Source: Anaerococcus sp. Marseille-Q5996
GTDB lineage: Bacteria > Bacillota > Clostridia > Tissierellales > Peptoniphilaceae
Direction of reading: 5' to 3'
Length of the DNA: 64,000 nucleotides
NCBI RefSeq assembly: GCF_946893725.1
Contig: NZ_CAMPPE010000002.1
Location: 1 to 64,000, forward strand
Shown: piece by piece, positions 1 to 64,000 of the stretch
Layout: each line of letters starts with the position of its first letter
Numbering within the stretch: position 1 is the stretch's first letter
The notes under the pieces: generated by a model
What the model saw: the letters and a program-made list of their open reading frames with translations, nothing else
What the model was told of the DNA's origin: nothing
Database searches by the model: none
Made by a program: the position numbers and the translations under genes

Positions 1-117
1 GAAGCAACCCTCAAGATAAGATTTCTAAAAGTACGTAAAGAAAATACGTTAGATAGGTCCAAGGTGTAAGTGCAGTAATGCATTAAGCTAATGGATACTA
101 AACTTTAAATCTTGACT
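1..117 (+). rRNA. 23S ribosomal RNA, 3' end (partial)
   Basis: The sequence matches the conserved 3' terminal domain of bacterial 23S rRNA: the stretch around 53-100 corresponds to the usual GATAGGTC...GGTGTAAG...TTAAGCTAATGG...ACTAA ending. Only the last ~117 bases lie in the window. The exact mature end (about 110-120) is an estimate from the position of the terminal CTTGACT. It is followed by 5S and a tRNA cluster on the same strand, so this is the distal half of an rrn operon. Confidence 0.9.
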
Positions 118-415
118 GGAAATATTGTTGAGAGTCCTATCCCATTTTAGCAAAGCTAAAATGATGGAAGGACCTCGTTCAGAGTGTCCCAATGGTTAAG
201 GCCGTAGGTCTTAAGCTTGGTAGACACTTACGAACCAATCGTATGGACAATCAATCCGTATGATGGTAAGTTTAACTGAGCGGCTATTTAGAAGGTTCGA
301 AAATACTAACCTAAATTTTAAAATTGGCAGGTCGGCTACAGAACGAAATCAGAGATTTCTATTTCGCGACATTTGACCTACCAGCAAAAACAAGTTTTTG
401 GGTTAGGTCAAGAAT
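118..415 (+). other. 23S-5S spacer with processing-type hairpins
   Basis: A spacer of about 300 bases without a gene. It contains a perfect 9-bp hairpin (143-151 with 155-163) inside an outer stem (about 132-138 with 169-176), a 6-bp hairpin at 345-359, and a stem at 375-380 with 404-409 immediately before 5S. These look like rRNA precursor processing stems, by position and structure only. The spacer is longer than is common between 23S and 5S. I see no tRNA in it. Confidence 0.55.
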
Positions 416-530
416 ATAGTGACGATGGCAGTAAGGATACACCTGTTCCCATACCGAACACAGAAGTTAAGCTTACTAACGCCGATGGTACTCGGAGGGT
501 GACCTCCCGGTAGAGTAGGAAGTTGCTAAA
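416..530 (+). rRNA. 5S ribosomal RNA
   Basis: The core matches bacterial 5S rRNA: CCCATACCGAACACAGAAGTTAAG at about 448-471, then the GCCGATGGTACTCGGAGGG loop region and the GTAGAGTAGGA segment. The terminal helix can be drawn from TAGTGAC (417-423) with GTTGCTA (522-528), which sets the ends within a few bases. It lies downstream of 23S in the usual order. Confidence 0.93.
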
Positions 531-610
531 CATCTAATACATACTAGCCACTATGGCTAGTAAAGTATTAAATGTATACTAAAAAAATATGTTAAGTATA
601 AAAAATATAT

Positions 611-685
611 GCTTAGGTAGCTCAATGGTGGAGCACCCGGCTGTTAACCGGTAGGTTGTGGGTTCGAGTCCCACCCTGAGCGCCA
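611..685 (+). tRNA. tRNA-Asn (GTT)
   Basis: A full cloverleaf can be drawn, with acceptor GCTTAGG/CCTGAGC, anticodon GTT in the loop of the CCCGG...CCGG arm, T-loop GGTTCGAGTCC, discriminator G and encoded CCA. It is the first tRNA of the cluster after 5S. Confidence 0.96.
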
Positions 686-689
686 TAAT

Positions 690-761
690 TAGCCCCTCCG
701 GCTTCTAGAGGAGTCGTGCCTAAGCACTAAATACCGCAGGCGGAGCCGAGGACTAATATAT
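690..761 (+). repeat. tRNA-spacer element, copy 1
   Basis: This hairpin-rich spacer (GTGC-ctaa-GCAC at about 716-727; CGGCT at 699 with AGCCG further on) shares an ordered set of short words with the spacer at 22622-22728: CGGCTT, ACCGCAG, GAGGAC and the 10-mer TAATATATCG (752-761 and 22719-22728). Both lie next to tRNA genes. I infer a diverged repeat family. Function unknown. Confidence 0.4.
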
Positions 762-838
<77 letters not shown>

Positions 839-850
839 TTTAATTTATAT

Positions 851-927
851 GGCGAAGTAGCTCAGCTGGCTAGAGCATTCGGTTCATACCCGGAGTGTCG
901 GCGGTTCAAGTCCGTCCTTCGCTACCA
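851..927 (+). tRNA. tRNA-Met, elongator (CAT)
   Basis: The anticodon is CAT, with a fully paired acceptor stem (GGCGAAG/CTTCGCT region) and a TTCGG...CCGGA anticodon arm, as in Firmicute elongator tRNA-Met. CCA is encoded. An Ile(CAT, lysidine) identity is possible in principle, but the body resembles elongator Met. Confidence 0.88.
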
Positions 928-939
928 CTATTTTAATAA

Positions 940-1057
940 GGCCCTATGGTCAGCAGATCATTTCTAGCCAATCGGCAAAAGCCTCTTGGGAAATGAGTTG
1001 CATAGAACCTACTAAAGCTCACTAACGTTCGCTAAGTTAGGTTCGTAAAGCGGTTAA
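940..1057 (+). pseudogene. Possible split duplicate of tRNA-Glu 5' end
   Basis: Bases 940-952 are identical to the first 13 bases of the tRNA-Glu at 1092-1104. Bases 1048-1057 repeat the next ten tRNA-Glu bases (1104-1113). The two pieces are in the same order but separated by about 95 bases of unrelated sequence. This could be a decayed partial tRNA-Glu copy interrupted by an insertion. The second match is short and could be chance. Confidence 0.35.
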
Positions 1058-1091
1058 ATTAAATATCTTACATATATAATAATTTTTATAT

Positions 1092-1166
1092 GGCCCTATG
1101 GTCAAGCGGTTAAGACACCACCCTTTCACGGTGGTATCCCGGGTTCGAATCCCGGTAGGGTCACCA
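1092..1166 (+). tRNA. tRNA-Glu (TTC)
   Basis: The anticodon TTC sits in a CACCC...GGTG arm. The acceptor GGCCCTA pairs with TAGGGTC, the T-arm is CCGGGTTCGAATCCCGG, the discriminator is A, and CCA is encoded. Confidence 0.95.
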
Positions 1167-1199
1167 CTATTATTTTTGCCTTTATATAAAAGAGATAGT

Positions 1200-1372
1200 C
1201 TTCGTTTAACGGGGATACCACCGACGGTGGTAAGTTTTTCGGATTCATCAATAGCTTACGCTTTGATTCATCTCGAAAATGAAAAGTACTTTGTACTTTT
1301 CACCCTACAAGGGACTGGGTTACGAATCCCAGACTCCGTTTTACAGAATCTTCATCTTATTTATTAGGTAAA
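1200..1372 (+). other. Hairpin-rich tRNA spacer
   Basis: No gene is seen here. There is a perfect TACCACC-gac-GGTGGTA hairpin (about 1215-1231) and an AAAAGTAC-ttt-GTACTTTT hairpin (about 1280-1298). The stretch GGGTTACGAATCCCA near 1318-1332 resembles a tRNA T-arm. The 89-codon open frame crossing tRNA-Glu and this spacer is not a gene. Confidence 0.4.
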
Positions 1373-1376
1373 ATAT

Positions 1377-1452
1377 GGAAGTATAGCTCAGTTGGGAGAG
1401 CATCTGCCTTACAAGCAGGGGGTCACAGGTTCGAGCCCTGTTACTTCCACCA
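1377..1452 (+). tRNA. tRNA-Val (TAC)
   Basis: The anticodon TAC sits in a CTGCC...GGCAG-type arm. The acceptor GGAAGTA pairs with TACTTCC. The discriminator is A, followed by an encoded CCA. Confidence 0.95.
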
Positions 1453-1459
1453 TAATGCT

Positions 1460-1473
1460 AGCATGGATGGCTT
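1460..1473 (+). repeat. 14-nt inverted repeat shared with the tRNA-Arg(CCT) spacer
   Basis: AGCATGGATGGCTT here is the exact reverse complement of 22824-22837. One copy begins 8 bases after tRNA-Val, and the other ends 4 bases before tRNA-Arg(CCT). A chance match anywhere in a window this size would be unremarkable. The shared tRNA-adjacent location is what makes it notable. Confidence 0.4.
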
Positions 1474-1576
1474 ATAAAAGATTTTCTATTGAGAAGTTTA
1501 AGATTTAAGCTAGAAAAGTTAGTGAATTTATTTACTAGGGTAAATATTACCCTAGCCCAACCCTTTACATAGGTAC

Positions 1577-1652
1577 GCTGATGTAGCTCAATTGGCAGAG
1601 CAATTGATTTGTAATCAATAGGTTGTAGGTTCAAGTCCTATCATCAGCTCCA
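1577..1652 (+). tRNA. tRNA-Thr (TGT)
   Basis: The anticodon TGT sits in a TTGAT...ATCAA arm. The acceptor GCTGATG pairs with CATCAGC. The discriminator is T and CCA is encoded. Confidence 0.95.
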
Positions 1653-1738
1653 AATAAGTCTGTTCAACATTTTTATTTGGATTCATGTAATGTAAGAAGG
1701 CTTTAGCCGAGAGAATAAAATAATATCGGCTGTTTAAT

Positions 1739-1815
1739 GGCTCGGTAGTTCAGCTGGTTAGAATGCCGCCCTGTCACGGCGGAGGTCGTGGGTTCGAATC
1801 CCATCCGAGTCGCCA
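1739..1815 (+). tRNA. tRNA-Asp (GTC)
   Basis: The anticodon GTC sits in a GCCGCC...GGCGG arm. The acceptor GGCTCGG pairs with CCGAGTC. The discriminator is G and CCA is encoded. Confidence 0.95.
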
Positions 1816-1880
1816 TTTAAATTTTTATTACCAAAATTTTAGGAAAAATTGATTTTTTTATAATACTATTATATATTTAT

Positions 1881-1955
1881 GCGGATGTGGCTCAGTGGTA
1901 GAGCATCGCCTTGCCAAGGCGAGGGTCGCGAGTTCGAATCTCGTCATCCGCTCCA
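1881..1955 (+). tRNA. tRNA-Gly (GCC)
   Basis: The anticodon GCC sits in a TCGCCTTGCCAAGGCGA arm. The acceptor GCGGATG pairs with CATCCGC. The discriminator is T and CCA is encoded. Confidence 0.95.
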
Positions 1956-2010
1956 CTATATCACCAGATATCCCGAACAACCGATGTTTGGTTTGGTGAT
2001 TTTTTAATAT

Positions 2011-2084
2011 GCGGGTGTAGCTCAGTGGTAGAGCCCCAGCCTTCCAAGCTGGTTGCGAGGGTTCGATTCCCTTCACCCGCTCCA
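2011..2084 (+). tRNA. tRNA-Gly (TCC)
   Basis: The anticodon TCC sits in a CCAGC...GCTGG arm. The acceptor GCGGGTG pairs with CACCCGC. The discriminator is T and CCA is encoded. It follows tRNA-Gly(GCC), so two glycine decoders are adjacent. Confidence 0.95.
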
Positions 2085-2202
2085 AATCACTTGTAGTGTT
2101 TCAGATGCATAGCATCTGAAATCTTCGAGATGAGCGTAGCGAATCCGAAGAACTAAGCGAGAGAAGCATAAGCTTCTTGAGCGCACAAAAAACTAAATTT
2201 TT

Positions 2203-2279
2203 GCGTCATTAGCTCAGCTGGATAGAGCGTCTGGCTACGGACCAGAAGGCCTGGGGTTCGAATCCTCAATGACGCGCCA
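2203..2279 (+). tRNA. tRNA-Arg (ACG)
   Basis: The anticodon ACG (wobble A, the substrate of the TadA encoded at 22985) sits in a TCTGG...CCAGA arm. The acceptor GCGTCAT pairs with ATGACGC. The discriminator is G and CCA is encoded. It is the last tRNA of the cluster. The spacer before it (2100-2200) has CAGATGC-ata-GCATCTG and AGAAGC-ataa-GCTTCT hairpins. Confidence 0.95.
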
Positions 2280-2287
2280 CTTTTATT

Positions 2288-2328
2288 ATAACCCTTGTAA
2301 ATTCAATCTTTACGAGGGGTTATTTTTA
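2288..2328 (+). terminator. Terminator of the rRNA-tRNA operon
   Basis: ATAACCCTTGTAAA (2288-2301) pairs with TTTACGAGGGGTTAT (2309-2323), followed by a T-run. It lies directly after tRNA-Arg(ACG). Confidence 0.85.
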
Positions 2329-2463
2329 TTTGTTACGAGACTTACTACGACCGATCAATGTTTGATATTGGAAAATGTTTTAATTATGTTATAATAACTA
2401 TAAAGACAAAACTTTAACACAATGGTGTAATTCAATAGCTAGAATATAATTATGGAGGATAAT

Positions 2464-3162
2464 ATGAAATTAGACAGAAAGTTTGTATCTAAATATTATG
2501 AGCATGTAGAAGATTTTCCTGATTTAGACATTGATCTTTCAAAAACAATTCTTTTAATTGTTGACTATCAAAATGAGTTTTGCCTAACTGATTTTGGTGA
2601 AGCTAAAGAATTTAAAGAACAGGGCATGTGGGAATCTTGGAAACCATATTTTGATAAAATGCATGAAGTTGCCCTTCCAAATACTGAAAAAGTTCTAAAT
2701 TATTTTAGAGACAATGATTTGCTAGTTTCATATGGTCTAATCGCTTGCCAAAGAGAAGATGGTAGAGATAGATCTCCAGTTCAAAAATCTGAGGGCTGGA
2801 ATAATATGCTTATGCCAGTTAATTCATTTGCGGCAGAGGTGGTTGACCCTCTAAAACCAATCGATGATGAAATTGTTGTTTATAAGACAACTGATTCAGT
2901 AACAACAGGAACTAATTACCTACATCTACTAGACAATATGGATATTGAAACTGTAGTTGTATGTGGTATGGTTACTGACCAATGTGTAGCTTCAACTGTA
3001 AGAGGACTTGCTGATGCAGGCTATAATGTTATCACTGTTCATGATGCCTGTATTGCAGCATCAGAAGAACTCCACGATGCAGAACTAAAAATAATGAATG
3101 TGATTTATACTTATGTATTAAGCACTGAAGATACTTTAAAATTACTAGAAGAAAGTAAGTAA
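2464..3162 (+). CDS. Isochorismatase-family cysteine hydrolase
   Basis: A 232-residue cytoplasmic hydrolase of the isochorismatase/nicotinamidase fold. The family triad is visible: Asp in LIVDYQNEF, Lys in VVYKTTDS, and the nucleophilic Cys in VVVCGMVTDQCVAS. The VTDQCV block with the preceding hydrophobic strand is diagnostic. The substrate (nicotinamide, isochorismate, carbamoyl compounds) cannot be fixed from sequence. I chose ATG 2464 because GGAGG at 2454-2458 lies five bases before it. The upstream in-frame ATG 2452 overlaps that site. The gene stands alone, with tRNA-Arg upstream and a terminator downstream. Confidence 0.85.
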   Translation: MKLDRKFVSKYYEHVEDFPDLDIDLSKTILLIVDYQNEFCLTDFGEAKEFKEQGMWESWKPYFDKMHEVALPNTEKVLNYFRDNDLLVSYGLIACQREDGRDRSPVQKSEGWNNMLMPVNSFAAEVVDPLKPIDDEIVVYKTTDSVTTGTNYLHLLDNMDIETVVVCGMVTDQCVASTVRGLADAGYNVITVHDACIAASEELHDAELKIMNVIYTYVLSTEDTLKLLEESK

Positions 3163-3173
3163 GAAAAAATTAT

Positions 3174-3198
3174 AGGGGGCCTTTTGGCTCCTTTTTTA
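3174..3198 (+). terminator. Rho-independent terminator
   Basis: AGGGGGCC-tttt-GGCTCCTT stem with G-U pairs followed by a T-run, directly after the hydrolase gene. Confidence 0.75.
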
Positions 3199-3299
3199 TT
3201 GAAAAATTTTGATATAGATTAATTTCTTTATAATATCTTAACTACTAATGGAGTATCATATAGATATAATCAAATAAAAATTATAGAAAGGAATTAATT

Positions 3300-4565
3300 A
3301 TGTCTAAAAGACCTTCAAATAAAAATTCTTCTTTGCCATATTTTCTATCAGGCCTAACGGGAGCTTTGGTAGGTGGGCTTTTAATATTTTTCTTAACAGG
3401 CGGATTAGGAGCCATGAGTAATGATTCTAATACAGAGGCGGTAGATCCTCCACAAACCCAGGCTGAACAAGCAAATGTTTCTAAAAATCAAATAGATAAA
3501 AGTATAGGAAACCTTGATGATGAAAGTGATTCTTCTATGGAATCTAAGGTTGTGAAAAAATCTATAGATAGCGTTGTTGGTATTACAACTAAGTCTCAAG
3601 TAACCCAAAATACTTTTTGGGGTCCACAATCTGGATATGTGGAAGGTATCGGATCAGGATCTATTGTTAGCAGCGATGGATATATCCTAACTAACTCCCA
3701 TGTTATAAGTAATGGAGAAGCTAGTGAAATAAGTGTGCTTTTCAATGATGGGACAACAGCGCCTGCAAAATTAGTTTGGAATGACTCAACTCTTGACCTT
3801 GCTATTATTAAGGTAGAAAAGAAAAACCTGCCAGTAATGGAGCTAGCTGATAGTGATAAGGTTGGAGTAGGTGATAGGGTTGTAGCTATTGGAAATCCAC
3901 TTGGTTTTGAACTCCAATCCACAGTAACTAGTGGAATAATCTCAGGACTTAATCGTACAGTAAGTTTTCAAACCGGGGCACAAATGGATGGTTTAATGCA
4001 AACAGATGCAGCTATAAACTCAGGAAACTCTGGTGGTGCATTGCTAAACTCAAAGGGCCAACAAATCGGTATCAACTCTGCAAAAGCTGGTAACAGTGAT
4101 GGGATTGGTTTTGCAATACCAATAAATACAGTAAAAAATGTAATTGATCAAATTATAAAAAATGGAGAATATAAGTCAGTTTATCTAGGAATAACTGGCC
4201 AATCTCTAGACTACTTTAAACAATTCCCACAAGCAAATATGGGAGCACTTGAAGATGTAGAAGGAGTTTATGTATTTAATAACTTTGATCAAAATGGAAT
4301 TTTCCAAAAAGGAGATGTAATCACTGCTGTTGACGGCAAAAAAGTTACAGATATGGCATCACTAAGAAAAGTTCTTCTTGATTATCAAATAGGTCAAAGT
4401 GCAGAAATCACATTAATAAGAGATGGAAAAGAGCAAAAGATTAACTTTACATTTTCTATAGATTCATCAAATGTAGATGAATATAAACAAGCCAGTCCAG
4501 AAAATAAAATAGAAAAAAATGAAGAGGATAGGGAAAGATCAAATCCATTTTATAATCTTCCATAA
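3300..4565 (+). CDS. HtrA/DegP-like trypsin-type serine protease with PDZ domain
   Basis: A 421-residue membrane-anchored protease for extracytoplasmic protein quality control. Residues ~13-36 form one transmembrane segment, followed by an acidic linker. The trypsin domain carries His134 (TNSHV), Asp166 (DLAII) and Ser244 (SGNSGGAL). A PDZ domain covers about residues 290-395 (YLGITG, then KGDVITAVDGKKV). The acidic tail lacks further domains. This is the HtrA architecture of Firmicutes (HtrA/YkdA type). GAAAGGA precedes the ATG. It is monocistronic and ends in the strong hairpin at 4571. Confidence 0.93.
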   Translation: MSKRPSNKNSSLPYFLSGLTGALVGGLLIFFLTGGLGAMSNDSNTEAVDPPQTQAEQANVSKNQIDKSIGNLDDESDSSMESKVVKKSIDSVVGITTKSQVTQNTFWGPQSGYVEGIGSGSIVSSDGYILTNSHVISNGEASEISVLFNDGTTAPAKLVWNDSTLDLAIIKVEKKNLPVMELADSDKVGVGDRVVAIGNPLGFELQSTVTSGIISGLNRTVSFQTGAQMDGLMQTDAAINSGNSGGALLNSKGQQIGINSAKAGNSDGIGFAIPINTVKNVIDQIIKNGEYKSVYLGITGQSLDYFKQFPQANMGALEDVEGVYVFNNFDQNGIFQKGDVITAVDGKKVTDMASLRKVLLDYQIGQSAEITLIRDGKEQKINFTFSIDSSNVDEYKQASPENKIEKNEEDRERSNPFYNLP

Positions 4566-4570
4566 AAATA

Positions 4571-4600
4571 AAAGCTTGCTTAAATTTAGCAAGCTTTTTT
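4571..4600. terminator. Bidirectional terminator between htrA-like gene and tenA
   Basis: A perfect stem AAAGCTTGCT (4571-4580) with AGCAAGCTTT (4588-4597) and T-rich or A-rich flanks, between convergent genes. It can serve both. Confidence 0.85.
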
Positions 4601-4602
4601 AC

Positions 4603-5271
4603 TTAAAATAAATCGCCCTCGTTATAAACCATATCCCAGAATTTAAGTTCATAGAGCAGGCAGTTTTTGAAAATATCTATCAAAATATCTCTTTTTGTAT
4701 CAGTCATATCCATGCCAATTTCATTAATCTCATCAACCGTACCATCTACATATGAAAGATAAACAGGATCTAGGTATCCAGTTATGAATTTTCCGTAGAT
4801 ATCATGGTTTTTGGCTTCGGGATTTACCTTATCAATATATCTAAAAATATTTACATAACCCAAATCACAAGCCATAAGGACCATTAAGATTTCTTCATAG
4901 CCACCAATTAATGATTGAGAAATCCTATAATTTGAATAAGAAAGATTAGTAAGATTTGAAGGTCTTTTTTCAATTTCATCCACATCTATACCAAAATCAC
5001 GCATAACCCCACGGTGGATAGCCATCTCATTTTCCATGCAATTATTTAATAGATAGGAAAACTTGCGGATGATTTCCTTATTATTTGTTTTTGTAATACC
5101 AATGGCAAAAATCTTGACATGGTCCCATAGGTAAATGTAGTCTTCTTCAAGATAATATTTAAATTTAGATACTTCAAGGTCCCCATTAATCAAACCTAGT
5201 ATAAAAGGATGGTTGTAAAGCTCTTGCCAAATGTCCTCAGTTTTTTCGTATAAATAGTCAATAAATTTCAT
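4603..5271 (-). CDS. tenA: TenA family aminopyrimidine aminohydrolase (thiaminase II)
   Basis: A 222-residue TenA-fold protein. In B. subtilis TenA this enzyme hydrolyses aminomethyl-pyrimidine to hydroxymethyl-pyrimidine for thiamine salvage. The key residues fall at nearly the same numbers as in B. subtilis: Asp44 (LEEDYIYL), Cys135 (MACDLGY) and Glu208 (LYELKFWD). GGAGG precedes the start. A TPP riboswitch lies just upstream but on the opposite strand, so it does not control this gene directly. The proximity still supports a thiamine role. Whether the substrate is thiamine or a degradation product cannot be told. Confidence 0.88.
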   Translation of the reverse strand: MKFIDYLYEKTEDIWQELYNHPFILGLINGDLEVSKFKYYLEEDYIYLWDHVKIFAIGITKTNNKEIIRKFSYLLNNCMENEMAIHRGVMRDFGIDVDEIEKRPSNLTNLSYSNYRISQSLIGGYEEILMVLMACDLGYVNIFRYIDKVNPEAKNHDIYGKFITGYLDPVYLSYVDGTVDEINEIGMDMTDTKRDILIDIFKNCLLYELKFWDMVYNEGDLF

Positions 5272-5358
5272 AAATCCTCCAATACATAGACCATACCCGA
5301 TATTACTTTAAATTTTCTATATAACTGATATAGTATAAGTAACAATTAAATATTACTT

Positions 5359-5431
5359 TTATATTCGGGGTGCCAAGTGCTGAGATTATACCCGCAAACC
5401 TGATAAACATAATAGTTTCGTAGGGAAATAA
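5359..5431 (+). promoter_or_regulatory. TPP riboswitch (THI element)
   Basis: The conserved aptamer blocks appear in order: GGGGTGC (5367-5373), GCTGAGA, ACCCGCAAACCTGAT, then CGTAGGGAA. A P1 helix can be drawn between 5359-5366 (TTATATTC) and 5424-5431 (GGAAATAA) with one mismatch. The plus-strand orientation is followed by an intrinsic terminator (5444) and then the methyltransferase gene. That is the layout of a transcription-attenuating TPP OFF switch. Confidence 0.9.
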
Positions 5432-5443
5432 AAAGGCAATGAC

Positions 5444-5482
5444 AACTCTTTTTTCCGAATATAAGAAAAAAGAGTTTTTTAT
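5444..5482 (+). terminator. Riboswitch expression-platform terminator
   Basis: AACTCTTTTTT pairs with AAAAAAGAGTT, followed by a long T-run. It lies 13 bases after the TPP aptamer and before the methyltransferase start, so transcription of that gene should depend on thiamine pyrophosphate level (inference). Confidence 0.8.
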
Positions 5483-5521
5483 TTTTTAATTGTGAATTTG
5501 GATATAATAAAGGAGAATGTA

Positions 5522-6223
5522 ATGAAAGCAAAGTTTGACGGTTATGCTAATAAATATGATGAATGGTTTATGGAAAATGAAAATATGTATTTAACAGAGC
5601 TAAATGTTGTAGAAATGGCTCTAAAAAGTGTAAATACAGAAAAATCATTATCAGTTGGCTGTGGTAGTGGATTGTTTGAAGTTTCTCTAAAAGATAGGGG
5701 AATTACAATCACAGACGGACTAGAACCATCAGAAGATATGGCTGCCATAGCTGAAAAAAGAGGTTTAAATGTAATTGTTGGCATAATTGAAGATTCCAAA
5801 CTAGAAGAAAATCACTACGACTGTATTTACCTTAATGGTTCATCAACATATATAGAAGACTTAGAAAGTGCTTACAAAACAGTTTATAAAGCACTAAAAC
5901 CAGGCGGACACATTGTAGTAATCGATGTGCCAAAAGAAAGTTCATTTGGAATTCTTTACCAATTTGCAAGCCACGCAAAAACATTTGATTTGCCAAATTT
6001 CGATGGTATTTTACCAAAATCACCATATCCAATAGAATTAATTACATCAACAGTAATGACAACTACACCAGAAAAACGTGATATTTTAGAAAATATTGGA
6101 TTTAAAGACTTCAAATATTATCAAACTCTTACAACAGATCCAGCATATTCAGATGACTATGTAGAAGAAGCGGTAGAAGGATATGACAAGGGATCATATG
6201 TTGCAATAGTAGCAGAAAAATAA
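5522..6223 (+). CDS. Class I SAM-dependent methyltransferase under TPP riboswitch control
   Basis: A 233-residue Rossmann-fold methyltransferase. Motif I is LSVGCGSGLFE (about residues 43-53), followed by the acidic strand (DGLEPSEDM) and the post-motif CIYLNGSSTYIEDL. The middle block ALKPGGHIVVIDVP is typical of UbiE/Methyltransf_11 relatives. The substrate is unknown. ATG 5522 has AAGGAG at about 5510; the longer frame from 5492 lacks a ribosome site. The gene is alone between the TPP riboswitch/terminator and its own terminator, so it is the only apparent target of that switch here. That suggests a link to thiamine or its pyrimidine/thiazole precursors (inference). Confidence 0.8.
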   Translation: MKAKFDGYANKYDEWFMENENMYLTELNVVEMALKSVNTEKSLSVGCGSGLFEVSLKDRGITITDGLEPSEDMAAIAEKRGLNVIVGIIEDSKLEENHYDCIYLNGSSTYIEDLESAYKTVYKALKPGGHIVVIDVPKESSFGILYQFASHAKTFDLPNFDGILPKSPYPIELITSTVMTTTPEKRDILENIGFKDFKYYQTLTTDPAYSDDYVEEAVEGYDKGSYVAIVAEK

Positions 6224-6248
6224 GTTATAAACATAATTAATAAGCATT

Positions 6249-6276
6249 AAAAGGAGGCCAATTGGTCTTCTTTTTA
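6249..6276 (+). terminator. Terminator of the methyltransferase gene
   Basis: AAAAGGAGGCC-aatt-GGTCTTCTTTT stem and T-run. Confidence 0.8.
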
Positions 6277-6279
6277 TAT

Positions 6280-6298
6280 GTCAAGAAAAATCCTTGAC
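6280..6298. promoter_or_regulatory. Inverted repeat GTCAAG-N7-CTTGAC, copy 1 (overlaps -35)
   Basis: Half-sites 6280-6285 and 6293-6298 are perfect inverted repeats separated by seven bases. The right half overlaps the -35 box TTGACA (6294-6299). An identical repeat with the same spacing lies at 6329-6347. This looks like an operator pair for an unidentified regulator. Confidence 0.55.
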
Positions 6299-6322
6299 AC
6301 TACTTTGAATACGTTGTATAAT
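6294..6322 (+). promoter_or_regulatory. Sigma-A promoter of the ylxM-ffh operon
   Basis: A consensus -35 TTGACA (6294-6299), exactly 17 bases, then a consensus -10 TATAAT (6317-6322). The expected start of transcription is near 6329, inside the second inverted repeat. Confidence 0.85.
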
Positions 6323-6328
6323 GCATAA

Positions 6329-6347
6329 GTCAAGTAAAAAGCTTGAC
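6329..6347. promoter_or_regulatory. Inverted repeat GTCAAG-N7-CTTGAC, copy 2 (at transcription start)
   Basis: Half-sites 6329-6334 and 6342-6347 have the same sequence and spacing as the copy at 6280-6298. The two centres are about 49 bp apart, near five helical turns. That fits cooperative binding or looping by a dimeric repressor (inference). It could also fold as a 5' leader hairpin. Confidence 0.55.
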
Positions 6348-6389
6348 AAGGTAATTTGTTGAAAATTACAAAAAAATTAGTGGAGCATT

Positions 6390-6713
6390 ATGGAAAAAAT
6401 TGTTAAAGTGGCCGAACTATTCGACATTTATGGACCGCTACTAAATGAAAAACAACGTGATGTTATAAATTGCTATTACAACGAAGACTTGTCCCTACAA
6501 GAGATTGCGGATAATAATAACAAATCCAAGCAAGCAATTTCAGATATGATGACTCGTTCAGTTGACAAATTATTTGAGTTTGAAGATGAGCTTTCTTTGC
6601 TAGAAAAAAAAGAGGGGCTCAAGGATGCTCTTATGAGTATAAGAGAGCTGATGGAAAGTTCAAATTATGAACAAGCAATTGAAAAAATAACAGAAGAAAT
6701 TGAAAAAATTTAG
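6390..6713 (+). CDS. ylxM: YlxM family SRP-associated HTH protein
   Basis: A 107-residue YlxM/p13-like protein. The helix-turn-helix region resembles sigma region 4: LNEKQRDVINCYYNEDLSLQEIAD, then KQAISDMMTRS at about residues 19-55. A charged helical C-terminus follows. In streptococci YlxM binds the SRP and modulates Ffh/FtsY GTPase activity. It lies 11 bases before ffh, its usual neighbour. GTGGAG precedes the ATG. It is the first gene of the operon driven by the 6294 promoter. Confidence 0.9.
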   Translation: MEKIVKVAELFDIYGPLLNEKQRDVINCYYNEDLSLQEIADNNNKSKQAISDMMTRSVDKLFEFEDELSLLEKKEGLKDALMSIRELMESSNYEQAIEKITEEIEKI

Positions 6714-6724
6714 GGAGTGATAAT

Positions 6725-8077
6725 ATGGTGTTTGAAGGCCTATCCGACAGACTCCAAGAAACCCTTGGAAAACTAACCGGAAAAGGAAAATTAACAGAAA
6801 AAGACATCGATAGTGCAATGAGAGAGATAAGACTTTCACTTCTTGAAGCTGATGTTAACTACAAAGTCGTAAAAGAATTTGTAAAAACAGTTAAAGAACG
6901 CGCACTAGGCGAAGATGTCATGCAGTCACTAAGCCCAGGTCAAATGGTAGTTAAAATCGTAAATGAAGAGCTAACCAATTTGATGGGAAAAGAAAACTCC
7001 AAACTAGATCTTAAAGGAAGCACACCACATATGGTAATGATGGTTGGGCTTCAAGGTTCTGGTAAAACCACTCACTCAGGTAAATTAGTATATAAACTTA
7101 AAAGCGAAAACAGAAATCCAATGCTAGCAGCCCTAGATATTTATAGGCCGGCAGCTATTGACCAATTAAAAGTAGTTGGTAGCAAAGCGGGAGTTCCAGT
7201 TTTTGAAGAGGGCAAACAAGACCCAGTAATTACAGCTCAAAATGCAAAAGATTTTGCAAGGGCAAATAATTATGATACAGTCATCCTCGATACAGCAGGA
7301 CGTCTTCAAATAGATACTGATTTGATGGAAGAGCTAAAAGCAATCAAAGAAGCAACAAAACCTGACGAGATCCTCCTAGTAGTAGATGCTATGACAGGAC
7401 AAGAAGCAGTAAATGTTGCAAAAACTTTTGATGAATACCTAGACATCACCGGTGTAATACTCACCAAGCTTGATGGTGATGCTAGAGGTGGGGCAGCCCT
7501 ATCCATAAGACAAGTAGTTGGAAAACCAATAAAATTTGTTGGTGTAGGTGAAAAACTAGAAGACCTAGAGCCATTTTATCCAGATAGGATGGCAAATAGG
7601 ATTTTAGGAATGGGAGATGTTTTATCTTTAATAGAAAAAGCAGAAGCCCAAATCGATCTTCAAAATGCCAAAGAGCTTGAAGAAAAGATGAGAAATCAAA
7701 CCTATACCCTAGATGATTTTATGGAACAAATCAACCAAATCAGGAATATGGGTCCATTAGAAGACTTACTTGCAATGATACCTGGTGTAAATAACAAAAT
7801 GCTAAAACAAATCAACGTAGATGACTTAGGTTTTGAAAGAATTGAAGCACTTATAAGCTCCATGACACCAGCAGAGCGTGAAAAACCAGAAATAATCGGC
7901 AAAAACCGCAAAGATCGTATATCAAAAGGATCTGGAGTTAATGTAAAAGAGTTAAACAAACTCTTAAAACAGTTTAAAGAACTGAAAAAAATGATGAAAC
8001 AAGTTTCAAATATGCAAGGAAAAGGCAAAAAAGGAAGAGGCATGAGAATGCCAAAAATGCCTAAATTTCCTTTTTAA
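6725..8077 (+). CDS. ffh: Signal recognition particle protein Ffh
   Basis: The 450-residue SRP54 GTPase that targets nascent membrane proteins to FtsY and SecYEG. Domains in order are the N domain (1-~90), the G domain with GLQGSGKTT (about 108-116), DTAGR and TKLDGDARGG, and the methionine-rich M domain from ~300. The M domain binds SRP RNA and signal peptides (MIPGVNNK, SSMTPAERE) and has a basic Met/Lys tail. Length is normal. Second gene of the ylxM operon. Confidence 0.97.
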   Translation: MVFEGLSDRLQETLGKLTGKGKLTEKDIDSAMREIRLSLLEADVNYKVVKEFVKTVKERALGEDVMQSLSPGQMVVKIVNEELTNLMGKENSKLDLKGSTPHMVMMVGLQGSGKTTHSGKLVYKLKSENRNPMLAALDIYRPAAIDQLKVVGSKAGVPVFEEGKQDPVITAQNAKDFARANNYDTVILDTAGRLQIDTDLMEELKAIKEATKPDEILLVVDAMTGQEAVNVAKTFDEYLDITGVILTKLDGDARGGAALSIRQVVGKPIKFVGVGEKLEDLEPFYPDRMANRILGMGDVLSLIEKAEAQIDLQNAKELEEKMRNQTYTLDDFMEQINQIRNMGPLEDLLAMIPGVNNKMLKQINVDDLGFERIEALISSMTPAEREKPEIIGKNRKDRISKGSGVNVKELNKLLKQFKELKKMMKQVSNMQGKGKKGRGMRMPKMPKFPF

Positions 8078-8143
8078 TAGCTAGACAAACTATTAATAAA
8101 TATTAAATTTGTTTCTAAAACGTCAAAATGAAAGGAAGTAAAA

Positions 8144-8389
8144 ATGGCAGTAAAAATTAGATTAAAAAGAATGGGACAAAAGAAAAGACCATTCTACAGA
8201 GTTGTTGTAGCAGATAGCAGAAGCCCAAGAGATGGTAAATTCATCGAAGAAATCGGATATTACAATCCAGTAAGCGAACCTAAAGAATTTAAAATCGATA
8301 ATGAAAGAGCAAAATATTGGGTTGGCACTGGTGCAAAACCAACATCAATCGTTGAAAAACTTTTCAATGACAATGATGTACTAGCTTAA
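8144..8389 (+). CDS. rpsP: 30S ribosomal protein S16
   Basis: An 81-residue bS16, with the typical start [20 protein letters not shown] and the block [27 protein letters not shown] precedes the ATG. It follows ffh as in most Firmicutes. Confidence 0.97.
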
Positions 8390-8394
8390 GAATT

Positions 8395-8619
8395 ATGAAA
8401 GAACTTGTAGAAACAATAGTAAAAGAACTTGTAGAAGAAAAAGATCAAGTAGAAATCGAAGAAAGCCGCAATGACGGTGAAGTTAATATCATAATCCATG
8501 TAGCTGAGTCTGATAAGGGCAGAGTGATAGGAGTAAGAGGAAATATTATAAACTCAATCCGTACTATCGCAAGATCAGCAGCTATAAAAGAAAATGTTAA
8601 GGTTAATATAAAAATATGA
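8395..8619 (+). CDS. khpA: KH-domain RNA-binding protein KhpA (YlqC)
   Basis: A 74-residue single KH domain. The RNA-binding loop is GRVIGVRGNIINSIR (the GXXG variant is VRGN, about residues 43-46). KhpA with KhpB forms an RNA chaperone that affects cell elongation in Firmicutes. It lies between rpsP and rimM as usual, five bases after rpsP, and overlaps rimM by four bases, implying translational coupling. Confidence 0.92.
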   Translation: MKELVETIVKELVEEKDQVEIEESRNDGEVNIIIHVAESDKGRVIGVRGNIINSIRTIARSAAIKENVKVNIKI

Positions 8620-9101
8620 GAATAACAGTAGCAGAGATAGTAACTACCCACGGTGTACGTGGCAATCTGAAAGTAAAAAGCCTAAGTGATTATGAAAAAA
8701 GATTTGAAAACGGGGCAAAATTACTAATCGGAGATGAGGAGCTTACAGTAGAATCATCCTTTGATCAAAAAGGTTTAAAGGTTATCAAATTTAACGAATA
8801 TGACGATATAAATGATGTTCTTAAATTTGTGGGCAAAGATATAACCATAGAAGATTCTGAGCTTGGAGAGCTCAATGAAGATGAGTATTATGTTTTTGAG
8901 TTAGTTGGACTAGATGTGAAAAGCCATGGGCAAACAGTAGGCAAAATCACAGATGTCATCACAGGCGTTTACCCAAATGATGTTTATGTCATAAAAACAG
9001 AAAAAGATGAAGTTTACTTTCCAGCCTTAAATGCTACTGTAAAAAATGTTGATATAGAAAATGGCTTTATAGAAGTAGAAAACTTTAGTGACTATGAATA
9101 A
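8616..9101 (+). CDS. rimM: Ribosome maturation factor RimM
   Basis: A 161-residue 16S processing factor that binds S19 in the 30S head. The RimM N-terminal beta barrel has VAEIVTTHGVRGNLKVKSLS, and the C-terminal PRC-type barrel has YYVFELVGLDV...G.ITDVITGVYPNDVYVI. It overlaps khpA at the start and trmD at the end. Confidence 0.95.
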   Translation: MRITVAEIVTTHGVRGNLKVKSLSDYEKRFENGAKLLIGDEELTVESSFDQKGLKVIKFNEYDDINDVLKFVGKDITIEDSELGELNEDEYYVFELVGLDVKSHGQTVGKITDVITGVYPNDVYVIKTEKDEVYFPALNATVKNVDIENGFIEVENFSDYE

Positions 9102-9801
9102 AATAACCATCCTGACCCTATTTCCAGAAAGTTTTGAATTTCTAAAGACTTATGGAGTCATAGGCAAGGCTATTTCAAAAGGATTATTAGAACTTGAATT
9201 TGTAAATATAAGAGATTTTTCAAATAATAAACATAATCATGTAGATGATACCGTTTATGGTGGAGCAGCAGGAATGCTTATGAGACCACAACCTATATAT
9301 GATGCTTTAATGTCTGTAAAAAAACCAGGATCCAAGGTAGCCTATATGTCTGCTGCAGGATCTCAATTCAATCAGAAATTAGCAATCGACTTTGCAGAAA
9401 TTAAACATCTTATACTTATTTGTGGCCACTATGAAGGCATAGATGCAAGAATAACCAACCACTATGTAGATTATGAAATCTCAATTGGCGATTATGTCCT
9501 AACAGGTGGTGAAATCCCAGCTATGGTTGTAATCGACTCTATGGCAAGATTTATAGAAGGTGTAGTTGGTAAGGAAGAATCCCTAGTTACAGATTCACAT
9601 TACAATACATTATTGCAGCAAGATGAATTTACCAAGCCACGCGAATTTAATGGATACATGGTGCCACAGGATTTATTAAGTGGTGACCATAAAAAAATTG
9701 CAGCTTGGAATAAAAAAAGTGCAATAGAAAAAACAAAAAGAGTCAGACCAGACTTATATGAAAAATTCCTAAGAGAGGAGAATGAAAATGGACTTAATTA
9801 A
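9094..9801 (+). CDS. trmD: tRNA (guanine37-N1)-methyltransferase TrmD
   Basis: A 235-residue SPOUT methyltransferase making m1G37. The deep trefoil knot motifs are visible: [16 protein letters not shown] and [20 protein letters not shown] 9094 is preferred to GTG 9088; it gives the usual M-(N)[10 protein letters not shown] start. It overlaps the end of rimM and the start of rplS. Confidence 0.96.
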
Positions 9802-10135
9802 AAAAATTGAACAAGAAAACTTACGTGAAGATCAATATGACTTTAACGTAGGAGATACAGTTAGAATATCTTATAGAATTAAAGAAGGTGAAAAAACTAG
9901 ACTTCAAGACTTTGAAGGTACAGTTATCAAAATCAAAGAAGGTGGAGTAAACAAAGCATTCACACTAAGAAGAATTTCTTACGGTGTAGGTGTTGAAAGA
10001 ACTTTCCTTTACAACTCACCAAGAATCGAAAAACTTGTAGTAACAAGACACGGTAAAGTACGTCGTGCAAAACTTAACTACCTACGTGGTCGTCAAGGTA
10101 AAGCTACAAAAGTAAAAGAAAAAACAAACTACTAA
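9788..10135 (+). CDS. rplS: 50S ribosomal protein L19
   Basis: A 115-residue bL19 beginning [12 protein letters not shown], with [16 protein letters not shown] and the basic end [22 protein letters not shown] 9788 is seven bases after GAGGAG (9775-9780), whereas ATG 9782 is too close, so 9788 is chosen. It overlaps trmD by 14 bases. Confidence 0.96.
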
Positions 10136-10139
10136 AATT

Positions 10140-10170
10140 AAGGCTGTATATTTAATATGCAGCTTTTTTA
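10140..10170 (+). terminator. Terminator after rplS
   Basis: AAGGCTGTATA-tttaa-TATGCAGCTTTTTT stem-loop with T-run. It separates the ribosomal block from rbgA. Confidence 0.8.
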
Positions 10171-10220
10171 TTACAAAAATTTTGATATAATAAAGCTAGC
10201 ATGTCTAGAGGGAGATAAAT

Positions 10221-11063
10221 ATGGCAATGAATATAAATTGGTATCCAGGTCACATGAAAAAGACCAAGGAAGAGATCCAAAATAACTTAAAACTAGTAGA
10301 TATAGTCCTAGAAATAATAGATGCCCGCATACCAGAATCATCCAGAAATCCTATGCTTGATGAGATTTTGGGAGATAAGCCGCGTTTAATAGTGATGAAC
10401 AAATCAGACCTAGCCGATAGTAAGGTAAATAAAATGTGGATTAATAAATTTAAAGAAGAGGGAATAGCTGCCACACTTATGAATTCTAAGGAAAAAATAA
10501 ATGTATCTAGAATTTATGATATGGCAAAGGCAGAGCTTTCTGAAAAATTTGAGCGAATAGAGGCAAAAAACATTGAAAATAAAGTCATTCGAATGATGAT
10601 AGTAGGTATTCCAAATGCAGGCAAATCTACCTTTATAAATAATGTTGCAAAAAGAAAATCTGCAAACGTAGGAAACCGACCAGGTGTTACAAAAACCAAG
10701 CAATGGATAAAAACAAATGCAAATATAGAACTTCTAGACACACCAGGAGTACTTTGGCCAAAATTTGACGAAGAAACCGGACTAAACTTATCCTACACCC
10801 ATGCCATAAAAGATGAAATTTTAAATATTGAAGATTTAACTCTTAAATTTTTAGAAAAAATGAAAGAAGATTATCCACAAAGTCTAAATGAAAGATACGG
10901 TGTAGATCCAGAAAAACCAGCCCTAGAAATCTATGAAGATATAGCCAGAAAACGTGGAGCAGTCACAAAGGGTGGAGATTTTGACTATACTAGAACTGCA
11001 AATATAATTTTAACAGATTTTAGGTCAGGCAAACTTGGAAAAATTACATTAGAGCGCCCATGA
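10221..11063 (+). CDS. rbgA: Ribosome biogenesis GTPase RbgA (YlqF)
   Basis: A 280-residue circularly permuted GTPase needed for late 50S assembly (uL16 incorporation) in B. subtilis. The permuted motif order is visible: G4 VMNKSDL (about 56-62) comes before G1 GIPNAGKSTF (about 128-137) and G3 LLDTPGV. The N-terminus INWYPGHMKK is characteristic. A GGGAG site precedes the ATG. It overlaps rnhB by four bases. Confidence 0.95.
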   Translation: MAMNINWYPGHMKKTKEEIQNNLKLVDIVLEIIDARIPESSRNPMLDEILGDKPRLIVMNKSDLADSKVNKMWINKFKEEGIAATLMNSKEKINVSRIYDMAKAELSEKFERIEAKNIENKVIRMMIVGIPNAGKSTFINNVAKRKSANVGNRPGVTKTKQWIKTNANIELLDTPGVLWPKFDEETGLNLSYTHAIKDEILNIEDLTLKFLEKMKEDYPQSLNERYGVDPEKPALEIYEDIARKRGAVTKGGDFDYTRTANIILTDFRSGKLGKITLERP

Positions 11064-11683
11064 AATATTCAGAATATAATGATCAAATAAAAAAACAAAT
11101 ATATGAAAAATATTCATTAATAGCAGGAGTGGACGAGGTAGGCCGCGGACCCTTGGCAGGACCTGTGGTAACTTGTGCCGTAATCATGAAAAAAGATTCT
11201 AAAATCGAAGGGGTAACTGATTCTAAGAAGCTAAGTCGTAAAAAAATGTTAGAATTAAAAGAGCAAATCATAGATGATGCCCTTGCGGTTTCTTATGGCT
11301 ATGCCAATAATAATTTGATAGATGAGATAAATATCAGGCAGGCAACCCTATTTGCAATGAAAAATGCAGTTGAGAATTTAAATATAAAGCCAGAAATTTT
11401 GCTAATAGATGCAGAAAGAATTGACTCAAATATTCCTCAATTAAATATTGTAAAGGGAGATTTAAATGAATATGCTATTTCCTGTGCATCGATTTTAGCA
11501 AAGATCCGTAGGGATGATATTATGATTAATTTTTCAAAAATCTATCCAGAATATTCTTTTGATACAAATGTAGGCTACGGGACAAAAAAACATTACGAGG
11601 CTATTGATAACAATGGAATTACTCCCATCCATAGACTAAGTTTTTTGAAAAAATATTATGCCAAACAGGAAAGTTTTTTATGA
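11060..11683 (+). CDS. rnhB: Ribonuclease HII
   Basis: A 207-residue enzyme that removes misincorporated ribonucleotides and RNA primers from DNA-RNA hybrids. The active-site block AGVDEVGRGPLAGPVV carries the Asp-Glu pair, and LLIDAERI carries a further acidic residue. GYGTKKHYEAI matches the C-terminal RNase H2 motif. It overlaps both neighbours by four bases. Confidence 0.95.
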   Translation: MKYSEYNDQIKKQIYEKYSLIAGVDEVGRGPLAGPVVTCAVIMKKDSKIEGVTDSKKLSRKKMLELKEQIIDDALAVSYGYANNNLIDEINIRQATLFAMKNAVENLNIKPEILLIDAERIDSNIPQLNIVKGDLNEYAISCASILAKIRRDDIMINFSKIYPEYSFDTNVGYGTKKHYEAIDNNGITPIHRLSFLKKYYAKQESFL

Positions 11684-12027
11684 GTGAAAAAAGAAAAATA
11701 GGTGACCTTGGTGAGGAGATAGTTGTTAGCTTTCTAATAGAAAATGGCTATGAAATCCTAGACCGTAACTACCTAAAACCCTATGGGGAAATTGACATAA
11801 TTGCTATGAAAAATGATATAGTTTGTTTTGTGGAAGTAAAGGCTAGAAAAAATGTAAAATTTGGCTATCCCAGAGAAGCAGTAAACTTTTATAAGCAACA
11901 ACGCATCGCAAAGGCTAGCCAAACTTATCTAATTGAGAACAATCTTACAAATTATATAATGAGATTTGATGTGGCGGAAGTATTTACTGAAAGTAGAAAG
12001 ATAAATTATATTGAAAATGCATTCTAA
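11680..12027 (+). CDS. YraN family endonuclease-like protein (UPF0102)
   Basis: A 115-residue member of the UPF0102 group, which has a Holliday-junction-resolvase-like nuclease fold. GDLGEEIVVSFLIENGYEIL, YGEIDIIA and VCFVEVKARK contain the E...D...ExK residues. Its cellular role is not firmly known. It lies between rnhB and dprA, its common place. Confidence 0.88.
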   Translation: MSEKRKIGDLGEEIVVSFLIENGYEILDRNYLKPYGEIDIIAMKNDIVCFVEVKARKNVKFGYPREAVNFYKQQRIAKASQTYLIENNLTNYIMRFDVAEVFTESRKINYIENAF

Positions 12028-13108
12028 ATACACAAATAGAGAAATAATATTATACTTAAACTACATATTTTTAGATAATCGTGTCATTTTAAAGATTAAT
12101 GAAACCATAGGTTTTGATAATTTCTTTGACAAATCTAGGATAGATTTAGATTTTTTAATAGATAAGATATATGAAAAAATATTTAATGCTAAATCCATTG
12201 AAGATTTTAAAGATTACCATGAAAAAGTTAGTAAATATGGATATAATTACGTAACTATTTTAGATGAAGATTATCCAGAAAACCTTAGATATATTGAAGA
12301 TAGGCCTGCTATATTATTTTATAAGGGTGAACTAAACCACGAAAAAGATAAAAACTCCATCGCCTTTGTAGGTGCAAGAAAATGCACTGATTACGGTAAA
12401 TGGGCTTGTAAAACTTTAAGTCAAGGGGTTTCTGCTGAGGGAATTACAACTGTATCTGGACTTGCTTATGGGATAGATGCAATTTGCCATAAATCAACTT
12501 TGGAAGTTGCTGGCAGGAGTATTGGTATTATTGGATGTGGCATAGATAAAATTTATCCCAAACAAAACCGCAATTTGTATGAACAACTAGAAAATAATGG
12601 ACTAATTTTATCAGAATTCCCCCTAGGAACTGAACCAAAACCCTATAATTTCCCAAGAAGAAATAGAATTATATCCGGTATTTCGCTTGCAACAGTAGTT
12701 ATTGAAGCAAAAGAAAAATCTGGAACCATGATTACAACTAGGTGTGCTTTAGAGCAAGGCAAAGAAGTCTTTGCAGTGCCTGGAAATATAAATTCTATTT
12801 ATTCTAAGGGTACAAATAAACTTATCCAAGAGGGTAGCAAATTAATTACAAGTGCTGATGATATCCTAGAAGAACTTGATTATCTATTGGATATAAATCA
12901 AATAAAATCAATTACTGATTACTCATCACTTGCAAATGATGAGCTAGAAATAGTAAGATATATCGAAGAAAATCCAAATACTACTGCAGACTTACTTGCA
13001 GCAAATTTATCATATAATATAGATGAAATTAATTATCTTTTAACATCGCTCGAACTTAGAGATTATATAGAAAATATTGGAAATAATGAATTTACAACAA
13101 AGAGGTGA
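12017..13108 (+). CDS. dprA: DNA processing protein DprA
   Basis: A 363-residue Rossmann-fold protein that loads RecA on incoming single-stranded DNA during transformation. Visible blocks are FVGARKCTDYGKWA, TTVSGLAYGIDAICHKSTL, ILSEFPLGTEPKPYNFPRRN and GTMITTRCALEQGKEVFAVPG. A winged-helix-like C-terminus (about 305-363) follows. No strong ribosome site is visible. I prefer ATG 12017 over TTG 12011. It overlaps yraN by 11 bases, so translation is probably coupled. Confidence 0.92.
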   Translation: MHSKYTNREIILYLNYIFLDNRVILKINETIGFDNFFDKSRIDLDFLIDKIYEKIFNAKSIEDFKDYHEKVSKYGYNYVTILDEDYPENLRYIEDRPAILFYKGELNHEKDKNSIAFVGARKCTDYGKWACKTLSQGVSAEGITTVSGLAYGIDAICHKSTLEVAGRSIGIIGCGIDKIYPKQNRNLYEQLENNGLILSEFPLGTEPKPYNFPRRNRIISGISLATVVIEAKEKSGTMITTRCALEQGKEVFAVPGNINSIYSKGTNKLIQEGSKLITSADDILEELDYLLDINQIKSITDYSSLANDELEIVRYIEENPNTTADLLAANLSYNIDEINYLLTSLELRDYIENIGNNEFTTKR

Positions 13109-13113
13109 AAAGC

Positions 13114-15168
13114 TTGGCTAAAAATTTAGTGATAGTAGAATCCCCAACAAAAGCAAGATCGATCGGCAAGATGCTAGGTAGCAATTATAAGGTAATGGCG
13201 ACCATAGGACACTTGCGTGACCTACCAAAGTCAAAATTTGGTGTAGATATAGAAAATAACTTTGAACCTGAATACATAAAAGTAAGGGGCAGGGCAAAAA
13301 CTATAAATGAACTTAAAAAAGAAGCTGATAAGGCAGATAAAGTTTACTTGGCAACTGACCCGGATAGGGAAGGTGAAGCCATTAGCTGGCATTTAGAATA
13401 TCTTTTGGGTCTTGATCCAAAAGATAAAAATCGTGTAGAATTTCATGAAATTACAAAGGAAAATGTAAAAAATGCCATCAAAGCTCCAAGGCAAATCGAC
13501 CAAAATTTAGTAGATGCCCAACAAGCTAGAAGGGTTATGGATAGGATAGTAGGTTATGAAATAAGTCCTATTTTGTGGAAGCGAGTAAAATCTGGTCTTT
13601 CAGCTGGCCGTGTTCAATCAGTTGCGCTAAAACTAATTGTAGAAAAACAAAAAGAAATAGATGCCTTTGTACCAGAAGAATACTGGACTATAACTGCTGA
13701 CCATAACCACGATAATACAAAATTTATATCAGAATTTTATGGTAAGCCTAGTAAAAGGATAAAAATCTCAAATGAATCTGGTGCTAATAAGGTATTAGAT
13801 GCTATAGATAAGGACAATTTTAAGGTAGTAGAAGTTAAGAAGACAAAAAAATCTCGTAAACCACCAAAACCTTATACAACATCAACCCTCCAACAAGATG
13901 CATCAAATAAATTGGGATATTCTACAAAATATACCATGCAATTGGCCCAACAACTTTTTGAAGGTATAGATGTAGGAGATGGATCTGTTGGTTTGATTTC
14001 CTATATGAGAACTGATGCTACAAGAATTTCATCAGAAATTGTGGGAGAGTCTTTAAAATATATAAAAGATAAATATGGAGATAAGTATGCTGGAAAGGGC
14101 AATAATCATGGGGGCAAGAAAAAAGGCAGCCAAGATGCCCACGAATCCATACGTCCAACATCAATTTTTAGAGACCCTATCTCAGTAAAACCTTATTTAT
14201 CAGACCAACAATATAAGCTTTACAAATTGATTTGGACAAGGGTTGTTCAATCACAAATGACAGATTATGAATACCTTTCAACTACAATTAATTTTGATAA
14301 TAATGGCTTAATTTTTAAATCAAATGGTAAAATCACTATTTTTGAAGGATTTAACAAAATAAGTGGGGGCCTTGAAAATGAAAATATCCTTCCAGAGCTT
14401 AAAGAGGGAGATGTAATATCTGCTACAAAAATAAAAAAAGACCAACACTTTACAAATCCACCAGCAAGATATACTGAAGCAAGTCTAGTAAAGGTCCTTG
14501 AAGAATTTGGCATTGGACGTCCTTCAACTTATTCAGCAACAATAAACCAAATTGTAAATAGAAACTATGTAGAATACGAGGGCAGGTCTATTTATCCAAC
14601 AGAACTTGGTTTTACTGTAAATGACTTCTTGCAAGAGAATTTTGATGACATAATAAATGTAGAATTTACCGCAGATATGGAAAATCAATTGGATAAGATC
14701 GCCGAACATAAAATATATTGGAAAGACGTATTGGGCAATTTCTATACTGGTTTTGAAAAAGACATGAAAAATGTCAAAAAAGATGATACAGATTATAAGG
14801 TCAAAGATGAAGTTTTAGATGAAAAATGTCCAAAATGCGGTCATGCTCTAGCTATAAAACACGGCAGAAATGGTAAATTTATCGGTTGTACCAATTTTCC
14901 AGAATGTAATTTTACAAAATCAATAGTAAAAACTACTGGAGTTACTTGTCCAAAATGCAAAACTGGAGAAATTATCGAAAAAGTTAGCAAAAAGGGTAAA
15001 AGATTTTATGCCTGTGATAATTATCCAAAATGCGAATATGCAGTATGGGATCCACCAACAGGAGAAAAGTGCCCAGAATGTGGTGACCTTTTAGTTCATA
15101 AGAAAAATAGAAGAGTCGATGAGATAAGATGTGCTAACTGTGATTATATAAAAGAAAAGAAGAGATGA
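13114..15168 (+). CDS. topA: DNA topoisomerase I (type IA)
   Basis: A 684-residue enzyme that relaxes negative supercoils. The Toprim domain starts AKNLVIVESPTKA and includes TDPDREGEAISWH. The catalytic Tyr is in SYMRTDATRIS (about residue 310). The end carries three C4 zinc-ribbon repeats (CPKCGHALAI...CTNFPEC; CPKCKTGEII...CDNYPKC; CPECGDLL...CANC). TTG 13114 is chosen: AGAGGTG (13101-13107) sits six bases upstream, and it gives the normal (M)AKNLVIVE start. GTG 13105 lies inside that site. Confidence 0.96.
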   Translation: MAKNLVIVESPTKARSIGKMLGSNYKVMATIGHLRDLPKSKFGVDIENNFEPEYIKVRGRAKTINELKKEADKADKVYLATDPDREGEAISWHLEYLLGLDPKDKNRVEFHEITKENVKNAIKAPRQIDQNLVDAQQARRVMDRIVGYEISPILWKRVKSGLSAGRVQSVALKLIVEKQKEIDAFVPEEYWTITADHNHDNTKFISEFYGKPSKRIKISNESGANKVLDAIDKDNFKVVEVKKTKKSRKPPKPYTTSTLQQDASNKLGYSTKYTMQLAQQLFEGIDVGDGSVGLISYMRTDATRISSEIVGESLKYIKDKYGDKYAGKGNNHGGKKKGSQDAHESIRPTSIFRDPISVKPYLSDQQYKLYKLIWTRVVQSQMTDYEYLSTTINFDNNGLIFKSNGKITIFEGFNKISGGLENENILPELKEGDVISATKIKKDQHFTNPPARYTEASLVKVLEEFGIGRPSTYSATINQIVNRNYVEYEGRSIYPTELGFTVNDFLQENFDDIINVEFTADMENQLDKIAEHKIYWKDVLGNFYTGFEKDMKNVKKDDTDYKVKDEVLDEKCPKCGHALAIKHGRNGKFIGCTNFPECNFTKSIVKTTGVTCPKCKTGEIIEKVSKKGKRFYACDNYPKCEYAVWDPPTGEKCPECGDLLVHKKNRRVDEIRCANCDYIKEKKR

Positions 15169-15186
15169 GAATAATTTCTCATCTCT
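15161..15186. terminator. Hairpin between convergent topA and ABC permease
   Basis: A perfect 10-bp stem AGAGATGAGA/TCTCATCTCT around ATAATT. There is no strong T-run on the plus strand and a T-rich tract on the minus strand, so it is a better terminator for the minus-strand operon. Confidence 0.6.
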
Positions 15187-15192
15187 ATTAAT

Positions 15193-15873
15193 TTAAAATC
15201 TTACATCTATTTTTTTTATTACATAAAATCTAAATGCTTGGCTGATAATTACTAGTAGAAGGCTTAACCATAAATTATTAGTAATAGCATCAAAGGTAAG
15301 GGAGCTTGAGTTGAATGCACTTGAAAGTACAAGTCCTATAACACATCCAATAAGTGGGTTTACTTTTAATAAGTAGGAAATTACAGATGCAATTACTGAT
15401 ATGCTTAATAAATTTAAAACAAATTTCAATAATGCTTCATTTAATGACAGATTCATAATTGTTTTGCTTAAAGAATCATCCTCAAAACTAGGACTATTTA
15501 TATATACTCCCACTATAAAATCTACAATTAGCTTTAACATTATTACAGCTATTAACGTGATTATAATATCCTTTAAAAGCAATCCCCAAGCAATATCATT
15601 TCTCTTATTACCTAGTTTGCTAGCAGTTGGGAGAATATCGCCCATGGATTGGGCCTGGGACATTGCTACTATAACAACTATGGCTATTATCATCATTCCA
15701 CTTAAAATCAGCAAAATTGTATTAATTCCACTAGTTCCAATTTCTTTCATGATTTCTTTGCCTAAACCAAAATATGCTACCAAACTGCCAAAAATAATAC
15801 CTATAAAGGCACCGAGTAGTCCTCTTAAATCTAGCTTCAAGGAAGCTTTTATAACTTTTGTAATTCCATTCAT
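15193..15873 (-). CDS. ABC transporter permease (YtrC/ABC-2-like)
   Basis: A 226-residue integral membrane protein with about six hydrophobic segments (for example ~20-36, 49-69, 104-125, 150-170, 176-190, 200-216). It has no soluble domain. It follows the ATPase by one base and is the third gene of a GntR-ATPase-permease operon, like the ytr operon of B. subtilis. The role is probably exporter or cell-envelope-stress transporter. The substrate is unknown. Confidence 0.7.
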   Translation of the reverse strand: MNGITKVIKASLKLDLRGLLGAFIGIIFGSLVAYFGLGKEIMKEIGTSGINTILLILSGMMIIAIVVIVAMSQAQSMGDILPTASKLGNKRNDIAWGLLLKDIIITLIAVIMLKLIVDFIVGVYINSPSFEDDSLSKTIMNLSLNEALLKFVLNLLSISVIASVISYLLKVNPLIGCVIGLVLSSAFNSSSLTFDAITNNLWLSLLLVIISQAFRFYVIKKIDVRF

Positions 15874-15874
15874 A

Positions 15875-16735
15875 TTAAACCTCCATATTCAATGACTTAA
15901 ATAATTCATCAAGTGGCATTGGCTGAACGACAGACTTTGCCCTCAAGTTTTCAAGTTCAGCTCTAGTAAATCGATCATAAACATATGCTATAACTTGTCC
16001 GCCAATATTGTTTGTATGTATGATATTCTTACCATCTAGCAAGCTAAGGTCATTAGGATCTAGAGTTATTTTTAGAGAACTTTCTGAAAGTGCTTCTACA
16101 GAGTCATTGATAATTACTTTTTGACCCTTAAGAATTATGACATCATCAGCGATTTTTTCTATATCTTTTAAAAGATGAGATGATAGGATGATTGTAGAAT
16201 TGTCATGATCTTGGTAAGACAAAATCTTTTTGTAAAGCATATCTTTGTTTATTTCATCAAGTCCTGTTGCAGGTTCATCTAAATATAAGTATTTTGCTCC
16301 GGATGATAGGCCAATTATTGTCCTAAATAGAGATTTATTACCAAATGATAATTTATCATATCTTTTCTTTTTATCAATATTAAATAAAGTCATCAGCTCA
16401 TCAAATCTTTTCTGATTGAAATTAGGAGATAGGGTTTTGAAACTAGATATTAGAGTTTTTAATTTTTCCCCATTTTGATTTTCACTTATAAAATCATCAC
16501 TGATTATCGCTATGTCTTCTTTAAATGATTTATCATTTTTAATGTCAACACCATTAATTTTTACATTGCCCTCATACTCACATATTTGATTTGATAGGAT
16601 TTTCATCAAGGTAGTTTTACCTACACCATTTCTGCCAACAAGTCCAAAAATCTTTCCATTTTCCAAAGTTAAATTTATTCGATCAAGGACTAATTTGTCC
16701 TTATAGGATTTTTTTAGATTTCTAACTTCAATCAT
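15875..16735 (-). CDS. ABC transporter ATP-binding protein
   Basis: A 286-residue ATPase with Walker A GLVGRNGVGKTT (about 34-45), signature KLSFGNKSLF in place of LSGGQ, Walker B YLYLDEPATG, and the H-loop SSHLLKD. The start ATG 16735 (MIEVRNLKKSY) has AAGGAG upstream; the longer frame from 16762 does not. It overlaps the end of the GntR gene by eight bases. It pairs with the permease downstream. Confidence 0.88.
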   Translation of the reverse strand: MIEVRNLKKSYKDKLVLDRINLTLENGKIFGLVGRNGVGKTTLMKILSNQICEYEGNVKINGVDIKNDKSFKEDIAIISDDFISENQNGEKLKTLISSFKTLSPNFNQKRFDELMTLFNIDKKKRYDKLSFGNKSLFRTIIGLSSGAKYLYLDEPATGLDEINKDMLYKKILSYQDHDNSTIILSSHLLKDIEKIADDVIILKGQKVIINDSVEALSESSLKITLDPNDLSLLDGKNIIHTNNIGGQVIAYVYDRFTRAELENLRAKSVVQPMPLDELFKSLNMEV

Positions 16736-17096
16736 TAGATAGCTCCTTATAATTTTTCTCAATTTCTTTAATTAGCTCATCTTGACTTATGCCAAGCATT
16801 TGAATATTTTTTATTAAATCTGGTAGGATATTAGTCAAATATTCATTTTTTCTTTTTTCACTTATAATTTTTTTTGCATCACTTGTTACAAACATGCCCA
16901 TTCCTCTTTTTTTATAAAGTATTCCTTCATCTACCAAAATATTAAGACCTTTCCTAGCAGTAGCTGGATTTATACCATATATATTAGCAAAATCCGTCGT
17001 AGATGGGGATTGGTCTTCTGGATTTAAAAGTCCATCTAGAATTTGATTTTCAACCATTTCTGCCACTTGTTCAAAAATAAGTTTATTAGAATCCAT
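16728..17096 (-). CDS. GntR family regulator, YtrA subfamily
   Basis: A 122-residue regulator. The N-terminal winged helix (about 8-75) has LNPEDQSPSTTDFANIYGINPATARKGLNILVDEGILYKKRGMGMFV, followed by only a short helical dimerisation tail, as in YtrA-type GntR proteins. AAGGAGG lies eight bases before the ATG. It is the first gene of the GntR-ABC operon and lies just downstream of a 24-bp palindrome (17115-17138), its probable own operator. Confidence 0.88.
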   Translation of the reverse strand: MDSNKLIFEQVAEMVENQILDGLLNPEDQSPSTTDFANIYGINPATARKGLNILVDEGILYKKRGMGMFVTSDAKKIISEKRKNEYLTNILPDLIKNIQMLGISQDELIKEIEKNYKELSND

Positions 17097-17114
17097 TCAT
17101 ACAGCCTCCTTATC

Positions 17115-17138
17115 AGTTAGTTACTTAAGTGACTAACT
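17115..17138. promoter_or_regulatory. 24-bp palindromic operator
   Basis: AGTTAGT-t-ACTTAAGT-g-ACTAACT is an almost perfect inverted repeat lying between the minus-strand -10 box and the GntR start codon. Position and symmetry suggest autoregulation by the adjacent GntR protein. Confidence 0.7.
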
Positions 17139-17149
17139 AACTTAATTTA

Positions 17150-17177
17150 ATTATAACAGCTTATTTTTAATTGTCAA
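17150..17177 (-). promoter_or_regulatory. Promoter of the GntR-ABC operon (minus strand)
   Basis: Read on the minus strand: TTGACA (17177-17172), 16 bases, TATAAT (17155-17150), then the palindrome and ribosome site. Confidence 0.75.
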
Positions 17178-17187
17178 CTTAATTTTG

Positions 17188-17225
17188 CAAAAAAAAAAAG
17201 AACTATCTTAATTGATAGTTCTTTT
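17188..17225 (-). terminator. Terminator of the upstream GntR-ABC operon
   Basis: GAACTATC-aattaa-GATAGTTC stem, with a long T-run on the minus strand (A-run 17188-17199 on plus). It lies just after the 57-residue gene. Confidence 0.8.
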
Positions 17226-17397
17226 ATAAATCGTTATTATCAATGTGGCTTACAATAATTAGTATAAGGCCAAAGCCCAGTGATGATAATTGAATAATTC
17301 CATTTATAGGAATTATGTGGAGTATTCCTAGAATGGCTCCCGAGATTGCTATAAATTTACCTACAAAATTTAAATTTTTTCTTGTCTTATTATCCAT
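17224..17397 (-). CDS. Small two-helix membrane protein (57 residues)
   Basis: A short minus-strand frame (174 bases). AAGGAG lies before its ATG at 17397, overlapping the end of the permease gene at 17400. The protein starts MDNKTRKNLNFVGKF. Two hydrophobic segments follow (about 15-30, FIAISGAILGILHIIPI, and about 34-50, IIQLSSLGFGLILIIVS), ending HIDNNDL. It is the last gene before the terminator. I do not recognise a family. Position suggests an accessory subunit of the ABC system. Confidence 0.65.
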   Translation of the reverse strand: MDNKTRKNLNFVGKFIAISGAILGILHIIPINGIIQLSSLGFGLILIIVSHIDNNDL

Positions 17398-17399
17398 TT

Positions 17400-18050
17400 T
17401 TATTGCTCCTTTTGCTTAACTACATTCTTTGAAATCGCAAATGAGATATAACCTACAAGTAAGGTTACTATTAAAATAAGTATGATAGAGACCCAAATAT
17501 TATTTTTAAAGTAGCCAATAATTTTCATTAAATTGTTTAAAATATCTGTGTATATATATAAGGAAACTCCTAAAACATAAAATATAACGGGAATTATAGA
17601 AAATAATCTAACCTTAATAGTGCCGTATCTATAGTACAAAGGAAGTTGTATAGAGATTAATATTACATAGAACACCATACCTAAAATAATTGCGATAATT
17701 ATTTCTGATGGGCTTGAAATTGTTTTTTTAATAATTAGTACTAATATCAATCTTAGAAATACACTAAGTATAATTCCTATTAAACCAATTATAATCATCA
17801 AACCATATCTTGAACTAATAAGGTCATTTGTCGATACAGGAAGTGATCCATAAAATTTATCTAGATTTTCATTTGTATCAACTTCAAATGGGAGGGATGT
17901 TAGTTTCATAGCCATAAGTGTAGCTGCTAATAAAGCAGAAAATATTATGCTACTTGATTGTATGGTCATAATTGATGCTATTAACATATAATATAAAATT
18001 GGCAAAAGATATGATTTTATTAATTGCCACTGAATTTTAATTGTAGACAT
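17400..18050 (-). CDS. ABC-2 type transporter permease
   Basis: A 216-residue membrane protein with about six predicted helices (roughly 14-45, 73-93, 96-110, 115-135, 148-170, 185-207). It belongs with the ATPase encoded 11 bases upstream. AAGGAG precedes the ATG. The internal SLPVSTNDLISSRYG resembles the cytosolic loop of ABC-2 permeases. Its role as an exporter subunit is inferred. The substrate is unknown. Confidence 0.7.
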   Translation of the reverse strand: MSTIKIQWQLIKSYLLPILYYMLIASIMTIQSSSIIFSALLAATLMAMKLTSLPFEVDTNENLDKFYGSLPVSTNDLISSRYGLMIIIGLIGIILSVFLRLILVLIIKKTISSPSEIIIAIILGMVFYVILISIQLPLYYRYGTIKVRLFSIIPVIFYVLGVSLYIYTDILNNLMKIIGYFKNNIWVSIILILIVTLLVGYISFAISKNVVKQKEQ

Positions 18051-18061
18051 CCGTATCTCCT

Positions 18062-18913
18062 TTATTTATTCTTATTTTTAAAAATCATTATTTCTTCAAT
18101 ACTAGGACTTAATATTTGAAAATCATCATTTTTAAAATTCGATATATTTTTTGTTTCAATTAATGATTTAAAACCATAAGAAGAAATTTCATTAGCTATC
18201 ATAAATTTTTTTATATTTTGGCTTAATTTTGATTTAGGTCCTTGTACAATTCGGTAATTTTCTAGAAACAATTCTTTTGAACCACTATAATCAATTTTTC
18301 CTTCATTTAAGTATATAATGTAGTCAGCTATTTTTTCTAAATCATTGGTAATATGAGTTGAAAATATAACACTATTTCTTTCAGTTTGTACAAATTCTTG
18401 TAGTATTTCGAGTAATTCATTGCGAGATATAGGATCAAGCCCAGAAGTAGGCTCATCAAGTATAAGAGTTTCTGAATTGTGAGCTAGAGCAACTGCTAGC
18501 ATCAGTTTCATTTGCATGCCTTTTGACAAGGAAGATATAGTTTTTTCTTTATCTAGATTAAATATATCTATGTAATTCATATATTTTTTATGAGACCAGT
18601 TATTGTAAAATGGACTTATAGCTGTTTCTAGTGTTTCTGATGTCCAAAAGGAAGGAAAAAAGTTTGAATCTAGTACGACCCCGATTTTATCCTTATATAT
18701 GAAGCTTTCGTCATTTATTTTATTATCATCCACATATATAGACCCACTATCAGCTTTTATAATATTTAATATAGAATTAATTAATGTAGTTTTTCCAGCA
18801 CCATTTCCACCAATAATTCCAGTTATATATCCCCTTGGGAAGTCTGCAGATACATTTAATTCGAAATTTTTGTACTGTTTAATTAGCTTATCAATTCTTA
18901 TTACACTATCCAT
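18062..18913 (-). CDS. ABC transporter ATP-binding protein
   Basis: A 283-residue ATPase with Walker A GIIGGNGAGKTT, signature SSLSKGMQMKL (LSKGM, typical of YtrB/EcsA-like exporters), Walker B TLILDEPTSGLD, and the H-loop STHITNDLE. The C-terminal ~70 residues are non-conserved. GGAGG precedes the ATG. Second gene of a GntR-ATPase-permease-small protein operon. Confidence 0.88.
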   Translation of the reverse strand: MDSVIRIDKLIKQYKNFELNVSADFPRGYITGIIGGNGAGKTTLINSILNIIKADSGSIYVDDNKINDESFIYKDKIGVVLDSNFFPSFWTSETLETAISPFYNNWSHKKYMNYIDIFNLDKEKTISSLSKGMQMKLMLAVALAHNSETLILDEPTSGLDPISRNELLEILQEFVQTERNSVIFSTHITNDLEKIADYIIYLNEGKIDYSGSKELFLENYRIVQGPKSKLSQNIKKFMIANEISSYGFKSLIETKNISNFKNDDFQILSPSIEEIMIFKNKNK

Positions 18914-18921
18914 ATTTCCTC

Positions 18922-19305
18922 CTAATCATTAATTTCAATCTTATATATCATTTCTAGTAATTGTGTTAAATCTTTTAAATCTAGATTAGAAATATTAGCA
19001 AGATTTACAGCTTGGGAAAATAAGTTTTCGATTTCACGAATGTATCGTTCTTTAACAATTAGTGACTGAGTATCTCCAACAAAAAATCCGCTTCCTTGTA
19101 CACCTACTACAAAGCCTTCATTTTCAAGTTCTTCATATGCTCTATTTACAGTTAATATGCTTACCTTTAATTCCTTTGCAAGGCTTCTTAGGGAAGGCAA
19201 CTGTTCATTGTTTTTTAAATTGCCTTCAATAATTGCCTTAATTATTTGATTTTTAATTTGAATGTAAATTGGATCTTCACTTTGCGCATTTATTAGTATA
19301 TCCAT
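18922..19305 (-). CDS. GntR family regulator, YtrA/YhcF subfamily
   Basis: A 127-residue regulator starting MDILINAQSEDPIYIQIKNQI, the usual YhcF/YtrA N-terminus. The winged helix includes NEQLPSLRSLAKELKVSILTVNRAYEELENEGFVVGVQGSGFFVG. A short C-terminal helix follows. The open frame extends upstream to 19410, but the added part is hydrophobic and crosses the promoter, so ATG 19305 is chosen. AAGGAG is about 13 bases upstream, a long spacing. It regulates the following ABC genes by inference. Confidence 0.85.
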   Translation of the reverse strand: MDILINAQSEDPIYIQIKNQIIKAIIEGNLKNNEQLPSLRSLAKELKVSILTVNRAYEELENEGFVVGVQGSGFFVGDTQSLIVKERYIREIENLFSQAVNLANISNLDLKDLTQLLEMIYKIEIND

Positions 19306-19338
19306 TAAGTTTTTATAACTCCTTATTATAATTGTACA

Positions 19339-19355
19339 ACTGTATATATAACAGT
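19339..19355. promoter_or_regulatory. Palindrome ACTGT-N7-ACAGT at the GntR promoter
   Basis: Half-sites 19339-19343 and 19351-19355 overlap the minus-strand -10 box (19353-19358). A likely operator for the adjacent GntR regulator. It differs from the operator at 17115. Confidence 0.6.
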
Positions 19356-19380
19356 ATAACAGGTTTATTAAAAATGTAAA
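19353..19380 (-). promoter_or_regulatory. Promoter of the second GntR-ABC operon (minus strand)
   Basis: Minus strand TTTACA (19380-19375), 16 bases, TATACT (19358-19353). The start would be within the palindrome region. Confidence 0.55.
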
Positions 19381-19392
19381 GTTAAATATAGC

Positions 19393-19422
19393 AAAAAAAA
19401 AAAGAACCACTTACGTGGTTCT
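19393..19422 (-). terminator. Terminator of mscL
   Basis: AGAACCAC-gtaa-GTGGTTCT stem with a T-run on the minus strand, 11 bases after the mscL stop. Confidence 0.85.
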
Positions 19423-19433
19423 AACTAAAAGTC

Positions 19434-19868
19434 TTATTTTACAACTACATTTTCACTATGAGTATGAGCGTGTTCGTTGTGGTATCCTTCTAGTTCTGAT
19501 GTACAGTTTGGACATCTTGTTGCAGAAATAGCAATTTCTGATTTACAGTAACGACATTCTTTTGTAGTTGGTTCATCGCTAACTGGTTCAATTTTGTGCA
19601 TAGATTTTAAAATTAAAAATAGCACTAATGAAATGATTAGGAATGTGATAATAGCGTTAATTAAGTTACCAAATTTAAGTGTTGCACCACCTACATTAAC
19701 TACTAAGTCTTGGAAGTCTACTCCTGCTGTTAAACCAGTAATGATTGGCATTAATAAATCTTCTACAACTGAATTTACTATTGCTGTAAATGCAGTACCC
19801 ATTATGATACCAACAGCCATGTCAAGAACATTACCCTTTTGGATAAAGTTTTTAAATTCTTTCCACAT
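19434..19868 (-). CDS. mscL: Large-conductance mechanosensitive channel MscL with zinc-ribbon tail
   Basis: A 144-residue channel that releases solutes on hypo-osmotic shock. The N-terminus WKEFKNFIQKGNVLDMAVGIIMG (helix S1/TM1) and VNSVVEDLLMPIITGL are diagnostic; TM2 is about residues 67-88. Instead of the usual short C-terminal helix, residues ~103-122 carry CRYCKSEIAISATRCPNC, a zinc-ribbon-like CxxC...CxxC. A histidine-rich tail (HNEHAHTHSE) follows. GAAAGGAG precedes the ATG. The gene stands alone with its own terminator. A metal-binding function for the tail is inference. Confidence 0.93.
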   Translation of the reverse strand: MWKEFKNFIQKGNVLDMAVGIIMGTAFTAIVNSVVEDLLMPIITGLTAGVDFQDLVVNVGGATLKFGNLINAIITFLIISLVLFLILKSMHKIEPVSDEPTTKECRYCKSEIAISATRCPNCTSELEGYHNEHAHTHSENVVVK

Positions 19869-19993
19869 AATTATTCTCCTTTCAAATATTTGTCATCAGA
19901 CATTATTCTTATACCTATAAATGAATAAACTAAACAATATTTTGATTTGACTAAAATAAGATATTTTTATAAGATAAAGTAACAGAGGTTATT

Positions 19994-20572
19994 ATGAAAA
20001 ATTTATTGGTTGATGATGAGTTTTATGATAAAATAAGAAATTATGCCGTGCTTATACCAATTATTGAAATCAATGGCAAAGACCATATACTTTTTGAAGT
20101 TAGATCTCAAAATATTCCCCAGCCTGGAGAAGTTAGTTTTCCTGGTGGAAGAGTAGAAATGGGAGAGACTTTTGAAGAAGCTGCAGTAAGAGAAACCATG
20201 GAAGAACTTTTGCTAGATTATGATGATATAGAATATCAGGGCTATTCTTCAATGATTTTAAATACTTCATATATGCACGTTAAAGCTTTTTATGGGCGAA
20301 TACATAAAAAAATTGAAGAAATAAAGTATAATGAAGAAGTGGAAAAAGTTTTTGCAATAGACATAGATTATTTAAAAGAAAACAGGCCAAAATCCTACCA
20401 CACACCATATAGATGGGATTTTCCTGAAGATTTTCCCTTTGATAAAATTCCAAATGGCAGGGAATATAATTTTCGGACTGGTTTTAATGATGTTTATTTT
20501 TATGATACTGACCCTGTAATATGGGGACTGACTGCAAAACTTTTAAAAAATTTTATAGAAAGTTTAGATTAA
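19994..20572 (+). CDS. Nudix hydrolase, CoA-pyrophosphatase-like
   Basis: A 192-residue Nudix enzyme. The Nudix box GGRVEMGETFEEAAVRETMEEL fits GX5EX7REUXEE. The preceding RSQNIPQPGEVSFPGG matches the UPF0035 motif of CoA pyrophosphatases (NudL/YeaB type). The likely reaction is hydrolysis of CoA or a related dinucleotide. Substrate assignment is from family knowledge only. It is followed after one base by the AadE-like gene. Confidence 0.8.
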   Translation: MKNLLVDDEFYDKIRNYAVLIPIIEINGKDHILFEVRSQNIPQPGEVSFPGGRVEMGETFEEAAVRETMEELLLDYDDIEYQGYSSMILNTSYMHVKAFYGRIHKKIEEIKYNEEVEKVFAIDIDYLKENRPKSYHTPYRWDFPEDFPFDKIPNGREYNFRTGFNDVYFYDTDPVIWGLTAKLLKNFIESLD

Positions 20573-20573
20573 T

Positions 20574-21404
20574 ATGAGAAATGATATTAATAACAAACTC
20601 ATCTCATATGCCAAAACTAATGATGCAATTGAATCTATGTTTTGCATCAAAAACGAAAACTATGATTCATTTTATAAGGTTTATACAATTGTAAATGAAA
20701 TTATAATTGGAAAACTTGAAGAGGAATTAGTGGGTTTATTTGATGATGTTGTTCTAGTAAATAGAATAAAAGAAGAATTTACAATTGATAAGGCTAAGGT
20801 ACCTTTTACATCCATAAATATTTATAAAAAAGATAATACTAAAATCACAGAAAGCATTATTTCTACTGATTATGCAGATGTCTTTATCAAAAAATTACCA
20901 AGTGATATAGATTTTATCTACAACAAACCAGGAGTGGATAGGCTAGATACCAATAACAATTTTAGGTATGAATCTCCAAAAGAATATGAATTTTTATCAA
21001 CAATCAGAAATTTTTTTGCAAATGCTATCGAGGTTTCCTTATATATAAGTGAAAAAGATGAAATTGCAGCAAGCTTAAAGATGGAAGAGCTTAGAGGCTA
21101 TTTATTATCTATGATAGATTTTTATGTAAAAGAAAAGTACGCCTACACCATGGATAAGGGCTATGACGGGCAAAAATTAAAAAGTACCCTAGACCTAGAT
21201 ACAAAGGAAAATTTTCTTTTGACTTACCATCATGAAGATTTGATGGATATTTATAATTCACTTTTTAAGGCTTGTGTTTTATTTAGAAAACTAGCCATGA
21301 AAATGTGTGAAATTCTAGGGTACTCTTATCCAAAAGAAATAGATGTAGAAAGTCTTAAGATTTTAAGAAGCAATTACAAAAAACTTGAGTCATTCTTAAG
21401 TTAG
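20574..21404 (+). CDS. AadE-like protein lacking the nucleotidyltransferase motif
   Basis: A 276-residue protein. Its C-terminal half resembles streptomycin 6-adenylyltransferase (AadE): LLSMIDFYVKEKYAYTMDKGYDGQKLK, then DIYNSLFKACVLFRKLAMKMCEILGYSYPKE. In the N-terminal half the expected GSRA...SDYD nucleotidyltransferase signature is not visible. The equivalent stretch reads MFCIKNENYDSFYKVYTIV. It is therefore probably not an aminoglycoside-modifying enzyme. The function is unknown. It is coupled between the Nudix gene and the carboxypeptidase gene. Confidence 0.55.
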   Translation: MRNDINNKLISYAKTNDAIESMFCIKNENYDSFYKVYTIVNEIIIGKLEEELVGLFDDVVLVNRIKEEFTIDKAKVPFTSINIYKKDNTKITESIISTDYADVFIKKLPSDIDFIYNKPGVDRLDTNNNFRYESPKEYEFLSTIRNFFANAIEVSLYISEKDEIAASLKMEELRGYLLSMIDFYVKEKYAYTMDKGYDGQKLKSTLDLDTKENFLLTYHHEDLMDIYNSLFKACVLFRKLAMKMCEILGYSYPKEIDVESLKILRSNYKKLESFLS

Positions 21405-21412
21405 GGGTATTT

Positions 21413-22621
21413 ATGAAAAACAAAAAAATCTTATCCTTGATTTTATCATTAATCCTAATTCTAGTTCCATTTCCTGCTTTTGCAGCCAATCAAAATAAAA
21501 TTGTAGGCCTAGATGAAAATGTAAAAAGCTACATTATAGGTAATGAAAAAACAGGGGATATTTATTACGAAAAAAATGCTGATGAATCATTAGCAATGGC
21601 TTCATTAAGTAAATTAATGACCTATCTACTTACCAAAGAAGCTATTGATGAGGGTAAAATCTCCCTAGACCAAGAAGTGATAGCAAGCGAGGAAGCTGCC
21701 AAATTTAATAGTTGGGAATATTCTGCCCTGGGCTTAGAAGAAGGCGAAACTTACACAGTTGAAGAACTTTTAGAAGGCCTAATTGTAGCTTCTGGCAATG
21801 ACTGTGCCTACCAACTTGCCCTTACTGTTGATGATTCTGAAACAGAATTTGCTAGAAATATGACAATGAAGGCTTCAGAGCTAGGTCTAAATAGTCAAAT
21901 ATATTACAATGCCAGTGGGGTAGACACTGAAGATGGACAAGAAAATTCATCTTCAGCCAGAGATTTATTTAAGCTAACCCAACATATAATAGAAAAATAT
22001 CCAGAAATATTGGAATATGGAAGTGTCCGTGAAATTGTAGATCCAAGACGCAATATAAATGTAGAATCTACAGTCCCTTTAATCGGCGAAATTGATGGAG
22101 TAGATGGGCTAAAAACTGGAACAACTGACCAAGCTGGAGCTTGTTTGATTTCTACAACCGATATGAAAAAGCTAGATAGCAAAGATGACTTTAGGACCAT
22201 CGGAGTTGTAATGGGAGCCGATCAAAAAGATACTAGAAATAGTGTAATGAGCGATTTGATTTACTATGTAAGTCGCTATTACAATCTTGAAAGTGTTCTT
22301 GATCAAAATGTTGCGGTAGATTCTATAAAAACAAATACAGCGACCCAAGGTTATGTAGATGTCTTCCCAAGTAAAAATGTAAATATAATCATAAAAGATG
22401 GAAAAAAAGCATCCGTAAAATATGATTTGAAAGATAAAATAAAAGCTCCACTTAAGGCTGGAGAAGTCCTTGGTGAGGCTTATGTGACATATGAGGACGA
22501 AGAATACAAAGTGCCTCTGGTTTCAAAAAATGACTTGAAAGAAGCATCACTATTTGCTAAGATTATTAGATCTAGTGAGGATGCAGCTGACTTTCTTCTA
22601 AAGGTATTGATTGCAAGGTAA
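21413..22621 (+). CDS. dacA: D-alanyl-D-alanine carboxypeptidase (PBP5 family)
   Basis: A 402-residue secreted penicillin-binding protein that trims the terminal D-Ala of muropeptides. The signal peptide is residues 1-24 (cleavage after AFA). The active-site motifs are SLSK (64-67), SGN (127-129) and KTG (234-236). The C-terminal domain (about 305-402) is the PBP5 beta-rich domain, ending in a short amphipathic helix that may anchor the protein. The ribosome site is weak (GGGGT). Third gene of the Nudix/AadE-like/dac string. Confidence 0.92.
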   Translation: MKNKKILSLILSLILILVPFPAFAANQNKIVGLDENVKSYIIGNEKTGDIYYEKNADESLAMASLSKLMTYLLTKEAIDEGKISLDQEVIASEEAAKFNSWEYSALGLEEGETYTVEELLEGLIVASGNDCAYQLALTVDDSETEFARNMTMKASELGLNSQIYYNASGVDTEDGQENSSSARDLFKLTQHIIEKYPEILEYGSVREIVDPRRNINVESTVPLIGEIDGVDGLKTGTTDQAGACLISTTDMKKLDSKDDFRTIGVVMGADQKDTRNSVMSDLIYYVSRYYNLESVLDQNVAVDSIKTNTATQGYVDVFPSKNVNIIIKDGKKASVKYDLKDKIKAPLKAGEVLGEAYVTYEDEEYKVPLVSKNDLKEASLFAKIIRSSEDAADFLLKVLIAR

Positions 22622-22840
22622 TAAGCCCGTGCGGCTTAGTGAGCACCATCGCCCAATAGGCGATGAGAAACCGCAGAGCAAAGCTCGAGGACCTTTCAAC
22701 TTTATTTTATAATGACTTAATATATCGGGATTTTAGCTCGACTTCTCATACAGATCGGGGACTTTTTCCTCGGCCGCTGTGCTTCCTTTACTAGTTTCGT
22801 GCTTATGGCACGAAGCTTATTGGAAGCCATCCATGCTTTT
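22622..22840 (+). repeat. tRNA-spacer element, copy 2 (hairpin-rich)
   Basis: No gene is seen. Perfect hairpins are CATCGCC-caata-GGCGATG (about 22647-22665) and TTCGTGC-ttatg-GCACGAA (about 22796-22814). It shares ordered words with 690-761 (CGGCTT, ACCGCAG, GAGGAC, TAATATATCG). Its end, 22824-22837, is the reverse complement of 1460-1473. It resembles the spacers in the first tRNA cluster and sits before tRNA-Arg. Confidence 0.4.
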
Positions 22841-22917
22841 GTTTCAGTAGCTCAGCTGGATAGAGCACCGCCCTCCTAAGGCGGGTGTCGGAGGTTCGAA
22901 TCCTCTCTGGAACACCA
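22841..22917 (+). tRNA. tRNA-Arg (CCT)
   Basis: The anticodon CCT sits in a CCGCC...GGCGG arm. The acceptor GTTTCAG pairs with CTGGAAC (one G-T pair). T-arm, discriminator A and encoded CCA are present. It reads the AGG codon. A single tRNA gene, apart from the main cluster. Confidence 0.95.
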
Positions 22918-22984
22918 TTTATAATTAATTTTAAAATATCTTTTTATAAAGATATTTTTTTTGTATTTATTTTAAGGATTTTAT

Positions 22985-23509
22985 ATGACTGAGATTTTGA
23001 AAAAAGACTTTTCTGATGATGATTATTTTTTTATGAAAGAGGCTCTTTATGAGGCACGAATAGCTCGATTTGTGGAGGAAGTGCCAGTTGGTTGTGTGAT
23101 TGTTTATGATGGTAAGATAATTGGACGTGGCCACAATTTTACATTTAAAGGTAAGTCTGGGCTTTTGCACGCTGAAATGATAGCTATAAAAGAAGCTAAC
23201 GAATATTTTGATGATTTCAGACTTGAAAATACTACCATGTATGTCACTATGGAACCTTGTTCTATGTGTGCTGGAGCAATTATAAATTCTCGAATTAATC
23301 GACTTGTAATTGGTATTCCTGATCACAAAAGAGGTGCTTGTGGGTCAAATACAAACATTACTGGAGATAGGTCGCAATTACATTTTTTAGATGCCGAGTT
23401 TGGCTTATTGGCAGATGAATGTCTTTTTGAACTCCAAAGTTTTTTTAAAATGCTAAGGGCTAGAAGTAAGGAAAAAAAGCTGGCCTTAAAAGAACAAGAA
23501 AACAAATAA
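22985..23509 (+). CDS. tadA: tRNA-specific adenosine deaminase TadA
   Basis: A 174-residue zinc deaminase converting A34 to inosine in tRNA-Arg(ACG), which is present in this window at 2203. The zinc and catalytic residues are His62-Ala-Glu64 (LLHAEM) and PCxxC at Pro91-Cys92...Cys95 (MEPCSMCAGAI). The basic C-terminal helix (RARSKEKKLALKEQ) is typical. It lies just after tRNA-Arg(CCT) and ends in a terminator. Confidence 0.94.
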   Translation: MTEILKKDFSDDDYFFMKEALYEARIARFVEEVPVGCVIVYDGKIIGRGHNFTFKGKSGLLHAEMIAIKEANEYFDDFRLENTTMYVTMEPCSMCAGAIINSRINRLVIGIPDHKRGACGSNTNITGDRSQLHFLDAEFGLLADECLFELQSFFKMLRARSKEKKLALKEQENK

Positions 23510-23515
23510 TTCTAT

Positions 23516-23545
23516 GACTTCCTTATGATGGAAGTCTCTTTTTAT
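23516..23545 (+). terminator. Terminator after tadA
   Basis: GACTTCC-ttatgat-GGAAGTC stem followed by a T-rich run. Confidence 0.8.
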
Positions 23546-23604
23546 CTCAAAAATTGAGTTATTTATAGTATAATCATTTTAGAATTTAAATTAAGGAGAG
23601 TGTA

Positions 23605-24555
23605 ATGAAAATTTCTTTAGTTAATCCATTAGAAGTAGACGAAAAAATAATTCAAAACCATAAAGAAAAATTAGAAGAAATGGGACATGAATTCATATTT
23701 TATGATGATAATGCAAAAGATGATGATGAGCTTATTGAAAGACTTAAAGATACTGATATTGCAATTGTAACTAATAAACCACTATCAGCAGAAGTCATTG
23801 TTGCAGCAGAAAATCTAAAATTAATTGATGTTGCTTTTACCGGTGTAGATCATATTGACTTAGATGCTGTCAAAGAAAATGATATTACCCTTTTAAATGC
23901 TAGTGGATATTCTGATGATTCTGTAGCAGAACTTGTAATTGGTCTAACAATTGCAGTTATGAGAAAATTTAATGAAAACAATGCAAATATTTTTGAAGGT
24001 CAAAATAACAATTTGATGGGAGAAACCATCCAAGGCAAAAAGTTTGGAATAATTGGGACTGGAAATATTGGTACAAAATTAATCGGTATTTTGCTAGCCT
24101 TTGGCTGCGAGGTCCTTGCTTACTCTAGAACTGAAAAAGAAGATATAAAAAATCTTGGTGTGACCTATGTGGACTTGGATACACTTTTAAAAGAATCTGA
24201 TGTAATTTCCCTACACATTCCTAACAATAATGAGACCAAAAATTTCCTAGGCAAAGAAGAATTAGATAAAATGAAAGAAAATGCAATTCTTATAAATTGT
24301 GCTAGAGGGCCTGTTGTGGACAATGATTACTTAGCAAAACTTTTAAATGAAGATAAAATCCGTGCTGGAATTGATGTTTTTGATATGGAACCACCACTTC
24401 CAGAAGATTATCCATTAAGAAATGCAAATAATGTTGTACTTACAAACCACGTTGGCTTTTATACAAAAGAAGCTATGGCTAATCGTGCTGAGATAGTATT
24501 TAACAATATTTATGAATATTTAGATGGAAATATAATTAATGAGATAAAACTATGA
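23605..24555 (+). CDS. D-isomer-specific 2-hydroxyacid dehydrogenase
   Basis: A 316-residue NAD-dependent oxidoreductase. The Rossmann motif GIIGTGNIGTKLIG is at about residues 148-161. The catalytic Arg is in NCARGPVVD, the Glu in the GIDVFDMEPP stretch, and the His in LTNHVGFYT. The family includes glycerate, phosphoglycerate and D-lactate dehydrogenases. The substrate is not evident. GGAGAG precedes the ATG. First gene of a string with udk and glgB (four-base overlap with udk). Confidence 0.88.
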   Translation: MKISLVNPLEVDEKIIQNHKEKLEEMGHEFIFYDDNAKDDDELIERLKDTDIAIVTNKPLSAEVIVAAENLKLIDVAFTGVDHIDLDAVKENDITLLNASGYSDDSVAELVIGLTIAVMRKFNENNANIFEGQNNNLMGETIQGKKFGIIGTGNIGTKLIGILLAFGCEVLAYSRTEKEDIKNLGVTYVDLDTLLKESDVISLHIPNNNETKNFLGKEELDKMKENAILINCARGPVVDNDYLAKLLNEDKIRAGIDVFDMEPPLPEDYPLRNANNVVLTNHVGFYTKEAMANRAEIVFNNIYEYLDGNIINEIKL

Positions 24556-25172
24556 CAGACATTAAAATTATTGCAGTAGCGGGTGGATCAGCATCTGGAA
24601 AATCATCAATTGTCAGACATATAGATGAATATTTTAAAGATGATTTGATAGTTATCGGCCATGATAATTATTACAAGGCCCATGATGATATTTCTTTTGA
24701 AGAAAGGGCAAAGCTCAATTACGATTATCCTGGTGCATTTGATAATGATTTGTTTCATGAACACTTACTCAGGCTACAAAATGGCCAATCAATTGAAATG
24801 CCTACCTATGATTACACAATACACACTAGAAGCGATAAAACTATAACAATCAATTCGACAAAAATTATCCTTATTGAAGGAATTTTAGTTTTAGAAAACA
24901 AAAAAATTAGAAATATAACAGACACAAAAGTTTTTATAGATGCTGATAGCGATGTTAGACTGCAAAGAAGGATTTTAAGAGATACTAAAGAACGCGGTAG
25001 ATCTCTTGATTCTGTTTTGGAACAATTTATAAAACAAGTAAAACCTATGCATGAAAAATATGTTGAGCCTACTAAAAAATATGCAGATATTATCATCCCT
25101 AGAGGAGCAAAAAATACAAAAGGGATTGAAATCTTACTAAGACACATTACTGACATGATTGAGGATAATTAA
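24552..25172 (+). CDS. udk: Uridine kinase
   Basis: A 206-residue P-loop kinase that phosphorylates uridine and cytidine for pyrimidine salvage. Walker A is GGSASGKSS (about 11-19). IGHDNYYKAHD and NYDYPGAFDNDLF are the substrate-binding blocks of uridine kinases. RILRDTKERGRSLDSVLEQF is the lid region. It overlaps the dehydrogenase gene and precedes glgB by five bases. Confidence 0.94.
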   Translation: MTDIKIIAVAGGSASGKSSIVRHIDEYFKDDLIVIGHDNYYKAHDDISFEERAKLNYDYPGAFDNDLFHEHLLRLQNGQSIEMPTYDYTIHTRSDKTITINSTKIILIEGILVLENKKIRNITDTKVFIDADSDVRLQRRILRDTKERGRSLDSVLEQFIKQVKPMHEKYVEPTKKYADIIIPRGAKNTKGIEILLRHITDMIEDN

Positions 25173-25177
25173 AAACA

Positions 25178-26995
25178 ATGCAAATAAATATTATTGAAAC
25201 AGACCATGAACAAATCGAAAATTATATTAATGGTCATGCCAGCAATGGTCATGAAATATTTGGTCCCATCCCTTATGAAGATGGATATATATTTAGAGTC
25301 TATGCTCCTAATGCAGATCAAATGTTTATAAAAGGTGATTTTACAAATTGGGAAAATCATCAAATGAGCAAAAATCCAGAATATGGATATTTTTATATAT
25401 ACGAAAATGCAAAAATTGGGGATTTTTATAAGCTAATTGTAGTTAAAGATGGCAATTGGGTAGAGCATACAGATCCATTTGCAAGAGCCATGGACCATGA
25501 AGGAGACTTTGCTTCATTAATTGTAGATGAAAATTATAATTTTAATGACGATGAATTTGTAAAAAATCGCAGCAAAAATTTTGATAAGCCAATGAATATA
25601 TATGAAATACATATTGGTTCTTGGTTAAGATATGGGCAAAATGTTAATTTTTTAGATATAGTAGATAAATTAATTGTTCATGTTAAAGAAATGAACTATA
25701 CCCATGTAGAAATTATGCCGGTTACAGAATATCCATTTTATCCTTCTTGGGGCTACCAATCTACAGGTTTTTTTGCAACAAGTTCTCGCTATGGAAGGCC
25801 AGATGATTTTAAAAAATTTGTAGACATCTTGCATCAAAATGGCATTGGAGTCATCCTAGATTTGGTGGCAGTTCATTTTGCAAATGATTATTATGGACTA
25901 AAAACCTTTGATGGGACGCATTTGTACGAATCTCCTTATGAGGGGCTTACTTATTCTGAGTGGGGATCAATTAATTTTGACTACTCAAAAGGCCATGTAA
26001 GAAGTTTTATGAAATCAAGCTTTGCCTATTGGATAGAAAAATTTCACCTAGATGGCATAAGGGTGGATGCTGTTTCATATATGATTTATTATAACGGAAA
26101 TGAAAATCGTGGAGTCCATGAAGATAATATCAAATTTATCAGTGATTTAAATAAGACACTAGCAAAAAAATATCCAAATGTAATGTTGATTGCAGAAGAT
26201 TCTTCATCATATCCTCTTGTGACAAATAAAAATTCTGATCAGGGTTTAGGTTTTGATTACAAATGGGACATGGGTTGGATGAATGATACTATAAAATATT
26301 TTGAAGTTGATTCTTTTAATAGGTCCATGTATCATAATAAAATAACATTCTCGATGTTTTATTTCTATAATGAGAGATTTTTATTACCCCTAAGTCATGA
26401 TGAAGTAGTCCATCTTAAAAAGCCAATGATTAATAAAATGAATGGGGACTATGAAAACAGATTTAAACAATTAAAAGTTTTAAATACTTATCAAATGACC
26501 CATCCTGGCAAAAAATTAAATTTTATGGGCAATGAAATAGCCACTTTTGACGAGTGGAATGAAAATGAATCTATTAATTGGGATATAAAAAATTATCCAG
26601 TCCACGATGATTTTAATAGATTTATAAAAGATTTAAACTGCATTTATAAAAATAATTCTGCTTTTTTTGCAAATGACTATGATGAAAACGGATTTGAATG
26701 GATAATTGTAGATGATGCAAATACTTCAGTTTTTGCCTATGAGAGAAGAGCAGAAAATTCTAGATTCTTAGTTGTTTTAAATATGGCAAATATGTATCAT
26801 GGTGGATATGAATTTGCCTATGATGAAGATTTGATATTTGTTGAAAAAATAAATTCTTTCAATCCTAAATATGGTGGTGCAAAGAATGATTATAGAGAAA
26901 TTGAAATTAGAAAGGGAGAAGTTTTAAGGCTAGAGCTTTGGGAATATGAGGCGGCGGTCTTTGAAATATTAAAAAAAGATGAAAAAACCAATTAA
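25178..26995 (+). CDS. glgB: 1,4-alpha-glucan branching enzyme
   Basis: A 605-residue GH13 enzyme introducing alpha-1,6 branches. The N-terminal CBM48 (about 10-105) contains FRVYAPNADQMFIKGDFTNW. In the catalytic barrel the nucleophile Asp is in DGIRVDAVSYMIYYN, the acid Glu in LIAEDSSSYP, and the transition-state His/Asp in LSHDEVVH. The C-terminal beta domain ends near 605. No other glycogen gene lies in the window. It is co-transcribed with udk and overlaps the next gene by 17 bases. Confidence 0.92.
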   Translation: MQINIIETDHEQIENYINGHASNGHEIFGPIPYEDGYIFRVYAPNADQMFIKGDFTNWENHQMSKNPEYGYFYIYENAKIGDFYKLIVVKDGNWVEHTDPFARAMDHEGDFASLIVDENYNFNDDEFVKNRSKNFDKPMNIYEIHIGSWLRYGQNVNFLDIVDKLIVHVKEMNYTHVEIMPVTEYPFYPSWGYQSTGFFATSSRYGRPDDFKKFVDILHQNGIGVILDLVAVHFANDYYGLKTFDGTHLYESPYEGLTYSEWGSINFDYSKGHVRSFMKSSFAYWIEKFHLDGIRVDAVSYMIYYNGNENRGVHEDNIKFISDLNKTLAKKYPNVMLIAEDSSSYPLVTNKNSDQGLGFDYKWDMGWMNDTIKYFEVDSFNRSMYHNKITFSMFYFYNERFLLPLSHDEVVHLKKPMINKMNGDYENRFKQLKVLNTYQMTHPGKKLNFMGNEIATFDEWNENESINWDIKNYPVHDDFNRFIKDLNCIYKNNSAFFANDYDENGFEWIIVDDANTSVFAYERRAENSRFLVVLNMANMYHGGYEFAYDEDLIFVEKINSFNPKYGGAKNDYREIEIRKGEVLRLELWEYEAAVFEILKKDEKTN

Positions 26996-27437
26996 TTTAT
27001 CTTGGTTGGTAGAAAAATGGACATTGCTAGATGAGGATTCTTATCTAAAAGCTATGTGGTTAAATACAGAAAGTTTAGACATTATCCGCATCAACCAAGG
27101 ACAAACAGAAGAAGATATTATAAAAGATTATGTTGATATTGAAAATGATATAGAACATTATGTTTTAATGCCAAGTCGTGATGAATTTGATAGGGCAAAT
27201 ATTCGTGAAGCATTTTTAGAAACCCTAGATAGATTTCAAAAAGATCAATTTATAGACCAATATGACGGATTTTCACCAAGTGAAGAGTTTCTAGATACAG
27301 TTTATGCCCTAGGACTTGAAGATAGCTATTACGATTTTAGATCGAAAGCTGCGGGAAATATTTTATTATACTGGGCAGATGATGAAGGCATTCAAATAAA
27401 AAAAGATATGGAGACAATAAATATAAATAAATTATGA
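26979..27437 (+). CDS. Uncharacterised 152-residue protein (possibly UPF0158-like)
   Basis: A soluble acidic protein without signal peptide or membrane segment. The middle has MPSRDEFDRANIREAFLETL, and the end has EDSYYDFRSKAAGNILLYWADDEGI. The last stretch resembles the ending of UPF0158 proteins, but I cannot confirm membership. It overlaps glgB by 17 bases and apbE by four, so it is translated with them. Function unknown. Confidence 0.6.
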   Translation: MKKPINLSWLVEKWTLLDEDSYLKAMWLNTESLDIIRINQGQTEEDIIKDYVDIENDIEHYVLMPSRDEFDRANIREAFLETLDRFQKDQFIDQYDGFSPSEEFLDTVYALGLEDSYYDFRSKAAGNILLYWADDEGIQIKKDMETININKL

Positions 27438-28543
27438 GTTACAAAAAGATTTTAATGGCCCTGGCAATTGCAGTTAGCTTAACTTCTTGCAATGGTGAAA
27501 ACCAGGCAGAGCAAGCAAGTCAGACTGCTACAAAAGAAGAAAGTACTGTAAATAATACAGACTTACAAAAATACAATTCAGTTTTCTATGATTATTTTGA
27601 TACAGTAACAGAATTTTTAGTATATGCAAAAGATGAAGAAGAATTTGAAAAATACAAGAATATACTAGAGGATGAACTATCTAAATACCACAAATTCTTT
27701 AATACATACTATGATTTTGAAGGTGTGAATAACGTAAAAACCATAAATGAAAATGCAGGAAAAGAGCCAGTAGAAGTAGATCCAGCTATTATTGAACTAT
27801 TAGATTATAGTAAAGAAATTTATGACTATACTGATGGAAAAATAAATATGGCCTTAGGAAATTTAATAAGCCTATGGCATGATTATAGGGAAGAAGGCCT
27901 TGCTGATGAGGCAAATGCAAAAATTCCTAGTGAAGAAGAATTAAAGGAAGCAGCCAGCCACAGTGATATAAATAAAATTGAAATCGACCATGAAAAAAAT
28001 ACTGTGTATATAACAGATCCAAATGTTCAAATCGATGTTGGAGCTGAGGGTAAGGGCTATGCTATCAAAAAAATTGAAGAAAAATTAAGGGAAGCTGGTT
28101 TAGAACACGGTATACTTTCAATTGGTGGTGATGATGTACTTATAGGCAAAAACCCAGATAGAGAAGATGGCCTATGGAGAATAGCCATCCAAAACCCGGA
28201 TTTAAAATCCAAAAACCCTTATGCAAGCATAATTGGCCTTGAAGATACCACAGTAGTAACTAGTGGTGATTACCAAAGATTTTACAAAGTCGATGGAGAA
28301 GTTTACCATCACATCATAGATCCAGACACAAACTATCCATCAAAATATTTTAAATCAGTATCAGTGGTACATCCTGATATAGCATTATCGGATGCCCTAA
28401 GCACTTATTTATTTACAGTAGATTTTGAAACTGGTATGAAAGTTGCTGAAGAATATGGAGCAGATGTACTTTGGATAGATTATGAAGATAACTATTACAT
28501 GACAGAAGGCTACGGAAAATTAGAACAAAAATCGGAAAAATAA
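27434..28543 (+). CDS. apbE: FAD:protein FMN transferase, lipoprotein (ApbE)
   Basis: A 369-residue lipoprotein. The lipobox LTSC puts the lipid-anchored Cys at residue 19. ApbE attaches FMN covalently to threonines of extracytoplasmic flavoproteins such as RnfG or NqrC subunits. Family blocks are FYDYFDTVTEF, INMALGNLISLWHDYR, VGAEGKGYAIKKI, LSIGGDDVLIG, VTSGDYQRFY and HHIIDPDTNYP. No flavoprotein target is encoded in the window. The start overlaps the previous stop. Confidence 0.92.
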   Translation: MSYKKILMALAIAVSLTSCNGENQAEQASQTATKEESTVNNTDLQKYNSVFYDYFDTVTEFLVYAKDEEEFEKYKNILEDELSKYHKFFNTYYDFEGVNNVKTINENAGKEPVEVDPAIIELLDYSKEIYDYTDGKINMALGNLISLWHDYREEGLADEANAKIPSEEELKEAASHSDINKIEIDHEKNTVYITDPNVQIDVGAEGKGYAIKKIEEKLREAGLEHGILSIGGDDVLIGKNPDREDGLWRIAIQNPDLKSKNPYASIIGLEDTTVVTSGDYQRFYKVDGEVYHHIIDPDTNYPSKYFKSVSVVHPDIALSDALSTYLFTVDFETGMKVAEEYGADVLWIDYEDNYYMTEGYGKLEQKSEK

Positions 28544-28560
28544 AACTTCCGATTTTTTTA
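28527..28560 (+). terminator. Terminator after apbE
   Basis: AAAATCGGAA pairs with TTCCGATTTT, with a following T-run. The 5' arm overlaps the end of the apbE frame. Confidence 0.8.
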
Positions 28561-28607
28561 TTTTTAAAATTTAATCTGTTATAATTAAAATAGCAAATGG
28601 AGGAGTT

Positions 28608-30083
28608 ATGAAGAAGATAGCCTTTGATAATGAAATATACATAAAATCTCAATCTGAAAAAATATTAGAACGCATAAGCCACTTTGATAAATTATATCTA
28701 GAATTTGGCGGCAAACTTTTTGATGATGCCCACGCTTCAAGGGTATTGCCAGGATTTTTGCCAGATAGTAAGCTAAGAATGCTAGATAGCATCAAGGAAA
28801 AGGCAGAAATAATAATTACAATAAATGCCAACGACATAGAAAATAACAAAATTAGGGGAGATAATGATATTTCCTATGACACAGAATCTATAAGACTAAA
28901 ACAAGCCTTCGAACAAAAGGGATTTTTAGTAAATAGTATCGTAATCACCCAATTTTCTCACCAAGAAAAGGCTATAAGATTTGAAAAATATTTGGACAAT
29001 CTAAACATAAATCATTACAGAACATATAATATAAACGGATATCCAAATGACATCGAACACATACTTTCACAAGATGGTTTTGGCAAGAATGATTATATAA
29101 AAACAAGCAGGCCATTGGTTGTTGTTACAGGACCAGGCCCAGGATCTGGAAAAATGGCAACCTGTCTTTCACAAATGTACTTAGACCACAATAAAGGTCA
29201 AAGATCTTCCTATGCCAAATTTGAAACATTTCCAATTTGGAACTTAGGTTTAATGCATCCAGTAAATATGGCTTATGAAGCTGCTACTGCAAATTTAAAT
29301 GATGTAAATATGATAGATCCCTACCATTTAGAAGCCTATGGTACATTGGCGGTAAATTATAACCGTGATGTGGAGGCATTTCCAGTTTTAAAAAGAATGC
29401 TTGAAAAAATAATGGGAGAGGCTCCATACAAATCGCCAACTGATATGGGTGTAAATATGGTTGGATTTTGCATAACAGATGAAGATGCTGCAATTGAAGC
29501 TAGCAAGGAAGAAATAATCCGTCGTTATTATAATGCATTAGTAGATTTCAGATTTGCCAAAGAATCCTACACCTCTATAGAAAAAATCCAAAACCTAATG
29601 AGTAATTTGGATATAAAGGCAGAAGATAGAAAAGTTGCCTTAGCTGCCAGAGAAAAAAGAGAAAGAACTGGCAAAGAATCATTTGCAATAGAAATGGACG
29701 ATGGGCAAATAATTACAGGCAAAAAATCAAATCTATTTTCAGCTCCAGCTGCTGCTATTTTAAATACCTTAAAAATACTTGGAAAAATAGATGATGAAAT
29801 ACTTTTACTGAGTCCTCATATTATAGAACCAGTTTCAAATCTTAAAACAAAAGCACTTGGAGAAATAGAGCCATCCCTATCTATAAATGAAATGCTAATT
29901 GCCCTTGCAATCTCAGCAACAACAAATCCACTGACCCATATGGCCATGGAGGAGATTAAAAATTTAAAAAATTTAGATGCCCACTCCACAGTCATTTTAA
30001 ATGACAGTGAAAAAAGCGAACTTCGCAAACTAGGTTTTAACTTTACCCAAGATGCAGTTTTTGGGGATGATAGCGGATATTAA
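28608..30083 (+). CDS. DUF1846 (UPF0371) family protein
   Basis: A 491-residue cytoplasmic protein of the DUF1846 family. The start KKIAFDNEIYIKSQSEKILERI, FDKLYLEFGGKLFDDAHASRVLPGF, GPGPGSGKMATCLSQMYLDH and DPYHLEAYG are characteristic. The glycine-rich GPGPGSGK block looks nucleotide-binding. The family has solved structures but no settled function that I know of. GGAGG precedes the ATG. Monocistronic between two terminators. Confidence 0.82.
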   Translation: MKKIAFDNEIYIKSQSEKILERISHFDKLYLEFGGKLFDDAHASRVLPGFLPDSKLRMLDSIKEKAEIIITINANDIENNKIRGDNDISYDTESIRLKQAFEQKGFLVNSIVITQFSHQEKAIRFEKYLDNLNINHYRTYNINGYPNDIEHILSQDGFGKNDYIKTSRPLVVVTGPGPGSGKMATCLSQMYLDHNKGQRSSYAKFETFPIWNLGLMHPVNMAYEAATANLNDVNMIDPYHLEAYGTLAVNYNRDVEAFPVLKRMLEKIMGEAPYKSPTDMGVNMVGFCITDEDAAIEASKEEIIRRYYNALVDFRFAKESYTSIEKIQNLMSNLDIKAEDRKVALAAREKRERTGKESFAIEMDDGQIITGKKSNLFSAPAAAILNTLKILGKIDDEILLLSPHIIEPVSNLKTKALGEIEPSLSINEMLIALAISATTNPLTHMAMEEIKNLKNLDAHSTVILNDSEKSELRKLGFNFTQDAVFGDDSGY

Positions 30084-30089
30084 AAAAAA

Positions 30090-30121
30090 GAAAGACTTTT
30101 AGATTTACTAAAAGTCTTTTA
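30090..30121. terminator. Bidirectional terminator between convergent genes
   Basis: AAAGACTTTTA-gatttac-TAAAAGTCTTT stem (30091-30119), with A-run upstream and T-run downstream, between DUF1846 and the metallophosphoesterase gene. Confidence 0.85.
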
Positions 30122-32251
30122 ATTATTTGTGTCATCGTATTCGATATAGTTAAAATATTTTTCTAACTCATTTAAATCTTCATTTTGATAAACTTCTACC
30201 ATTTCATCACTCATTGAATTTACAACGTCAATTACAAATTTTCTTAGACTAGTTTGACCAAACATATGGTTTGAGAAAGTTTCTTTAGCAATCCTAGCTG
30301 ATTTTGTATTTAAAATTCTTTTTGCAAGGTCCACACCTGTCAAATCTTTTTTCTTGGTTAGGTATCTTGAGAAAAAGTCTAATAAATCTCTTAGATTGTT
30401 TACTCTTTTTATTAAGAATCTATAGGCAAGACCTGAAGTAAAACCTTCCGTTTGAATTAAATCTCTAAAGAATTTTTCTTTGCTTCCATCTTTTTCAAGC
30501 TTAATAGAGCTTGTAAATGTATCAAATATTTCGTTTATTTCATCCCCACAATATTCTATAACAATATTTATTAGATTGTAATTAGGATTATTTAAATTCT
30601 CAATCATCCTTGAAACATAAGTAGGGCGTTCGTCCTCTCCCAATGGCCTATATTGATAAATGTAGTTGGCAAAATCATAAAAAGTATTACCCTCTTCATC
30701 AATTGGCATTTGCCAAGCCTTATTAATTATCCTATCCCAATAGTTTACAATTTTATAAGGGATTAAAATTTTATCCTCAATTTGGTCAAAAATAACATCA
30801 ATAGCTTCTTCAATATTTGTAGCCTTAATATGCAATAAATTTTTTATAGACCTAATTTGAAATTCGTATTCGTGGTCAATTTTTGCAATATCAACATTTC
30901 CAAAATATTTTTTAGAAATAGGGAAGTATTTATAAATCATTGGAAAAACAATTTTATTCATATAGCCATGCTCTGGAACATCCTCATTAAGAAAAGCACT
31001 TGCTTTTTCTATGAGTAGGGTTTGGAGGTTTATGTGGGCATATTTTGGGTTGTTGGCCTGAATTCTAATGTAATTATGGAGTACATCTCTAAGTGAAAGT
31101 TGTTTTTCAATTGTATAGTTAATTGCATCATTTACAACTTCTATTTCATTAGCCAAGTTTCTGTAGGTAAATTGCTTTATCAGCTCAGTTTTTATATATA
31201 CTTCAAAGCCACTGTTTTCTTCTAATTTATTGATTATTTTTATATGCCTAATTGGCAGAGGATAGGTAACCGTAGATCCTGTCTGCACATCATAAATTTC
31301 ATTGCCCATTTCTGAAACGTATTTTGCTGTACCGTTTTCGTGCAAGTGCCCTGTAAAGACAAATTTTACACCATTATCAGCCAAAACTTCGATTGGGGTT
31401 TTGTTATTTATCCTTGGATCATCGTCAATAAATTTTGTTCTCCATTCTTTTATTATAAATGGTGAGAAAACTAATTCTTGGTTTCTAAAGTTTGGCATAA
31501 GGGCATGGTGGGCCATAACAAAAACCATGTCATTACGTTTTTTGGCATCTTCTATTTTTTCAACTGTCCATTTCATTTGCTCAAGAATTAATGATCCCGG
31601 AACATTTTCTCTTCCATCTCTGTGAGATTGTTCAGTATCCGCAGAATAAATTGATGAATCTAAGCAAATTAATGTAAGACCGCTATTATTAATCTGGCTA
31701 GGTATCCTTGCTACATATGAAAAATATCCGTGGGCATAATATTGGTACTTTTCTTCTCTGTCATATTCTTTATTGACCCTAGCTAAATAATTTTTAAAAA
31801 TCTCAGAATCCTTGTACATTTCAAGGACATAGGGATTTTCATAAATAAAAGAATAAAGCTCATAGAACTCTTTTGGTGTAGTATTTTTGGTTTTTCTAGC
31901 ATTTTTAAAATCGTAGGACCTGTGATTGTTTAAATCATGATTGCCAGGAATCATAAAAACTTCGCGGCCTTCTTCGGAGTTTTTCCAATCACAAAGATAT
32001 TTTTTTACAATTTCGTGTGATTTATATTCACCATCTTTTACTAAATCTCCTGGCAAAAAAAGAAACTGGCTACTTACTTTATCAACCATTGATAAGGCTT
32101 GGTCCAGCAAGGATTCACTTTCTACCAAAAGCTTTCTGTCTATTTTGATTTCTTTTTCGAAATCTTCTGTATCTGCTATCAAATCATAAGCAAGCACATG
32201 GGGATCGCTGATGATTGATATATCAAATTCGTCAAATTTTTGTAAATTCAT
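30119..32251 (-). CDS. Large calcineurin-like metallophosphoesterase
   Basis: A 710-residue protein. The N-terminal ~330 residues are a metallophosphoesterase domain with the motifs DPHVLAYDL (D-x-H), FLPGDLVKDGE (GD), PGNHDLNNH (GNHD), MAHHALMP (H) and FTGHLHENG (GHxH). All metal ligands are present. The remaining ~380 residues are helical and unrecognised. There is no signal peptide, although secreted relatives exist. Substrate unknown. GAGGT precedes the ATG. Monocistronic, divergent from the T-box operon. Confidence 0.85.
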   Translation of the reverse strand: MNLQKFDEFDISIISDPHVLAYDLIADTEDFEKEIKIDRKLLVESESLLDQALSMVDKVSSQFLFLPGDLVKDGEYKSHEIVKKYLCDWKNSEEGREVFMIPGNHDLNNHRSYDFKNARKTKNTTPKEFYELYSFIYENPYVLEMYKDSEIFKNYLARVNKEYDREEKYQYYAHGYFSYVARIPSQINNSGLTLICLDSSIYSADTEQSHRDGRENVPGSLILEQMKWTVEKIEDAKKRNDMVFVMAHHALMPNFRNQELVFSPFIIKEWRTKFIDDDPRINNKTPIEVLADNGVKFVFTGHLHENGTAKYVSEMGNEIYDVQTGSTVTYPLPIRHIKIINKLEENSGFEVYIKTELIKQFTYRNLANEIEVVNDAINYTIEKQLSLRDVLHNYIRIQANNPKYAHINLQTLLIEKASAFLNEDVPEHGYMNKIVFPMIYKYFPISKKYFGNVDIAKIDHEYEFQIRSIKNLLHIKATNIEEAIDVIFDQIEDKILIPYKIVNYWDRIINKAWQMPIDEEGNTFYDFANYIYQYRPLGEDERPTYVSRMIENLNNPNYNLINIVIEYCGDEINEIFDTFTSSIKLEKDGSKEKFFRDLIQTEGFTSGLAYRFLIKRVNNLRDLLDFFSRYLTKKKDLTGVDLAKRILNTKSARIAKETFSNHMFGQTSLRKFVIDVVNSMSDEMVEVYQNEDLNELEKYFNYIEYDDTNN

Positions 32252-32370
32252 CTTTACCTCTTAAAAACTTTGTCATAAATAATATACCAGCAAATGAAAT
32301 TCTTTAAACAAAATATAAGGGAAAATGTTTTTATAAATTTATTAGATTATAAAAATATTACAAAAAAATA

Positions 32371-32398
32371 TTGACATATATTTTTAGGGTGGTATACT
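32371..32398 (+). promoter_or_regulatory. Promoter of the T-box importer operon
   Basis: TTGACA (32371-32376), 16 bases, TATACT (32393-32398). The leader would start about 32405. Confidence 0.75.
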
Positions 32399-32404
32399 TA
32401 TCCT

Positions 32405-32636
32405 ACATGAATAACTAGGAAAAGAAGAGTACATATTTATTTTCAAGTACAGAGAGATTTGTTAGCTGAGAAAAATCCTTGAAGAACTTATGGAAGTGCA
32501 TCTTTGAGTTTCATACCGAAAGTAAAGTAGGCTATGACGTTTGTGCCCGTTAAGCACATTAAGGTTTTAAGATTTTCTTAAAATAAATTAAGGTGGAACC
32601 ACGATAACCTCGTCCTTTTTTGGGCGGGGATTTTTT
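32405..32636 (+). promoter_or_regulatory. T-box leader, specifier read as UGC (cysteine)
   Basis: The stem I AGTA element is at 32428-32431. Flanking helices can be drawn (32421-32425 with 32501-32505; 32432-32435 with 32489-32492), leaving GAAGTGCA on the 3' side of the specifier loop with TGC at 32497-32499. The T-box sequence GGTGGAACCACG is at 32592-32603. Its variable base is A (UGGA), which matches a tRNA with U73, as expected for tRNA-Cys. The overlapping GTG (Val) is excluded because the tRNA-Val in this window has A73. The downstream terminator is at 32608. Confidence 0.82.
32608..32636 (+). terminator. T-box terminator
   Basis: CCTCGTCC-tttttt-GGGCGGGG stem followed by a T-run. The 5' arm directly follows the T-box element, so antiterminator and terminator would be mutually exclusive. 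Confidence 0.85.
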
Positions 32637-32673
32637 ATATTCATGTAATATGTTTAAGAAAGGAATATGTGTA

Positions 32674-32880
32674 TTGAAAAAAATTGCTTTTCTATCACTA
32701 GGATTGGCTATGAGTATAAGCCTTTCTGCCTGTAGTAGCGCCGATGCAGGTACAAATCAAAAGGTTAATGAAAATAGCAAGCAAGAAGAAGTTTTAGTCG
32801 ATGATTTACAAAAAGTTGACTTTATGGATAAAGATTTTGACATGTCACAAATAGAACAACGTAGTTGTTGCGATGAATAA
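32674..32880 (+). CDS. Small lipoprotein ending Cys-Cys-Asp-Glu
   Basis: A 68-residue predicted lipoprotein: signal peptide, lipobox SLSAC with lipidated Cys20, then a short acidic/polar linker and the C-terminus MSQIEQRSCCDE with Cys65-Cys66. The start is TTG 32674, nine bases after AAGGAA. The longer frame from 32620 runs through the T-box terminator and is rejected. I know no named family. First gene of a cysteine-T-box operon, 17 bases before the binding-protein gene. It may be an accessory of the importer, perhaps a thiol or metal carrier (inference). Confidence 0.75.
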   Translation: MKKIAFLSLGLAMSISLSACSSADAGTNQKVNENSKQEEVLVDDLQKVDFMDKDFDMSQIEQRSCCDE

Positions 32881-32897
32881 ATAGGGAGTTTTTAAAT

Positions 32898-33980
32898 ATG
32901 AAAAAAAATAAATTATTAGCAGTACTTTTATTAGGTGGACTTACTTTTGCAGGATGTGGAAATCAAGATGCAAATCAAATAGAAACAAAAACTCAAACAC
33001 AAAATGAAGCTGTAGAAGAAAAAGAAGAAAATACAAATGTGGCTAAGGCAGCAAGTCTTGAAGAAGAACCAAGATATGGTACACCAGTTAAAATTGGTTT
33101 TGATGGTGACTTATGTATAGCTGGTCAAAACTTAGCAGAAATAAATGGTTATTTCAAAGAAGCTGGAGTAGATGTTGAGTTTGTTAACACAAAAAGTGGT
33201 AAAGATGCTCTAAGTAGTGGACAACTTGATGCTATGACAGGAGAATTTGGTGGTTTACTAGTTCCAGCAACAAAAGGATTAAAATATGTTTTCTCAACAG
33301 CATCACACTCAGGATGTAAATCACTATATGTCCTAAAAGATAGCGAATACCAAAATACTTCAGACCTAGTTAAAAAATCTGTAGCAGTAACAAATGGTAT
33401 TGGAAATAGTGGACACAACACACTTTTAAGATTTTTAATCCACGATGATGTAAATCCAGATGATATCAACATCAAACCAGTAGATAGCGCTGCAGTTATC
33501 CAATCACTAGAAAGTGGCGAAATTCAAGGTGCAGTTCTTGATGATCAATTTGCTCAAGAATTCTTACAAAGAGATATTATCAGACCAATTAGATCTCTTA
33601 CAAGTGATGAAGACTTTGGTAAAGAAGTTTGCTGTGTAACTGCATTTAACAAAGAATTCGTAGATAATAACCCAATGCTTGCAGAATTAGTAGCAGAAGC
33701 AATTGAAAAAGGAAACCAATACGCAGCAGAAAATCCAGAAGATGCAATAAAAGTTTTACAAGATAAAAACTTAGCAGAAGGTGATCCAGAAGTAGCAGCT
33801 GATTTATTAAAAGCATATGACTACACACTAACAAACAAAGATGGTGAAGAAACACTTAGAACATACTTTGATGACTACAAAAAATTAAAACTAATCCCAG
33901 AAAACAAAACAACAGATGAATTAATGGAAGAATTCTGGAGACCATTAGGTAATGGAGAAGTAGAAGTAGTTAGAAAATAG
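32898..33980 (+). CDS. ABC importer substrate-binding lipoprotein (NMT1/SsuA-like)
   Basis: A 360-residue lipoprotein (lipobox TFAGC, Cys20) with a periplasmic-binding fold of the NMT1/nitrate-sulfonate-taurine class. Blocks are VKIGFDGDLCIAGQNLAEINGYFKEAGVDVEFV, GQLDAMTGEFGG and NGIGNSGHNTLLRFL. It has several cysteines unusual for an exported protein (GDLCIAG, SGCKSLY, EVCCVTAF). With the T-box above, this points to a sulfur-containing ligand or cysteine precursor (inference). GGGAG precedes the ATG. Confidence 0.85.
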   Translation: MKKNKLLAVLLLGGLTFAGCGNQDANQIETKTQTQNEAVEEKEENTNVAKAASLEEEPRYGTPVKIGFDGDLCIAGQNLAEINGYFKEAGVDVEFVNTKSGKDALSSGQLDAMTGEFGGLLVPATKGLKYVFSTASHSGCKSLYVLKDSEYQNTSDLVKKSVAVTNGIGNSGHNTLLRFLIHDDVNPDDINIKPVDSAAVIQSLESGEIQGAVLDDQFAQEFLQRDIIRPIRSLTSDEDFGKEVCCVTAFNKEFVDNNPMLAELVAEAIEKGNQYAAENPEDAIKVLQDKNLAEGDPEVAADLLKAYDYTLTNKDGEETLRTYFDDYKKLKLIPENKTTDELMEEFWRPLGNGEVEVVRK

Positions 33981-33993
33981 TTAAGGAGAAAAA

Positions 33994-35049
33994 ATGGCAA
34001 TTAATAATGAAAAACCGACTGCCGAAATAAATAAAAGACCAAACTCCACTAGAAACTTAACCCGTGATGAACTTATAAAACTGGAATCTAAACCAAGAAA
34101 TAAAAACAAAGAGCGTTTTAAATTGATATTACCAATAATTGCAGGTATTCTTGCAATTTTGGAATATTTCTTTATGCCAGATTACGATCCTTCAGTAGTA
34201 AAAACAAATCTTTACCCAGGATTTTTGGCAATCCTACTTGCAGTATATATAATCGCCTTACTAATAGGATTAAAAAATGAAAAAGTAAGAGATAGGCTCT
34301 TATACAAATCAAACTTTTATACTTTTGTATTTGTAGTATTAATCTTATATGATATTGCAACTCTTAAAACAGGAAAATTAGACTTGCCATATTTCCCATG
34401 GCTTGATATGATTTTTAATTCGATGAAAGAAGATACAAGCTTCTTGGCAGATTCTGTATTTAGTTCCTTAAAACTACTATTCACAGGTTATATAATAGGA
34501 GCAATACTTGGAATAATTACAGGTATTTTGGCAGGATACTTTGAAAAAGTAAATTACTGGGTAGATCCCTTCTTAAAACTTTTGGGACCAATTCCTACTA
34601 CCACTTGGCTACCAGTTGTAATGGTTCTTGCAATCAACCTTTTCCAAGGAGCGGTATTTATAATTGCCCTTGGAGTTTGGTTTTCAACAACTCTAGCAAC
34701 TATAACAGGTATTAGAAATGTAGAGCCATCTTATTATGAGGCAGCACAAACTCTAGGAGCGACAAATTCGGAACTGGTTCGTAAAATTGCAATAAAATCA
34801 GCAACTCCAAATATTTTCCAAGGGTTAATTGCAGGTATGAGTGCAGCTTGTAATGCGTTAATCGTAGCCGAAATGCTGGGAGTAGAAAGTGGACTTGGTT
34901 GGTATATTACTTGGAAATCCTCATGGGCTGATTATTCAGCAATGTATGGTGCGATTATTTTACTAGCCCTAACATTTATCCTTGTAAATATAATTATCAA
35001 AAAAATAAGCAATAGAGCTTTAAAATGGAAAGTTGGTGGTGTAAGATGA
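33994..35049 (+). CDS. ABC importer permease (SsuC/TauC-like)
   Basis: A 351-residue permease. An N-terminal extension of ~50 charged residues precedes a helix pair. The BPD_transp_1 domain follows (about 150-345), with the EAA loop EPSYYEAAQTLGATNSELVRKIA. AAGGAG precedes the ATG. It overlaps the ATPase gene by four bases (ATGA). Partner of the upstream binding protein. The ligand is unknown, probably organosulfur by regulation. Confidence 0.88.
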   Translation: MAINNEKPTAEINKRPNSTRNLTRDELIKLESKPRNKNKERFKLILPIIAGILAILEYFFMPDYDPSVVKTNLYPGFLAILLAVYIIALLIGLKNEKVRDRLLYKSNFYTFVFVVLILYDIATLKTGKLDLPYFPWLDMIFNSMKEDTSFLADSVFSSLKLLFTGYIIGAILGIITGILAGYFEKVNYWVDPFLKLLGPIPTTTWLPVVMVLAINLFQGAVFIIALGVWFSTTLATITGIRNVEPSYYEAAQTLGATNSELVRKIAIKSATPNIFQGLIAGMSAACNALIVAEMLGVESGLGWYITWKSSWADYSAMYGAIILLALTFILVNIIIKKISNRALKWKVGGVR

Positions 35050-35792
35050 GTAAATTAGAATTTAATAATGTATCAAAATCTTTTATAAGATCAGATAGTA
35101 ATAGCATCACAAACGCCCTAGATGACATAAATTTTGAAATCCATGATGGTGAATTTGTAAGTATAGTTGGGCCTTCTGGTTGTGGTAAATCAACTATTTT
35201 AAGATTGATAGCAGGATTAATTTTCCCAACCACAGGAGAAATATTATTAGATGATAAGGAAATTGTAGGTCCTTCTAGCGAGAGGGGAATGGTATTTCAA
35301 AAATCAACCCTATTTCCATGGCTGACAGTGGGTGAGAATGTAGGATTTTCTGGCGAATTAAAAAATAAAGAAAAAATAAGCCAAGAAATAATTGAAAATA
35401 TGCTAAACAAGGTTGGGCTATTGGATTTTAAAAATTCATATCCATCAAACCTATCAGGTGGCATGGCTCAAAGGGTTTCCTTAATTAGAACTTTAATAAA
35501 TAAACCTGAAGTTCTATTGCTAGATGAGCCACTTGGAGCCTTAGATGCCTTTACCAGAATGAATATGCAAGATGAAATTTTAAAATTATGGAATGAAGAA
35601 AAAAATATGACAATAATGGTAACCCACGATGTTGACGAAGCAGTTTATATGTCAACAAAAGTTATTGTCATGGAACCTCGCCCAGGCAGGGTTAAAAAAA
35701 TAGTTCCAATTGATTTAGAATATCCTAGAAAAAGAACTAGCAAGGAATTTACTGATTATAGAAATGAATTGTTAGAAACACTTGATATATAA
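35046..35792 (+). CDS. ABC importer ATP-binding protein (SsuB/TauB-like)
   Basis: A 248-residue ATPase with Walker A GPSGCGKST, Q-loop FQKSTLFPW, signature LSGGMAQR, Walker B VLLLDEPLGALD and H-loop TVTHDVDEAVY-like (MVTHDVDEAVYMS). ATG 35046 overlaps the permease stop. The longer frame from 35025 is rejected. Last gene of the T-box operon, before a terminator. Confidence 0.92.
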   Translation: MSKLEFNNVSKSFIRSDSNSITNALDDINFEIHDGEFVSIVGPSGCGKSTILRLIAGLIFPTTGEILLDDKEIVGPSSERGMVFQKSTLFPWLTVGENVGFSGELKNKEKISQEIIENMLNKVGLLDFKNSYPSNLSGGMAQRVSLIRTLINKPEVLLLDEPLGALDAFTRMNMQDEILKLWNEEKNMTIMVTHDVDEAVYMSTKVIVMEPRPGRVKKIVPIDLEYPRKRTSKEFTDYRNELLETLDI

Positions 35793-35795
35793 TAG

Positions 35796-35834
35796 AAAAA
35801 AGTGCTAATTATTAATTTAATTAGTGCTTTTTAT
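35796..35834 (+). terminator. Terminator of the T-box importer operon
   Basis: AAAAAGTGCTAATT pairs with AATTAGTGCTTTTT using G-U pairs, followed by further T. Confidence 0.75.
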
Positions 35835-35966
35835 ATTGTAAAATTTATCAAAATATAATTTATAGACCAGGTCTTAAAAATTGATACTTGGCAAGGAAGA
35901 AGTAAAATATATAAATCAAATTGTTCGATTTGAACCTTTGTGCTAAAATTAAGTGAAAGGAATTTT

Positions 35967-36872
35967 ATGGACATTAGTAAAAATATAAATAAGATAGTCA
36001 ATATTTTATTTTACATATGCCTAGTCAGTATTTTAACTATCACAGCAGGAGATAGTTTTTTATTGCTTGCTAGCATACCAATTATTTTTTCTGCTATTGG
36101 CCTAGATAAGGGAATTGGTGAATTTTTAATAGTTTTTGCCAGTTCGTTTTTAATTGGGCTAATATTTGGAGATTTTAAACAAAATATCTTGTTTTTTATC
36201 CCGATTTTACTTTTATCTTTAATACAAATAGGATTAGTAAAATCAAATTTATCTGATAAAGATCAGATATTCATAAACTTTGCCCTAGCAAGCTTGTTAT
36301 TTATTGGAATATATAAATATCAGATGATTAACGAAAATATAACTATCACAGATATGGCAAATGAAATGAAAGAAGTTTTTTCTACAAATCTAGAATATGA
36401 TATTCCAGAAAATATTTATGAACTGTCTTTTGCCCTTTATCCATCTATTTTGTCAGGGCTTGCTATAATTTATAGTTTGTTTTCCTTAAAAATAGTTAGA
36501 AACTTTTTGGCCTACAAAAATAAAGGTGAAGATATTAAAAATCTAAATACCATTAGAATTAGCAAAAAAGATTCTATCTGCCTTATTGCAATTGCTTTAG
36601 TAATCTATTTTGTATTAAGCTTTGCTATAAGTGTGCCAGCAAATTATATATTTGCAAATATTATTGGTATTTTTGCCATACTTTTAATTTTAAATGGTAT
36701 ATTGACCTATGATTACCTAACAATGAGAAAAGCTGGGGCCTTATCCCGTAGTATGAGATGGTTTTTTATCATAATATTTTTCTATTTCTTTATGTTTATC
36801 TTTATTTTGCTAGGCATAAGTGATATATTTATTGATTTTAGGAAAAAGATAAGGAGGATAGATGGAAAATAA
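35967..36872 (+). CDS. DUF2232 (YybS-like) membrane protein
   Basis: A 301-residue polytopic membrane protein with about eight hydrophobic segments, starting MDISKNINKIVNILFY. ATG 35967 has AAAGGAA upstream; the 35940 extension does not. Its place directly before gdpP-rplI-dnaB equals that of yybS in B. subtilis. Function unknown. It overlaps gdpP by 11 bases, so the two are translated together. Confidence 0.75.
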   Translation: MDISKNINKIVNILFYICLVSILTITAGDSFLLLASIPIIFSAIGLDKGIGEFLIVFASSFLIGLIFGDFKQNILFFIPILLLSLIQIGLVKSNLSDKDQIFINFALASLLFIGIYKYQMINENITITDMANEMKEVFSTNLEYDIPENIYELSFALYPSILSGLAIIYSLFSLKIVRNFLAYKNKGEDIKNLNTIRISKKDSICLIAIALVIYFVLSFAISVPANYIFANIIGIFAILLILNGILTYDYLTMRKAGALSRSMRWFFIIIFFYFFMFIFILLGISDIFIDFRKKIRRIDGK

Positions 36873-38868
36873 TTCTAAGAAGGCTAATGAAAATATTTTT
36901 TATACTATGATCCTGCCAGTTATCACTTCGGTATTTGTTTTTTATTATAACCAAATAGCTGGTGCCATAGCTATTTTAGCATGTGGAGCCCTGTATTTTT
37001 ATTTGCAAAACCAAAGAGATTATAATGAAAAAGCCATTCAAAGATATGTAGATGATGTACATTTAAGTTTTGATAGTATCACAAAAAACTTAGTTTTTGA
37101 GATGCCTTTTCCCATCGCAGTTTTAAATGATGGAACAAATATTAAATGGCACAATGGATATTTTAGAAATTTATTTCCTGGTGAAGATTTAGTGGGAGTT
37201 GATATTTCAAATTTAATTCCAGATTTTGAGCATATTAATTTTGAAGATAAGGAAATTATTCAACCTATCACAATCGTAATTGACGAAAAATCAATGCAAT
37301 TTTATTTTTCAACAATTTTTAATGACGAATTAAAAACTACTGAAACTTTTCTATATGGCATTGATAATTCATATGATGAATCTATAAAGCAATTATTTAA
37401 GGATAAGAGACTGGTATTTTTCACAGTTTATCTTGATAATTATGAAGATTTGAGAAGCTCAACTGATTCTGTAAGCAGACCTCAGGTTCTTGGAGCTGTT
37501 GATAGAAAAATCAATGAATATTTTAATGGCCATAATGGTATTGTAAGAAAATACGAAAACGACAGGTATATGGTAATCATGGAATACCAAGATTACCAGC
37601 AAATCCATGATGATAAATTTTCTATTTTGGATGAAATTAGGGAAATAGAGGCTGGAAATACTATAAATCCAACATTATCTATTGGTGCAGGTATTTCAGG
37701 AGCAAATCCAAGTGAAATATATGGTGATTCTAGGGTTGCAATTGAGATTGCTCTTTCTCGTGGAGGAGACCAGGCAGTTGTAAAAATAGATGATAATTAC
37801 GAATATTTTGGTGGAAAATCAAAGGCTACAGAAAAAACCTCAAAAGTAAAATCAAGGGTGATTTCTGGAGCTCTAAGACGAATGATAAATGCATCTACAG
37901 ATGTTTATATTATGGGTCATAATAATCCAGACATGGATTCTTTTGGTTCATCCCTTGGAGTATATGAGGGTGTAAGATTTTTAGGAAAAGATGCATACAT
38001 AGTTTTAAATGAAGTTCCAAGACAAATTGAAAATATGTATCAAAGTACGACAGGGACTCTTGAGGAGCTTAAAGATAATATATTAACAGAAGATCAAGCC
38101 CTTGCCCGAATAAAACCTTCATCGCTTGTAGTTGTTTGTGATAATCACAGAAAAAATTCTACTGAGGCACCTAGCCTAATAGAAAGAACTGATCAAATAT
38201 TTATAATAGACCACCACAGACGTGGAAATGACTATATCAAAAAAGCAACTATTTCTTATATTGAGCCTTATGCATCAAGTGCATCAGAGCTAGTTACAGA
38301 AATACTAAATTATCTTGATGAGGACTTTAAGGCAAGGACATCTATTGCAGAATCACTTCTAGCAGGAATAACTGTTGATACCAAAAATTTTGTTTACCAA
38401 ACAGGTGTCCGTACCTTTGAAGCTGCAAGTATATTAAAACGCTGGGGAGCTGATTCTGTTTATATTAAACGAATGTTTAAAGATGACTTTGAAATTGTAA
38501 AATATAAGTCGGAAGTTATAGCAGATTCGAGTATAGTAAATGATATGATTGCCATAGCTCATTTTAATAGAGATATTGATGGTTCTAGCTTAATTGCAAG
38601 TCAGGCTGCTGATGATTTGCTAACTATAAAGGGTGTGAAAGCATCTTTTGTACTTACAAAAGCTAATAACAAAATCCACATTTCTGGTAGAAGCTTAGGC
38701 GATATATCGGTACAATTAATACTAGAACGTATCGGAGGGGGAGGCCACTTAACCGCGGCTGCAACCCAATTAGACATGAGCATGGAAAATGCCGAAGATA
38801 TGCTAAGAAAAGCAATAAATGAATATTTAAGAGAGGAAGAAGAAAATGAAAGTAATACTAACAGATAA
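36862..38868 (+). CDS. gdpP: Cyclic-di-AMP phosphodiesterase GdpP
   Basis: A 668-residue membrane enzyme that degrades c-di-AMP, controlling potassium and cell-wall homeostasis. Two transmembrane helices (about 12-48), a PAS-like domain (~75-160) and a degenerate GGDEF domain (~165-305, ending SRGGDQAVVK) come first. The DHH domain follows with GHNNPDMDSFG, VVCDNHRK and IIDHHRR, then DHHA1 with GGGGH. All metal ligands of the DHH domain appear intact. It overlaps rplI by 23 bases. Confidence 0.94.
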   Translation: MENNSKKANENIFYTMILPVITSVFVFYYNQIAGAIAILACGALYFYLQNQRDYNEKAIQRYVDDVHLSFDSITKNLVFEMPFPIAVLNDGTNIKWHNGYFRNLFPGEDLVGVDISNLIPDFEHINFEDKEIIQPITIVIDEKSMQFYFSTIFNDELKTTETFLYGIDNSYDESIKQLFKDKRLVFFTVYLDNYEDLRSSTDSVSRPQVLGAVDRKINEYFNGHNGIVRKYENDRYMVIMEYQDYQQIHDDKFSILDEIREIEAGNTINPTLSIGAGISGANPSEIYGDSRVAIEIALSRGGDQAVVKIDDNYEYFGGKSKATEKTSKVKSRVISGALRRMINASTDVYIMGHNNPDMDSFGSSLGVYEGVRFLGKDAYIVLNEVPRQIENMYQSTTGTLEELKDNILTEDQALARIKPSSLVVVCDNHRKNSTEAPSLIERTDQIFIIDHHRRGNDYIKKATISYIEPYASSASELVTEILNYLDEDFKARTSIAESLLAGITVDTKNFVYQTGVRTFEAASILKRWGADSVYIKRMFKDDFEIVKYKSEVIADSSIVNDMIAIAHFNRDIDGSSLIASQAADDLLTIKGVKASFVLTKANNKIHISGRSLGDISVQLILERIGGGGHLTAAATQLDMSMENAEDMLRKAINEYLREEEENESNTNR

Positions 38869-39295
38869 TATTGTAAGAGTAGGTGTAAAAGGGGACCTAG
38901 TAGACGTAAAACCAGGATACTTCAGAAACTACTTAAACCCACAAGGACTTGCTGTAGAAGCTAACAAAAAGAATATGGCTGAGCTTGAAGAAATGCAAGC
39001 ACAATTAAAGGCTGAAGAAGCAGAAAATAGAAAAGAAGCTGAAGAATTAAAAGAAAAAATCGAAGCACTTACAATTACTCAAAAAGTAAATGTTGGTGAA
39101 GATGGCAAACTATTCGGATCAGTAACAAACAAAGACCTTGCAGAAGCACTTGCAGAACAAGGAATCGAAATCGATAGAAAAAGAATCGAAGATGTTGAAA
39201 AAATTGATGGAGCTGGTGAGTTTGAACTAAATGTTAGACTTTATCCAGAAGTAAACGCAAATCTTAAAGTAGAAGTTGTAGCTGAGGTACAATAG
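38846..39295 (+). CDS. rplI: 50S ribosomal protein L9
   Basis: A 149-residue bL9. The N-terminal domain has KVILTDNIVRVGVKGDLVDV and GYFRNYLNPQGLA, with a long central helix (about 40-75) and a C-terminal domain with GSVTNKDLAEAL. GAGGAAG precedes the ATG. It overlaps gdpP and adjoins dnaB. Confidence 0.96.
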   Translation: MKVILTDNIVRVGVKGDLVDVKPGYFRNYLNPQGLAVEANKKNMAELEEMQAQLKAEEAENRKEAEELKEKIEALTITQKVNVGEDGKLFGSVTNKDLAEALAEQGIEIDRKRIEDVEKIDGAGEFELNVRLYPEVNANLKVEVVAEVQ

Positions 39296-40626
39296 TGACA
39301 GAGGCAAGTAGGCCTCTTCCATACGACTTCTTAGCAGAAAAAGCCATCATCGGAAGTATTATCAAAAAAAATGAGACTTTCGATAAGGCAAATCAAATAA
39401 TAAAACCTGTAGACTTTTATGATTCTAGGACGCAGAGGATATATAAATCTATTGTCACAATGTTTGAAAAAGACATTAAGGTTGATGAAATAAGTTTATT
39501 ATCCCAGCTTAAGAATGAAAATATATTACAAGAAGTTGGAGGGGAGGAGTTTATCACTGAGATTACCCTCTCCTCATTTTATACTCCAAATATCGATACA
39601 TACGCAAAAACTGTAAAAGAAAAAGCATTGCTTAGAAGTCTAATAGGGGCAAGTGAAGATATTATGGAGCTTAGCTACAGGCAAAATGAAGATGTTAGCT
39701 CAATATTATCAATGGCTGAGGGAAAGATTTTTGATATTTCCCAAAGCAAGCTAAATGAAGGTTTGATAAAAGTAGCCGATACCCTTGATGAAACAGTTCA
39801 AGTAATCAACGAATTATCCTTAAATGATGGAGATATAACTGGAGTTGCTACAGGACTATCAACAATCGACCTTAAACTTTCAGGCCTGCAACCAGCCCAA
39901 TTGATCCTACTTGCAGCCAGACCTGCCATGGGAAAAACAGCTTTAGGTTTAACTATGGCTTGGAATGCAGCCAGAGAAGGAAAATCAGTAGCTTTTTTCT
40001 CTCTAGAAATGTCCACTCTCCAGCTAAACTACAGACTTTTATCCATGGTAAGTATGATTGACCTAGAGCAGGTCATGAATGGTAGGATAAAGGATGATGA
40101 GTGGGAATTATTATTTAGAGCTACAAAAGAAATTGCTCAAAAAGACATATATGTAGATGAAACTCCAGGAATAACCCTATCTGAAATGAGATCAAAACTT
40201 AAAAGACTCAAGGCTGAAGAAGGTGTTGACCTTGTAGTTATCGACTACCTTCAGTTGATGCAAGCAGACGGTCGCCAAGAAAATAGGCAAAACGAAATTG
40301 CGTCTATTTCTCGTGGTTTAAAATCACTTTCTAAAGAATTAAACTGCCCAATTTTATCCCTTGCCCAATTATCCCGTGAGGCCGACAAAAGAGCTGATCA
40401 CAAACCAATCTTATCAGACCTTAGAGAATCAGGTGCCATTGAGCAGGATGCAGATGTAGTTATGCTTTTATATCGTGAAGATTATTACGATGAAGAAGAA
40501 AATCCCAATATTGCCAAGGTCATAGTTGCCAAGCACAGAAATGGTGCAACAGGAACCCTAGATTTATTTTTCAATAAACCATGTACAACTTTTAGAGACC
40601 TAAGTTATAGGGAAGAAAATGCATAG
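39295..40626 (+). CDS. dnaB: Replicative DNA helicase DnaB
   Basis: A 443-residue hexameric helicase. The N-terminal DnaB domain is about 10-115 (PYDFLAEKAIIGSI). In the RecA-like domain Walker A is LAARPAMGKTA, and GKSVAFFSLEMS, LVVIDYLQLMQ and DLRESGAIEQDADVVMLLYR match DnaB motifs. It starts with GTG that shares its G with the rplI stop; GAGGT lies seven bases upstream. Called dnaC in B. subtilis nomenclature. Confidence 0.96.
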   Translation: MTEASRPLPYDFLAEKAIIGSIIKKNETFDKANQIIKPVDFYDSRTQRIYKSIVTMFEKDIKVDEISLLSQLKNENILQEVGGEEFITEITLSSFYTPNIDTYAKTVKEKALLRSLIGASEDIMELSYRQNEDVSSILSMAEGKIFDISQSKLNEGLIKVADTLDETVQVINELSLNDGDITGVATGLSTIDLKLSGLQPAQLILLAARPAMGKTALGLTMAWNAAREGKSVAFFSLEMSTLQLNYRLLSMVSMIDLEQVMNGRIKDDEWELLFRATKEIAQKDIYVDETPGITLSEMRSKLKRLKAEEGVDLVVIDYLQLMQADGRQENRQNEIASISRGLKSLSKELNCPILSLAQLSREADKRADHKPILSDLRESGAIEQDADVVMLLYREDYYDEEENPNIAKVIVAKHRNGATGTLDLFFNKPCTTFRDLSYREENA

Positions 40627-41191
40627 TAAAAATGAAAAAGCTAGGGTTTACATCGAAAAAATAAATCGTGAAACAGCCCTTGGTTTTAAAAATTGGGGAG
40701 AATTTGATGACCCAAGGCTATCAGGATACAATTATGGTGGACTGACAGATTTTGAAATAAATTTTTGGTACAATTCTGTAACAACACCGCGTAAAAGATA
40801 TTTTGCAGTCAAAAGGATTGAAGATGACAGATTTATTGGATTTATGGGTTTAAAAAACTATAATCCATTGACCAAAAAAGCAAAACTGGGTATAGTTTTT
40901 GATCCGAATTTTGTTTCTTTAGGCTATGGTTATGAAGCCATGTCCGTATTTTTAGATTATTATTTTAATGAGTTAAAATTTAGAGAAATGATTCTTGAAG
41001 TAAATTTATTTAACCAAAGAGCCATAAATCTTTACAAAAAATTGGGTTTTAAGGAGTGCGGCCACACTACAGAAGTTTTTGAAAACCAAAATATAGATTT
41101 TGATCAAAGATATTTTGAGGGCAAAAGAGATATTATATTTTCCAAGATACTAATTATGAACTTAAAAAAGGATGATTATTATGAACTTTAA
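40619..41191 (+). CDS. GNAT family N-acetyltransferase (RimJ/RimL-like)
   Basis: A 190-residue acetyltransferase. The GNAT fold shows FIGFMGLKNYNPLTKKAKLGIVFDPNFVSLGYGYEA (acetyl-CoA loop region) and MILEVNLFNQRAINLYKKLGFKECG (typical end). The target is unknown: a protein N-terminus, ribosomal protein or small molecule. It overlaps dnaB by eight bases and the DnaD-like gene by 11, so it is embedded in a replication block. Confidence 0.82.
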   Translation: MHSKNEKARVYIEKINRETALGFKNWGEFDDPRLSGYNYGGLTDFEINFWYNSVTTPRKRYFAVKRIEDDRFIGFMGLKNYNPLTKKAKLGIVFDPNFVSLGYGYEAMSVFLDYYFNELKFREMILEVNLFNQRAINLYKKLGFKECGHTTEVFENQNIDFDQRYFEGKRDIIFSKILIMNLKKDDYYEL

Positions 41192-41912
41192 GATGCAAGA
41201 TGTAAAGCTTGATTTGGGTACTACAGCTTTTGAAAATATGTTTTTAAATACCTATGTGCAAATGGCAGATGGGGATAGCCTTAAAGTTTTTTTATTAGTA
41301 TACAAGGACATTTATAATACTGGTATTGTAGATAGCAAAAAAATCCAAAAACAATTATCCTTTACTGAAGAAAAATTCAATGAGTGCATAGAATTTTGGG
41401 TAAACATGGGTGTTTTCCGCGAGAAAAAAGATTCAACAGGTCAAAAATATATAGAGATTATATCTCTAAGGCAAATGTATTATGGGGATAATTCAAAATC
41501 AGATAATGAAATTAGCTACGATATTGCTGGCAGAAAATCAATTATGTTTGATAACATCGAAAGAATAATTGATAGAAATCTAACAACAGCAGATATCACT
41601 AGGATCCAAGAAACATTGGCAGATTATAAGGCAGATCCAGAACTAGTGACAGAAGCATTTCGCCAGGGAAAAGTAAATGGCAATATGGATGTAAAATATG
41701 TCCTAGGTTACATAAAAACATGGCGTGACCAAGGAATTTTTACACTAGATGATTTAAAGATGCGTGAAGAAAGGCAAAAACTTGCTCGCAAAAATTCACC
41801 ACGACAGTACAGAAAAAAAACTTCTACAAATGATCATGCAAAAGATTATGCAAAAAAAGCCCGTGAGGAACGTTTTAAAAAAATGCTAGGGGAGGATTTG
41901 AATGGAAACTAA
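41181..41912 (+). CDS. DnaD-domain replication protein
   Basis: A 243-residue protein with a DnaD/DnaB-type C-terminal domain: ITRIQETLADYKADPELVTEAFRQGKVNGNMDVKYVLGYIKTW, followed by a basic tail. The N-terminal half is winged-helix-like. In Firmicutes such proteins work with the helicase loader at initiation and restart. ATG 41181 lies nine bases after AAAAGGA. It overlaps the loader gene by 11 bases. Confidence 0.85.
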   Translation: MNFKMQDVKLDLGTTAFENMFLNTYVQMADGDSLKVFLLVYKDIYNTGIVDSKKIQKQLSFTEEKFNECIEFWVNMGVFREKKDSTGQKYIEIISLRQMYYGDNSKSDNEISYDIAGRKSIMFDNIERIIDRNLTTADITRIQETLADYKADPELVTEAFRQGKVNGNMDVKYVLGYIKTWRDQGIFTLDDLKMREERQKLARKNSPRQYRKKTSTNDHAKDYAKKAREERFKKMLGEDLNGN

Positions 41913-42870
41913 TGGTAAGGTGACAAATATCCTAGCCCAAAGGCGTGAGAAAAATCTAATCGACCAACAAAAACGCATCAGTGAGGTATATAGTAAAATT
42001 CCTAGCATGGAGTCCTTGGATAAAAATATAAAAGAACTAGGATATTCTATAATCCAAGATGGATTAAGAGGACTAAGTACAGAAGAAAAAGAAAATGACC
42101 TTAAAAATCTGAGATTGCAAAAAATTAATATCCTAGAGCAAAATGGTTTTGCCAAAGATTATATGGAAATAAGGTACCATCACCCAATTTGCAAGGATAC
42201 TGGATTTGTAGGTACACAAATGTGTTCTTGTCGCAAGCAGCTTATAATAGATGAAAACTACAACCAATCAAATATCAGGAATTTAATTTCTATAGAAAAC
42301 TTTAGAAATTTTGATGATTCTTTATTTTCTGATAACCCTTACAAAGATTACCCCATAACGCCTTACAAAAATATCCAGCTTATAAAAAAATCCTTGTATG
42401 GATTTATAAATAATTTTGACAAACAAACTGATAATTTATATATTTTTGGAGAAGTGGGCCGTGGCAAAACTTATTTACTAAATGCAATTGCAAAAGAGAT
42501 TCTTGATCGAAATTATTCTGTACTTTATATGACCTCATCAAGACTTTTTAAGTTTTTAAACGACTACAACTGGGCATTTGAAGAAGCTCGTGCAAAACAC
42601 CAAGAACAGTTTGATTTTATCCTAGAATGTGATTTACTAATAATAGATGACCTAGGAAGTGAAGCTTCCAGCAAAAATGATAGCGCAAATTTATTTGAAA
42701 TTGTTAACCATAGAATGATTGCCGGCAAGCCAATTATTTTTTCTACAAATTTTGATGAATCTACTTTATTAGAAACTTATGGAGATAGGATTTTTTCTAG
42801 AATTATAGGAAATAGTGAAGTTTTTGAGATATTTGGGGAAGATTTGAGACTTAAAACAAGAAATTTTTGA
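41902..42870 (+). CDS. DnaC/DnaI-like helicase loader ATPase
   Basis: A 322-residue AAA+ protein. An N-terminal helical region carries a possible zinc cluster (HHPICKDTGFVGTQMCSCRK, about 92-112), as in DnaI. Then come Walker A FGEVGRGKTYLLNAI and Walker B LLIIDDLGSEASSK, a sensor FSTNFDES, and an arginine finger region DRIFSRI. GGGGAGG precedes the ATG. Together with DnaB and the DnaD-like protein this gives a complete loader set. Confidence 0.9.
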   Translation: METNGKVTNILAQRREKNLIDQQKRISEVYSKIPSMESLDKNIKELGYSIIQDGLRGLSTEEKENDLKNLRLQKINILEQNGFAKDYMEIRYHHPICKDTGFVGTQMCSCRKQLIIDENYNQSNIRNLISIENFRNFDDSLFSDNPYKDYPITPYKNIQLIKKSLYGFINNFDKQTDNLYIFGEVGRGKTYLLNAIAKEILDRNYSVLYMTSSRLFKFLNDYNWAFEEARAKHQEQFDFILECDLLIIDDLGSEASSKNDSANLFEIVNHRMIAGKPIIFSTNFDESTLLETYGDRIFSRIIGNSEVFEIFGEDLRLKTRNF

Positions 42871-42877
42871 GGTGACA

Positions 42878-43549
42878 ATGCTAGTTGTAGATAAAAAACA
42901 GATGATAGAAATTGATAAGTACGCCATTAGTGAACTAAAAATTCCTGCCCTAGCCTTGGTTGAAAGAGCTGCCCTTGCTGTTATAAAAAATATCAATCTA
43001 GAAGTTCGAAAAACTTTTGCTATAGTAGTTGGCATTGGTAACAATGGGGCAGATGGGCTTGCTATTGCTAGAAACCTGCTAGCTCGTGAATATTATGTAG
43101 ATATATATATTGTTGGAGATATAGCAAAGGCAAGCAGTGAATTTTTAAAAAATTATGAAGCTGTAAAAAATCTAACAGATAATCTTTATAGTCTAGAAAC
43201 CATTGCAGACTTAGAATTTATGGAAAAAAATCTTTCAAATGTTTCTACAATTATTGAAGGAATATTTGGAACGGGCCTTAATCGCACAATATCTGGAACT
43301 TACGCCTACGTAATTTCACTTATAAATCGTTCTTTAAAATACATTATTTCCATTGATGTACCTTCAGGTCTTGACACTACAAGTGGAGACAGCTGGGGTG
43401 AAATTGTTGATTGTGATTTGATAGTTTCTATGCAGCTGATGAAAAAAGGTGTGTATGAGAGATCAATTTATAAAAACAAATGTATTGTAGAAGATATTGG
43501 CATTCCTCAAAGAGCAATAAATCATGTATTAGATAAGATGGCAAACTAG
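42878..43549 (+). CDS. nnrE: NAD(P)H-hydrate epimerase (YjeF N-terminal domain)
   Basis: A 223-residue YjeF_N domain protein that epimerises R-NAD(P)HX to the S form for repair. GIGNNGADGLAIARNL is the ligand loop. IEGIFGTGLNRTISG and ISIDVPSGLDTTSGD match the family. Unlike many bacterial NnrE proteins, it has no fused ADP-dependent dehydratase (NnrD) domain. ATG 42878 follows GAGGTG; GTG 42872 is within that site. Confidence 0.88.
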   Translation: MLVVDKKQMIEIDKYAISELKIPALALVERAALAVIKNINLEVRKTFAIVVGIGNNGADGLAIARNLLAREYYVDIYIVGDIAKASSEFLKNYEAVKNLTDNLYSLETIADLEFMEKNLSNVSTIIEGIFGTGLNRTISGTYAYVISLINRSLKYIISIDVPSGLDTTSGDSWGEIVDCDLIVSMQLMKKGVYERSIYKNKCIVEDIGIPQRAINHVLDKMAN

Positions 43550-43715
43550 CCATCTTTATTTTTTTTACAAAAGAGGATAAAATATAAAAGTAAAAATATT
43601 TTTGGATATGCTTATGGAGAATTATAATGAAAGTAAAAATTAAATTCTATAAGCTATTTTATTTTTAAATAAAACTTGTATAATAAAAAGTAAAACACTT
43701 AAGCAGGTAAAAGCG

Positions 43716-45008
43716 ATGAAGCAAAAAAAATTAGATACAAAACAAATAATTATTTCAGGACTTGCCCTTTTCGCCATATTTTTTGGTGCGGGTAATTTAA
43801 TTTTTCCTCCATTTTTGGGATTGAATTCAGGAAAAGATTGGTTTTTGGCATCCCTTGGCTTTAACTTATCGGATTCCTTGTTAATTTTACTAGGTATATT
43901 GGCACTAAGTTTTAGATCAGCGAATTTAAAGTCTTTTGGTAGTAAACTTAGCAATAATTTTGGAAGTATTCTAAGTCTAGTTTGTATAACTTTAGTGGGT
44001 CCGCTACTATCTATTCCCAGAACTGGAGCGACAACTTATGAAGTTGCATTGAGCCCTTTTTATCCAAATATTAATAAGATATTATTTTCATTTTTATTTT
44101 TTGCCCTAGTTTATATTTTAACCATAAATGGTTCAAAGGTAGTAGATAGGGTGGGAAAATATTTGACACCCACATTATTAATAATATTAGCTATTTTGAT
44201 TATAAAAGGATTTTTCTACCCAGATGTAGTTTTAGAGTCAACAGCTGACAACAAGTTTTCAGCTGGATTTATAGAAGGCTACCAGACCATGGACTCTCTA
44301 GGCCCTATATTTTTAACAGGAATTATCCTCGAAGATTTAAAAAATAAGGGAATAAGTGAAAAAAATGATTTGATAAGGGCAACTATTTATTCAGGACTAA
44401 TTGCTGTTTTTGGATTGGTAATAGTCTATACTGGTCTTACTTATGTAGGTGCAAAATCAATTGCTTTTGCTGATCCAGATTTAAATAGGACTAGTCTTTT
44501 AATAGCTATATCAGAAAATCTTTTAGGCCGTAATGTGCAAATTGCTTTAAGCCTAGTAGTAGGTTTTGCATGCCTATCTACAGCCATAGGGCTAGTTTCA
44601 GCTTTTGCATCTATTTTTGCAGAAAATTTCAAAAAGTTATCATACAGATTTTTTGTAAGACTAGGGGTAGTAATATCATTTGTACTTTCAATCCTTGGAG
44701 TAGACAAAATAATGGAAATATCTATCCCAATATTGCTCTTTGTATATCCTATTGTAATAAGCCTTTATATTTTAAATTTAATTGATAGGGGAAATATTAG
44801 CCCCTTAGCTTATAAAATCTCAATAGGAGCTGTGGCTCTTGTAAGTTTTGCAGATGCCCTTAGCGCCCTTGGTTTTAGCAATAATTTTTATGTAAATGGT
44901 ATCAATAAATTACCTATGGCAGATGCTGGATTTGCCTTTGTATTTGTCTTTTTAATTTCTCTTATATTTGGACTTTTAATATCAAAAAACCAAAAAGGGA
45001 TTGAATAA
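43716..45008 (+). CDS. brnQ: Branched-chain amino acid transporter BrnQ (LIVCS family)
   Basis: A 430-residue sodium-coupled carrier with about 12 membrane segments. The start KLDTKQIIISGLALFAIFFGAGNLIFPPFLG is the LIVCS signature, and LVGPLLSIPRTGATTYEVA is a second conserved block. It is expected to import leucine, isoleucine and valine. AGCAGGT lies before the ATG. No T-box is seen before it. The serS promoter overlaps its last codons. Confidence 0.93.
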   Translation: MKQKKLDTKQIIISGLALFAIFFGAGNLIFPPFLGLNSGKDWFLASLGFNLSDSLLILLGILALSFRSANLKSFGSKLSNNFGSILSLVCITLVGPLLSIPRTGATTYEVALSPFYPNINKILFSFLFFALVYILTINGSKVVDRVGKYLTPTLLIILAILIIKGFFYPDVVLESTADNKFSAGFIEGYQTMDSLGPIFLTGIILEDLKNKGISEKNDLIRATIYSGLIAVFGLVIVYTGLTYVGAKSIAFADPDLNRTSLLIAISENLLGRNVQIALSLVVGFACLSTAIGLVSAFASIFAENFKKLSYRFFVRLGVVISFVLSILGVDKIMEISIPILLFVYPIVISLYILNLIDRGNISPLAYKISIGAVALVSFADALSALGFSNNFYVNGINKLPMADAGFAFVFVFLISLIFGLLISKNQKGIE

Positions 45009-45029
45009 AATATATTTTTATTATATACT
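45001..45029 (+). promoter_or_regulatory. Promoter of serS
   Basis: TTGAAT (45001-45006), 17 bases, TATACT (45024-45029). The -35 box lies inside the last codons of brnQ. Confidence 0.65.
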
Positions 45030-45035
45030 ATACTT

Positions 45036-45225
45036 AAGTAAATATGAGCGATGATAAGACTTAGTAACTATTATAAAGCCTTTAGAGAGAAGATGGTTGG
45101 TGAAAATCTTTGGTGGTTAGTAGTGAATCTACCTTTAGCTTTTTAAATTTGAGTATGTAAGCAAACATAAAAATTGGGTGGCACCACGAGACCTTCGTCC
45201 CATGTAGGATGATGGTCTATTTTTA
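45036..45225 (+). promoter_or_regulatory. T-box leader of serS, specifier UCU
   Basis: Stem I AGTA is at 45063-45066, with the following ACTA (45067-45070) pairing with TAGT (45121-45124). The 3' side of the specifier loop reads GAATCTAC with TCT (Ser) at 45128-45130. The T-box GGGTGGCACCACG is at 45176-45188. UGGC pairs with G73 of tRNA-Ser. The terminator is at 45189-45225. Both specifier and discriminator agree with serS. Confidence 0.88.
45189..45225 (+). terminator. serS T-box terminator
   Basis: AGACCTTCGTCC pairs with GGATGATGGTCT (one mismatch), followed by ATTTTT. It is adjacent to the T-box element. Confidence 0.8.
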
Positions 45226-45243
45226 TGCAAAAAAGGAGAAAAA

Positions 45244-46533
45244 ATGCTAGATATAAGATTAGTTAGAGAAAACCCTGAGCTAGTAAAAGAAAATATCAAA
45301 AAGAAATTTCAAGAAGAAAAATTACACCTAGTTGATGAAGTTCTTGAACTTGATGAAAAAGGAAGAGCTGTAAAAACTGAAGGAGATAATCTAAGAGCTG
45401 AAAGAAATAAAGTTTCAAAAGAAATCGGTGCTCTTATGGGCCAAGGAAAAAAAGATGAAGCAGAAGCTGCAAAAGCCCATGTAGGAGAAATCAACGACAG
45501 ATTGTCTCACATCGAAGAAGAAACTAGAAAATTTGAAGAAGAAATTAAAAGTAGAATGCAAAAAATCCCACAAATTATCGACGATTCTGTACCTCTAGGC
45601 AAAGATGATAGCGAAAATGTGGAAAATGATAGGTATGGTGAGCCAGTAGTGCCAGATTATGAAGTACCATACCATGTTGATATTATGGAAAGTTTTGATG
45701 GTATAGAATTAGATGCAGCTCGTGAAACTTCTGGTTCTGGTTTTTACTATCTAAAAGGTGATATAGCAAGGCTCCAATCAGGCATTCTTTCATATGCTAG
45801 AGACTTTATGATAGACCGTGGCTACACATATTACATCCCTCCATTTATGATAAGAAGCGAAGTTGTAACAGGTGTTATGAGCTTTGAAGAAATGGAGAAT
45901 ATGATGTATAAAATCGAGGGTGAAGATTTATATTTAATCGGTACATCTGAACACTCAATGATAGGTAAATTTATAAATACAATCAATGATGAAGAAAAAA
46001 TGCCACTAAAAATGACATCCTACTCTCCATGTTTTAGAAAAGAAGTAGGGGCTCATGGGATAGAAGAACGTGGGGTCTACCGTATCCACCAATTTGAAAA
46101 ACAAGAAATGGTTATAATTTGTAAACCAGAAGATTCAATGAAATTTTATGATGAATTATGGAAAAACACTGTAGACTTCTTTAGAAGCCTAGAAATCCCG
46201 GTAAGAACCCTAGAATGTTGTTCAGGGGATTTGGCAGACCTAAAGGTAAAATCAGTAGACGTAGAAGCCTGGAGTCCACGTCAAGGCAAATACTTTGAAG
46301 TAGGATCTTGTTCAAACCTAGGAGATGCCCAAGCAAGACGTCTTGGAATCAGACTAAGGGGAGAAAATGGTAACTACTTTGCCCACACCTTAAATAACAC
46401 AGTAGTTGCTCCACCAAGAATGCTTATAGCATTTTTAGAAAATCTACTTCAAGCAGACGGCAGCGTAAAAATTCCTGAACCACTTAGAATGTATATGGGT
46501 GGTAAAGAAAAACTCGAGCCAGTTGAAAAATAA
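45244..46533 (+). CDS. serS: Seryl-tRNA synthetase
   Basis: A 429-residue class II synthetase. The N-terminal coiled-coil tRNA-binding arm is about residues 1-105 (MLDIRLVRENPELVKENIKKK...). Motif 2 (FRKEVGAHGIEERGVYRIHQFEKQEM) and motif 3 (YFAHTLNNTVVAPPRMLIAFLEN) are intact. AAGGAG precedes the ATG. It is regulated by the serine T-box upstream. Confidence 0.97.
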   Translation: MLDIRLVRENPELVKENIKKKFQEEKLHLVDEVLELDEKGRAVKTEGDNLRAERNKVSKEIGALMGQGKKDEAEAAKAHVGEINDRLSHIEEETRKFEEEIKSRMQKIPQIIDDSVPLGKDDSENVENDRYGEPVVPDYEVPYHVDIMESFDGIELDAARETSGSGFYYLKGDIARLQSGILSYARDFMIDRGYTYYIPPFMIRSEVVTGVMSFEEMENMMYKIEGEDLYLIGTSEHSMIGKFINTINDEEKMPLKMTSYSPCFRKEVGAHGIEERGVYRIHQFEKQEMVIICKPEDSMKFYDELWKNTVDFFRSLEIPVRTLECCSGDLADLKVKSVDVEAWSPRQGKYFEVGSCSNLGDAQARRLGIRLRGENGNYFAHTLNNTVVAPPRMLIAFLENLLQADGSVKIPEPLRMYMGGKEKLEPVEK

Positions 46534-46535
46534 AT

Positions 46536-46569
46536 AAAAAAATCCAAGCTTTATTGCTTGGATTTTTTA
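46536..46569. terminator. Bidirectional terminator between serS and the acyltransferase gene
   Basis: AAAAAATCCAAGC-tttatt-GCTTGGATTTTTT, a symmetric hairpin between convergent genes. Confidence 0.9.
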
Positions 46570-48405
46570 TTCAGAAACTTTATTTACATTCAGGATTTTT
46601 CTCATTATTAGTTTTGCAAAATCATCTGATCCCTCTACATTTGGATGGGTCCTATCTGGTGCTAGGAGGTCTGGTCTGTTTTTTACAAATGCTCTCCAGT
46701 CTACTAGATGGGCCTTATCATTTTTTTCTGTAAAGCTTGCTAGATTTTTATTTACATAGTCCATATAGGATTGGGTGTGGGAAGTGTTTACAAAGTATAC
46801 ATCTCGTCCGTCTGCAATTTGCATTATTTTTTCAAGGTCTGCTTGGTTTGCTGACCCATTTGATCCGAGTGAAACTAATATTATATCTCCTAATCCATAG
46901 TTATTTTTGATTTGTGTTAGAATATCAGGTCCAGAAACCATATCTCTACCAACTTCACCATCCAAGTAAAAATTTGGAATAAATTTTCTAATGTATGAGT
47001 CAGCGTTTATTATTACTGAGTCACCCACAGCCGTTACATTGAGATTACTTAAATATTCTAATTCCTTTTCGCTAAAATCAAAATCATCATAGGATTTTTC
47101 TTTAAAATTATCATCTAATTTCTTGGTCTCCGGTAATGGTTTATCTTCTTTTCTCTCAACTTTTTTTAAATTTTCTTTTTTATTTTTCTCAAGGATTTCT
47201 TTATTGGCTAGGTCAATTTTTTCTTGGCTTGCTTTTATATCATTTCGCAAATTGTCTATCTCATCATTTTTGCTATTTCCTAACACAAGAGAAGTTATTG
47301 ATAAAATCACAAAAACAATAAGTGATGCCATTAGTATATATTTTCTTAAATTTTTTGACTTTAATAATTGGAAGCTTATTTCACTTAAAACTATTACAAT
47401 CAAAAATTGGGCCAATAGATTTAATAATATGTTATCCATTAATCTCGGTGCAAGATATACTACAAAAATTTGCACTATATATTGCCACAAGTATAAGTGA
47501 AAAGACCTTTCGCCAATATAAATTAAAAAATTATATGGCAAAGAATGTTTAAGATGATAATTTGTCCTTAAACTTTCATAATCATATAAAAGTGCTATCA
47601 AAATACCAACTGCTATTGTATATAAAACAAAAACTCCATGGTAGGATGATATATTTTTCCCATTGACTAGAAAAAATGGAATGATAAGCACAAGTCCTAG
47701 AATTAATATTGCAATTTTGTAAGTAGATTCTGAAATTATCTTGCCTTTATCAAACTTTTCATTAATCAAATAAGCCAGTATACCTATGCCAAATGCAGAA
47801 AATCTAGTATCAATGGCATAGTATATCCTTGTAATATCATCTGGTGATTTTCCAAATAAAAAGATCGATACAAAACTTATTATAGTTAAAAATCCATAAA
47901 TAAGTATTCTTTTGTTATTTTTCTTTGGATTTTTTAAAAACTGGTCTATAATTAAAAATATCACTATAAATTGCATATATAGGGAAACATACCACATATG
48001 CAAAAACATATTAAAATTGCCAAGTTGGTTAAAATAATCATCTCCAGCTATGATTCTCCTGATATTTTCAAAGTTTAATGCAACTGGTAGGGCAGATTTA
48101 ATACTATCATCAAAAATGGTCCTCGCAAAAATAAAGGAAAATATGAGGGATGTTGCCATTATTAGATAAACTGGAGATAAAATATTAATAAATTTTACTT
48201 TTAATTTTGTTTTTATGTCATAAGTTTTATTATCAGCAGTTTTTACTGTCAAAAATCCTGATAATACTAAAAATATAATAACTGCTAAGTAACCACCCGG
48301 CACAAAATGTGAATAGGTGTGAAATAGAGAGACTCCAAAAAAAGCAATTGCTCTAAGGATGGTCAGATAATTATATTTTTTATTAAGTTTTCTTCTGCTA
48401 TTCAT
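46567..48405 (-). CDS. OatA-like membrane acyltransferase with SGNH domain
   Basis: A 612-residue protein. An acyltransferase-3 domain of 10-11 membrane helices (about 12-370) starts with LTILRAIAFFGVSLFHTY, carrying the family His. A coiled, charged linker (about 385-440) follows, then an extracytoplasmic SGNH domain with GDSVIINADSY (Ser), SLGSNGS and DRTHPN (Asp/His). This is the layout of OatA, which O-acetylates peptidoglycan and gives lysozyme resistance. The substrate here is inferred. ATG 48405 follows GAGGTG; the GTG nine bases upstream lies in that site. Confidence 0.87.
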   Translation of the reverse strand: MNSRRKLNKKYNYLTILRAIAFFGVSLFHTYSHFVPGGYLAVIIFLVLSGFLTVKTADNKTYDIKTKLKVKFINILSPVYLIMATSLIFSFIFARTIFDDSIKSALPVALNFENIRRIIAGDDYFNQLGNFNMFLHMWYVSLYMQFIVIFLIIDQFLKNPKKNNKRILIYGFLTIISFVSIFLFGKSPDDITRIYYAIDTRFSAFGIGILAYLINEKFDKGKIISESTYKIAILILGLVLIIPFFLVNGKNISSYHGVFVLYTIAVGILIALLYDYESLRTNYHLKHSLPYNFLIYIGERSFHLYLWQYIVQIFVVYLAPRLMDNILLNLLAQFLIVIVLSEISFQLLKSKNLRKYILMASLIVFVILSITSLVLGNSKNDEIDNLRNDIKASQEKIDLANKEILEKNKKENLKKVERKEDKPLPETKKLDDNFKEKSYDDFDFSEKELEYLSNLNVTAVGDSVIINADSYIRKFIPNFYLDGEVGRDMVSGPDILTQIKNNYGLGDIILVSLGSNGSANQADLEKIMQIADGRDVYFVNTSHTQSYMDYVNKNLASFTEKNDKAHLVDWRAFVKNRPDLLAPDRTHPNVEGSDDFAKLIMRKILNVNKVSE

Positions 48406-48482
48406 AAATGCCACCTCGTTAACAGAACAATTATAACAAAGCTGGCGTTAAAATTTTATTAAGATATTATGAAGTTTGTAAT

Positions 48483-49181
48483 TTATTTCTTATTTTTGAT
48501 TTCAAATCCGGATTTTTTTATAGATTCATAAGCCAAAATATCCATGGCATCTATTACAAAATCATATGAGGTTATATTATCAATTAAAGATAGCTCAGTA
48601 CAAGCTAAAATTATTGCATCTACCCTTGTATTTTTTAACTTTTCTATCATTTTCAAAAATTCAGGATGTGAAGTATCATTTGTTTCTTTTATTTTATAAA
48701 TAGTATCCATGGTAAATTCTTTGATATGATCATCCATCGGGATAATATTTATACCAAGGTTCTCAGCATATTTTTCATATATACCACAAGACATAGTTGC
48801 TTTTGTACCTAAAACACCAATGTTTAAATCATTATTTTTTTTGCAAAACAAAAGCGTTTCTTCAACCATATTGATAATATTTTTATTTGTGTAATTTTTA
48901 AAAGTATCATAATAATAATGCATGGTATTACATGGAATTGCTATGTTATCCACACCTTGCTTTTCTAAGCTTTCCAAGTCTTCTTTAACTTTTTTAAGCA
49001 TAATTTCTTCATCCTTTCCAGTCAAAATTGCAGCTGTCCTATCTGGAATTTGTGGATCTGAAATTATTATGGTTGGTATATGGTCTTGGTCTTTGTCCGC
49101 CTTGGTATTTTTAACAATTTTTTGATAAAAATTTGCAGTACATAAAGGGCCCATGCCACCTAAAACTCCTAATTTTTTCAT
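48483..49181 (-). CDS. Aspartate/glutamate racemase family protein
   Basis: A 232-residue cofactor-independent racemase. Both catalytic cysteines are visible: IAIPCNTMHYY and ILACTELSLI. The start KKLGVLGGMGPLCTANFYQKIV is typical of aspartate racemases. It would supply D-Asp (or D-Glu). It is divergent from the ATP-grasp ligase at 49276, whose likely substrate is a D-amino acid, which supports a shared cell-wall role. Confidence 0.85.
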   Translation of the reverse strand: MKKLGVLGGMGPLCTANFYQKIVKNTKADKDQDHIPTIIISDPQIPDRTAAILTGKDEEIMLKKVKEDLESLEKQGVDNIAIPCNTMHYYYDTFKNYTNKNIINMVEETLLFCKKNNDLNIGVLGTKATMSCGIYEKYAENLGINIIPMDDHIKEFTMDTIYKIKETNDTSHPEFLKMIEKLKNTRVDAIILACTELSLIDNITSYDFVIDAMDILAYESIKKSGFEIKNKK

Positions 49182-49204
49182 TATCTTCTCCTTACTCGTA
49201 TGAT

Positions 49205-49233
49205 TTGCTTTTTATATTATACGATTATATAAT
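49205..49233 (+). promoter_or_regulatory. Promoter of the ATP-grasp gene
   Basis: TTGCTT (49205-49210), 17 bases, TATAAT (49228-49233), in the divergent intergenic region with the racemase gene. Confidence 0.6.
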
Positions 49234-49275
49234 ATATATCACTATTAGCCCGTTTTTCAAATAATAGGAGTTTTT

Positions 49276-50466
49276 ATGAACAAATTTTTACCAATAATCT
49301 TAGGGTCAGACCTAAATACATATTCAATAGCTAGAGAAATCCACGAAGCTTATAATATATATCCAATTGTAGCAACATCTATGATCTTACTTCCATGTGT
49401 GGACTCTAAAATAATAAATTTTTATAAAAAAGAGAATTTTTCTAAGGATCCAGAAGTTTTTAAAGAAGTCATAAATGGTATTTATGATGACTATCAAGAT
49501 AAGTATGAAAACTTTATAATCTTTGCACCAGATGATGTGATGAGGACCTTTGCTCTGAAAAATCTTGAAAAACTAAAGTTCAAACCTCTTATGCCATATG
49601 CAGATATTAAAGTTATAAAAGGACTTGCCACAAAAAACGACTTTTATGAAAAAATAAAGGACTTAGATCTTGCACCAAAAACCTTTGTTGCAAATAGGCA
49701 AAATTATTTGGATTTGGATTATCCAGAAGAAGTTTTTATAAAAGCAGATAATGATGTATTTTACAAAACTTTAGACTTTGAAGGCTGGCAAAAGGGTTAT
49801 CATTCTAAATCATTAGAAGAAACTCATCAAATTTTGGCAAATATTTTTAATAATGGCTATGACTACAATATCCTTGTCCAAGAATTTGTAGCTGGAGTCG
49901 ATGGGTCTGAGTACACAATCGAAGGCTACAGATCAAAATCTACCATTTCTATGGCAATTTCAAGAAATATTCTTTTAGATAAACGTGTAGAATGGATTGG
50001 AAACTTTGTTGCAAAAATAGACTCTGATGAGAAAGTCCTTTTTGATTACGCAAGAGATATTGTTGAAAAACTTGGTGTCTATGGCTTATTTAATATTGAC
50101 TTCAAAAAAGACACAAAAACAGGCAAATTTTATGCCTTAGAAATAAATCTTCGCCAAGGGCGCAGCCATTATTTTGCTAGCCTAAATGGAGTAAATACAT
50201 CAAAACTTGCCATTGATGATTTGATTTTTGATAAGCAAGAAGAGATAATAGGGGATAAGAAATTTAGATATTACAACCTAGATTTAAAACAAACTATAGA
50301 TAATCTTGATCCCGAGTTTAGAAAAGACTTTGAAGATGAGGATAGAAAGAAAAATTCAGAAAATCCTCTAATTTACAAAAAGGATTTAAAAATTAGCAGA
50401 AGATTAAAAATGAAAAAATATTTAGATAAGCTTAGCAAAGAAACTTTTGCAATTACTGAAATATAA
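49276..50466 (+). CDS. ATP-grasp ligase, D-aspartate-ligase-like (Asl family)
   Basis: A 396-residue ATP-grasp enzyme. The N-terminus FLPIILGSDLNTYSIAREIHEAYN resembles that of the Enterococcus faecium D-aspartate ligase Asl, from memory of that sequence. The ATP-grasp core shows VFIKADNDVFYKTL, ILVQEFVAGVDGSEYTIEGY and FYALEINLRQGRSHYF (metal-binding Glu/Asn). Asl adds D-Asp to the stem-peptide lysine. Here the acceptor and side-chain amino acid are inferred. A terminator follows. Confidence 0.75.
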   Translation: MNKFLPIILGSDLNTYSIAREIHEAYNIYPIVATSMILLPCVDSKIINFYKKENFSKDPEVFKEVINGIYDDYQDKYENFIIFAPDDVMRTFALKNLEKLKFKPLMPYADIKVIKGLATKNDFYEKIKDLDLAPKTFVANRQNYLDLDYPEEVFIKADNDVFYKTLDFEGWQKGYHSKSLEETHQILANIFNNGYDYNILVQEFVAGVDGSEYTIEGYRSKSTISMAISRNILLDKRVEWIGNFVAKIDSDEKVLFDYARDIVEKLGVYGLFNIDFKKDTKTGKFYALEINLRQGRSHYFASLNGVNTSKLAIDDLIFDKQEEIIGDKKFRYYNLDLKQTIDNLDPEFRKDFEDEDRKKNSENPLIYKKDLKISRRLKMKKYLDKLSKETFAITEI

Positions 50467-50495
50467 AAATTCCCCTAGCTAGGGGAATTTTTTTT
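50466..50495. terminator. Bidirectional terminator
   Basis: AAAATTCCCCTA-GC-TAGGGGAATTTT with flanking A/T runs, between the convergent ATP-grasp and DUF4300-like genes. Confidence 0.88.
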
Positions 50496-51357
50496 ATAAA
50501 ACTTTATCATCTTCAAAAATGATGGGTTTTATTGGGTATTCTTCATTTGATGTGTCATAAAGTTCCATCAGATAATCATATAAATCATCCTTGCTTTCAA
50601 AAATGACCACTTGATAGGGAGCTGTGAAGGCTAATTTTTCTACTAGCATATATCTGCCATCATCCATATGGAATAATACACCAGTATGGCCTATAAAAAG
50701 TTCGTTTGTATTTTCGTCAATATTTGAAAATACAAAAACAGAAATTACACTATAATTTTTATTATTAGGAAATGTAATTCCATTTTCTTTCCAAAAATCC
50801 TTTATTTTTTTGATTTGAAAATTCTGGTCATTTTTATTTTCAGTTGGGATGGCTGAGTAAAATTTGTTAAATTTTTCTATCTCATTCTTTTCTAAAGTAG
50901 GAACTAAATCACTTGAAAAACTTGTATTGTCTATTTCTACTACAGAAAGATTTGGGTCTTTCGCATTTTCTATAATTATTTTATCACCTATAAGACCAAA
51001 AGTATTTATTCTGCAATTTGTACCAGTAAATTCTGGGTGCTTTTTAAAAAGCTCATCTTGCATGGCATACACATCATATTCTTTTATCTTATCTGCCTTT
51101 TCGTAATCCCTATCTATTAAAAGGTCCTTGCTTACATTTTTGTTAAAGAAATCAACTTGTTTAAAAAACCTATTGATGTTTTTAGAATCTAAGTCACTTG
51201 CATCCATAATTCTTTTTAGGTCTTCTTTTGATTTTTTATTTAATAGATTGTTATAGACAAGTCTTTTTCCATCGTTTTGAGGAATTGCTGTATTAGTATT
51301 TTTATTACATCCTGTAATAAATAAAATCATTAGCAATATAGCATATACTTTCTTCAT
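50494..51357 (-). CDS. DUF4300-like lipoprotein
   Basis: A 287-residue predicted lipoprotein (lipobox ITGC, Cys17). It resembles DUF4300 proteins: LVYNNLLNKKSKEDLKRIMDAS, then NINRFFKQVDFFN, NCRINTFGLI, FIGHTGVLF and EKLAFTAPYQVVIF. Function unknown. There is a terminator of the upstream operon 10-35 bases before it. GAGGCGAAATG gives a ribosome site. Confidence 0.7.
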   Translation of the reverse strand: MKKVYAILLMILFITGCNKNTNTAIPQNDGKRLVYNNLLNKKSKEDLKRIMDASDLDSKNINRFFKQVDFFNKNVSKDLLIDRDYEKADKIKEYDVYAMQDELFKKHPEFTGTNCRINTFGLIGDKIIIENAKDPNLSVVEIDNTSFSSDLVPTLEKNEIEKFNKFYSAIPTENKNDQNFQIKKIKDFWKENGITFPNNKNYSVISVFVFSNIDENTNELFIGHTGVLFHMDDGRYMLVEKLAFTAPYQVVIFESKDDLYDYLMELYDTSNEEYPIKPIIFEDDKVL

Positions 51358-51366
51358 TTCGCCTCC

Positions 51367-51392
51367 AAAAAAAGGGGCTATATAAGCCCCTT
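51367..51392 (-). terminator. Terminator after the YihY/cyclo-ligase ORF
   Basis: On the minus strand AAGGGGCT-tatat-AGCCCCTT is followed by a T-run (plus-strand A-run 51367-51373). Confidence 0.8.
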
Positions 51393-51936
51393 AAAAAATT
51401 TCTTTTTCTGTAATTATATAATCTAGTTTGTGGTCAAATTCATTAGTTGGTATTTGGTCTACTTCAACATCACTTGCAAAAAATCCTATGGATGTTGTTT
51501 TGTTTGTGTTTAGATACCTGTCATAATAACCACCACCATAGCCCAAACGGTGTTTATTTCTATCAAAACCAAGGCCAGGGACAATTGTTAGGTCTGGATT
51601 TTCGATAAATTTTACATTTCTTGATGTTGGGATATTAAATTCTCCAACCCCTAAATCATCTAAGGAATAAACTCTTACCGCTGTCATAAGTGCATTATCC
51701 GCATCTGTGATATATGGCACATATACATCCTTACCAAGTTCTAGAGATTTTTTGATGATTTCATAAGTATCAACTTCATCAGCCACTGATACGTAGATAA
51801 ATATTGATTGTGCATTGTGGAATAATTCTGAGTTTAAAAATTTGGTATAGATGCTATAGTCAATCATATTTTTTTGATTATAGTCCATATGGTATCTGAT
51901 GTCTCTAAATCTTTTGCGTAATGATCTTTTATTCAT
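51391..51936 (-). CDS. 5-formyltetrahydrofolate cyclo-ligase (internal start)
   Basis: The last 181 codons of the longer frame. The enzyme converts 5-formyl-THF to 5,10-methenyl-THF using ATP. VPGLGFDRNKHRLGYGGGYYDRYL is the family signature; the N-terminal KRSLRKRFRDIR carries the basic ATP-binding residues. ATG 51936 is preceded by AAGGAAGG at about eight bases, and 181 residues is the normal full length. That supports translation as a free enzyme. Whether the fusion product also exists cannot be told from sequence. Confidence 0.8.
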   Translation of the reverse strand: MNKRSLRKRFRDIRYHMDYNQKNMIDYSIYTKFLNSELFHNAQSIFIYVSVADEVDTYEIIKKSLELGKDVYVPYITDADNALMTAVRVYSLDDLGVGEFNIPTSRNVKFIENPDLTIVPGLGFDRNKHRLGYGGGYYDRYLNTNKTTSIGFFASDVEVDQIPTNEFDHKLDYIITEKEIF

Positions 51937-52947
51937 ACTATGACCTTCCTTTTTACTTTCATTGTTTTGATCATTTTTTGAACTAGCTAGTGTTGATTCT
52001 AAGGTTTGCTTAAATGTTTTATTTTCTTGTGCAAATCTATTTATCTCTTCTTCTGACTTAAATTTATAATTTTCTCTAGCTGCATCTATTAACTCTGCAC
52101 CAGTTATCAAAATTGTGGAAACAAGGTTTAACCAGATGAAGAGGGCCAATATACCAGCAAGGGCTCCATAAACCACTGATTGTTTTGAAAAATTTGTCAA
52201 AAAGAATGAGTAGATGAATGTTGCTATATAAATAGTTACTGTTGCAAAGACCCCACCTAATAGCGAATCTTTAAATGGCACTCGGTCTTCTTTATTATTT
52301 GGAGCAAATTTATAAAAAATTCCAAATACAACCGATATAATAAAAATTGGAATTAGTATTACTGTTAGTCTAAATAATGGAGATGATAAAGTTTGGATTA
52401 CTCTATCAAAAATTCCGCCAAAAGCTCTATCAGAAATACGTGTTAAAACTTGGTTATTTATAAAATTTAAAATACTTGGCCCATAGATTTGTGATACTAA
52501 GATAAATACTATAAATATTATAAAAATAATTGTATATAGGAGGGAGAGTAGCCTTTGTTTTATAAATTTATTTTCTCCTTCTAAACTATAGGCCTTATTT
52601 ATAGAGGTAATTAGATTATTCATCCCCTTTGTAGCCGACCAAAGGGCAAATAAAACTGTTATGATTGTAACTGAAGCGGATCCAGTATTTATAAACATGG
52701 TATCAATTACCCATTTGACCATGTCTTGAGAAGCTGATGGCAAAAAGTCTATTAGAGAATAAATAGCATCTACATTATTTTCTAAAACTTTTGAAACTAC
52801 CGATACAAGGACCATCAAAAGTGGGATGGATGCTTGTAAAAAGTAAAAGGACAGGGCTGCAGAATTGTTAGCAATTTCGTGATTTTTAAACCTATAAACC
52901 ATATCTGCTGCGGTTTTTTTTAATTTTACTTTTGTTTCTGTTTTCAT
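51391..52947 (-). CDS. YihY/BrkB membrane protein joined in frame to 5-formyltetrahydrofolate cyclo-ligase
   Basis: A 518-codon frame with two unrelated parts. Residues ~1-290 are a YihY/virulence-factor-BrkB membrane domain with about six helices (HEIANNSAALSFYFLQASIPLL, LFALWSATKGMNNLITSIN, GALAGILALFIWLNLVSTILITGAELIDA). Residues ~338-518 are a complete 5-formyl-THF cyclo-ligase. The linker (~300-337) is charged. No stop separates them. An internal ribosome site and ATG at 51936 (see separate entry) suggest the ligase is also made alone. It abuts the S9 peptidase gene upstream. Confidence 0.85.
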   Translation of the reverse strand: MKTETKVKLKKTAADMVYRFKNHEIANNSAALSFYFLQASIPLLMVLVSVVSKVLENNVDAIYSLIDFLPSASQDMVKWVIDTMFINTGSASVTIITVLFALWSATKGMNNLITSINKAYSLEGENKFIKQRLLSLLYTIIFIIFIVFILVSQIYGPSILNFINNQVLTRISDRAFGGIFDRVIQTLSSPLFRLTVILIPIFIISVVFGIFYKFAPNNKEDRVPFKDSLLGGVFATVTIYIATFIYSFFLTNFSKQSVVYGALAGILALFIWLNLVSTILITGAELIDAARENYKFKSEEEINRFAQENKTFKQTLESTLASSKNDQNNESKKEGHSMNKRSLRKRFRDIRYHMDYNQKNMIDYSIYTKFLNSELFHNAQSIFIYVSVADEVDTYEIIKKSLELGKDVYVPYITDADNALMTAVRVYSLDDLGVGEFNIPTSRNVKFIENPDLTIVPGLGFDRNKHRLGYGGGYYDRYLNTNKTTSIGFFASDVEVDQIPTNEFDHKLDYIITEKEIF

Positions 52948-54857
52948 TATTTTAAGTGCCCATCAAACCATTTTTTAATTTCTTTGAGTCTTTTTATTCT
53001 GCCGTGAGGTTTACCTGATCTTGATAATTCGTGGTTTTCACCATGAAAAACATACATTTTTGTATCAATACCATTTAATTTTAATTTGGTATACATTTGT
53101 AAACCTTGTTCTAGAGGACAACGGTAATCTTCATCAGCGTGGATAAATAGGGTTGGAGTTTTTGCATTTTCTGCATATTTTATTGGTGACTGGTCCCACA
53201 TTTTATCTAGGCTATCCCAAGGATTTGAATCAGTTTGATCAGATCCAAAATAATATCCGATGTCAGAAACCCCATAAAAACTTGTCCAATTTGAAATAGA
53301 TCTTTGAGAGCAAGCAGCCTTAAATCTATCATTGTGACCAATTATCCAATTTGTCATAAAACCACCATAAGATCCACCGTATACACCAAGATTTTCAGTA
53401 TCAATTTGTGGATATTTTTCAATTGCTAGGTCTAAAAATGTCATCAAATCTGAATAATCAATATCTCCATACTTGCCACGAATATCAGAGAATTTCACTC
53501 CATTACCACTTGCACCATGTGGATTTGTATAAATTACAATGTAATCATTACTTGCAAACATTTGGTGTTCGTGGTGGAAGATGTCTCCAAATTCTGTTTT
53601 TGGTCCACCGTGGATGCTTAATAGGGTAGGGTATTTTTTATTTTTATTAAATTTTGGAGGCAATACTACAAAACCAGTGAGTGTATCTCCGTTAGATTCA
53701 AATTCAAATGTTTCAGTTTCTCCGACATTTGATTTGATTTTATTTTTTACAAGGATGTGGTCCTGACCTTTTTTCTTAAGTTCAGATAAACTTTCTTTAC
53801 CCATGGATAAATAATAAATTTCATCACCATTGATAGCAAAATCTTCTACTTGATCATCTATTTCAAGATTTACATTGCCTTTTTTATCAATTGAATAAAG
53901 TTTTGTAGTTTCTTTTTGGGTCACAATGAAATATAACTTATCATTAGCCTTTAAGAAAGATTTACCTGACCCAAATCTTGCGTCAGTTCCTAGTGAGTTT
54001 CCAAAGGACATATCGAAATTACTATCAGTAATTTTTTTGTAGTTACCTTCAAAATCGCAAGTGAAAATGAAAGAATCTTCGTTAATTCCTCCTTTTTTCA
54101 TATCTGTACCTATAAATATAATTTTTTCATCTAAGAATTCAGCAGTATAAAAAGAAAAAACTTTATCAATTAAAACTTTTTCAGTCTTGGTTTCAACATC
54201 TAAAAGTACTAGGCTATCTAACTTTTCATAGACATTGTTATCATCATAATTTGCTTTTATATAGACTGCTTTTGTTAAATCATCATTTAAGGCTAGGTAT
54301 TGGATTTCGTTTGGAAATTTTGAATCTACTATTTTTGTTAATTTTTCGTCATCTGCATCATAAAAATAATAAGCACTTGACTTTTTTTCTAGATAACCTT
54401 GGCCATTAAACCAAAATGGAAGGGTGTCTAGTTTTTCAAAATATTTATTTTTTTCTTTCTTATCCTTAGCTTTCTTATCTTCCTTTTCACTGGCATTGAT
54501 TAAAAAAAGTTCATCTTTTAGCCACTTTATTTCTTTTACATCAAGATCTAAGTCGAAGATTTTTTTGCCTATGCCATGGCCATTATAGGATTTGAAGCTG
54601 TCTTTCTTCTCACCTGAGTTTGATTTATAGATTAAATATGAATCTTCATCAAAAGTGTATGTTGAAATTTTTTCATTATCTGTAATAGGATAATTTTTAT
54701 TTTCTTTTGTATCATAAATCCATAAATCTGTTTGGTATTTATTTTCATCATAATCAGCTTTGGTTTTTTTGTAGACTAATTTTGATCCATCCTTTGAAAT
54801 TTCAAGGCCAGATAAAAATTCGTAGTCTAGTATATCTTTTATTTTTGTCTTGGTCAT
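52947..54857 (-). CDS. S9 family prolyl oligopeptidase-like peptidase
   Basis: A 636-residue cytoplasmic serine peptidase. The N-terminal beta-propeller (~1-380) has WD-like repeats. The alpha/beta hydrolase domain has the nucleophile Ser in YGGSYGGFMTNW, the Asp in LFIHADEDYRCP, and the His in FHGENHELSR. The S9C (acylaminoacyl peptidase) type is likely. ATG 54857 follows GGAGG; the TTG four codons upstream is inside that site. Its stop shares a base with the next start (52947). Confidence 0.9.
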   Translation of the reverse strand: MTKTKIKDILDYEFLSGLEISKDGSKLVYKKTKADYDENKYQTDLWIYDTKENKNYPITDNEKISTYTFDEDSYLIYKSNSGEKKDSFKSYNGHGIGKKIFDLDLDVKEIKWLKDELFLINASEKEDKKAKDKKEKNKYFEKLDTLPFWFNGQGYLEKKSSAYYFYDADDEKLTKIVDSKFPNEIQYLALNDDLTKAVYIKANYDDNNVYEKLDSLVLLDVETKTEKVLIDKVFSFYTAEFLDEKIIFIGTDMKKGGINEDSFIFTCDFEGNYKKITDSNFDMSFGNSLGTDARFGSGKSFLKANDKLYFIVTQKETTKLYSIDKKGNVNLEIDDQVEDFAINGDEIYYLSMGKESLSELKKKGQDHILVKNKIKSNVGETETFEFESNGDTLTGFVVLPPKFNKNKKYPTLLSIHGGPKTEFGDIFHHEHQMFASNDYIVIYTNPHGASGNGVKFSDIRGKYGDIDYSDLMTFLDLAIEKYPQIDTENLGVYGGSYGGFMTNWIIGHNDRFKAACSQRSISNWTSFYGVSDIGYYFGSDQTDSNPWDSLDKMWDQSPIKYAENAKTPTLFIHADEDYRCPLEQGLQMYTKLKLNGIDTKMYVFHGENHELSRSGKPHGRIKRLKEIKKWFDGHLK

Positions 54858-54972
54858 AAATTCCTCCAATTATTAATTTAATTATACATTAATTTTAATA
54901 TTTTTTAAATTACAAACGTTTGCATATTTGTGAATTGGGTAAGTATATAAAAAGGAAAGAGGAGATGATGTT

Positions 54973-55524
54973 ATGAAGATTAATTTAACAGGCAAAGATA
55001 TTAATATCACTGACGATATTAGATACGAAGCAGAAAGAAAGTATGACAGACTTGATAAATACTTTTCTAAGGAGGAGGAAATAAATCTTCTAATTTCAAA
55101 AGAGGGCAATGGCTTTAAGGCTGAAGCAACCATGTTTTTGGATAAGGGACCTATCCTTCGAGCTGAGGCAGATGATGAAACTTATCAAAATGCAATCGAT
55201 CAAACAATTGATGCTTTGGTAAGGCAAATTAGAAAACACAAAACACGACTTACTAAAAATCGCCATCATGATTCAATAAGATTTGAAAATTTCGATGAGA
55301 CTTTTGATGATGAATATAAAATTGATCAATCATATGATGATGAGATAAATATAGCTAGGACAAAAAATATACCACTTAAGCCAATGAATACAGAAGAAGC
55401 TGTAATGCAAATGGAGCTATTGGGCCATGACTTTTTTGTATTTTATGACCAAGAAGAAATGGATGTAAGGGTTGTTTATAAAAGACGCAAGGGAGATTAT
55501 GGATTAATTGTTCCAGCTAGATAA
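54973..55524 (+). CDS. hpf: Ribosome hibernation promoting factor, long form
   Basis: A 183-residue long HPF. The N-terminal ribosome-binding domain (1-~100) starts MKINLTGKDINITDDIRYEAERK and includes DETYQNAIDQTIDALVRQIRKHK. The C-terminal dimerisation domain (~125-183) has KPMNTEEAVMQMELLGHDFFVFYDQE. It forms 100S ribosomes in stationary phase. GAGGAG precedes the ATG by eight bases. It lies upstream of secA as in many Firmicutes. Confidence 0.94.
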   Translation: MKINLTGKDINITDDIRYEAERKYDRLDKYFSKEEEINLLISKEGNGFKAEATMFLDKGPILRAEADDETYQNAIDQTIDALVRQIRKHKTRLTKNRHHDSIRFENFDETFDDEYKIDQSYDDEINIARTKNIPLKPMNTEEAVMQMELLGHDFFVFYDQEEMDVRVVYKRRKGDYGLIVPAR

Positions 55525-55528
55525 AACT

Positions 55529-55586
55529 AGGGTGCAGACTTAAATAAATTATTTAAATATAATTTGTTTAGTTAGCACCTTTTTTG
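55529..55586 (+). terminator. Terminator of hpf
   Basis: A long imperfect stem: AGGGTGC (55529-55535) with GCACCTT (55575-55581), extended by an AT-rich inner helix, then a T-run. Confidence 0.75.
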
Positions 55587-55587
55587 T

Positions 55588-55691
55588 TTGAAAAATTCCC
55601 CCTAAAAAGGTACTATTATTAGCAGAAAGTTATAAAAATACTTAAGTTTTAAACGCAGGGTCTTAAGTGACTAAGTCTACTGCGTTTTTTA
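55588..55691 (+). ncRNA. Candidate short RNA or leader upstream of secA
   Basis: Promoter-like TTGAAA (55588-55593), 17 bases, TACTAT (55611-55616) is followed after ~35 bases by a hairpin AAACGCAG (55651-55658)...CTGCGTTTTTT (ending 55691) with a T-run. A transcript of about 70 bases would end before secA. No open frame of note lies in it. A sensing leader or independent small RNA is possible (inference). Confidence 0.35.
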
Positions 55692-55736
55692 TATGTTAAG
55701 TAAATAAGATTTATAAAAAATCCACTTATATTGCAG

Positions 55737-55768
55737 TTTACAAAAATCATAATATACTTTAATATAAT
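55737..55768 (+). promoter_or_regulatory. Candidate secA promoter
   Basis: TTTACA (55737-55742), 17 bases, TAATAT (55760-55765). A better -10, TATAAT (55763-55768), lies at 20-base spacing. The assignment is uncertain. Confidence 0.4.
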
Positions 55769-55833
55769 AGTGGTAAAACTTAATTATTTTAACCATTTAC
55801 ATAAATAATTAAGAGAATTGGAGAGTGAATAAT

Positions 55834-58596
55834 TTGGCGATATTTAATTTATTTAAGTCATTTAGTCAAAAAGAAATTGATAACAACCAAAAAATTGTTG
55901 ACAAAATCCTTAGCCTAGATGAATCTATGCAAAAATTGACTGATGAACAATTACAACACAAAACTATAGAATTTAGAGAAAGATTAAAAAATGGCGAGAG
56001 TTTAGATGACCTATTACCAGAAGCATTTGCTACTGTACGTGAAGCAAGTGATAGGGTTTTAGGTATGAAACACTACCCAGTCCAATTACTTGGTGGGATT
56101 GTTTTACACAATGGTCAGATTGCCGAAATGAGAACTGGTGAGGGTAAAACTTTAGTTGAAACTTGTCCAGCATATTTAAACGCACTTACAGGCAAGGGTG
56201 TGCACGTAGTTACAGTTAATGACTATCTTGCAAAACGTGACCAAGAATGGATGGGTAAAATATTTACTTTCCTAGGTATGACTGTAGGATGTATTGTTTA
56301 TGGACTTACAAATAGTGAAAGACAAGAAAATTACGCTGCAGACATCACTTATGGTACAAATAACCAATTTGGTTTCGACTATTTAAGAGACAACATGGTT
56401 ATCTACAAAGAAGATATGGTACAACGTGGCCTAAATTATGCTATCGTTGACGAGGTTGACTCAATCTTAATCGATGAAGCACGTACACCACTTATCATTT
56501 CTGGTCAAGGTGATGAATCTACAGATACTTATACAAGCGCAAATGAATTTATCCAAACACTTGAAGGTAGAATCTTAGACCCAAATGAAGATGCAGACAT
56601 AGATCCATTTGACCGTGAATTTAAGGTAGAGGATGTAGATTTCCTAGTAGATGAAAAAAGAAAAACATCAAACCTTACAGAAAAAGGTACAGAAAAAGCA
56701 GAAAGATTTTTTGGAATTGAAAACTTATCTGATTCAGAAAACTTAGAGCTTTCTCACTATATCAACAATGCCTTAAAAGCAAATACAACCATGCATCGTG
56801 ACATCGACTATGTAGTAAATAATGGCGAAGTAGAAATTGTAGATGAGTTTACAGGTCGTATCATGCAAGGTAGAAGATTCTCAGATGGATTACACCAAGC
56901 TATAGAAGCTAAAGAAGGTGTAGAAGTAAAAGCAGAATCTAAAACTCTAGCTACAGTTACCTTCCAAAACTACTTTAGAATGTATGACAAACTTTCAGGG
57001 ATGACTGGTACAGCAAAAACTGAGGAAGAAGAGTTTGACGAAATTTACAATTTAGACGTTGTAGAAATCCCAACAAATAGACCTATCCAAAGGGTAGATG
57101 ATGTTGACTATGTTTACATCAATGAAAATGGAAAATACAGAGCAATTATTGATGAAATTAACAGGGTACACCCAACTGGCCAACCAATCCTTATCGGTAC
57201 AATTTCAATTGAAGCCAGTGAAAGATTATCAAATGCCCTTAAAAAAGCAGGCATCAAACATACAGTTCTAAATGCTAAAAACCACGAAAGAGAAGCTGCT
57301 ATCGTAGCAGAAGCTGGCCGCCTTGGTGCAGTAACAATTGCAACAAACATGGCAGGTCGTGGTACTGACATTATGCTAGGTGGTAATGTTGATGATATGG
57401 CTAAACAAAGACTTAAAAGAGAAGGCATGAGCGAAGAACTTATTGAAGAAGTAGATTCATATGCAGAAACAGATGATCAAGAAATCCTAGAAGCCCGTAA
57501 GAAATTTAGACATTACAAAGATTTAATTAGACCTGGTGTAAAAGAAGAAGCCGAAAAAGTAAAAGAAGCAGGTGGACTATATATCATTGGTTCAGAACGT
57601 CACGAATCTCGTCGTATCGATAACCAGTTAAGAGGACGTTCAGGTCGTCAAGGAGACCCAGGACACTCTAGATTCTTTATCTCACTTGAAGATGACCTAA
57701 TCAGACTAAATGGTGGGGAACAAGTAGCAAAATTTATTGAAAATGCAAATTTTGATGAAGACGAACCAATCGTATCAAGAATGGTAAGTAGATCAGTAGA
57801 AAAAGCACAAACTCGTGTAGAAGCAAACAACTTTGCAACACGTAAAAGAGTTTTACAATACGATGATGTTATGAATAAACAAAGAACAATTATCTACAAT
57901 GAAAGACAAGATGTTCTTTATGGCCATGACATGAAAGAAACCATTATTGGTATGATTAAAGAAGTTATTACAGATAGTGTTTATAACTTTACAAATCCAC
58001 AAATCAAACCAGAAAATTGGGAAATGGTGGCCCTATTAAACCACTTAAATGCTTTAGGGATACCAGTAACTCAATTACATTTTGAAAATATAAATGATTA
58101 TAGCCAACAAGATCTAATTGACTACATTACAGAAGCTACTCTTGCAAAATATGAAGACAAAGAAGCACAATTTGGTTCTGAAAATATGAGAGAAGTAGAA
58201 CGTGTAATCATGCTTAGAGTTATCGATCAAAAATGGATGGATCATATCGATGCAATGGATCAAATGAGAAAAGAAATCGGTGTTCGTGCAATGGGTAACG
58301 AAGACCCAGTACGTGCATATACAAACACAGGTTTTGATATGTATGAAGAAATGACAAAATCAATCCAAGAAGAAACTGTAAGATACATGATGAATGTAGA
58401 AATGAGACAAAATATCCAAAGAAAACAAGTTATGACTCCAACAACAGAACTTGGTCCAGAAATTGATGGAGATAGCAATGTGAAATCTCAACAAGCAGAT
58501 GGATTAAGCGATGAAGCCGATCAAACAGAAGGACTTAATAGAGCTGAACGCAGAAGGCTAGAACGCGAAAGCAAAAAATCTAATGTAAAGAAATAA
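55834..58596 (+). CDS. secA: Preprotein translocase ATPase SecA
   Basis: A 920-residue motor for Sec export. Visible are IAEMRTGEGKTLVETCPAYLNAL (Walker A), VDEVDSILIDEARTPLI (Walker B), TNMAGRGTDIMLGGNV and GSERHESRRIDNQLRGRSGRQGDPG (helicase motif VI). The C-terminus lacks the zinc-binding CxCxSGxxxKxCxG element and ends with a basic stretch. I prefer TTG 55834, nine bases after GGAG. GTG 55825 overlaps the ribosome site. It is followed by prfB after one base. Confidence 0.95.
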   Translation: MAIFNLFKSFSQKEIDNNQKIVDKILSLDESMQKLTDEQLQHKTIEFRERLKNGESLDDLLPEAFATVREASDRVLGMKHYPVQLLGGIVLHNGQIAEMRTGEGKTLVETCPAYLNALTGKGVHVVTVNDYLAKRDQEWMGKIFTFLGMTVGCIVYGLTNSERQENYAADITYGTNNQFGFDYLRDNMVIYKEDMVQRGLNYAIVDEVDSILIDEARTPLIISGQGDESTDTYTSANEFIQTLEGRILDPNEDADIDPFDREFKVEDVDFLVDEKRKTSNLTEKGTEKAERFFGIENLSDSENLELSHYINNALKANTTMHRDIDYVVNNGEVEIVDEFTGRIMQGRRFSDGLHQAIEAKEGVEVKAESKTLATVTFQNYFRMYDKLSGMTGTAKTEEEEFDEIYNLDVVEIPTNRPIQRVDDVDYVYINENGKYRAIIDEINRVHPTGQPILIGTISIEASERLSNALKKAGIKHTVLNAKNHEREAAIVAEAGRLGAVTIATNMAGRGTDIMLGGNVDDMAKQRLKREGMSEELIEEVDSYAETDDQEILEARKKFRHYKDLIRPGVKEEAEKVKEAGGLYIIGSERHESRRIDNQLRGRSGRQGDPGHSRFFISLEDDLIRLNGGEQVAKFIENANFDEDEPIVSRMVSRSVEKAQTRVEANNFATRKRVLQYDDVMNKQRTIIYNERQDVLYGHDMKETIIGMIKEVITDSVYNFTNPQIKPENWEMVALLNHLNALGIPVTQLHFENINDYSQQDLIDYITEATLAKYEDKEAQFGSENMREVERVIMLRVIDQKWMDHIDAMDQMRKEIGVRAMGNEDPVRAYTNTGFDMYEEMTKSIQEETVRYMMNVEMRQNIQRKQVMTPTTELGPEIDGDSNVKSQQADGLSDEADQTEGLNRAERRRLERESKKSNVKK

Positions 58597-58597
58597 T

Positions 58598-59714
58598 ATG
58601 GCAGAAATATATCAATTAAGAGAAACAATTGAAGAATTAACCGATACTATGAAACTAATCGGAGACTCTCTTTGACCCAGAAAATCTAGAAAATGAAGTA
58701 AAAGACCTGGAAAAACAGACCTTTGCTCCTGATTTTTGGGATGATAGCGACAAGGCACAAAGTATTATGGCAGACCTGTCAGCCAAAAGAGAAGATTTAG
58801 AAAAATACCAAGAAATAACAACTTCTTTGGCAGATAATACAGATTTAATAGACCTTGTAGAAATGAGTGAGAATCCAGAGTCTGCCACCCTAGACCAAAT
58901 AGAAAATGATTTAGAAAAGCTAAAAAAAGAAGTTTCTACAATGAAACTAAAAACCCAGCTTGATGGGGAATATGACAAAAATAACGCTTTCATGGCTATA
59001 AACGCTGGGGCTGGTGGACTGGAAGCGACAGACTGGGCAGAAATGCTCCTTCGTATGTACACTAGATACTTTGACCACAATGGTTTTAAATTTGAACTTA
59101 CAGATATAAATAACGAAGAAGCAGGCGGAATTAAATCTGCAACCTTAAAAGTAAGTGGACCCTATGCCTACGGCTATTTAAAAGGTGAAAAGGGAGTTCA
59201 TAGACTAGTACGAATTTCACCATTTGATAGTGGAGCGCGCCGCCATACATCATTTGTATCTGTAGATATTTTCCCAGAACTGCCTGATAATACTGATGTA
59301 GAAATTGATCCAAATGATTTGAGGATTGACACATACAGGGCAAGTGGTGCAGGTGGCCAGCACGTAAATAAAACTGATTCTGCAGTAAGAATTACTCATA
59401 TACCAACAGGTGTTGTTGCAAGCTCCCAAGCAGAACGCAGCCAGATTTTAAATAGAGAAACTGCTATGAAACTTCTTTTATCAAAACTTATACAAATAAA
59501 AGAAGAAGAGCAAAGAGAAAAAATATCTGATATCCAAGGCAAATACACACAAATTGCCTGGGGCAGCCAGATTAGATCCTATGTTTTCCAACCTTATACC
59601 TTGGTCAAAGATCACAGAACAAATTATGAAGTAGGAAATGTAGAGTCAGTTATGGATGGAGATATACAAGGATTTATCGATGCATATCTAGCAGAAAGTC
59701 ACAAGGAAAATTAA
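58598..59714 (+). CDS. prfB: Peptide chain release factor 2 with programmed +1 frameshift
   Basis: RF2 releases peptides at UGA and UAA. The zero frame runs from ATG 58598 for 25 codons to TGA at 58673-58675. The slip site CTTTGAC (58670-58676) with GGAG at 58661-58664 is the classic autoregulatory +1 frameshift. Translation continues from GAC 58674 to the stop at 59714, giving about 371 residues. The GGQ motif is in ASGAGGQHVNKTDSAV. The codon-recognition region reads RISPFDSGARRHTSF. It is downstream of secA, its usual place. Confidence 0.95.
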
Positions 59715-59716
59715 TT

Positions 59717-59743
59717 AGGGAGGATTTTATCCTCTCTTTTTTT
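59717..59743 (+). terminator. Terminator after prfB
   Basis: AGGGAGGAT-ttt-ATCCTCTCT stem followed by a T-run. Confidence 0.8.
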
Positions 59744-59757
59744 AAAGGAGAATAATT

Positions 59758-60846
59758 TTGCAAGAAAAAAATATAATTTTAACTGGAGATAGGCCAACAG
59801 GTAGACTTCACCTAGGCCATTATGTGGGTAGTTTGAGAAATAGGGTCAAAATGCAAAATGAAGGCAATTTTGAAAAAATGTATGTCATGATTGCCGACAG
59901 CCAAGCCCTAACAGATAATTTTGAAAATCCAGAAAAAATCCGTGAAAACCTAATCGAAGTTGCCCTTGATTATCTAAGTGTGGGTATTGATCCTGAAAAA
60001 GTGACAATATTTGTCCAATCTCAGGTTGAGGAACTAACCGAACTTACATTTTACTTTTTAAATTTAGTTACTCTATCAAGACTAGAGAGAAACCCAACAG
60101 TAAAAACAGAAATCAAGCAAAAAAATTTTGAAACAAGCTTGCCAGCAGGATTTTTAATCTATCCAGTAAGCCAAGCTGCGGATATTTTGCTCTTTGATGC
60201 AAATGTCATCCCAGTTGGAGTTGATCAAGAGCCGATGATAGAGCAAACTAGAGAAATAGTAAGATCATTTAACAATATCTATGGAGAAATATTTACAGAA
60301 CCTCAGGCTGTTTTACCAGAAAATAAAGTTGCTAGAAGGCTACCAGGTATAGATGGGGCAGCAAAAATGTCCAAAACACTTGGAAATGGAATTTACCTAG
60401 CAGATGATGCGGCAACTGTTAAGAAAAAAGTAATGTCTATGTACACTGACCCTGACCACATAAATATAGATGATCCAGGAAAAGTGGAGGGCAATATAGT
60501 ATTTACTTACCTAGATGTATTTTCAAATCAAGAACACTTTGAAAAATATTTGCCAGATTATAATAACTTAGATGAACTAAAAGACCACTACAAACGCGGT
60601 GGACTGGGTGATGTAAAGGTTAAAAAATTCTTGATAAAAGTTTTAGAAGAAGAGCTAGAGCCTATCAGAGAAAAAAGAGCCTATTATGAAAAAAATCTAG
60701 ACCTAGTTTTAGAAATCCTAGAAAAAGGAACAAATGATGCTAGGAAAGTGGGACGTGATAAAGTTTACGAAGTTAAAAAAGCTATGGGCATAGATTATTT
60801 TGCTGACAATAGATTTTTAGATGAAATAAAAGAAAAATACAAATAA
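59758..60846 (+). CDS. trpS: Tryptophanyl-tRNA synthetase
   Basis: A 362-residue class I synthetase. The HIGH-type motif is GRLHLGHYVG (about 16-25) and the KMSKS motif is AAKMSKTLGNG. DILLFDANVIPVGVDQEPM is typical of TrpRS. The TTG start is eight bases after AAAGGAG. No T-box is visible: the prfB terminator is only 15 bases upstream. Confidence 0.95.
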   Translation: MQEKNIILTGDRPTGRLHLGHYVGSLRNRVKMQNEGNFEKMYVMIADSQALTDNFENPEKIRENLIEVALDYLSVGIDPEKVTIFVQSQVEELTELTFYFLNLVTLSRLERNPTVKTEIKQKNFETSLPAGFLIYPVSQAADILLFDANVIPVGVDQEPMIEQTREIVRSFNNIYGEIFTEPQAVLPENKVARRLPGIDGAAKMSKTLGNGIYLADDAATVKKKVMSMYTDPDHINIDDPGKVEGNIVFTYLDVFSNQEHFEKYLPDYNNLDELKDHYKRGGLGDVKVKKFLIKVLEEELEPIREKRAYYEKNLDLVLEILEKGTNDARKVGRDKVYEVKKAMGIDYFADNRFLDEIKEKYK

Positions 60847-60852
60847 GAGAAG

Positions 60853-60876
60853 CCACCAATTCTTGGTGGTTTTTTT
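60853..60876 (+). terminator. Terminator after trpS
   Basis: CCACCAA-ttc-TTGGTGG followed by seven T residues, just before the ribosome site of the next gene. Confidence 0.8.
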
Positions 60877-60886
60877 GGAGGGAAAA

Positions 60887-61462
60887 ATGACTTTAGATTA
60901 TATTATAAAAGAAATTAAAGATGATCCTAGAAATGAAGAATATACAAAACGTGGTATTGAGCCAATCTTTCAAGTAGATAAAAATGCAAAAATCCTGCTT
61001 ATAGGCCAAGCCCCAGGTAGGGTGGTAGAAGAAACAGGGATTCCCTTTAATGACAAATCAGGAGATAAATTAAGAAAATGGATGGGAATCGAAAGAGAGC
61101 AATTTTACTCAAAAGAAATTGCTATCCTACCAATGGACTTTTATTATCCAGGCAAGGCCAAGCAAGGAGATTTGCCACCTAGAAAATTTATGGCAGAAGA
61201 CTATCATGAAAAAATATTAAAGCAAATGCCAAATATCAAGCTTACTATATTAATAGGAGCTTATTCGCAAAAATATTATCTGGGTAAAAATCGCAAGAAA
61301 AATTTAACCGAAACTGTAAAAAATTATAGGGAGTATTTGCCTGAGTTTTTCCCAATTGTTCACCCTAGTCCCTTAAATATAGGTTGGCTAAAGAAAAACC
61401 CTTGGTTTGAAGAAGAAGCTATCCCAGAGTTAAGACAATTAATATGCAAAATATTATCCTAA
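60887..61462 (+). CDS. Uracil-DNA glycosylase family protein
   Basis: A 191-residue protein of the uracil-DNA glycosylase superfamily (COG1573-like). LLIGQAPGRVVEETGIPFNDKSGDKLRKWMG holds the substrate-loop motif (GQAPG), and FPIVHPSPLNIGWLKKNPWF holds the HPSPLN motif. I see no four-cysteine iron-sulfur cluster of family 4. ATG 60887 follows GGAGG; the longer frame starts inside the terminator. Activity on uracil is inferred from the family. Confidence 0.8.
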   Translation: MTLDYIIKEIKDDPRNEEYTKRGIEPIFQVDKNAKILLIGQAPGRVVEETGIPFNDKSGDKLRKWMGIEREQFYSKEIAILPMDFYYPGKAKQGDLPPRKFMAEDYHEKILKQMPNIKLTILIGAYSQKYYLGKNRKKNLTETVKNYREYLPEFFPIVHPSPLNIGWLKKNPWFEEEAIPELRQLICKILS

Positions 61463-61510
61463 AGTTATTCTATATAATTTGATATTTAATATAGTAAAAT
61501 TTAAGCCACC

Positions 61511-61539
61511 TTTACATCAATTTCAAATAGTGTTATAAT
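61511..61539 (+). promoter_or_regulatory. Promoter of the NSS transporter gene
   Basis: TTTACA (61511-61516), 17 bases, TATAAT (61534-61539), 36 bases before the ATG. Confidence 0.75.
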
Positions 61540-61575
61540 CTTTTTATAATCAATCACACTTTAAAGGGGTAAAGC

Positions 61576-62883
61576 ATGAAAAAAGAATTTTCGTCCAAAT
61601 TAGGTATTGTACTTTCAGCTGTTGGATCAGCTGTTGGTATGGCAAATATATGGGGCTTTCCATACAAATTTCAGGCGGGCGGACTCGTTTTTTTAATTTT
61701 TTACATATTATTTGCATCGATTTTTTCCTATGTTGGCTTATCTAGTGAATTTGCAGTAGGAAGACTTGCTCAAACAGGGACTTTGGGAGCCTATGAATAT
61801 GCCTATGAGTCCAGAAAAAATAATTCAAAACTAGGACGCTATATTGGTTTTATACCTCTTATAGGTACATTTTTGATAGCAGTTGGCTATTGTGTAATAG
61901 TGGCCTACATTTTAAAAGGATTTGTAGATTCTCTGACAGGTCAGATTTTTGCTATGGATGCAGAAATTTGGTTTAACTCCTTTGCCATGGAGAATTATTC
62001 TGTAATCACCTACCATGCTATTGCAATCCTCCTTACAATAATTACCTGTCTTGGAGGAGCATCATCTATTGAAAAGTCAAATAAAATTATGATGCCGGCG
62101 TTTTTTATATTATTTGTTGTCCTTGCAATAAAAGTTGCAACCCTGCCTAATGCTAGTGCGGGTTATGCAAATATGTTTAAATATAATCCAGAAACCCTAA
62201 ATATAAATACTATTGTAACTGCTATGGGTCAAGCATTTTTCTCCCTATCCATTACAGGATCTGGGATGATAGTTGTGGGTGCATATATTAGCAAAAAAGA
62301 AGATATAGTTAGCTCATCAGTTCACACGGGAATATTAGATACACTATCAGGACTTATTGCATCATTTGTAATTATCCCAGCAGTAAGCGTATTTAATATG
62401 CAACAAGTAGGGGGCCCATCATTACTTTTTGTAACCTTGCCTACAATTTTAAAAAATGTTAGATTTGGTAGAATATTTGCCATATTTTTATATTTTGCAG
62501 TAATTTGTGCTGGCATTTCTTCATTACAAAATATGTTTGAAGTTATTACCGAATCGATAACAGCGAGATTTAAAAATCTATCTAGGAGATCTGTTTTCCT
62601 AGCCTTGGGCATTATAGTCTTTGTTTTAGGAGTAAATCTTGAAACTATTGATTCATTTGGTCCATACATGGATATTATTTCGATCTATATTATCCCAATA
62701 GGTGCATCAATTGGAGCTATTACTTGGTTTTATGTTCTTAAAAAAGATATGCTACTTAATGAAATTAATCTTTCTAGTAAGAATAAATATGGAAACAAAT
62801 GGCATAAAATAGGCAAATTTGTCTATGTTCCACTTGCAATAGTTCTTACTTTCCTAGCCCTAATATTTAAAATATCATTTTAA
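61576..62883 (+). CDS. Neurotransmitter:sodium symporter (NSS/SNF) family transporter
   Basis: A 435-residue polytopic protein with about 11 helices. The start FSSKLGIVLSAVGSAVGMANIWGFPYKFQAGG matches the TM1 sodium/substrate site of LeuT-type carriers, and GQAFFSLSITGSGMIVVGAY matches the TM6 region. It is expected to import an amino acid or related compound with sodium. The specific ligand is unknown. GGGGT lies before the ATG. Monocistronic. Confidence 0.9.
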   Translation: MKKEFSSKLGIVLSAVGSAVGMANIWGFPYKFQAGGLVFLIFYILFASIFSYVGLSSEFAVGRLAQTGTLGAYEYAYESRKNNSKLGRYIGFIPLIGTFLIAVGYCVIVAYILKGFVDSLTGQIFAMDAEIWFNSFAMENYSVITYHAIAILLTIITCLGGASSIEKSNKIMMPAFFILFVVLAIKVATLPNASAGYANMFKYNPETLNINTIVTAMGQAFFSLSITGSGMIVVGAYISKKEDIVSSSVHTGILDTLSGLIASFVIIPAVSVFNMQQVGGPSLLFVTLPTILKNVRFGRIFAIFLYFAVICAGISSLQNMFEVITESITARFKNLSRRSVFLALGIIVFVLGVNLETIDSFGPYMDIISIYIIPIGASIGAITWFYVLKKDMLLNEINLSSKNKYGNKWHKIGKFVYVPLAIVLTFLALIFKISF

Positions 62884-62886
62884 TAT

Positions 62887-62914
62887 TTGCTTTAAATTTT
62901 TTAAATGTTATAGT
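62887..62914 (+). promoter_or_regulatory. Candidate ldh promoter
   Basis: TTGCTT (62887-62892), 16 bases, TATAGT (62909-62914). Confidence 0.5.
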
Positions 62915-62931
62915 AAATACAGTTATTAAAA

Positions 62932-62945
62932 TAACAAAAATATTA
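62932..62945. promoter_or_regulatory. Palindrome GTTATT-AA-AATAAC before ldh
   Basis: A short perfect inverted repeat just downstream of the expected ldh transcription start. It partly resembles Rex operators (TTGTTA...TAACAA). A redox-controlled ldh would make sense, but the match is incomplete. Confidence 0.35.
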
Positions 62946-62971
62946 ATAACTTATTTATGAAGGGAGTAATA

Positions 62972-63910
62972 ATGAAAGACAGTAAAATTATATTAATCGG
63001 TGATGGTGCAGTAGGTTCTTCATTTGCTTATTCATCATCTTTACTAGGAGTAGGTCGTGAATTAGGAATCATCGACATCAATGAACAAAGAGTTGAAGGA
63101 GATGTACTGGACCTTACAGATGCATTAAGTTTTACATATCCAAAAAAAGTATATAAAGCTGATTATTCAGATTGTTCAGATGCTGAAGTTGTAGTAATTA
63201 CAGCAGGTATCCCACAAAAACCAGGTGAAACTCGTCTACAATTAGTTGATAAAAATCTAGCAATCTTTAAAGATATGATTGGTAAAGTTGTAGAAAGCGG
63301 TTTTGATGGAATATTTGTAATCGCATCAAACCCAGTAGACATCACAACATATGCTACACTTAAATTCTCAGGATTCCCAGCTCACAAAGTTATCGGATCT
63401 GGTACAACACTAGATACATCAAGATTCCAAAAAAGAATTGGTGACCTACTAGATGTTGACTATAGATCTGTAAATGCCTACATAATGGGAGAACACGGAG
63501 ACACAGAATTCCCAGTATGGTCAAATGCAAACGTAGGTGGACTAAACATTGAAGAATGGAGAAAAACACACCCAGAAGTAACAGAAGAAGCACTTGATAA
63601 GGCATTTGATCAAACAGTAAATGCAGCTTACGAAATCATCGATAGAAAAGGAGCTACATTCTACGGAATAGGTACAGCTTTAACAGCTATTGTAAGAGCT
63701 ATAATAAATGATGAAGACGCAGTTTTCCTAACATCATCATATCTAGATGGGCAATTTGGCCAAGAAGATATATATGTTGGTGTGCCAACAGTAATTGGTA
63801 AAACAGGAGCAAAACACATCATTGAAGTTCCGCTTTCTGATGAAGAGAAAGAAAAACTTGACCACTCTGTAAAAACACTTAAAGAAATCATTAGTAACAG
63901 CCAATTATAA
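62972..63910 (+). CDS. ldh: L-lactate dehydrogenase
   Basis: A 312-residue NAD-dependent enzyme reducing pyruvate to L-lactate. The Rossmann motif is LIGDGAVGSSFAYS. The specificity/Arg loop is GIPQKPGETRLQLVDKN (Gln of LDH, not Arg of malate dehydrogenase). The catalytic His is in IMGEHGDTEFPVWS. ATG 62972 follows AGGGAG; the ATG five codons upstream does not fit as well. It indicates fermentative metabolism. Its stop overlaps the start of the next gene. Confidence 0.94.
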   Translation: MKDSKIILIGDGAVGSSFAYSSSLLGVGRELGIIDINEQRVEGDVLDLTDALSFTYPKKVYKADYSDCSDAEVVVITAGIPQKPGETRLQLVDKNLAIFKDMIGKVVESGFDGIFVIASNPVDITTYATLKFSGFPAHKVIGSGTTLDTSRFQKRIGDLLDVDYRSVNAYIMGEHGDTEFPVWSNANVGGLNIEEWRKTHPEVTEEALDKAFDQTVNAAYEIIDRKGATFYGIGTALTAIVRAIINDEDAVFLTSSYLDGQFGQEDIYVGVPTVIGKTGAKHIIEVPLSDEEKEKLDHSVKTLKEIISNSQL

Positions 63911-64000
63911 TGATTAAATATATTCTTTGGGACATAGACAACACCTTGCTAGATTTTGATATGGCAGAAAAAGCCTCCATGATAAGTGGATTAAAAAGGC
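63910..64000 (+). CDS. HAD-superfamily hydrolase, N-terminal part (runs off the window)
   Basis: The first 30 codons from ATG 63910, overlapping the ldh stop by one base. The start MIKYILWDIDNTLLDFD contains the HAD motif I DxDxT with the nucleophilic Asp. It resembles YjjG/YfnB-type nucleotidases. Only the N-terminus is visible, so the subfamily is uncertain. Confidence 0.75.
   Translation, partial: MIKYILWDIDNTLLDFDMAEKASMISGLKR

Follow-up and report, generated by a model that had tools for sequence, protein, structure and literature searches.

The window, a 64,000-nucleotide stretch of DNA from Anaerococcus sp. Marseille-Q5996, contains an operon in which a T-box leader that reads cysteine precedes genes for a small lipoprotein, a substrate-binding protein, an ABC permease and an ABC ATPase (Table 1). 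Judged from its sequence, the binding protein is a member of a wide clade with four invariant cysteines, which is new relative to the initial annotation of this DNA. That annotation proposed a cysteine-starvation-induced sulfur importer; sequence and comparison give good support to the control, while the sulfur or thiol substrate is a natural inference. There is perhaps an even chance that the operon encodes, as its sequence suggests, an importer that cysteine starvation induces and whose pocket cysteines capture a thiol-reactive sulfur compound. The importer probably takes up an unusual sulfur-loving compound, because four invariant cysteines appear to lie where its relatives hold their cargo.

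Table 1. Features of the operon and its leader (window coordinates)
Feature	Position	Strand	Basis or detail
Sigma-70-like promoter	32371..32398	+	consensus match only
T-box leader RNA	32408..32620	+	Rfam RF00230 covariance model
Specifier codon UGC (Cys)	32497..32499	+	covariance alignment
T-box UGGA	32594..32597	+	complementary to UCCA end of tRNA-Cys
Intrinsic terminator, competes with antiterminator	32608..32639	+	-14.4 kcal/mol; terminator-like hairpin 32608-32629, then T run
68-aa lipoprotein	32674..32880	+	TTG start, lipobox LSAC (Cys20)
Lipoprotein Cys65-Cys66 codons	32866-32871		tail SCCDE
Substrate-binding lipoprotein, SsuA/NMT1/TauA-type	32898..33980	+	profile matches
Codon of invariant C73	33114-33116		binding protein
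Codon of invariant C140	33315-33317		binding protein
Codons of invariant C245-C246	33630-33635		binding protein
ABC permease	33994..35049	+	PF00528 domain from residue 173
ABC ATPase	35046..35792	+	start = ATG at 35046

The cysteine T-box leader

The Rfam model matches the leader over its full length (model positions 1-219 of 219) and scores 120.1 bits where the gathering score is 93, with an E-value of 4.9e-26, which bears out the complete T-box leader first proposed. The specifier columns of the covariance alignment hold TGC, with GAA-N on the 5' side and A on the 3' side. When the proposed UGC specifier was checked against these columns they gave no other codon, and all 15 of the orthologous Anaerococcus leaders keep the same codon. 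The T-box element was likewise present in all 14 orthologous operons examined (L043-L056). Upstream of the leader lies a promoter-like pair, TTGACA and TATACT, with 16 nt spacing, a TG before the -10 element and 11 of 12 consensus matches. The region holds 24 promoter-like matches where shuffles give an expected 17.9; this pair is one of the two top-scoring matches and is correctly placed.

A valine reading of the specifier, already excluded in the initial annotation, is ruled out on three counts. Of the 15 leaders, 11 have G and 4 have A immediately 5' of UGC, which leaves the GUG reading unconserved; tRNA-Val(UAC) of the same genome ends in ACCA (A73); and the T-box of the valS leader in this genome is UGGU. 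The tRNA-Cys(GCA) of the genome ends in TCCA and its U73 fits the UGGA, as had been claimed. U73 is also found in tRNA-Gly and one tRNA-Thr, so UGGA alone cannot assign cysteine, and at the level of sequence it is the codon and discriminator in combination that do so. As a within-genome control, the covariance model columns read the cognate codon in seven of seven other leaders whose gene is clear (AGA argG, GUU valS, UCU serS, ACC thrS, UUC pheS, AUC ileS and AUG MetE-like), and two further leaders read AAA and AUG ahead of genes too unspecific for checking. The simpler specifier rule "GAA, one base, codon" was dropped in favour of the model columns because serS and thrS would be read wrongly by it: ahead of their codons the model has a deletion and an insertion of one base. 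In the discriminator comparison, which left out the unaligned ileS antiterminator, the argG leader mismatches the single Arg tRNA inspected.

Among 31 Anaerococcus genomes a Cys-type T-box was identified in 16, and the orthologous binding protein occurs in those same 16; a pattern match in genome G013 was discounted because it precedes thrS. Scans upstream of the transporter at 18 loci outside Anaerococcus (16 at E <= 0.001 and 2 at the gathering score) gave no T-box, so within this wide clade the cysteine link is demonstrated for Anaerococcus only. The Marseille-Q5996 genome also encodes a paralogous importer that retains the four cysteines but has no T-box upstream. Among the titles and abstract starts listed, a literature search found no T-box-controlled SsuA-type importer, no Anaerococcus cysteine T-box and no description of a GxxC...GC...CC importer class.

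Cysteines of the importer and its lipoprotein

The binding protein scores 57.4 bits against PF09084 (NMT1/THI5-like), above the gathering score of 20.5, while its top NCBIfam match, SsuA_fam TIGR01728, reaches 69.7 bits and falls below the cut-off of 163.5. An AlphaFold model is confident and has an SsuA/Thi5-like fold, for which Foldseek returns yeast Thi5 as the top match and SsuA and TauA as further matches. The NMT1/SsuA-type assignment and the cysteine motifs GDLCIAG, SGCKS and EVCCVT, all noted in the initial annotation, hold up in the profile matches and the sequence itself. All 38 of the 38 clade sequences compared, at 32-79% identity, have C73, C140, C245 and C246, and on this comparison the extra cysteines are not incidental, being marks of the whole binding-protein clade. 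C245 and C246 align with TauA Leu204 and Asp205, the latter a taurine ligand, and S142 aligns with the taurine-binding Glu106, placing C140 next to that ligand site. With two cysteine sites at or beside TauA ligand positions, an ordinary sulfonate would fit less well than a thiol or metal ligand, and a binding protein holding four conserved thiols where its ligand sits would, if this is true, be unusual. The four cysteines could alternatively form structural disulfides. In the binding-protein profile (A2) the CC is also aligned with the CC of Candida Thi13/Thi5, in a weak local match with a domain score of 17.4 bits.

The permease and ATPase proposed for the operon are corroborated by profile matches. 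Permease residue C286 is a cysteine in all 38 permeases that have a residue there (39 aligned). The ATPase open reading frame as listed opens at 35025, and the ATG given in Table 1 was preferred. The genome also contains cysK and a cysE-like gene.

The small lipoprotein at the head of the operon, with its Cys20 lipobox and SCCDE end, is as described previously from its open reading frame, the signal peptide and lipobox being called by eye. Its conserved parts are an acidic motif and the SCC tail, some members have His-rich linkers, and the lipobox cysteine is kept in nine of ten homologues, with Tyr in its place in L050. The tail is under purifying selection, with dN far below dS over few synonymous sites. 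In the 15 T-box operons the lipoprotein is intact in 9, absent or broken in 5 and lacks the lipobox cysteine in a sixth, so it is an accessory and no required part of the importer. A search of 130 genomes gave matches at E <= 0.01 in 126, of which only 10 were strong (E <= 2.7e-27); among the weak matches listed, most lie over the signal-peptide end, roughly the first 40 to 60 of the 74 positions in the model, and all weak matches were left out of the count. On sequence comparison the lipoprotein is genus-restricted within what was searched. The earlier expectation that the small gene would be conserved upstream of related importers stands in that its conservation is real and selected, but it extends to only part of the genus. 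Matches of the 68-aa protein to sorting-nexin, PG1828 and further small-lipoprotein families were rejected, since they scored far below cut-off and mostly covered the signal-peptide end, and the SaoC model gave no match to the lipoprotein at E <= 1.

Proposed mechanism and alternative substrates

When cysteine is low, uncharged tRNA-Cys would bind the leader by anticodon pairing to UGC, and the tRNA's free UCCA end would pair with UGGA, stabilising the antiterminator and allowing read-through into the operon. The binding protein would then present four cysteines at its ligand cleft, a placement suggested by the TauA alignment, and the importer would capture a small thiol-reactive ("soft") sulfur compound by thiolate contacts. 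Candidate cargoes are cystine, another disulfide, a sulfane-sulfur species or a metal-thiolate of cysteine. The invariant permease cysteine may assist onward transfer, and the imported compound would feed the cysteine supply directly or via CysK. The lipoprotein may be an optional tethered arm whose SCC tail catches the ligand at the cell surface or, alternatively, keeps the pocket cysteines reduced there. A broader reading can be offered only tentatively: that a cysteine-marked importer class (GxxC...GC...CC in the binding protein plus the permease cysteine) coordinates through thiolates, or captures by a transient covalent bond, the thiol-reactive sulfur or metal-thiolate species that it imports, and that in Anaerococcus it has come under tRNA-Cys control and acquired a membrane-tethered Cys-Cys relay arm. 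Such an arm would resemble the C-terminal Cys pair of MerA, which hands on its ligand.

The operon might instead encode an importer of thiophilic metals or organometals like that of the SAO (Sec-assisted organometallic) system, whose families are close relatives. A metal or metalloid would then be bound by the cysteine pocket and the CC tail, and the T-box would report the loss of free cysteine to the ligand, or serve a ligand imported as a cysteine complex. We consider this unlikely, even though SaoP and SaoA are the top NCBIfam matches of the permease and ATPase and SaoX is second to SsuA_fam for the binding protein, because the scores lie far under the curated cut-offs (57.5 of 300 for SaoX NF040735, 93.6 of 295 for SaoP NF040733 and 258 of 360 for SaoA NF040729), and SAO membership was rejected. 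The CC at 245-246 is common to six of seven aligned SaoX (the seventh has HC) and the cysteine of the first cleft loop to all seven, but SaoX is without the SGCKS cysteine, C140. Eight permeases beside SaoX, taken as SaoP by position and unscored, carry Sec or Cys five residues from the C286 position when aligned by eye, while no SaoB, SaoC, SaoT or SaoL gene was recognised by eye among the open reading frames flanking our operon. The His-rich linkers of some lipoproteins would suit a metal, as would the Cys-Cys-COOH protein included in SAO according to the relevant passages of a review (PMC13188914); the cysteine T-box indicates nutrition rather than metal stress. An ordinary SsuA/TauA-type importer of sulfonates as sulfur source, with structural cysteines, agrees with the best NCBIfam match and the fold, yet is distinctly unlikely given the score below the SsuA_fam cut-off and the replacement of taurine-binding Asp205 and Glu106 by Cys246 and Ser142. 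Cysteines invariant across such divergence would be unexpected as structural elements in a thiol-reducing anaerobe, and the operon has no desulfonating monooxygenase, a type of enzyme that requires oxygen.

We think it very unlikely that the importer supplies substrate to an anaerobic reductase, a double-cubane cluster protein or molybdopterin enzyme, with cysteine control secondary in Anaerococcus. Of 33 loci examined, 9 do have a PF06050 (double-cubane type) gene 3' of the transporter, in 3 cases separated from it by an AhpD-like gene; Ezakiella and Parvimonas have a molybdopterin oxidoreductase next to the binding protein, and transporter neighbours in other taxa include anaerobic reductases and not cysteine genes. 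However, across 130 family genomes co-occurrence of the two is weak (the reductase in 16 of 26 genomes that have the binding protein and in 43 of 104 that lack it; p = 0.08) and gives no support to the double-cubane reductase as an obligate partner, the genome's own reductase copy is on another contig in what appears by eye to be a selenium/proline locus, and a search for the reductase at E <= 1e-60 finds nothing in 9 of the 16 genomes that carry the Cys T-box importer. That the small open reading frame is a cysteine-codon leader peptide acting by ribosome stalling, and not a lipoprotein, seems highly improbable: TGT-TGC codons stand near its stop, 17 nt ahead of the next start codon, but the signal peptide with lipobox cysteine in nearly all homologues and the selection on the tail argue against it, and cysteine is already sensed by the T-box.

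Relation to known systems

The regulatory principle is already known, and the cysteine-lined importer is novel as a variation on a known type. The T-box amounts to an independent, genome-encoded statement of the importer's purpose, cysteine supply, and the substrate of the widespread four-cysteine clade, which spans several phyla and in some lies near anaerobic reductases, is therefore directly testable. TauABC and SsuABC (TIGR01728, PF09084) resemble the Anaerococcus system in fold, operon composition and sulfur theme; they differ in that our binding protein scores under the TIGR01728 cut-off, has Cys for TauA Asp205 and bears the four invariant cysteines. Yeast Thi5 (HMP synthase) shares the fold and, in Candida Thi13/Thi5, the aligned CC; it has a CCCFC motif and, unlike the Anaerococcus protein, is a self-consuming enzyme and no binding protein.

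In Clostridium perfringens, Cys T-boxes control cysKE, cysP1, cysP2 and ubiG, including transporters, according to the relevant parts of PMC2940859, and as described there these regulons are alike in TGC specifier, terminator/antiterminator and transporter control under cysteine depletion. The Anaerococcus T-box differs from them, as far as those parts describe them, in standing ahead of an entire SsuA-type ABC operon that also encodes an additional lipoprotein; the main text of that paper contains neither "ABC transporter" nor "sulfonate". To the SAO system, as covered in passages of PMC13188914, the likeness lies in the best or second NCBIfam matches, the CC dyad of the binding protein, Sec or Cys in the same permease stretch and a CC-ended small protein, and the difference in scores below cut-off, the missing C140 of SaoX and the cysteine T-box of the Anaerococcus operon. 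The same passages state that the precise roles of the SAO system still need investigation, and a cysteine-pocket importer, if true, would bear on this related selenoprotein system.

Leader, specifier and extent of predicted cysteine control

The RF00230 covariance model matches the leader end to end, and its specifier columns contain UGC, the cysteine codon placed there by the initial annotation. All 15 aligned leaders have UGC and UGGA. The base preceding UGC varies (G in 11 leaders, A in four), which removes the overlapping Val frame. The earlier exclusion of Val by the discriminator stands, but the discriminator cannot by itself serve as proof of Cys: the fourth T-box base is A, which pairs with U73 of tRNA-Cys, and the Gly and Thr tRNAs of this genome also have U73.

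The other T-boxes of the genome were used as an internal control. There are 11 matches in total, five above and six below the gathering score, one of them weak. The ten others were aligned to the covariance model, which at a threshold of E 1e-5 returned nine, all but the tyrS leader. The specifier columns contain the cognate codon in 7/7 leaders with a clear gene, these being AGA (argG), GUU (valS), UCU (serS), ACC (thrS), UUC (pheS), AUC (ileS) and AUG (MetE-like); upstream of the codon the model alignment has a one-base deletion in serS and a one-base insertion in thrS. Two further leaders, with AAA before an amino-acid ABC protein and AUG before an amidohydrolase, precede genes too unspecific to act as controls. 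The fourth T-box base matches the discriminator for Val, Met, Phe and Tyr (U with A73), Ser (C with G73) and Thr (A with U73). The argG leader is a mismatch, its U facing G73 in the single Arg tRNA inspected, and the model left the ileS antiterminator unaligned, with GUGGA in its place.

RF00230 is found directly upstream of each of 14 orthologous Anaerococcus operons (L043-L056). We also searched 31 genus genomes for TGCA followed by GGTGGAAYCACG at T-box distance. The pattern matched in 17, including genome G013, whose match was discounted on inspection as a thrS leader. The remaining 16 are the same 16 that contain the orthologous binding protein, although in G026 leader and binding protein are on separate small contigs; the other 15, G013 included, have no Cys-type match. 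A seventeenth genome, G020, contains the paralogue but no orthologous binding protein. The association across the 31 genomes has a Fisher p of 3e-9, uncorrected for kinship.

Because six of the 11 T-boxes in the own genome fall below the gathering score, 16 loci from outside Anaerococcus (L093-L098, L100, L101, L104, L106-L108, L112, L118, L120, L124) were rescanned at E up to 0.001. None has a T-box upstream of the transporter, with fewer than 900 bases present ahead of the permease in L094, L098 and L112; the sole match (L097) is downstream, as are those of the Anaerococcus paralogue loci L103 and L105. L059 and L061 have no T-box at the gathering score. Since the scanned loci outside the genus lack an upstream T-box, the sequences support cysteine control for Anaerococcus only.

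Coordinates of features in the window and in related loci
Feature	Location	Details
T-box leader, RF00230	window 32408-32620	120.1 bits, gathering score 93, E 4.9e-26
Specifier UGC	window 32497-32499	
Small lipoprotein ORF	window, start 32674	TTG start
Second T-box, before serS	window 45042-45205	specifier UCU; 91.8 bits, just below gathering score 93
TPP riboswitch	window 5356-5443	55.5 bits, slightly over its gathering score
Paralogous importer, own genome	G000:C6:53190-54179 (L042, 6351-3397, minus strand)	binding protein, permease, ATPase; same four cysteines
Binding-protein gene in two frames in assembly	L056 / G023:C7:566579-567638	mutation or sequencing error
Intestinirhabdus alba binding protein	L109, 5821-6912	starts with Tat-like signal SRREVLK (by eye)
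Skipping-rope RNA RF02924	L108, 9057-9136	63.6 bits; downstream of importer, Tissierellia bacterium KA00581
Double-cubane reductase and likely activator, own genome	L201 (G000:C5:93000-105000)	neighbors named by eye: SelD, YedF/TusA-like, cysteine desulfurase, SelA, proline racemase

The small lipoprotein and the four cysteines of the binding protein

Translation bears out the proposed 68-residue lipoprotein, with a lipobox LSAC and a C-terminal SCCDE. Its expected presence upstream of homologous importers holds in part: the gene is intact in nine of the 15 T-box operons (the L043 and L056 products being identical), has the lipobox Cys replaced by Tyr in L050, is broken in L051 and is absent from L052-L055. 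Nine aligned sequences, including L050 and omitting the duplicate, share seven invariant columns, among them F50, D52, F55, S64, C65 and C66, and some have His-rich linkers. Over the last 24 codons, five comparisons with the window give dN of 0.03 to 0.21; dS, calculated on only about ten synonymous sites, reaches 0.88 in one comparison and is saturated in the other four. Only ten of 130 family genomes have strong matches, and in all ten the gene lies immediately before that of the binding protein. On this comparative evidence the lipoprotein is a real and optional part of the operon that is under selection.

The binding protein was annotated as NMT1/SsuA-type, and its membership of PF09084 (NMT1, 57.4 bits) agrees, although it falls below the NCBIfam cut-offs for SsuA_fam (69.7 of 163.5) and for SaoX, the binding protein of the Sec-assisted organometallic (SAO) system (57.5 of 300). 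Relatives occur in 26 of the 130 family genomes and at 43 loci of a named collection, with representatives in Ezakiella, Parvimonas, Vagococcus, Schnuerera, Pyramidobacter, Coprococcus, Olsenella, Intestinirhabdus, Oribacterium, Fretibacterium and other Synergistaceae. The window sequence was aligned with 37 of the 43, omitting six fragments and near duplicates; identity to it is 32-79%, and C73, C140, C245 and C246 are four of the 17 invariant columns. The paralogous importer has no T-box upstream, the nearby one coming after the operon and before argG. The Tat-like signal of the Intestinirhabdus protein looks as if that protein were exported folded or ligand-bound.

The AlphaFold model has a mean pLDDT of 85.7, with no ten-residue block below 85 from residue 51 onward, and the best solved structures found by Foldseek include Thi5, SsuA, TauA and DszB. 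In a pairwise alignment with TauA, C245/C246 fall opposite L-D of PTLDVW and S142 opposite E of GNSE, which by chain count on the published numbering are Leu204, Asp205 and Glu106; Asp205 and Glu106 are described as binding taurine (PMC6906117). C73 is outside the HMMER alignment; in the model it opens the first helix that follows strand 1, and it would be near the position of the TauA Gln30 loop. On these placements the four sulfurs probably meet in the cleft.

Gene neighborhoods and likely cargo

Neighborhoods were examined by tblastn at 33 loci. Nine of them, namely seven Synergistaceae loci (two from Fretibacterium), Parvimonas and one unclassified Firmicute, have a PF06050 gene after the transporter, separated from it by an AhpD-like gene in three. 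A single Synergistaceae copy was scored and exceeds the cut-off of the double-cubane model NF040772 (491.8 of 350), and a match above this cut-off also lies at the position of the Parvimonas copy. GcvH-like and radical SAM genes are ahead of the operon in four Synergistaceae loci (L110, L111, L115, L117), the radical SAM gene of L111 having no NCBIfam match at E up to 1e-10. Four loci have AhpD-like genes next to the operon. In Ezakiella (L096) and Parvimonas (L106) the gene neighboring that of the binding protein encodes a molybdopterin oxidoreductase, and Ezakiella and Coprococcus (L093, L095, L118) have genes close to the importer for MacB/FtsX-type proteins and for DUF4418 proteins containing a stretch rich in Cys, Met and His. 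Such neighbors may mean that the cargo undergoes anaerobic redox chemistry, but the double-cubane gene and the binding protein are weakly associated (the gene is present in 16/26 genomes with the binding protein versus 43/104 without, p = 0.08). In the own genome the surroundings of the double-cubane reductase suggest a possible connection with selenium use.

The preferred reading, at about even odds, is that the importer takes up a thiol-reactive sulfur compound when cysteine runs short. The main rivals are plain sulfonate uptake, to be set beside the SsuA and TauA matches, and metal-thiolate or organometal uptake, to be set beside the SAO likeness below. The genome contains cysK (388 bits, above cut-off) and, adjoining it, a cysE-like gene that narrowly misses its cut-off (207.1 of 210.65); either sulfide or cysteine could therefore satisfy the requirement.

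Comparison with known systems

The regulatory principle is not new, since Cys T-boxes on transporters are established: they are described for cysP1 and cysP2 of C. perfringens, which belong to a T-box gene set with 7 to 15.5-fold derepression when cysteine is limiting (PMC2940859), and for an amino-acid ABC permease of Lactobacillus paracasei (PMC6004538). What sets this system apart is the cysteine-lined importer clade with its optional SCC lipoprotein.

Membership of SAO is ruled out by the curated models, whose cut-offs are missed. Eight of 398 genomes pass the SaoX cut-off, and the seven SaoX sequences aligned resemble the importer: all seven carry Cys at 246 and another in the first loop, and six carry Cys at 245, but the SGCKS cysteine, C140, is missing from every one. 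All four cysteines are present in three of 12 weaker SaoX-model matches, so the signature extends past the 43-locus set. The importer permease has a Cys at C286 in 38/38 sequences with a residue there (39 aligned), whereas eight permeases beside SaoX, taken as SaoP by position without model scoring, have Sec or Cys right before AEF, a site that inspection by eye places five residues beyond the C286 position. Judged from these alignments, the importer and SAO look like cousins with their thiols placed differently.
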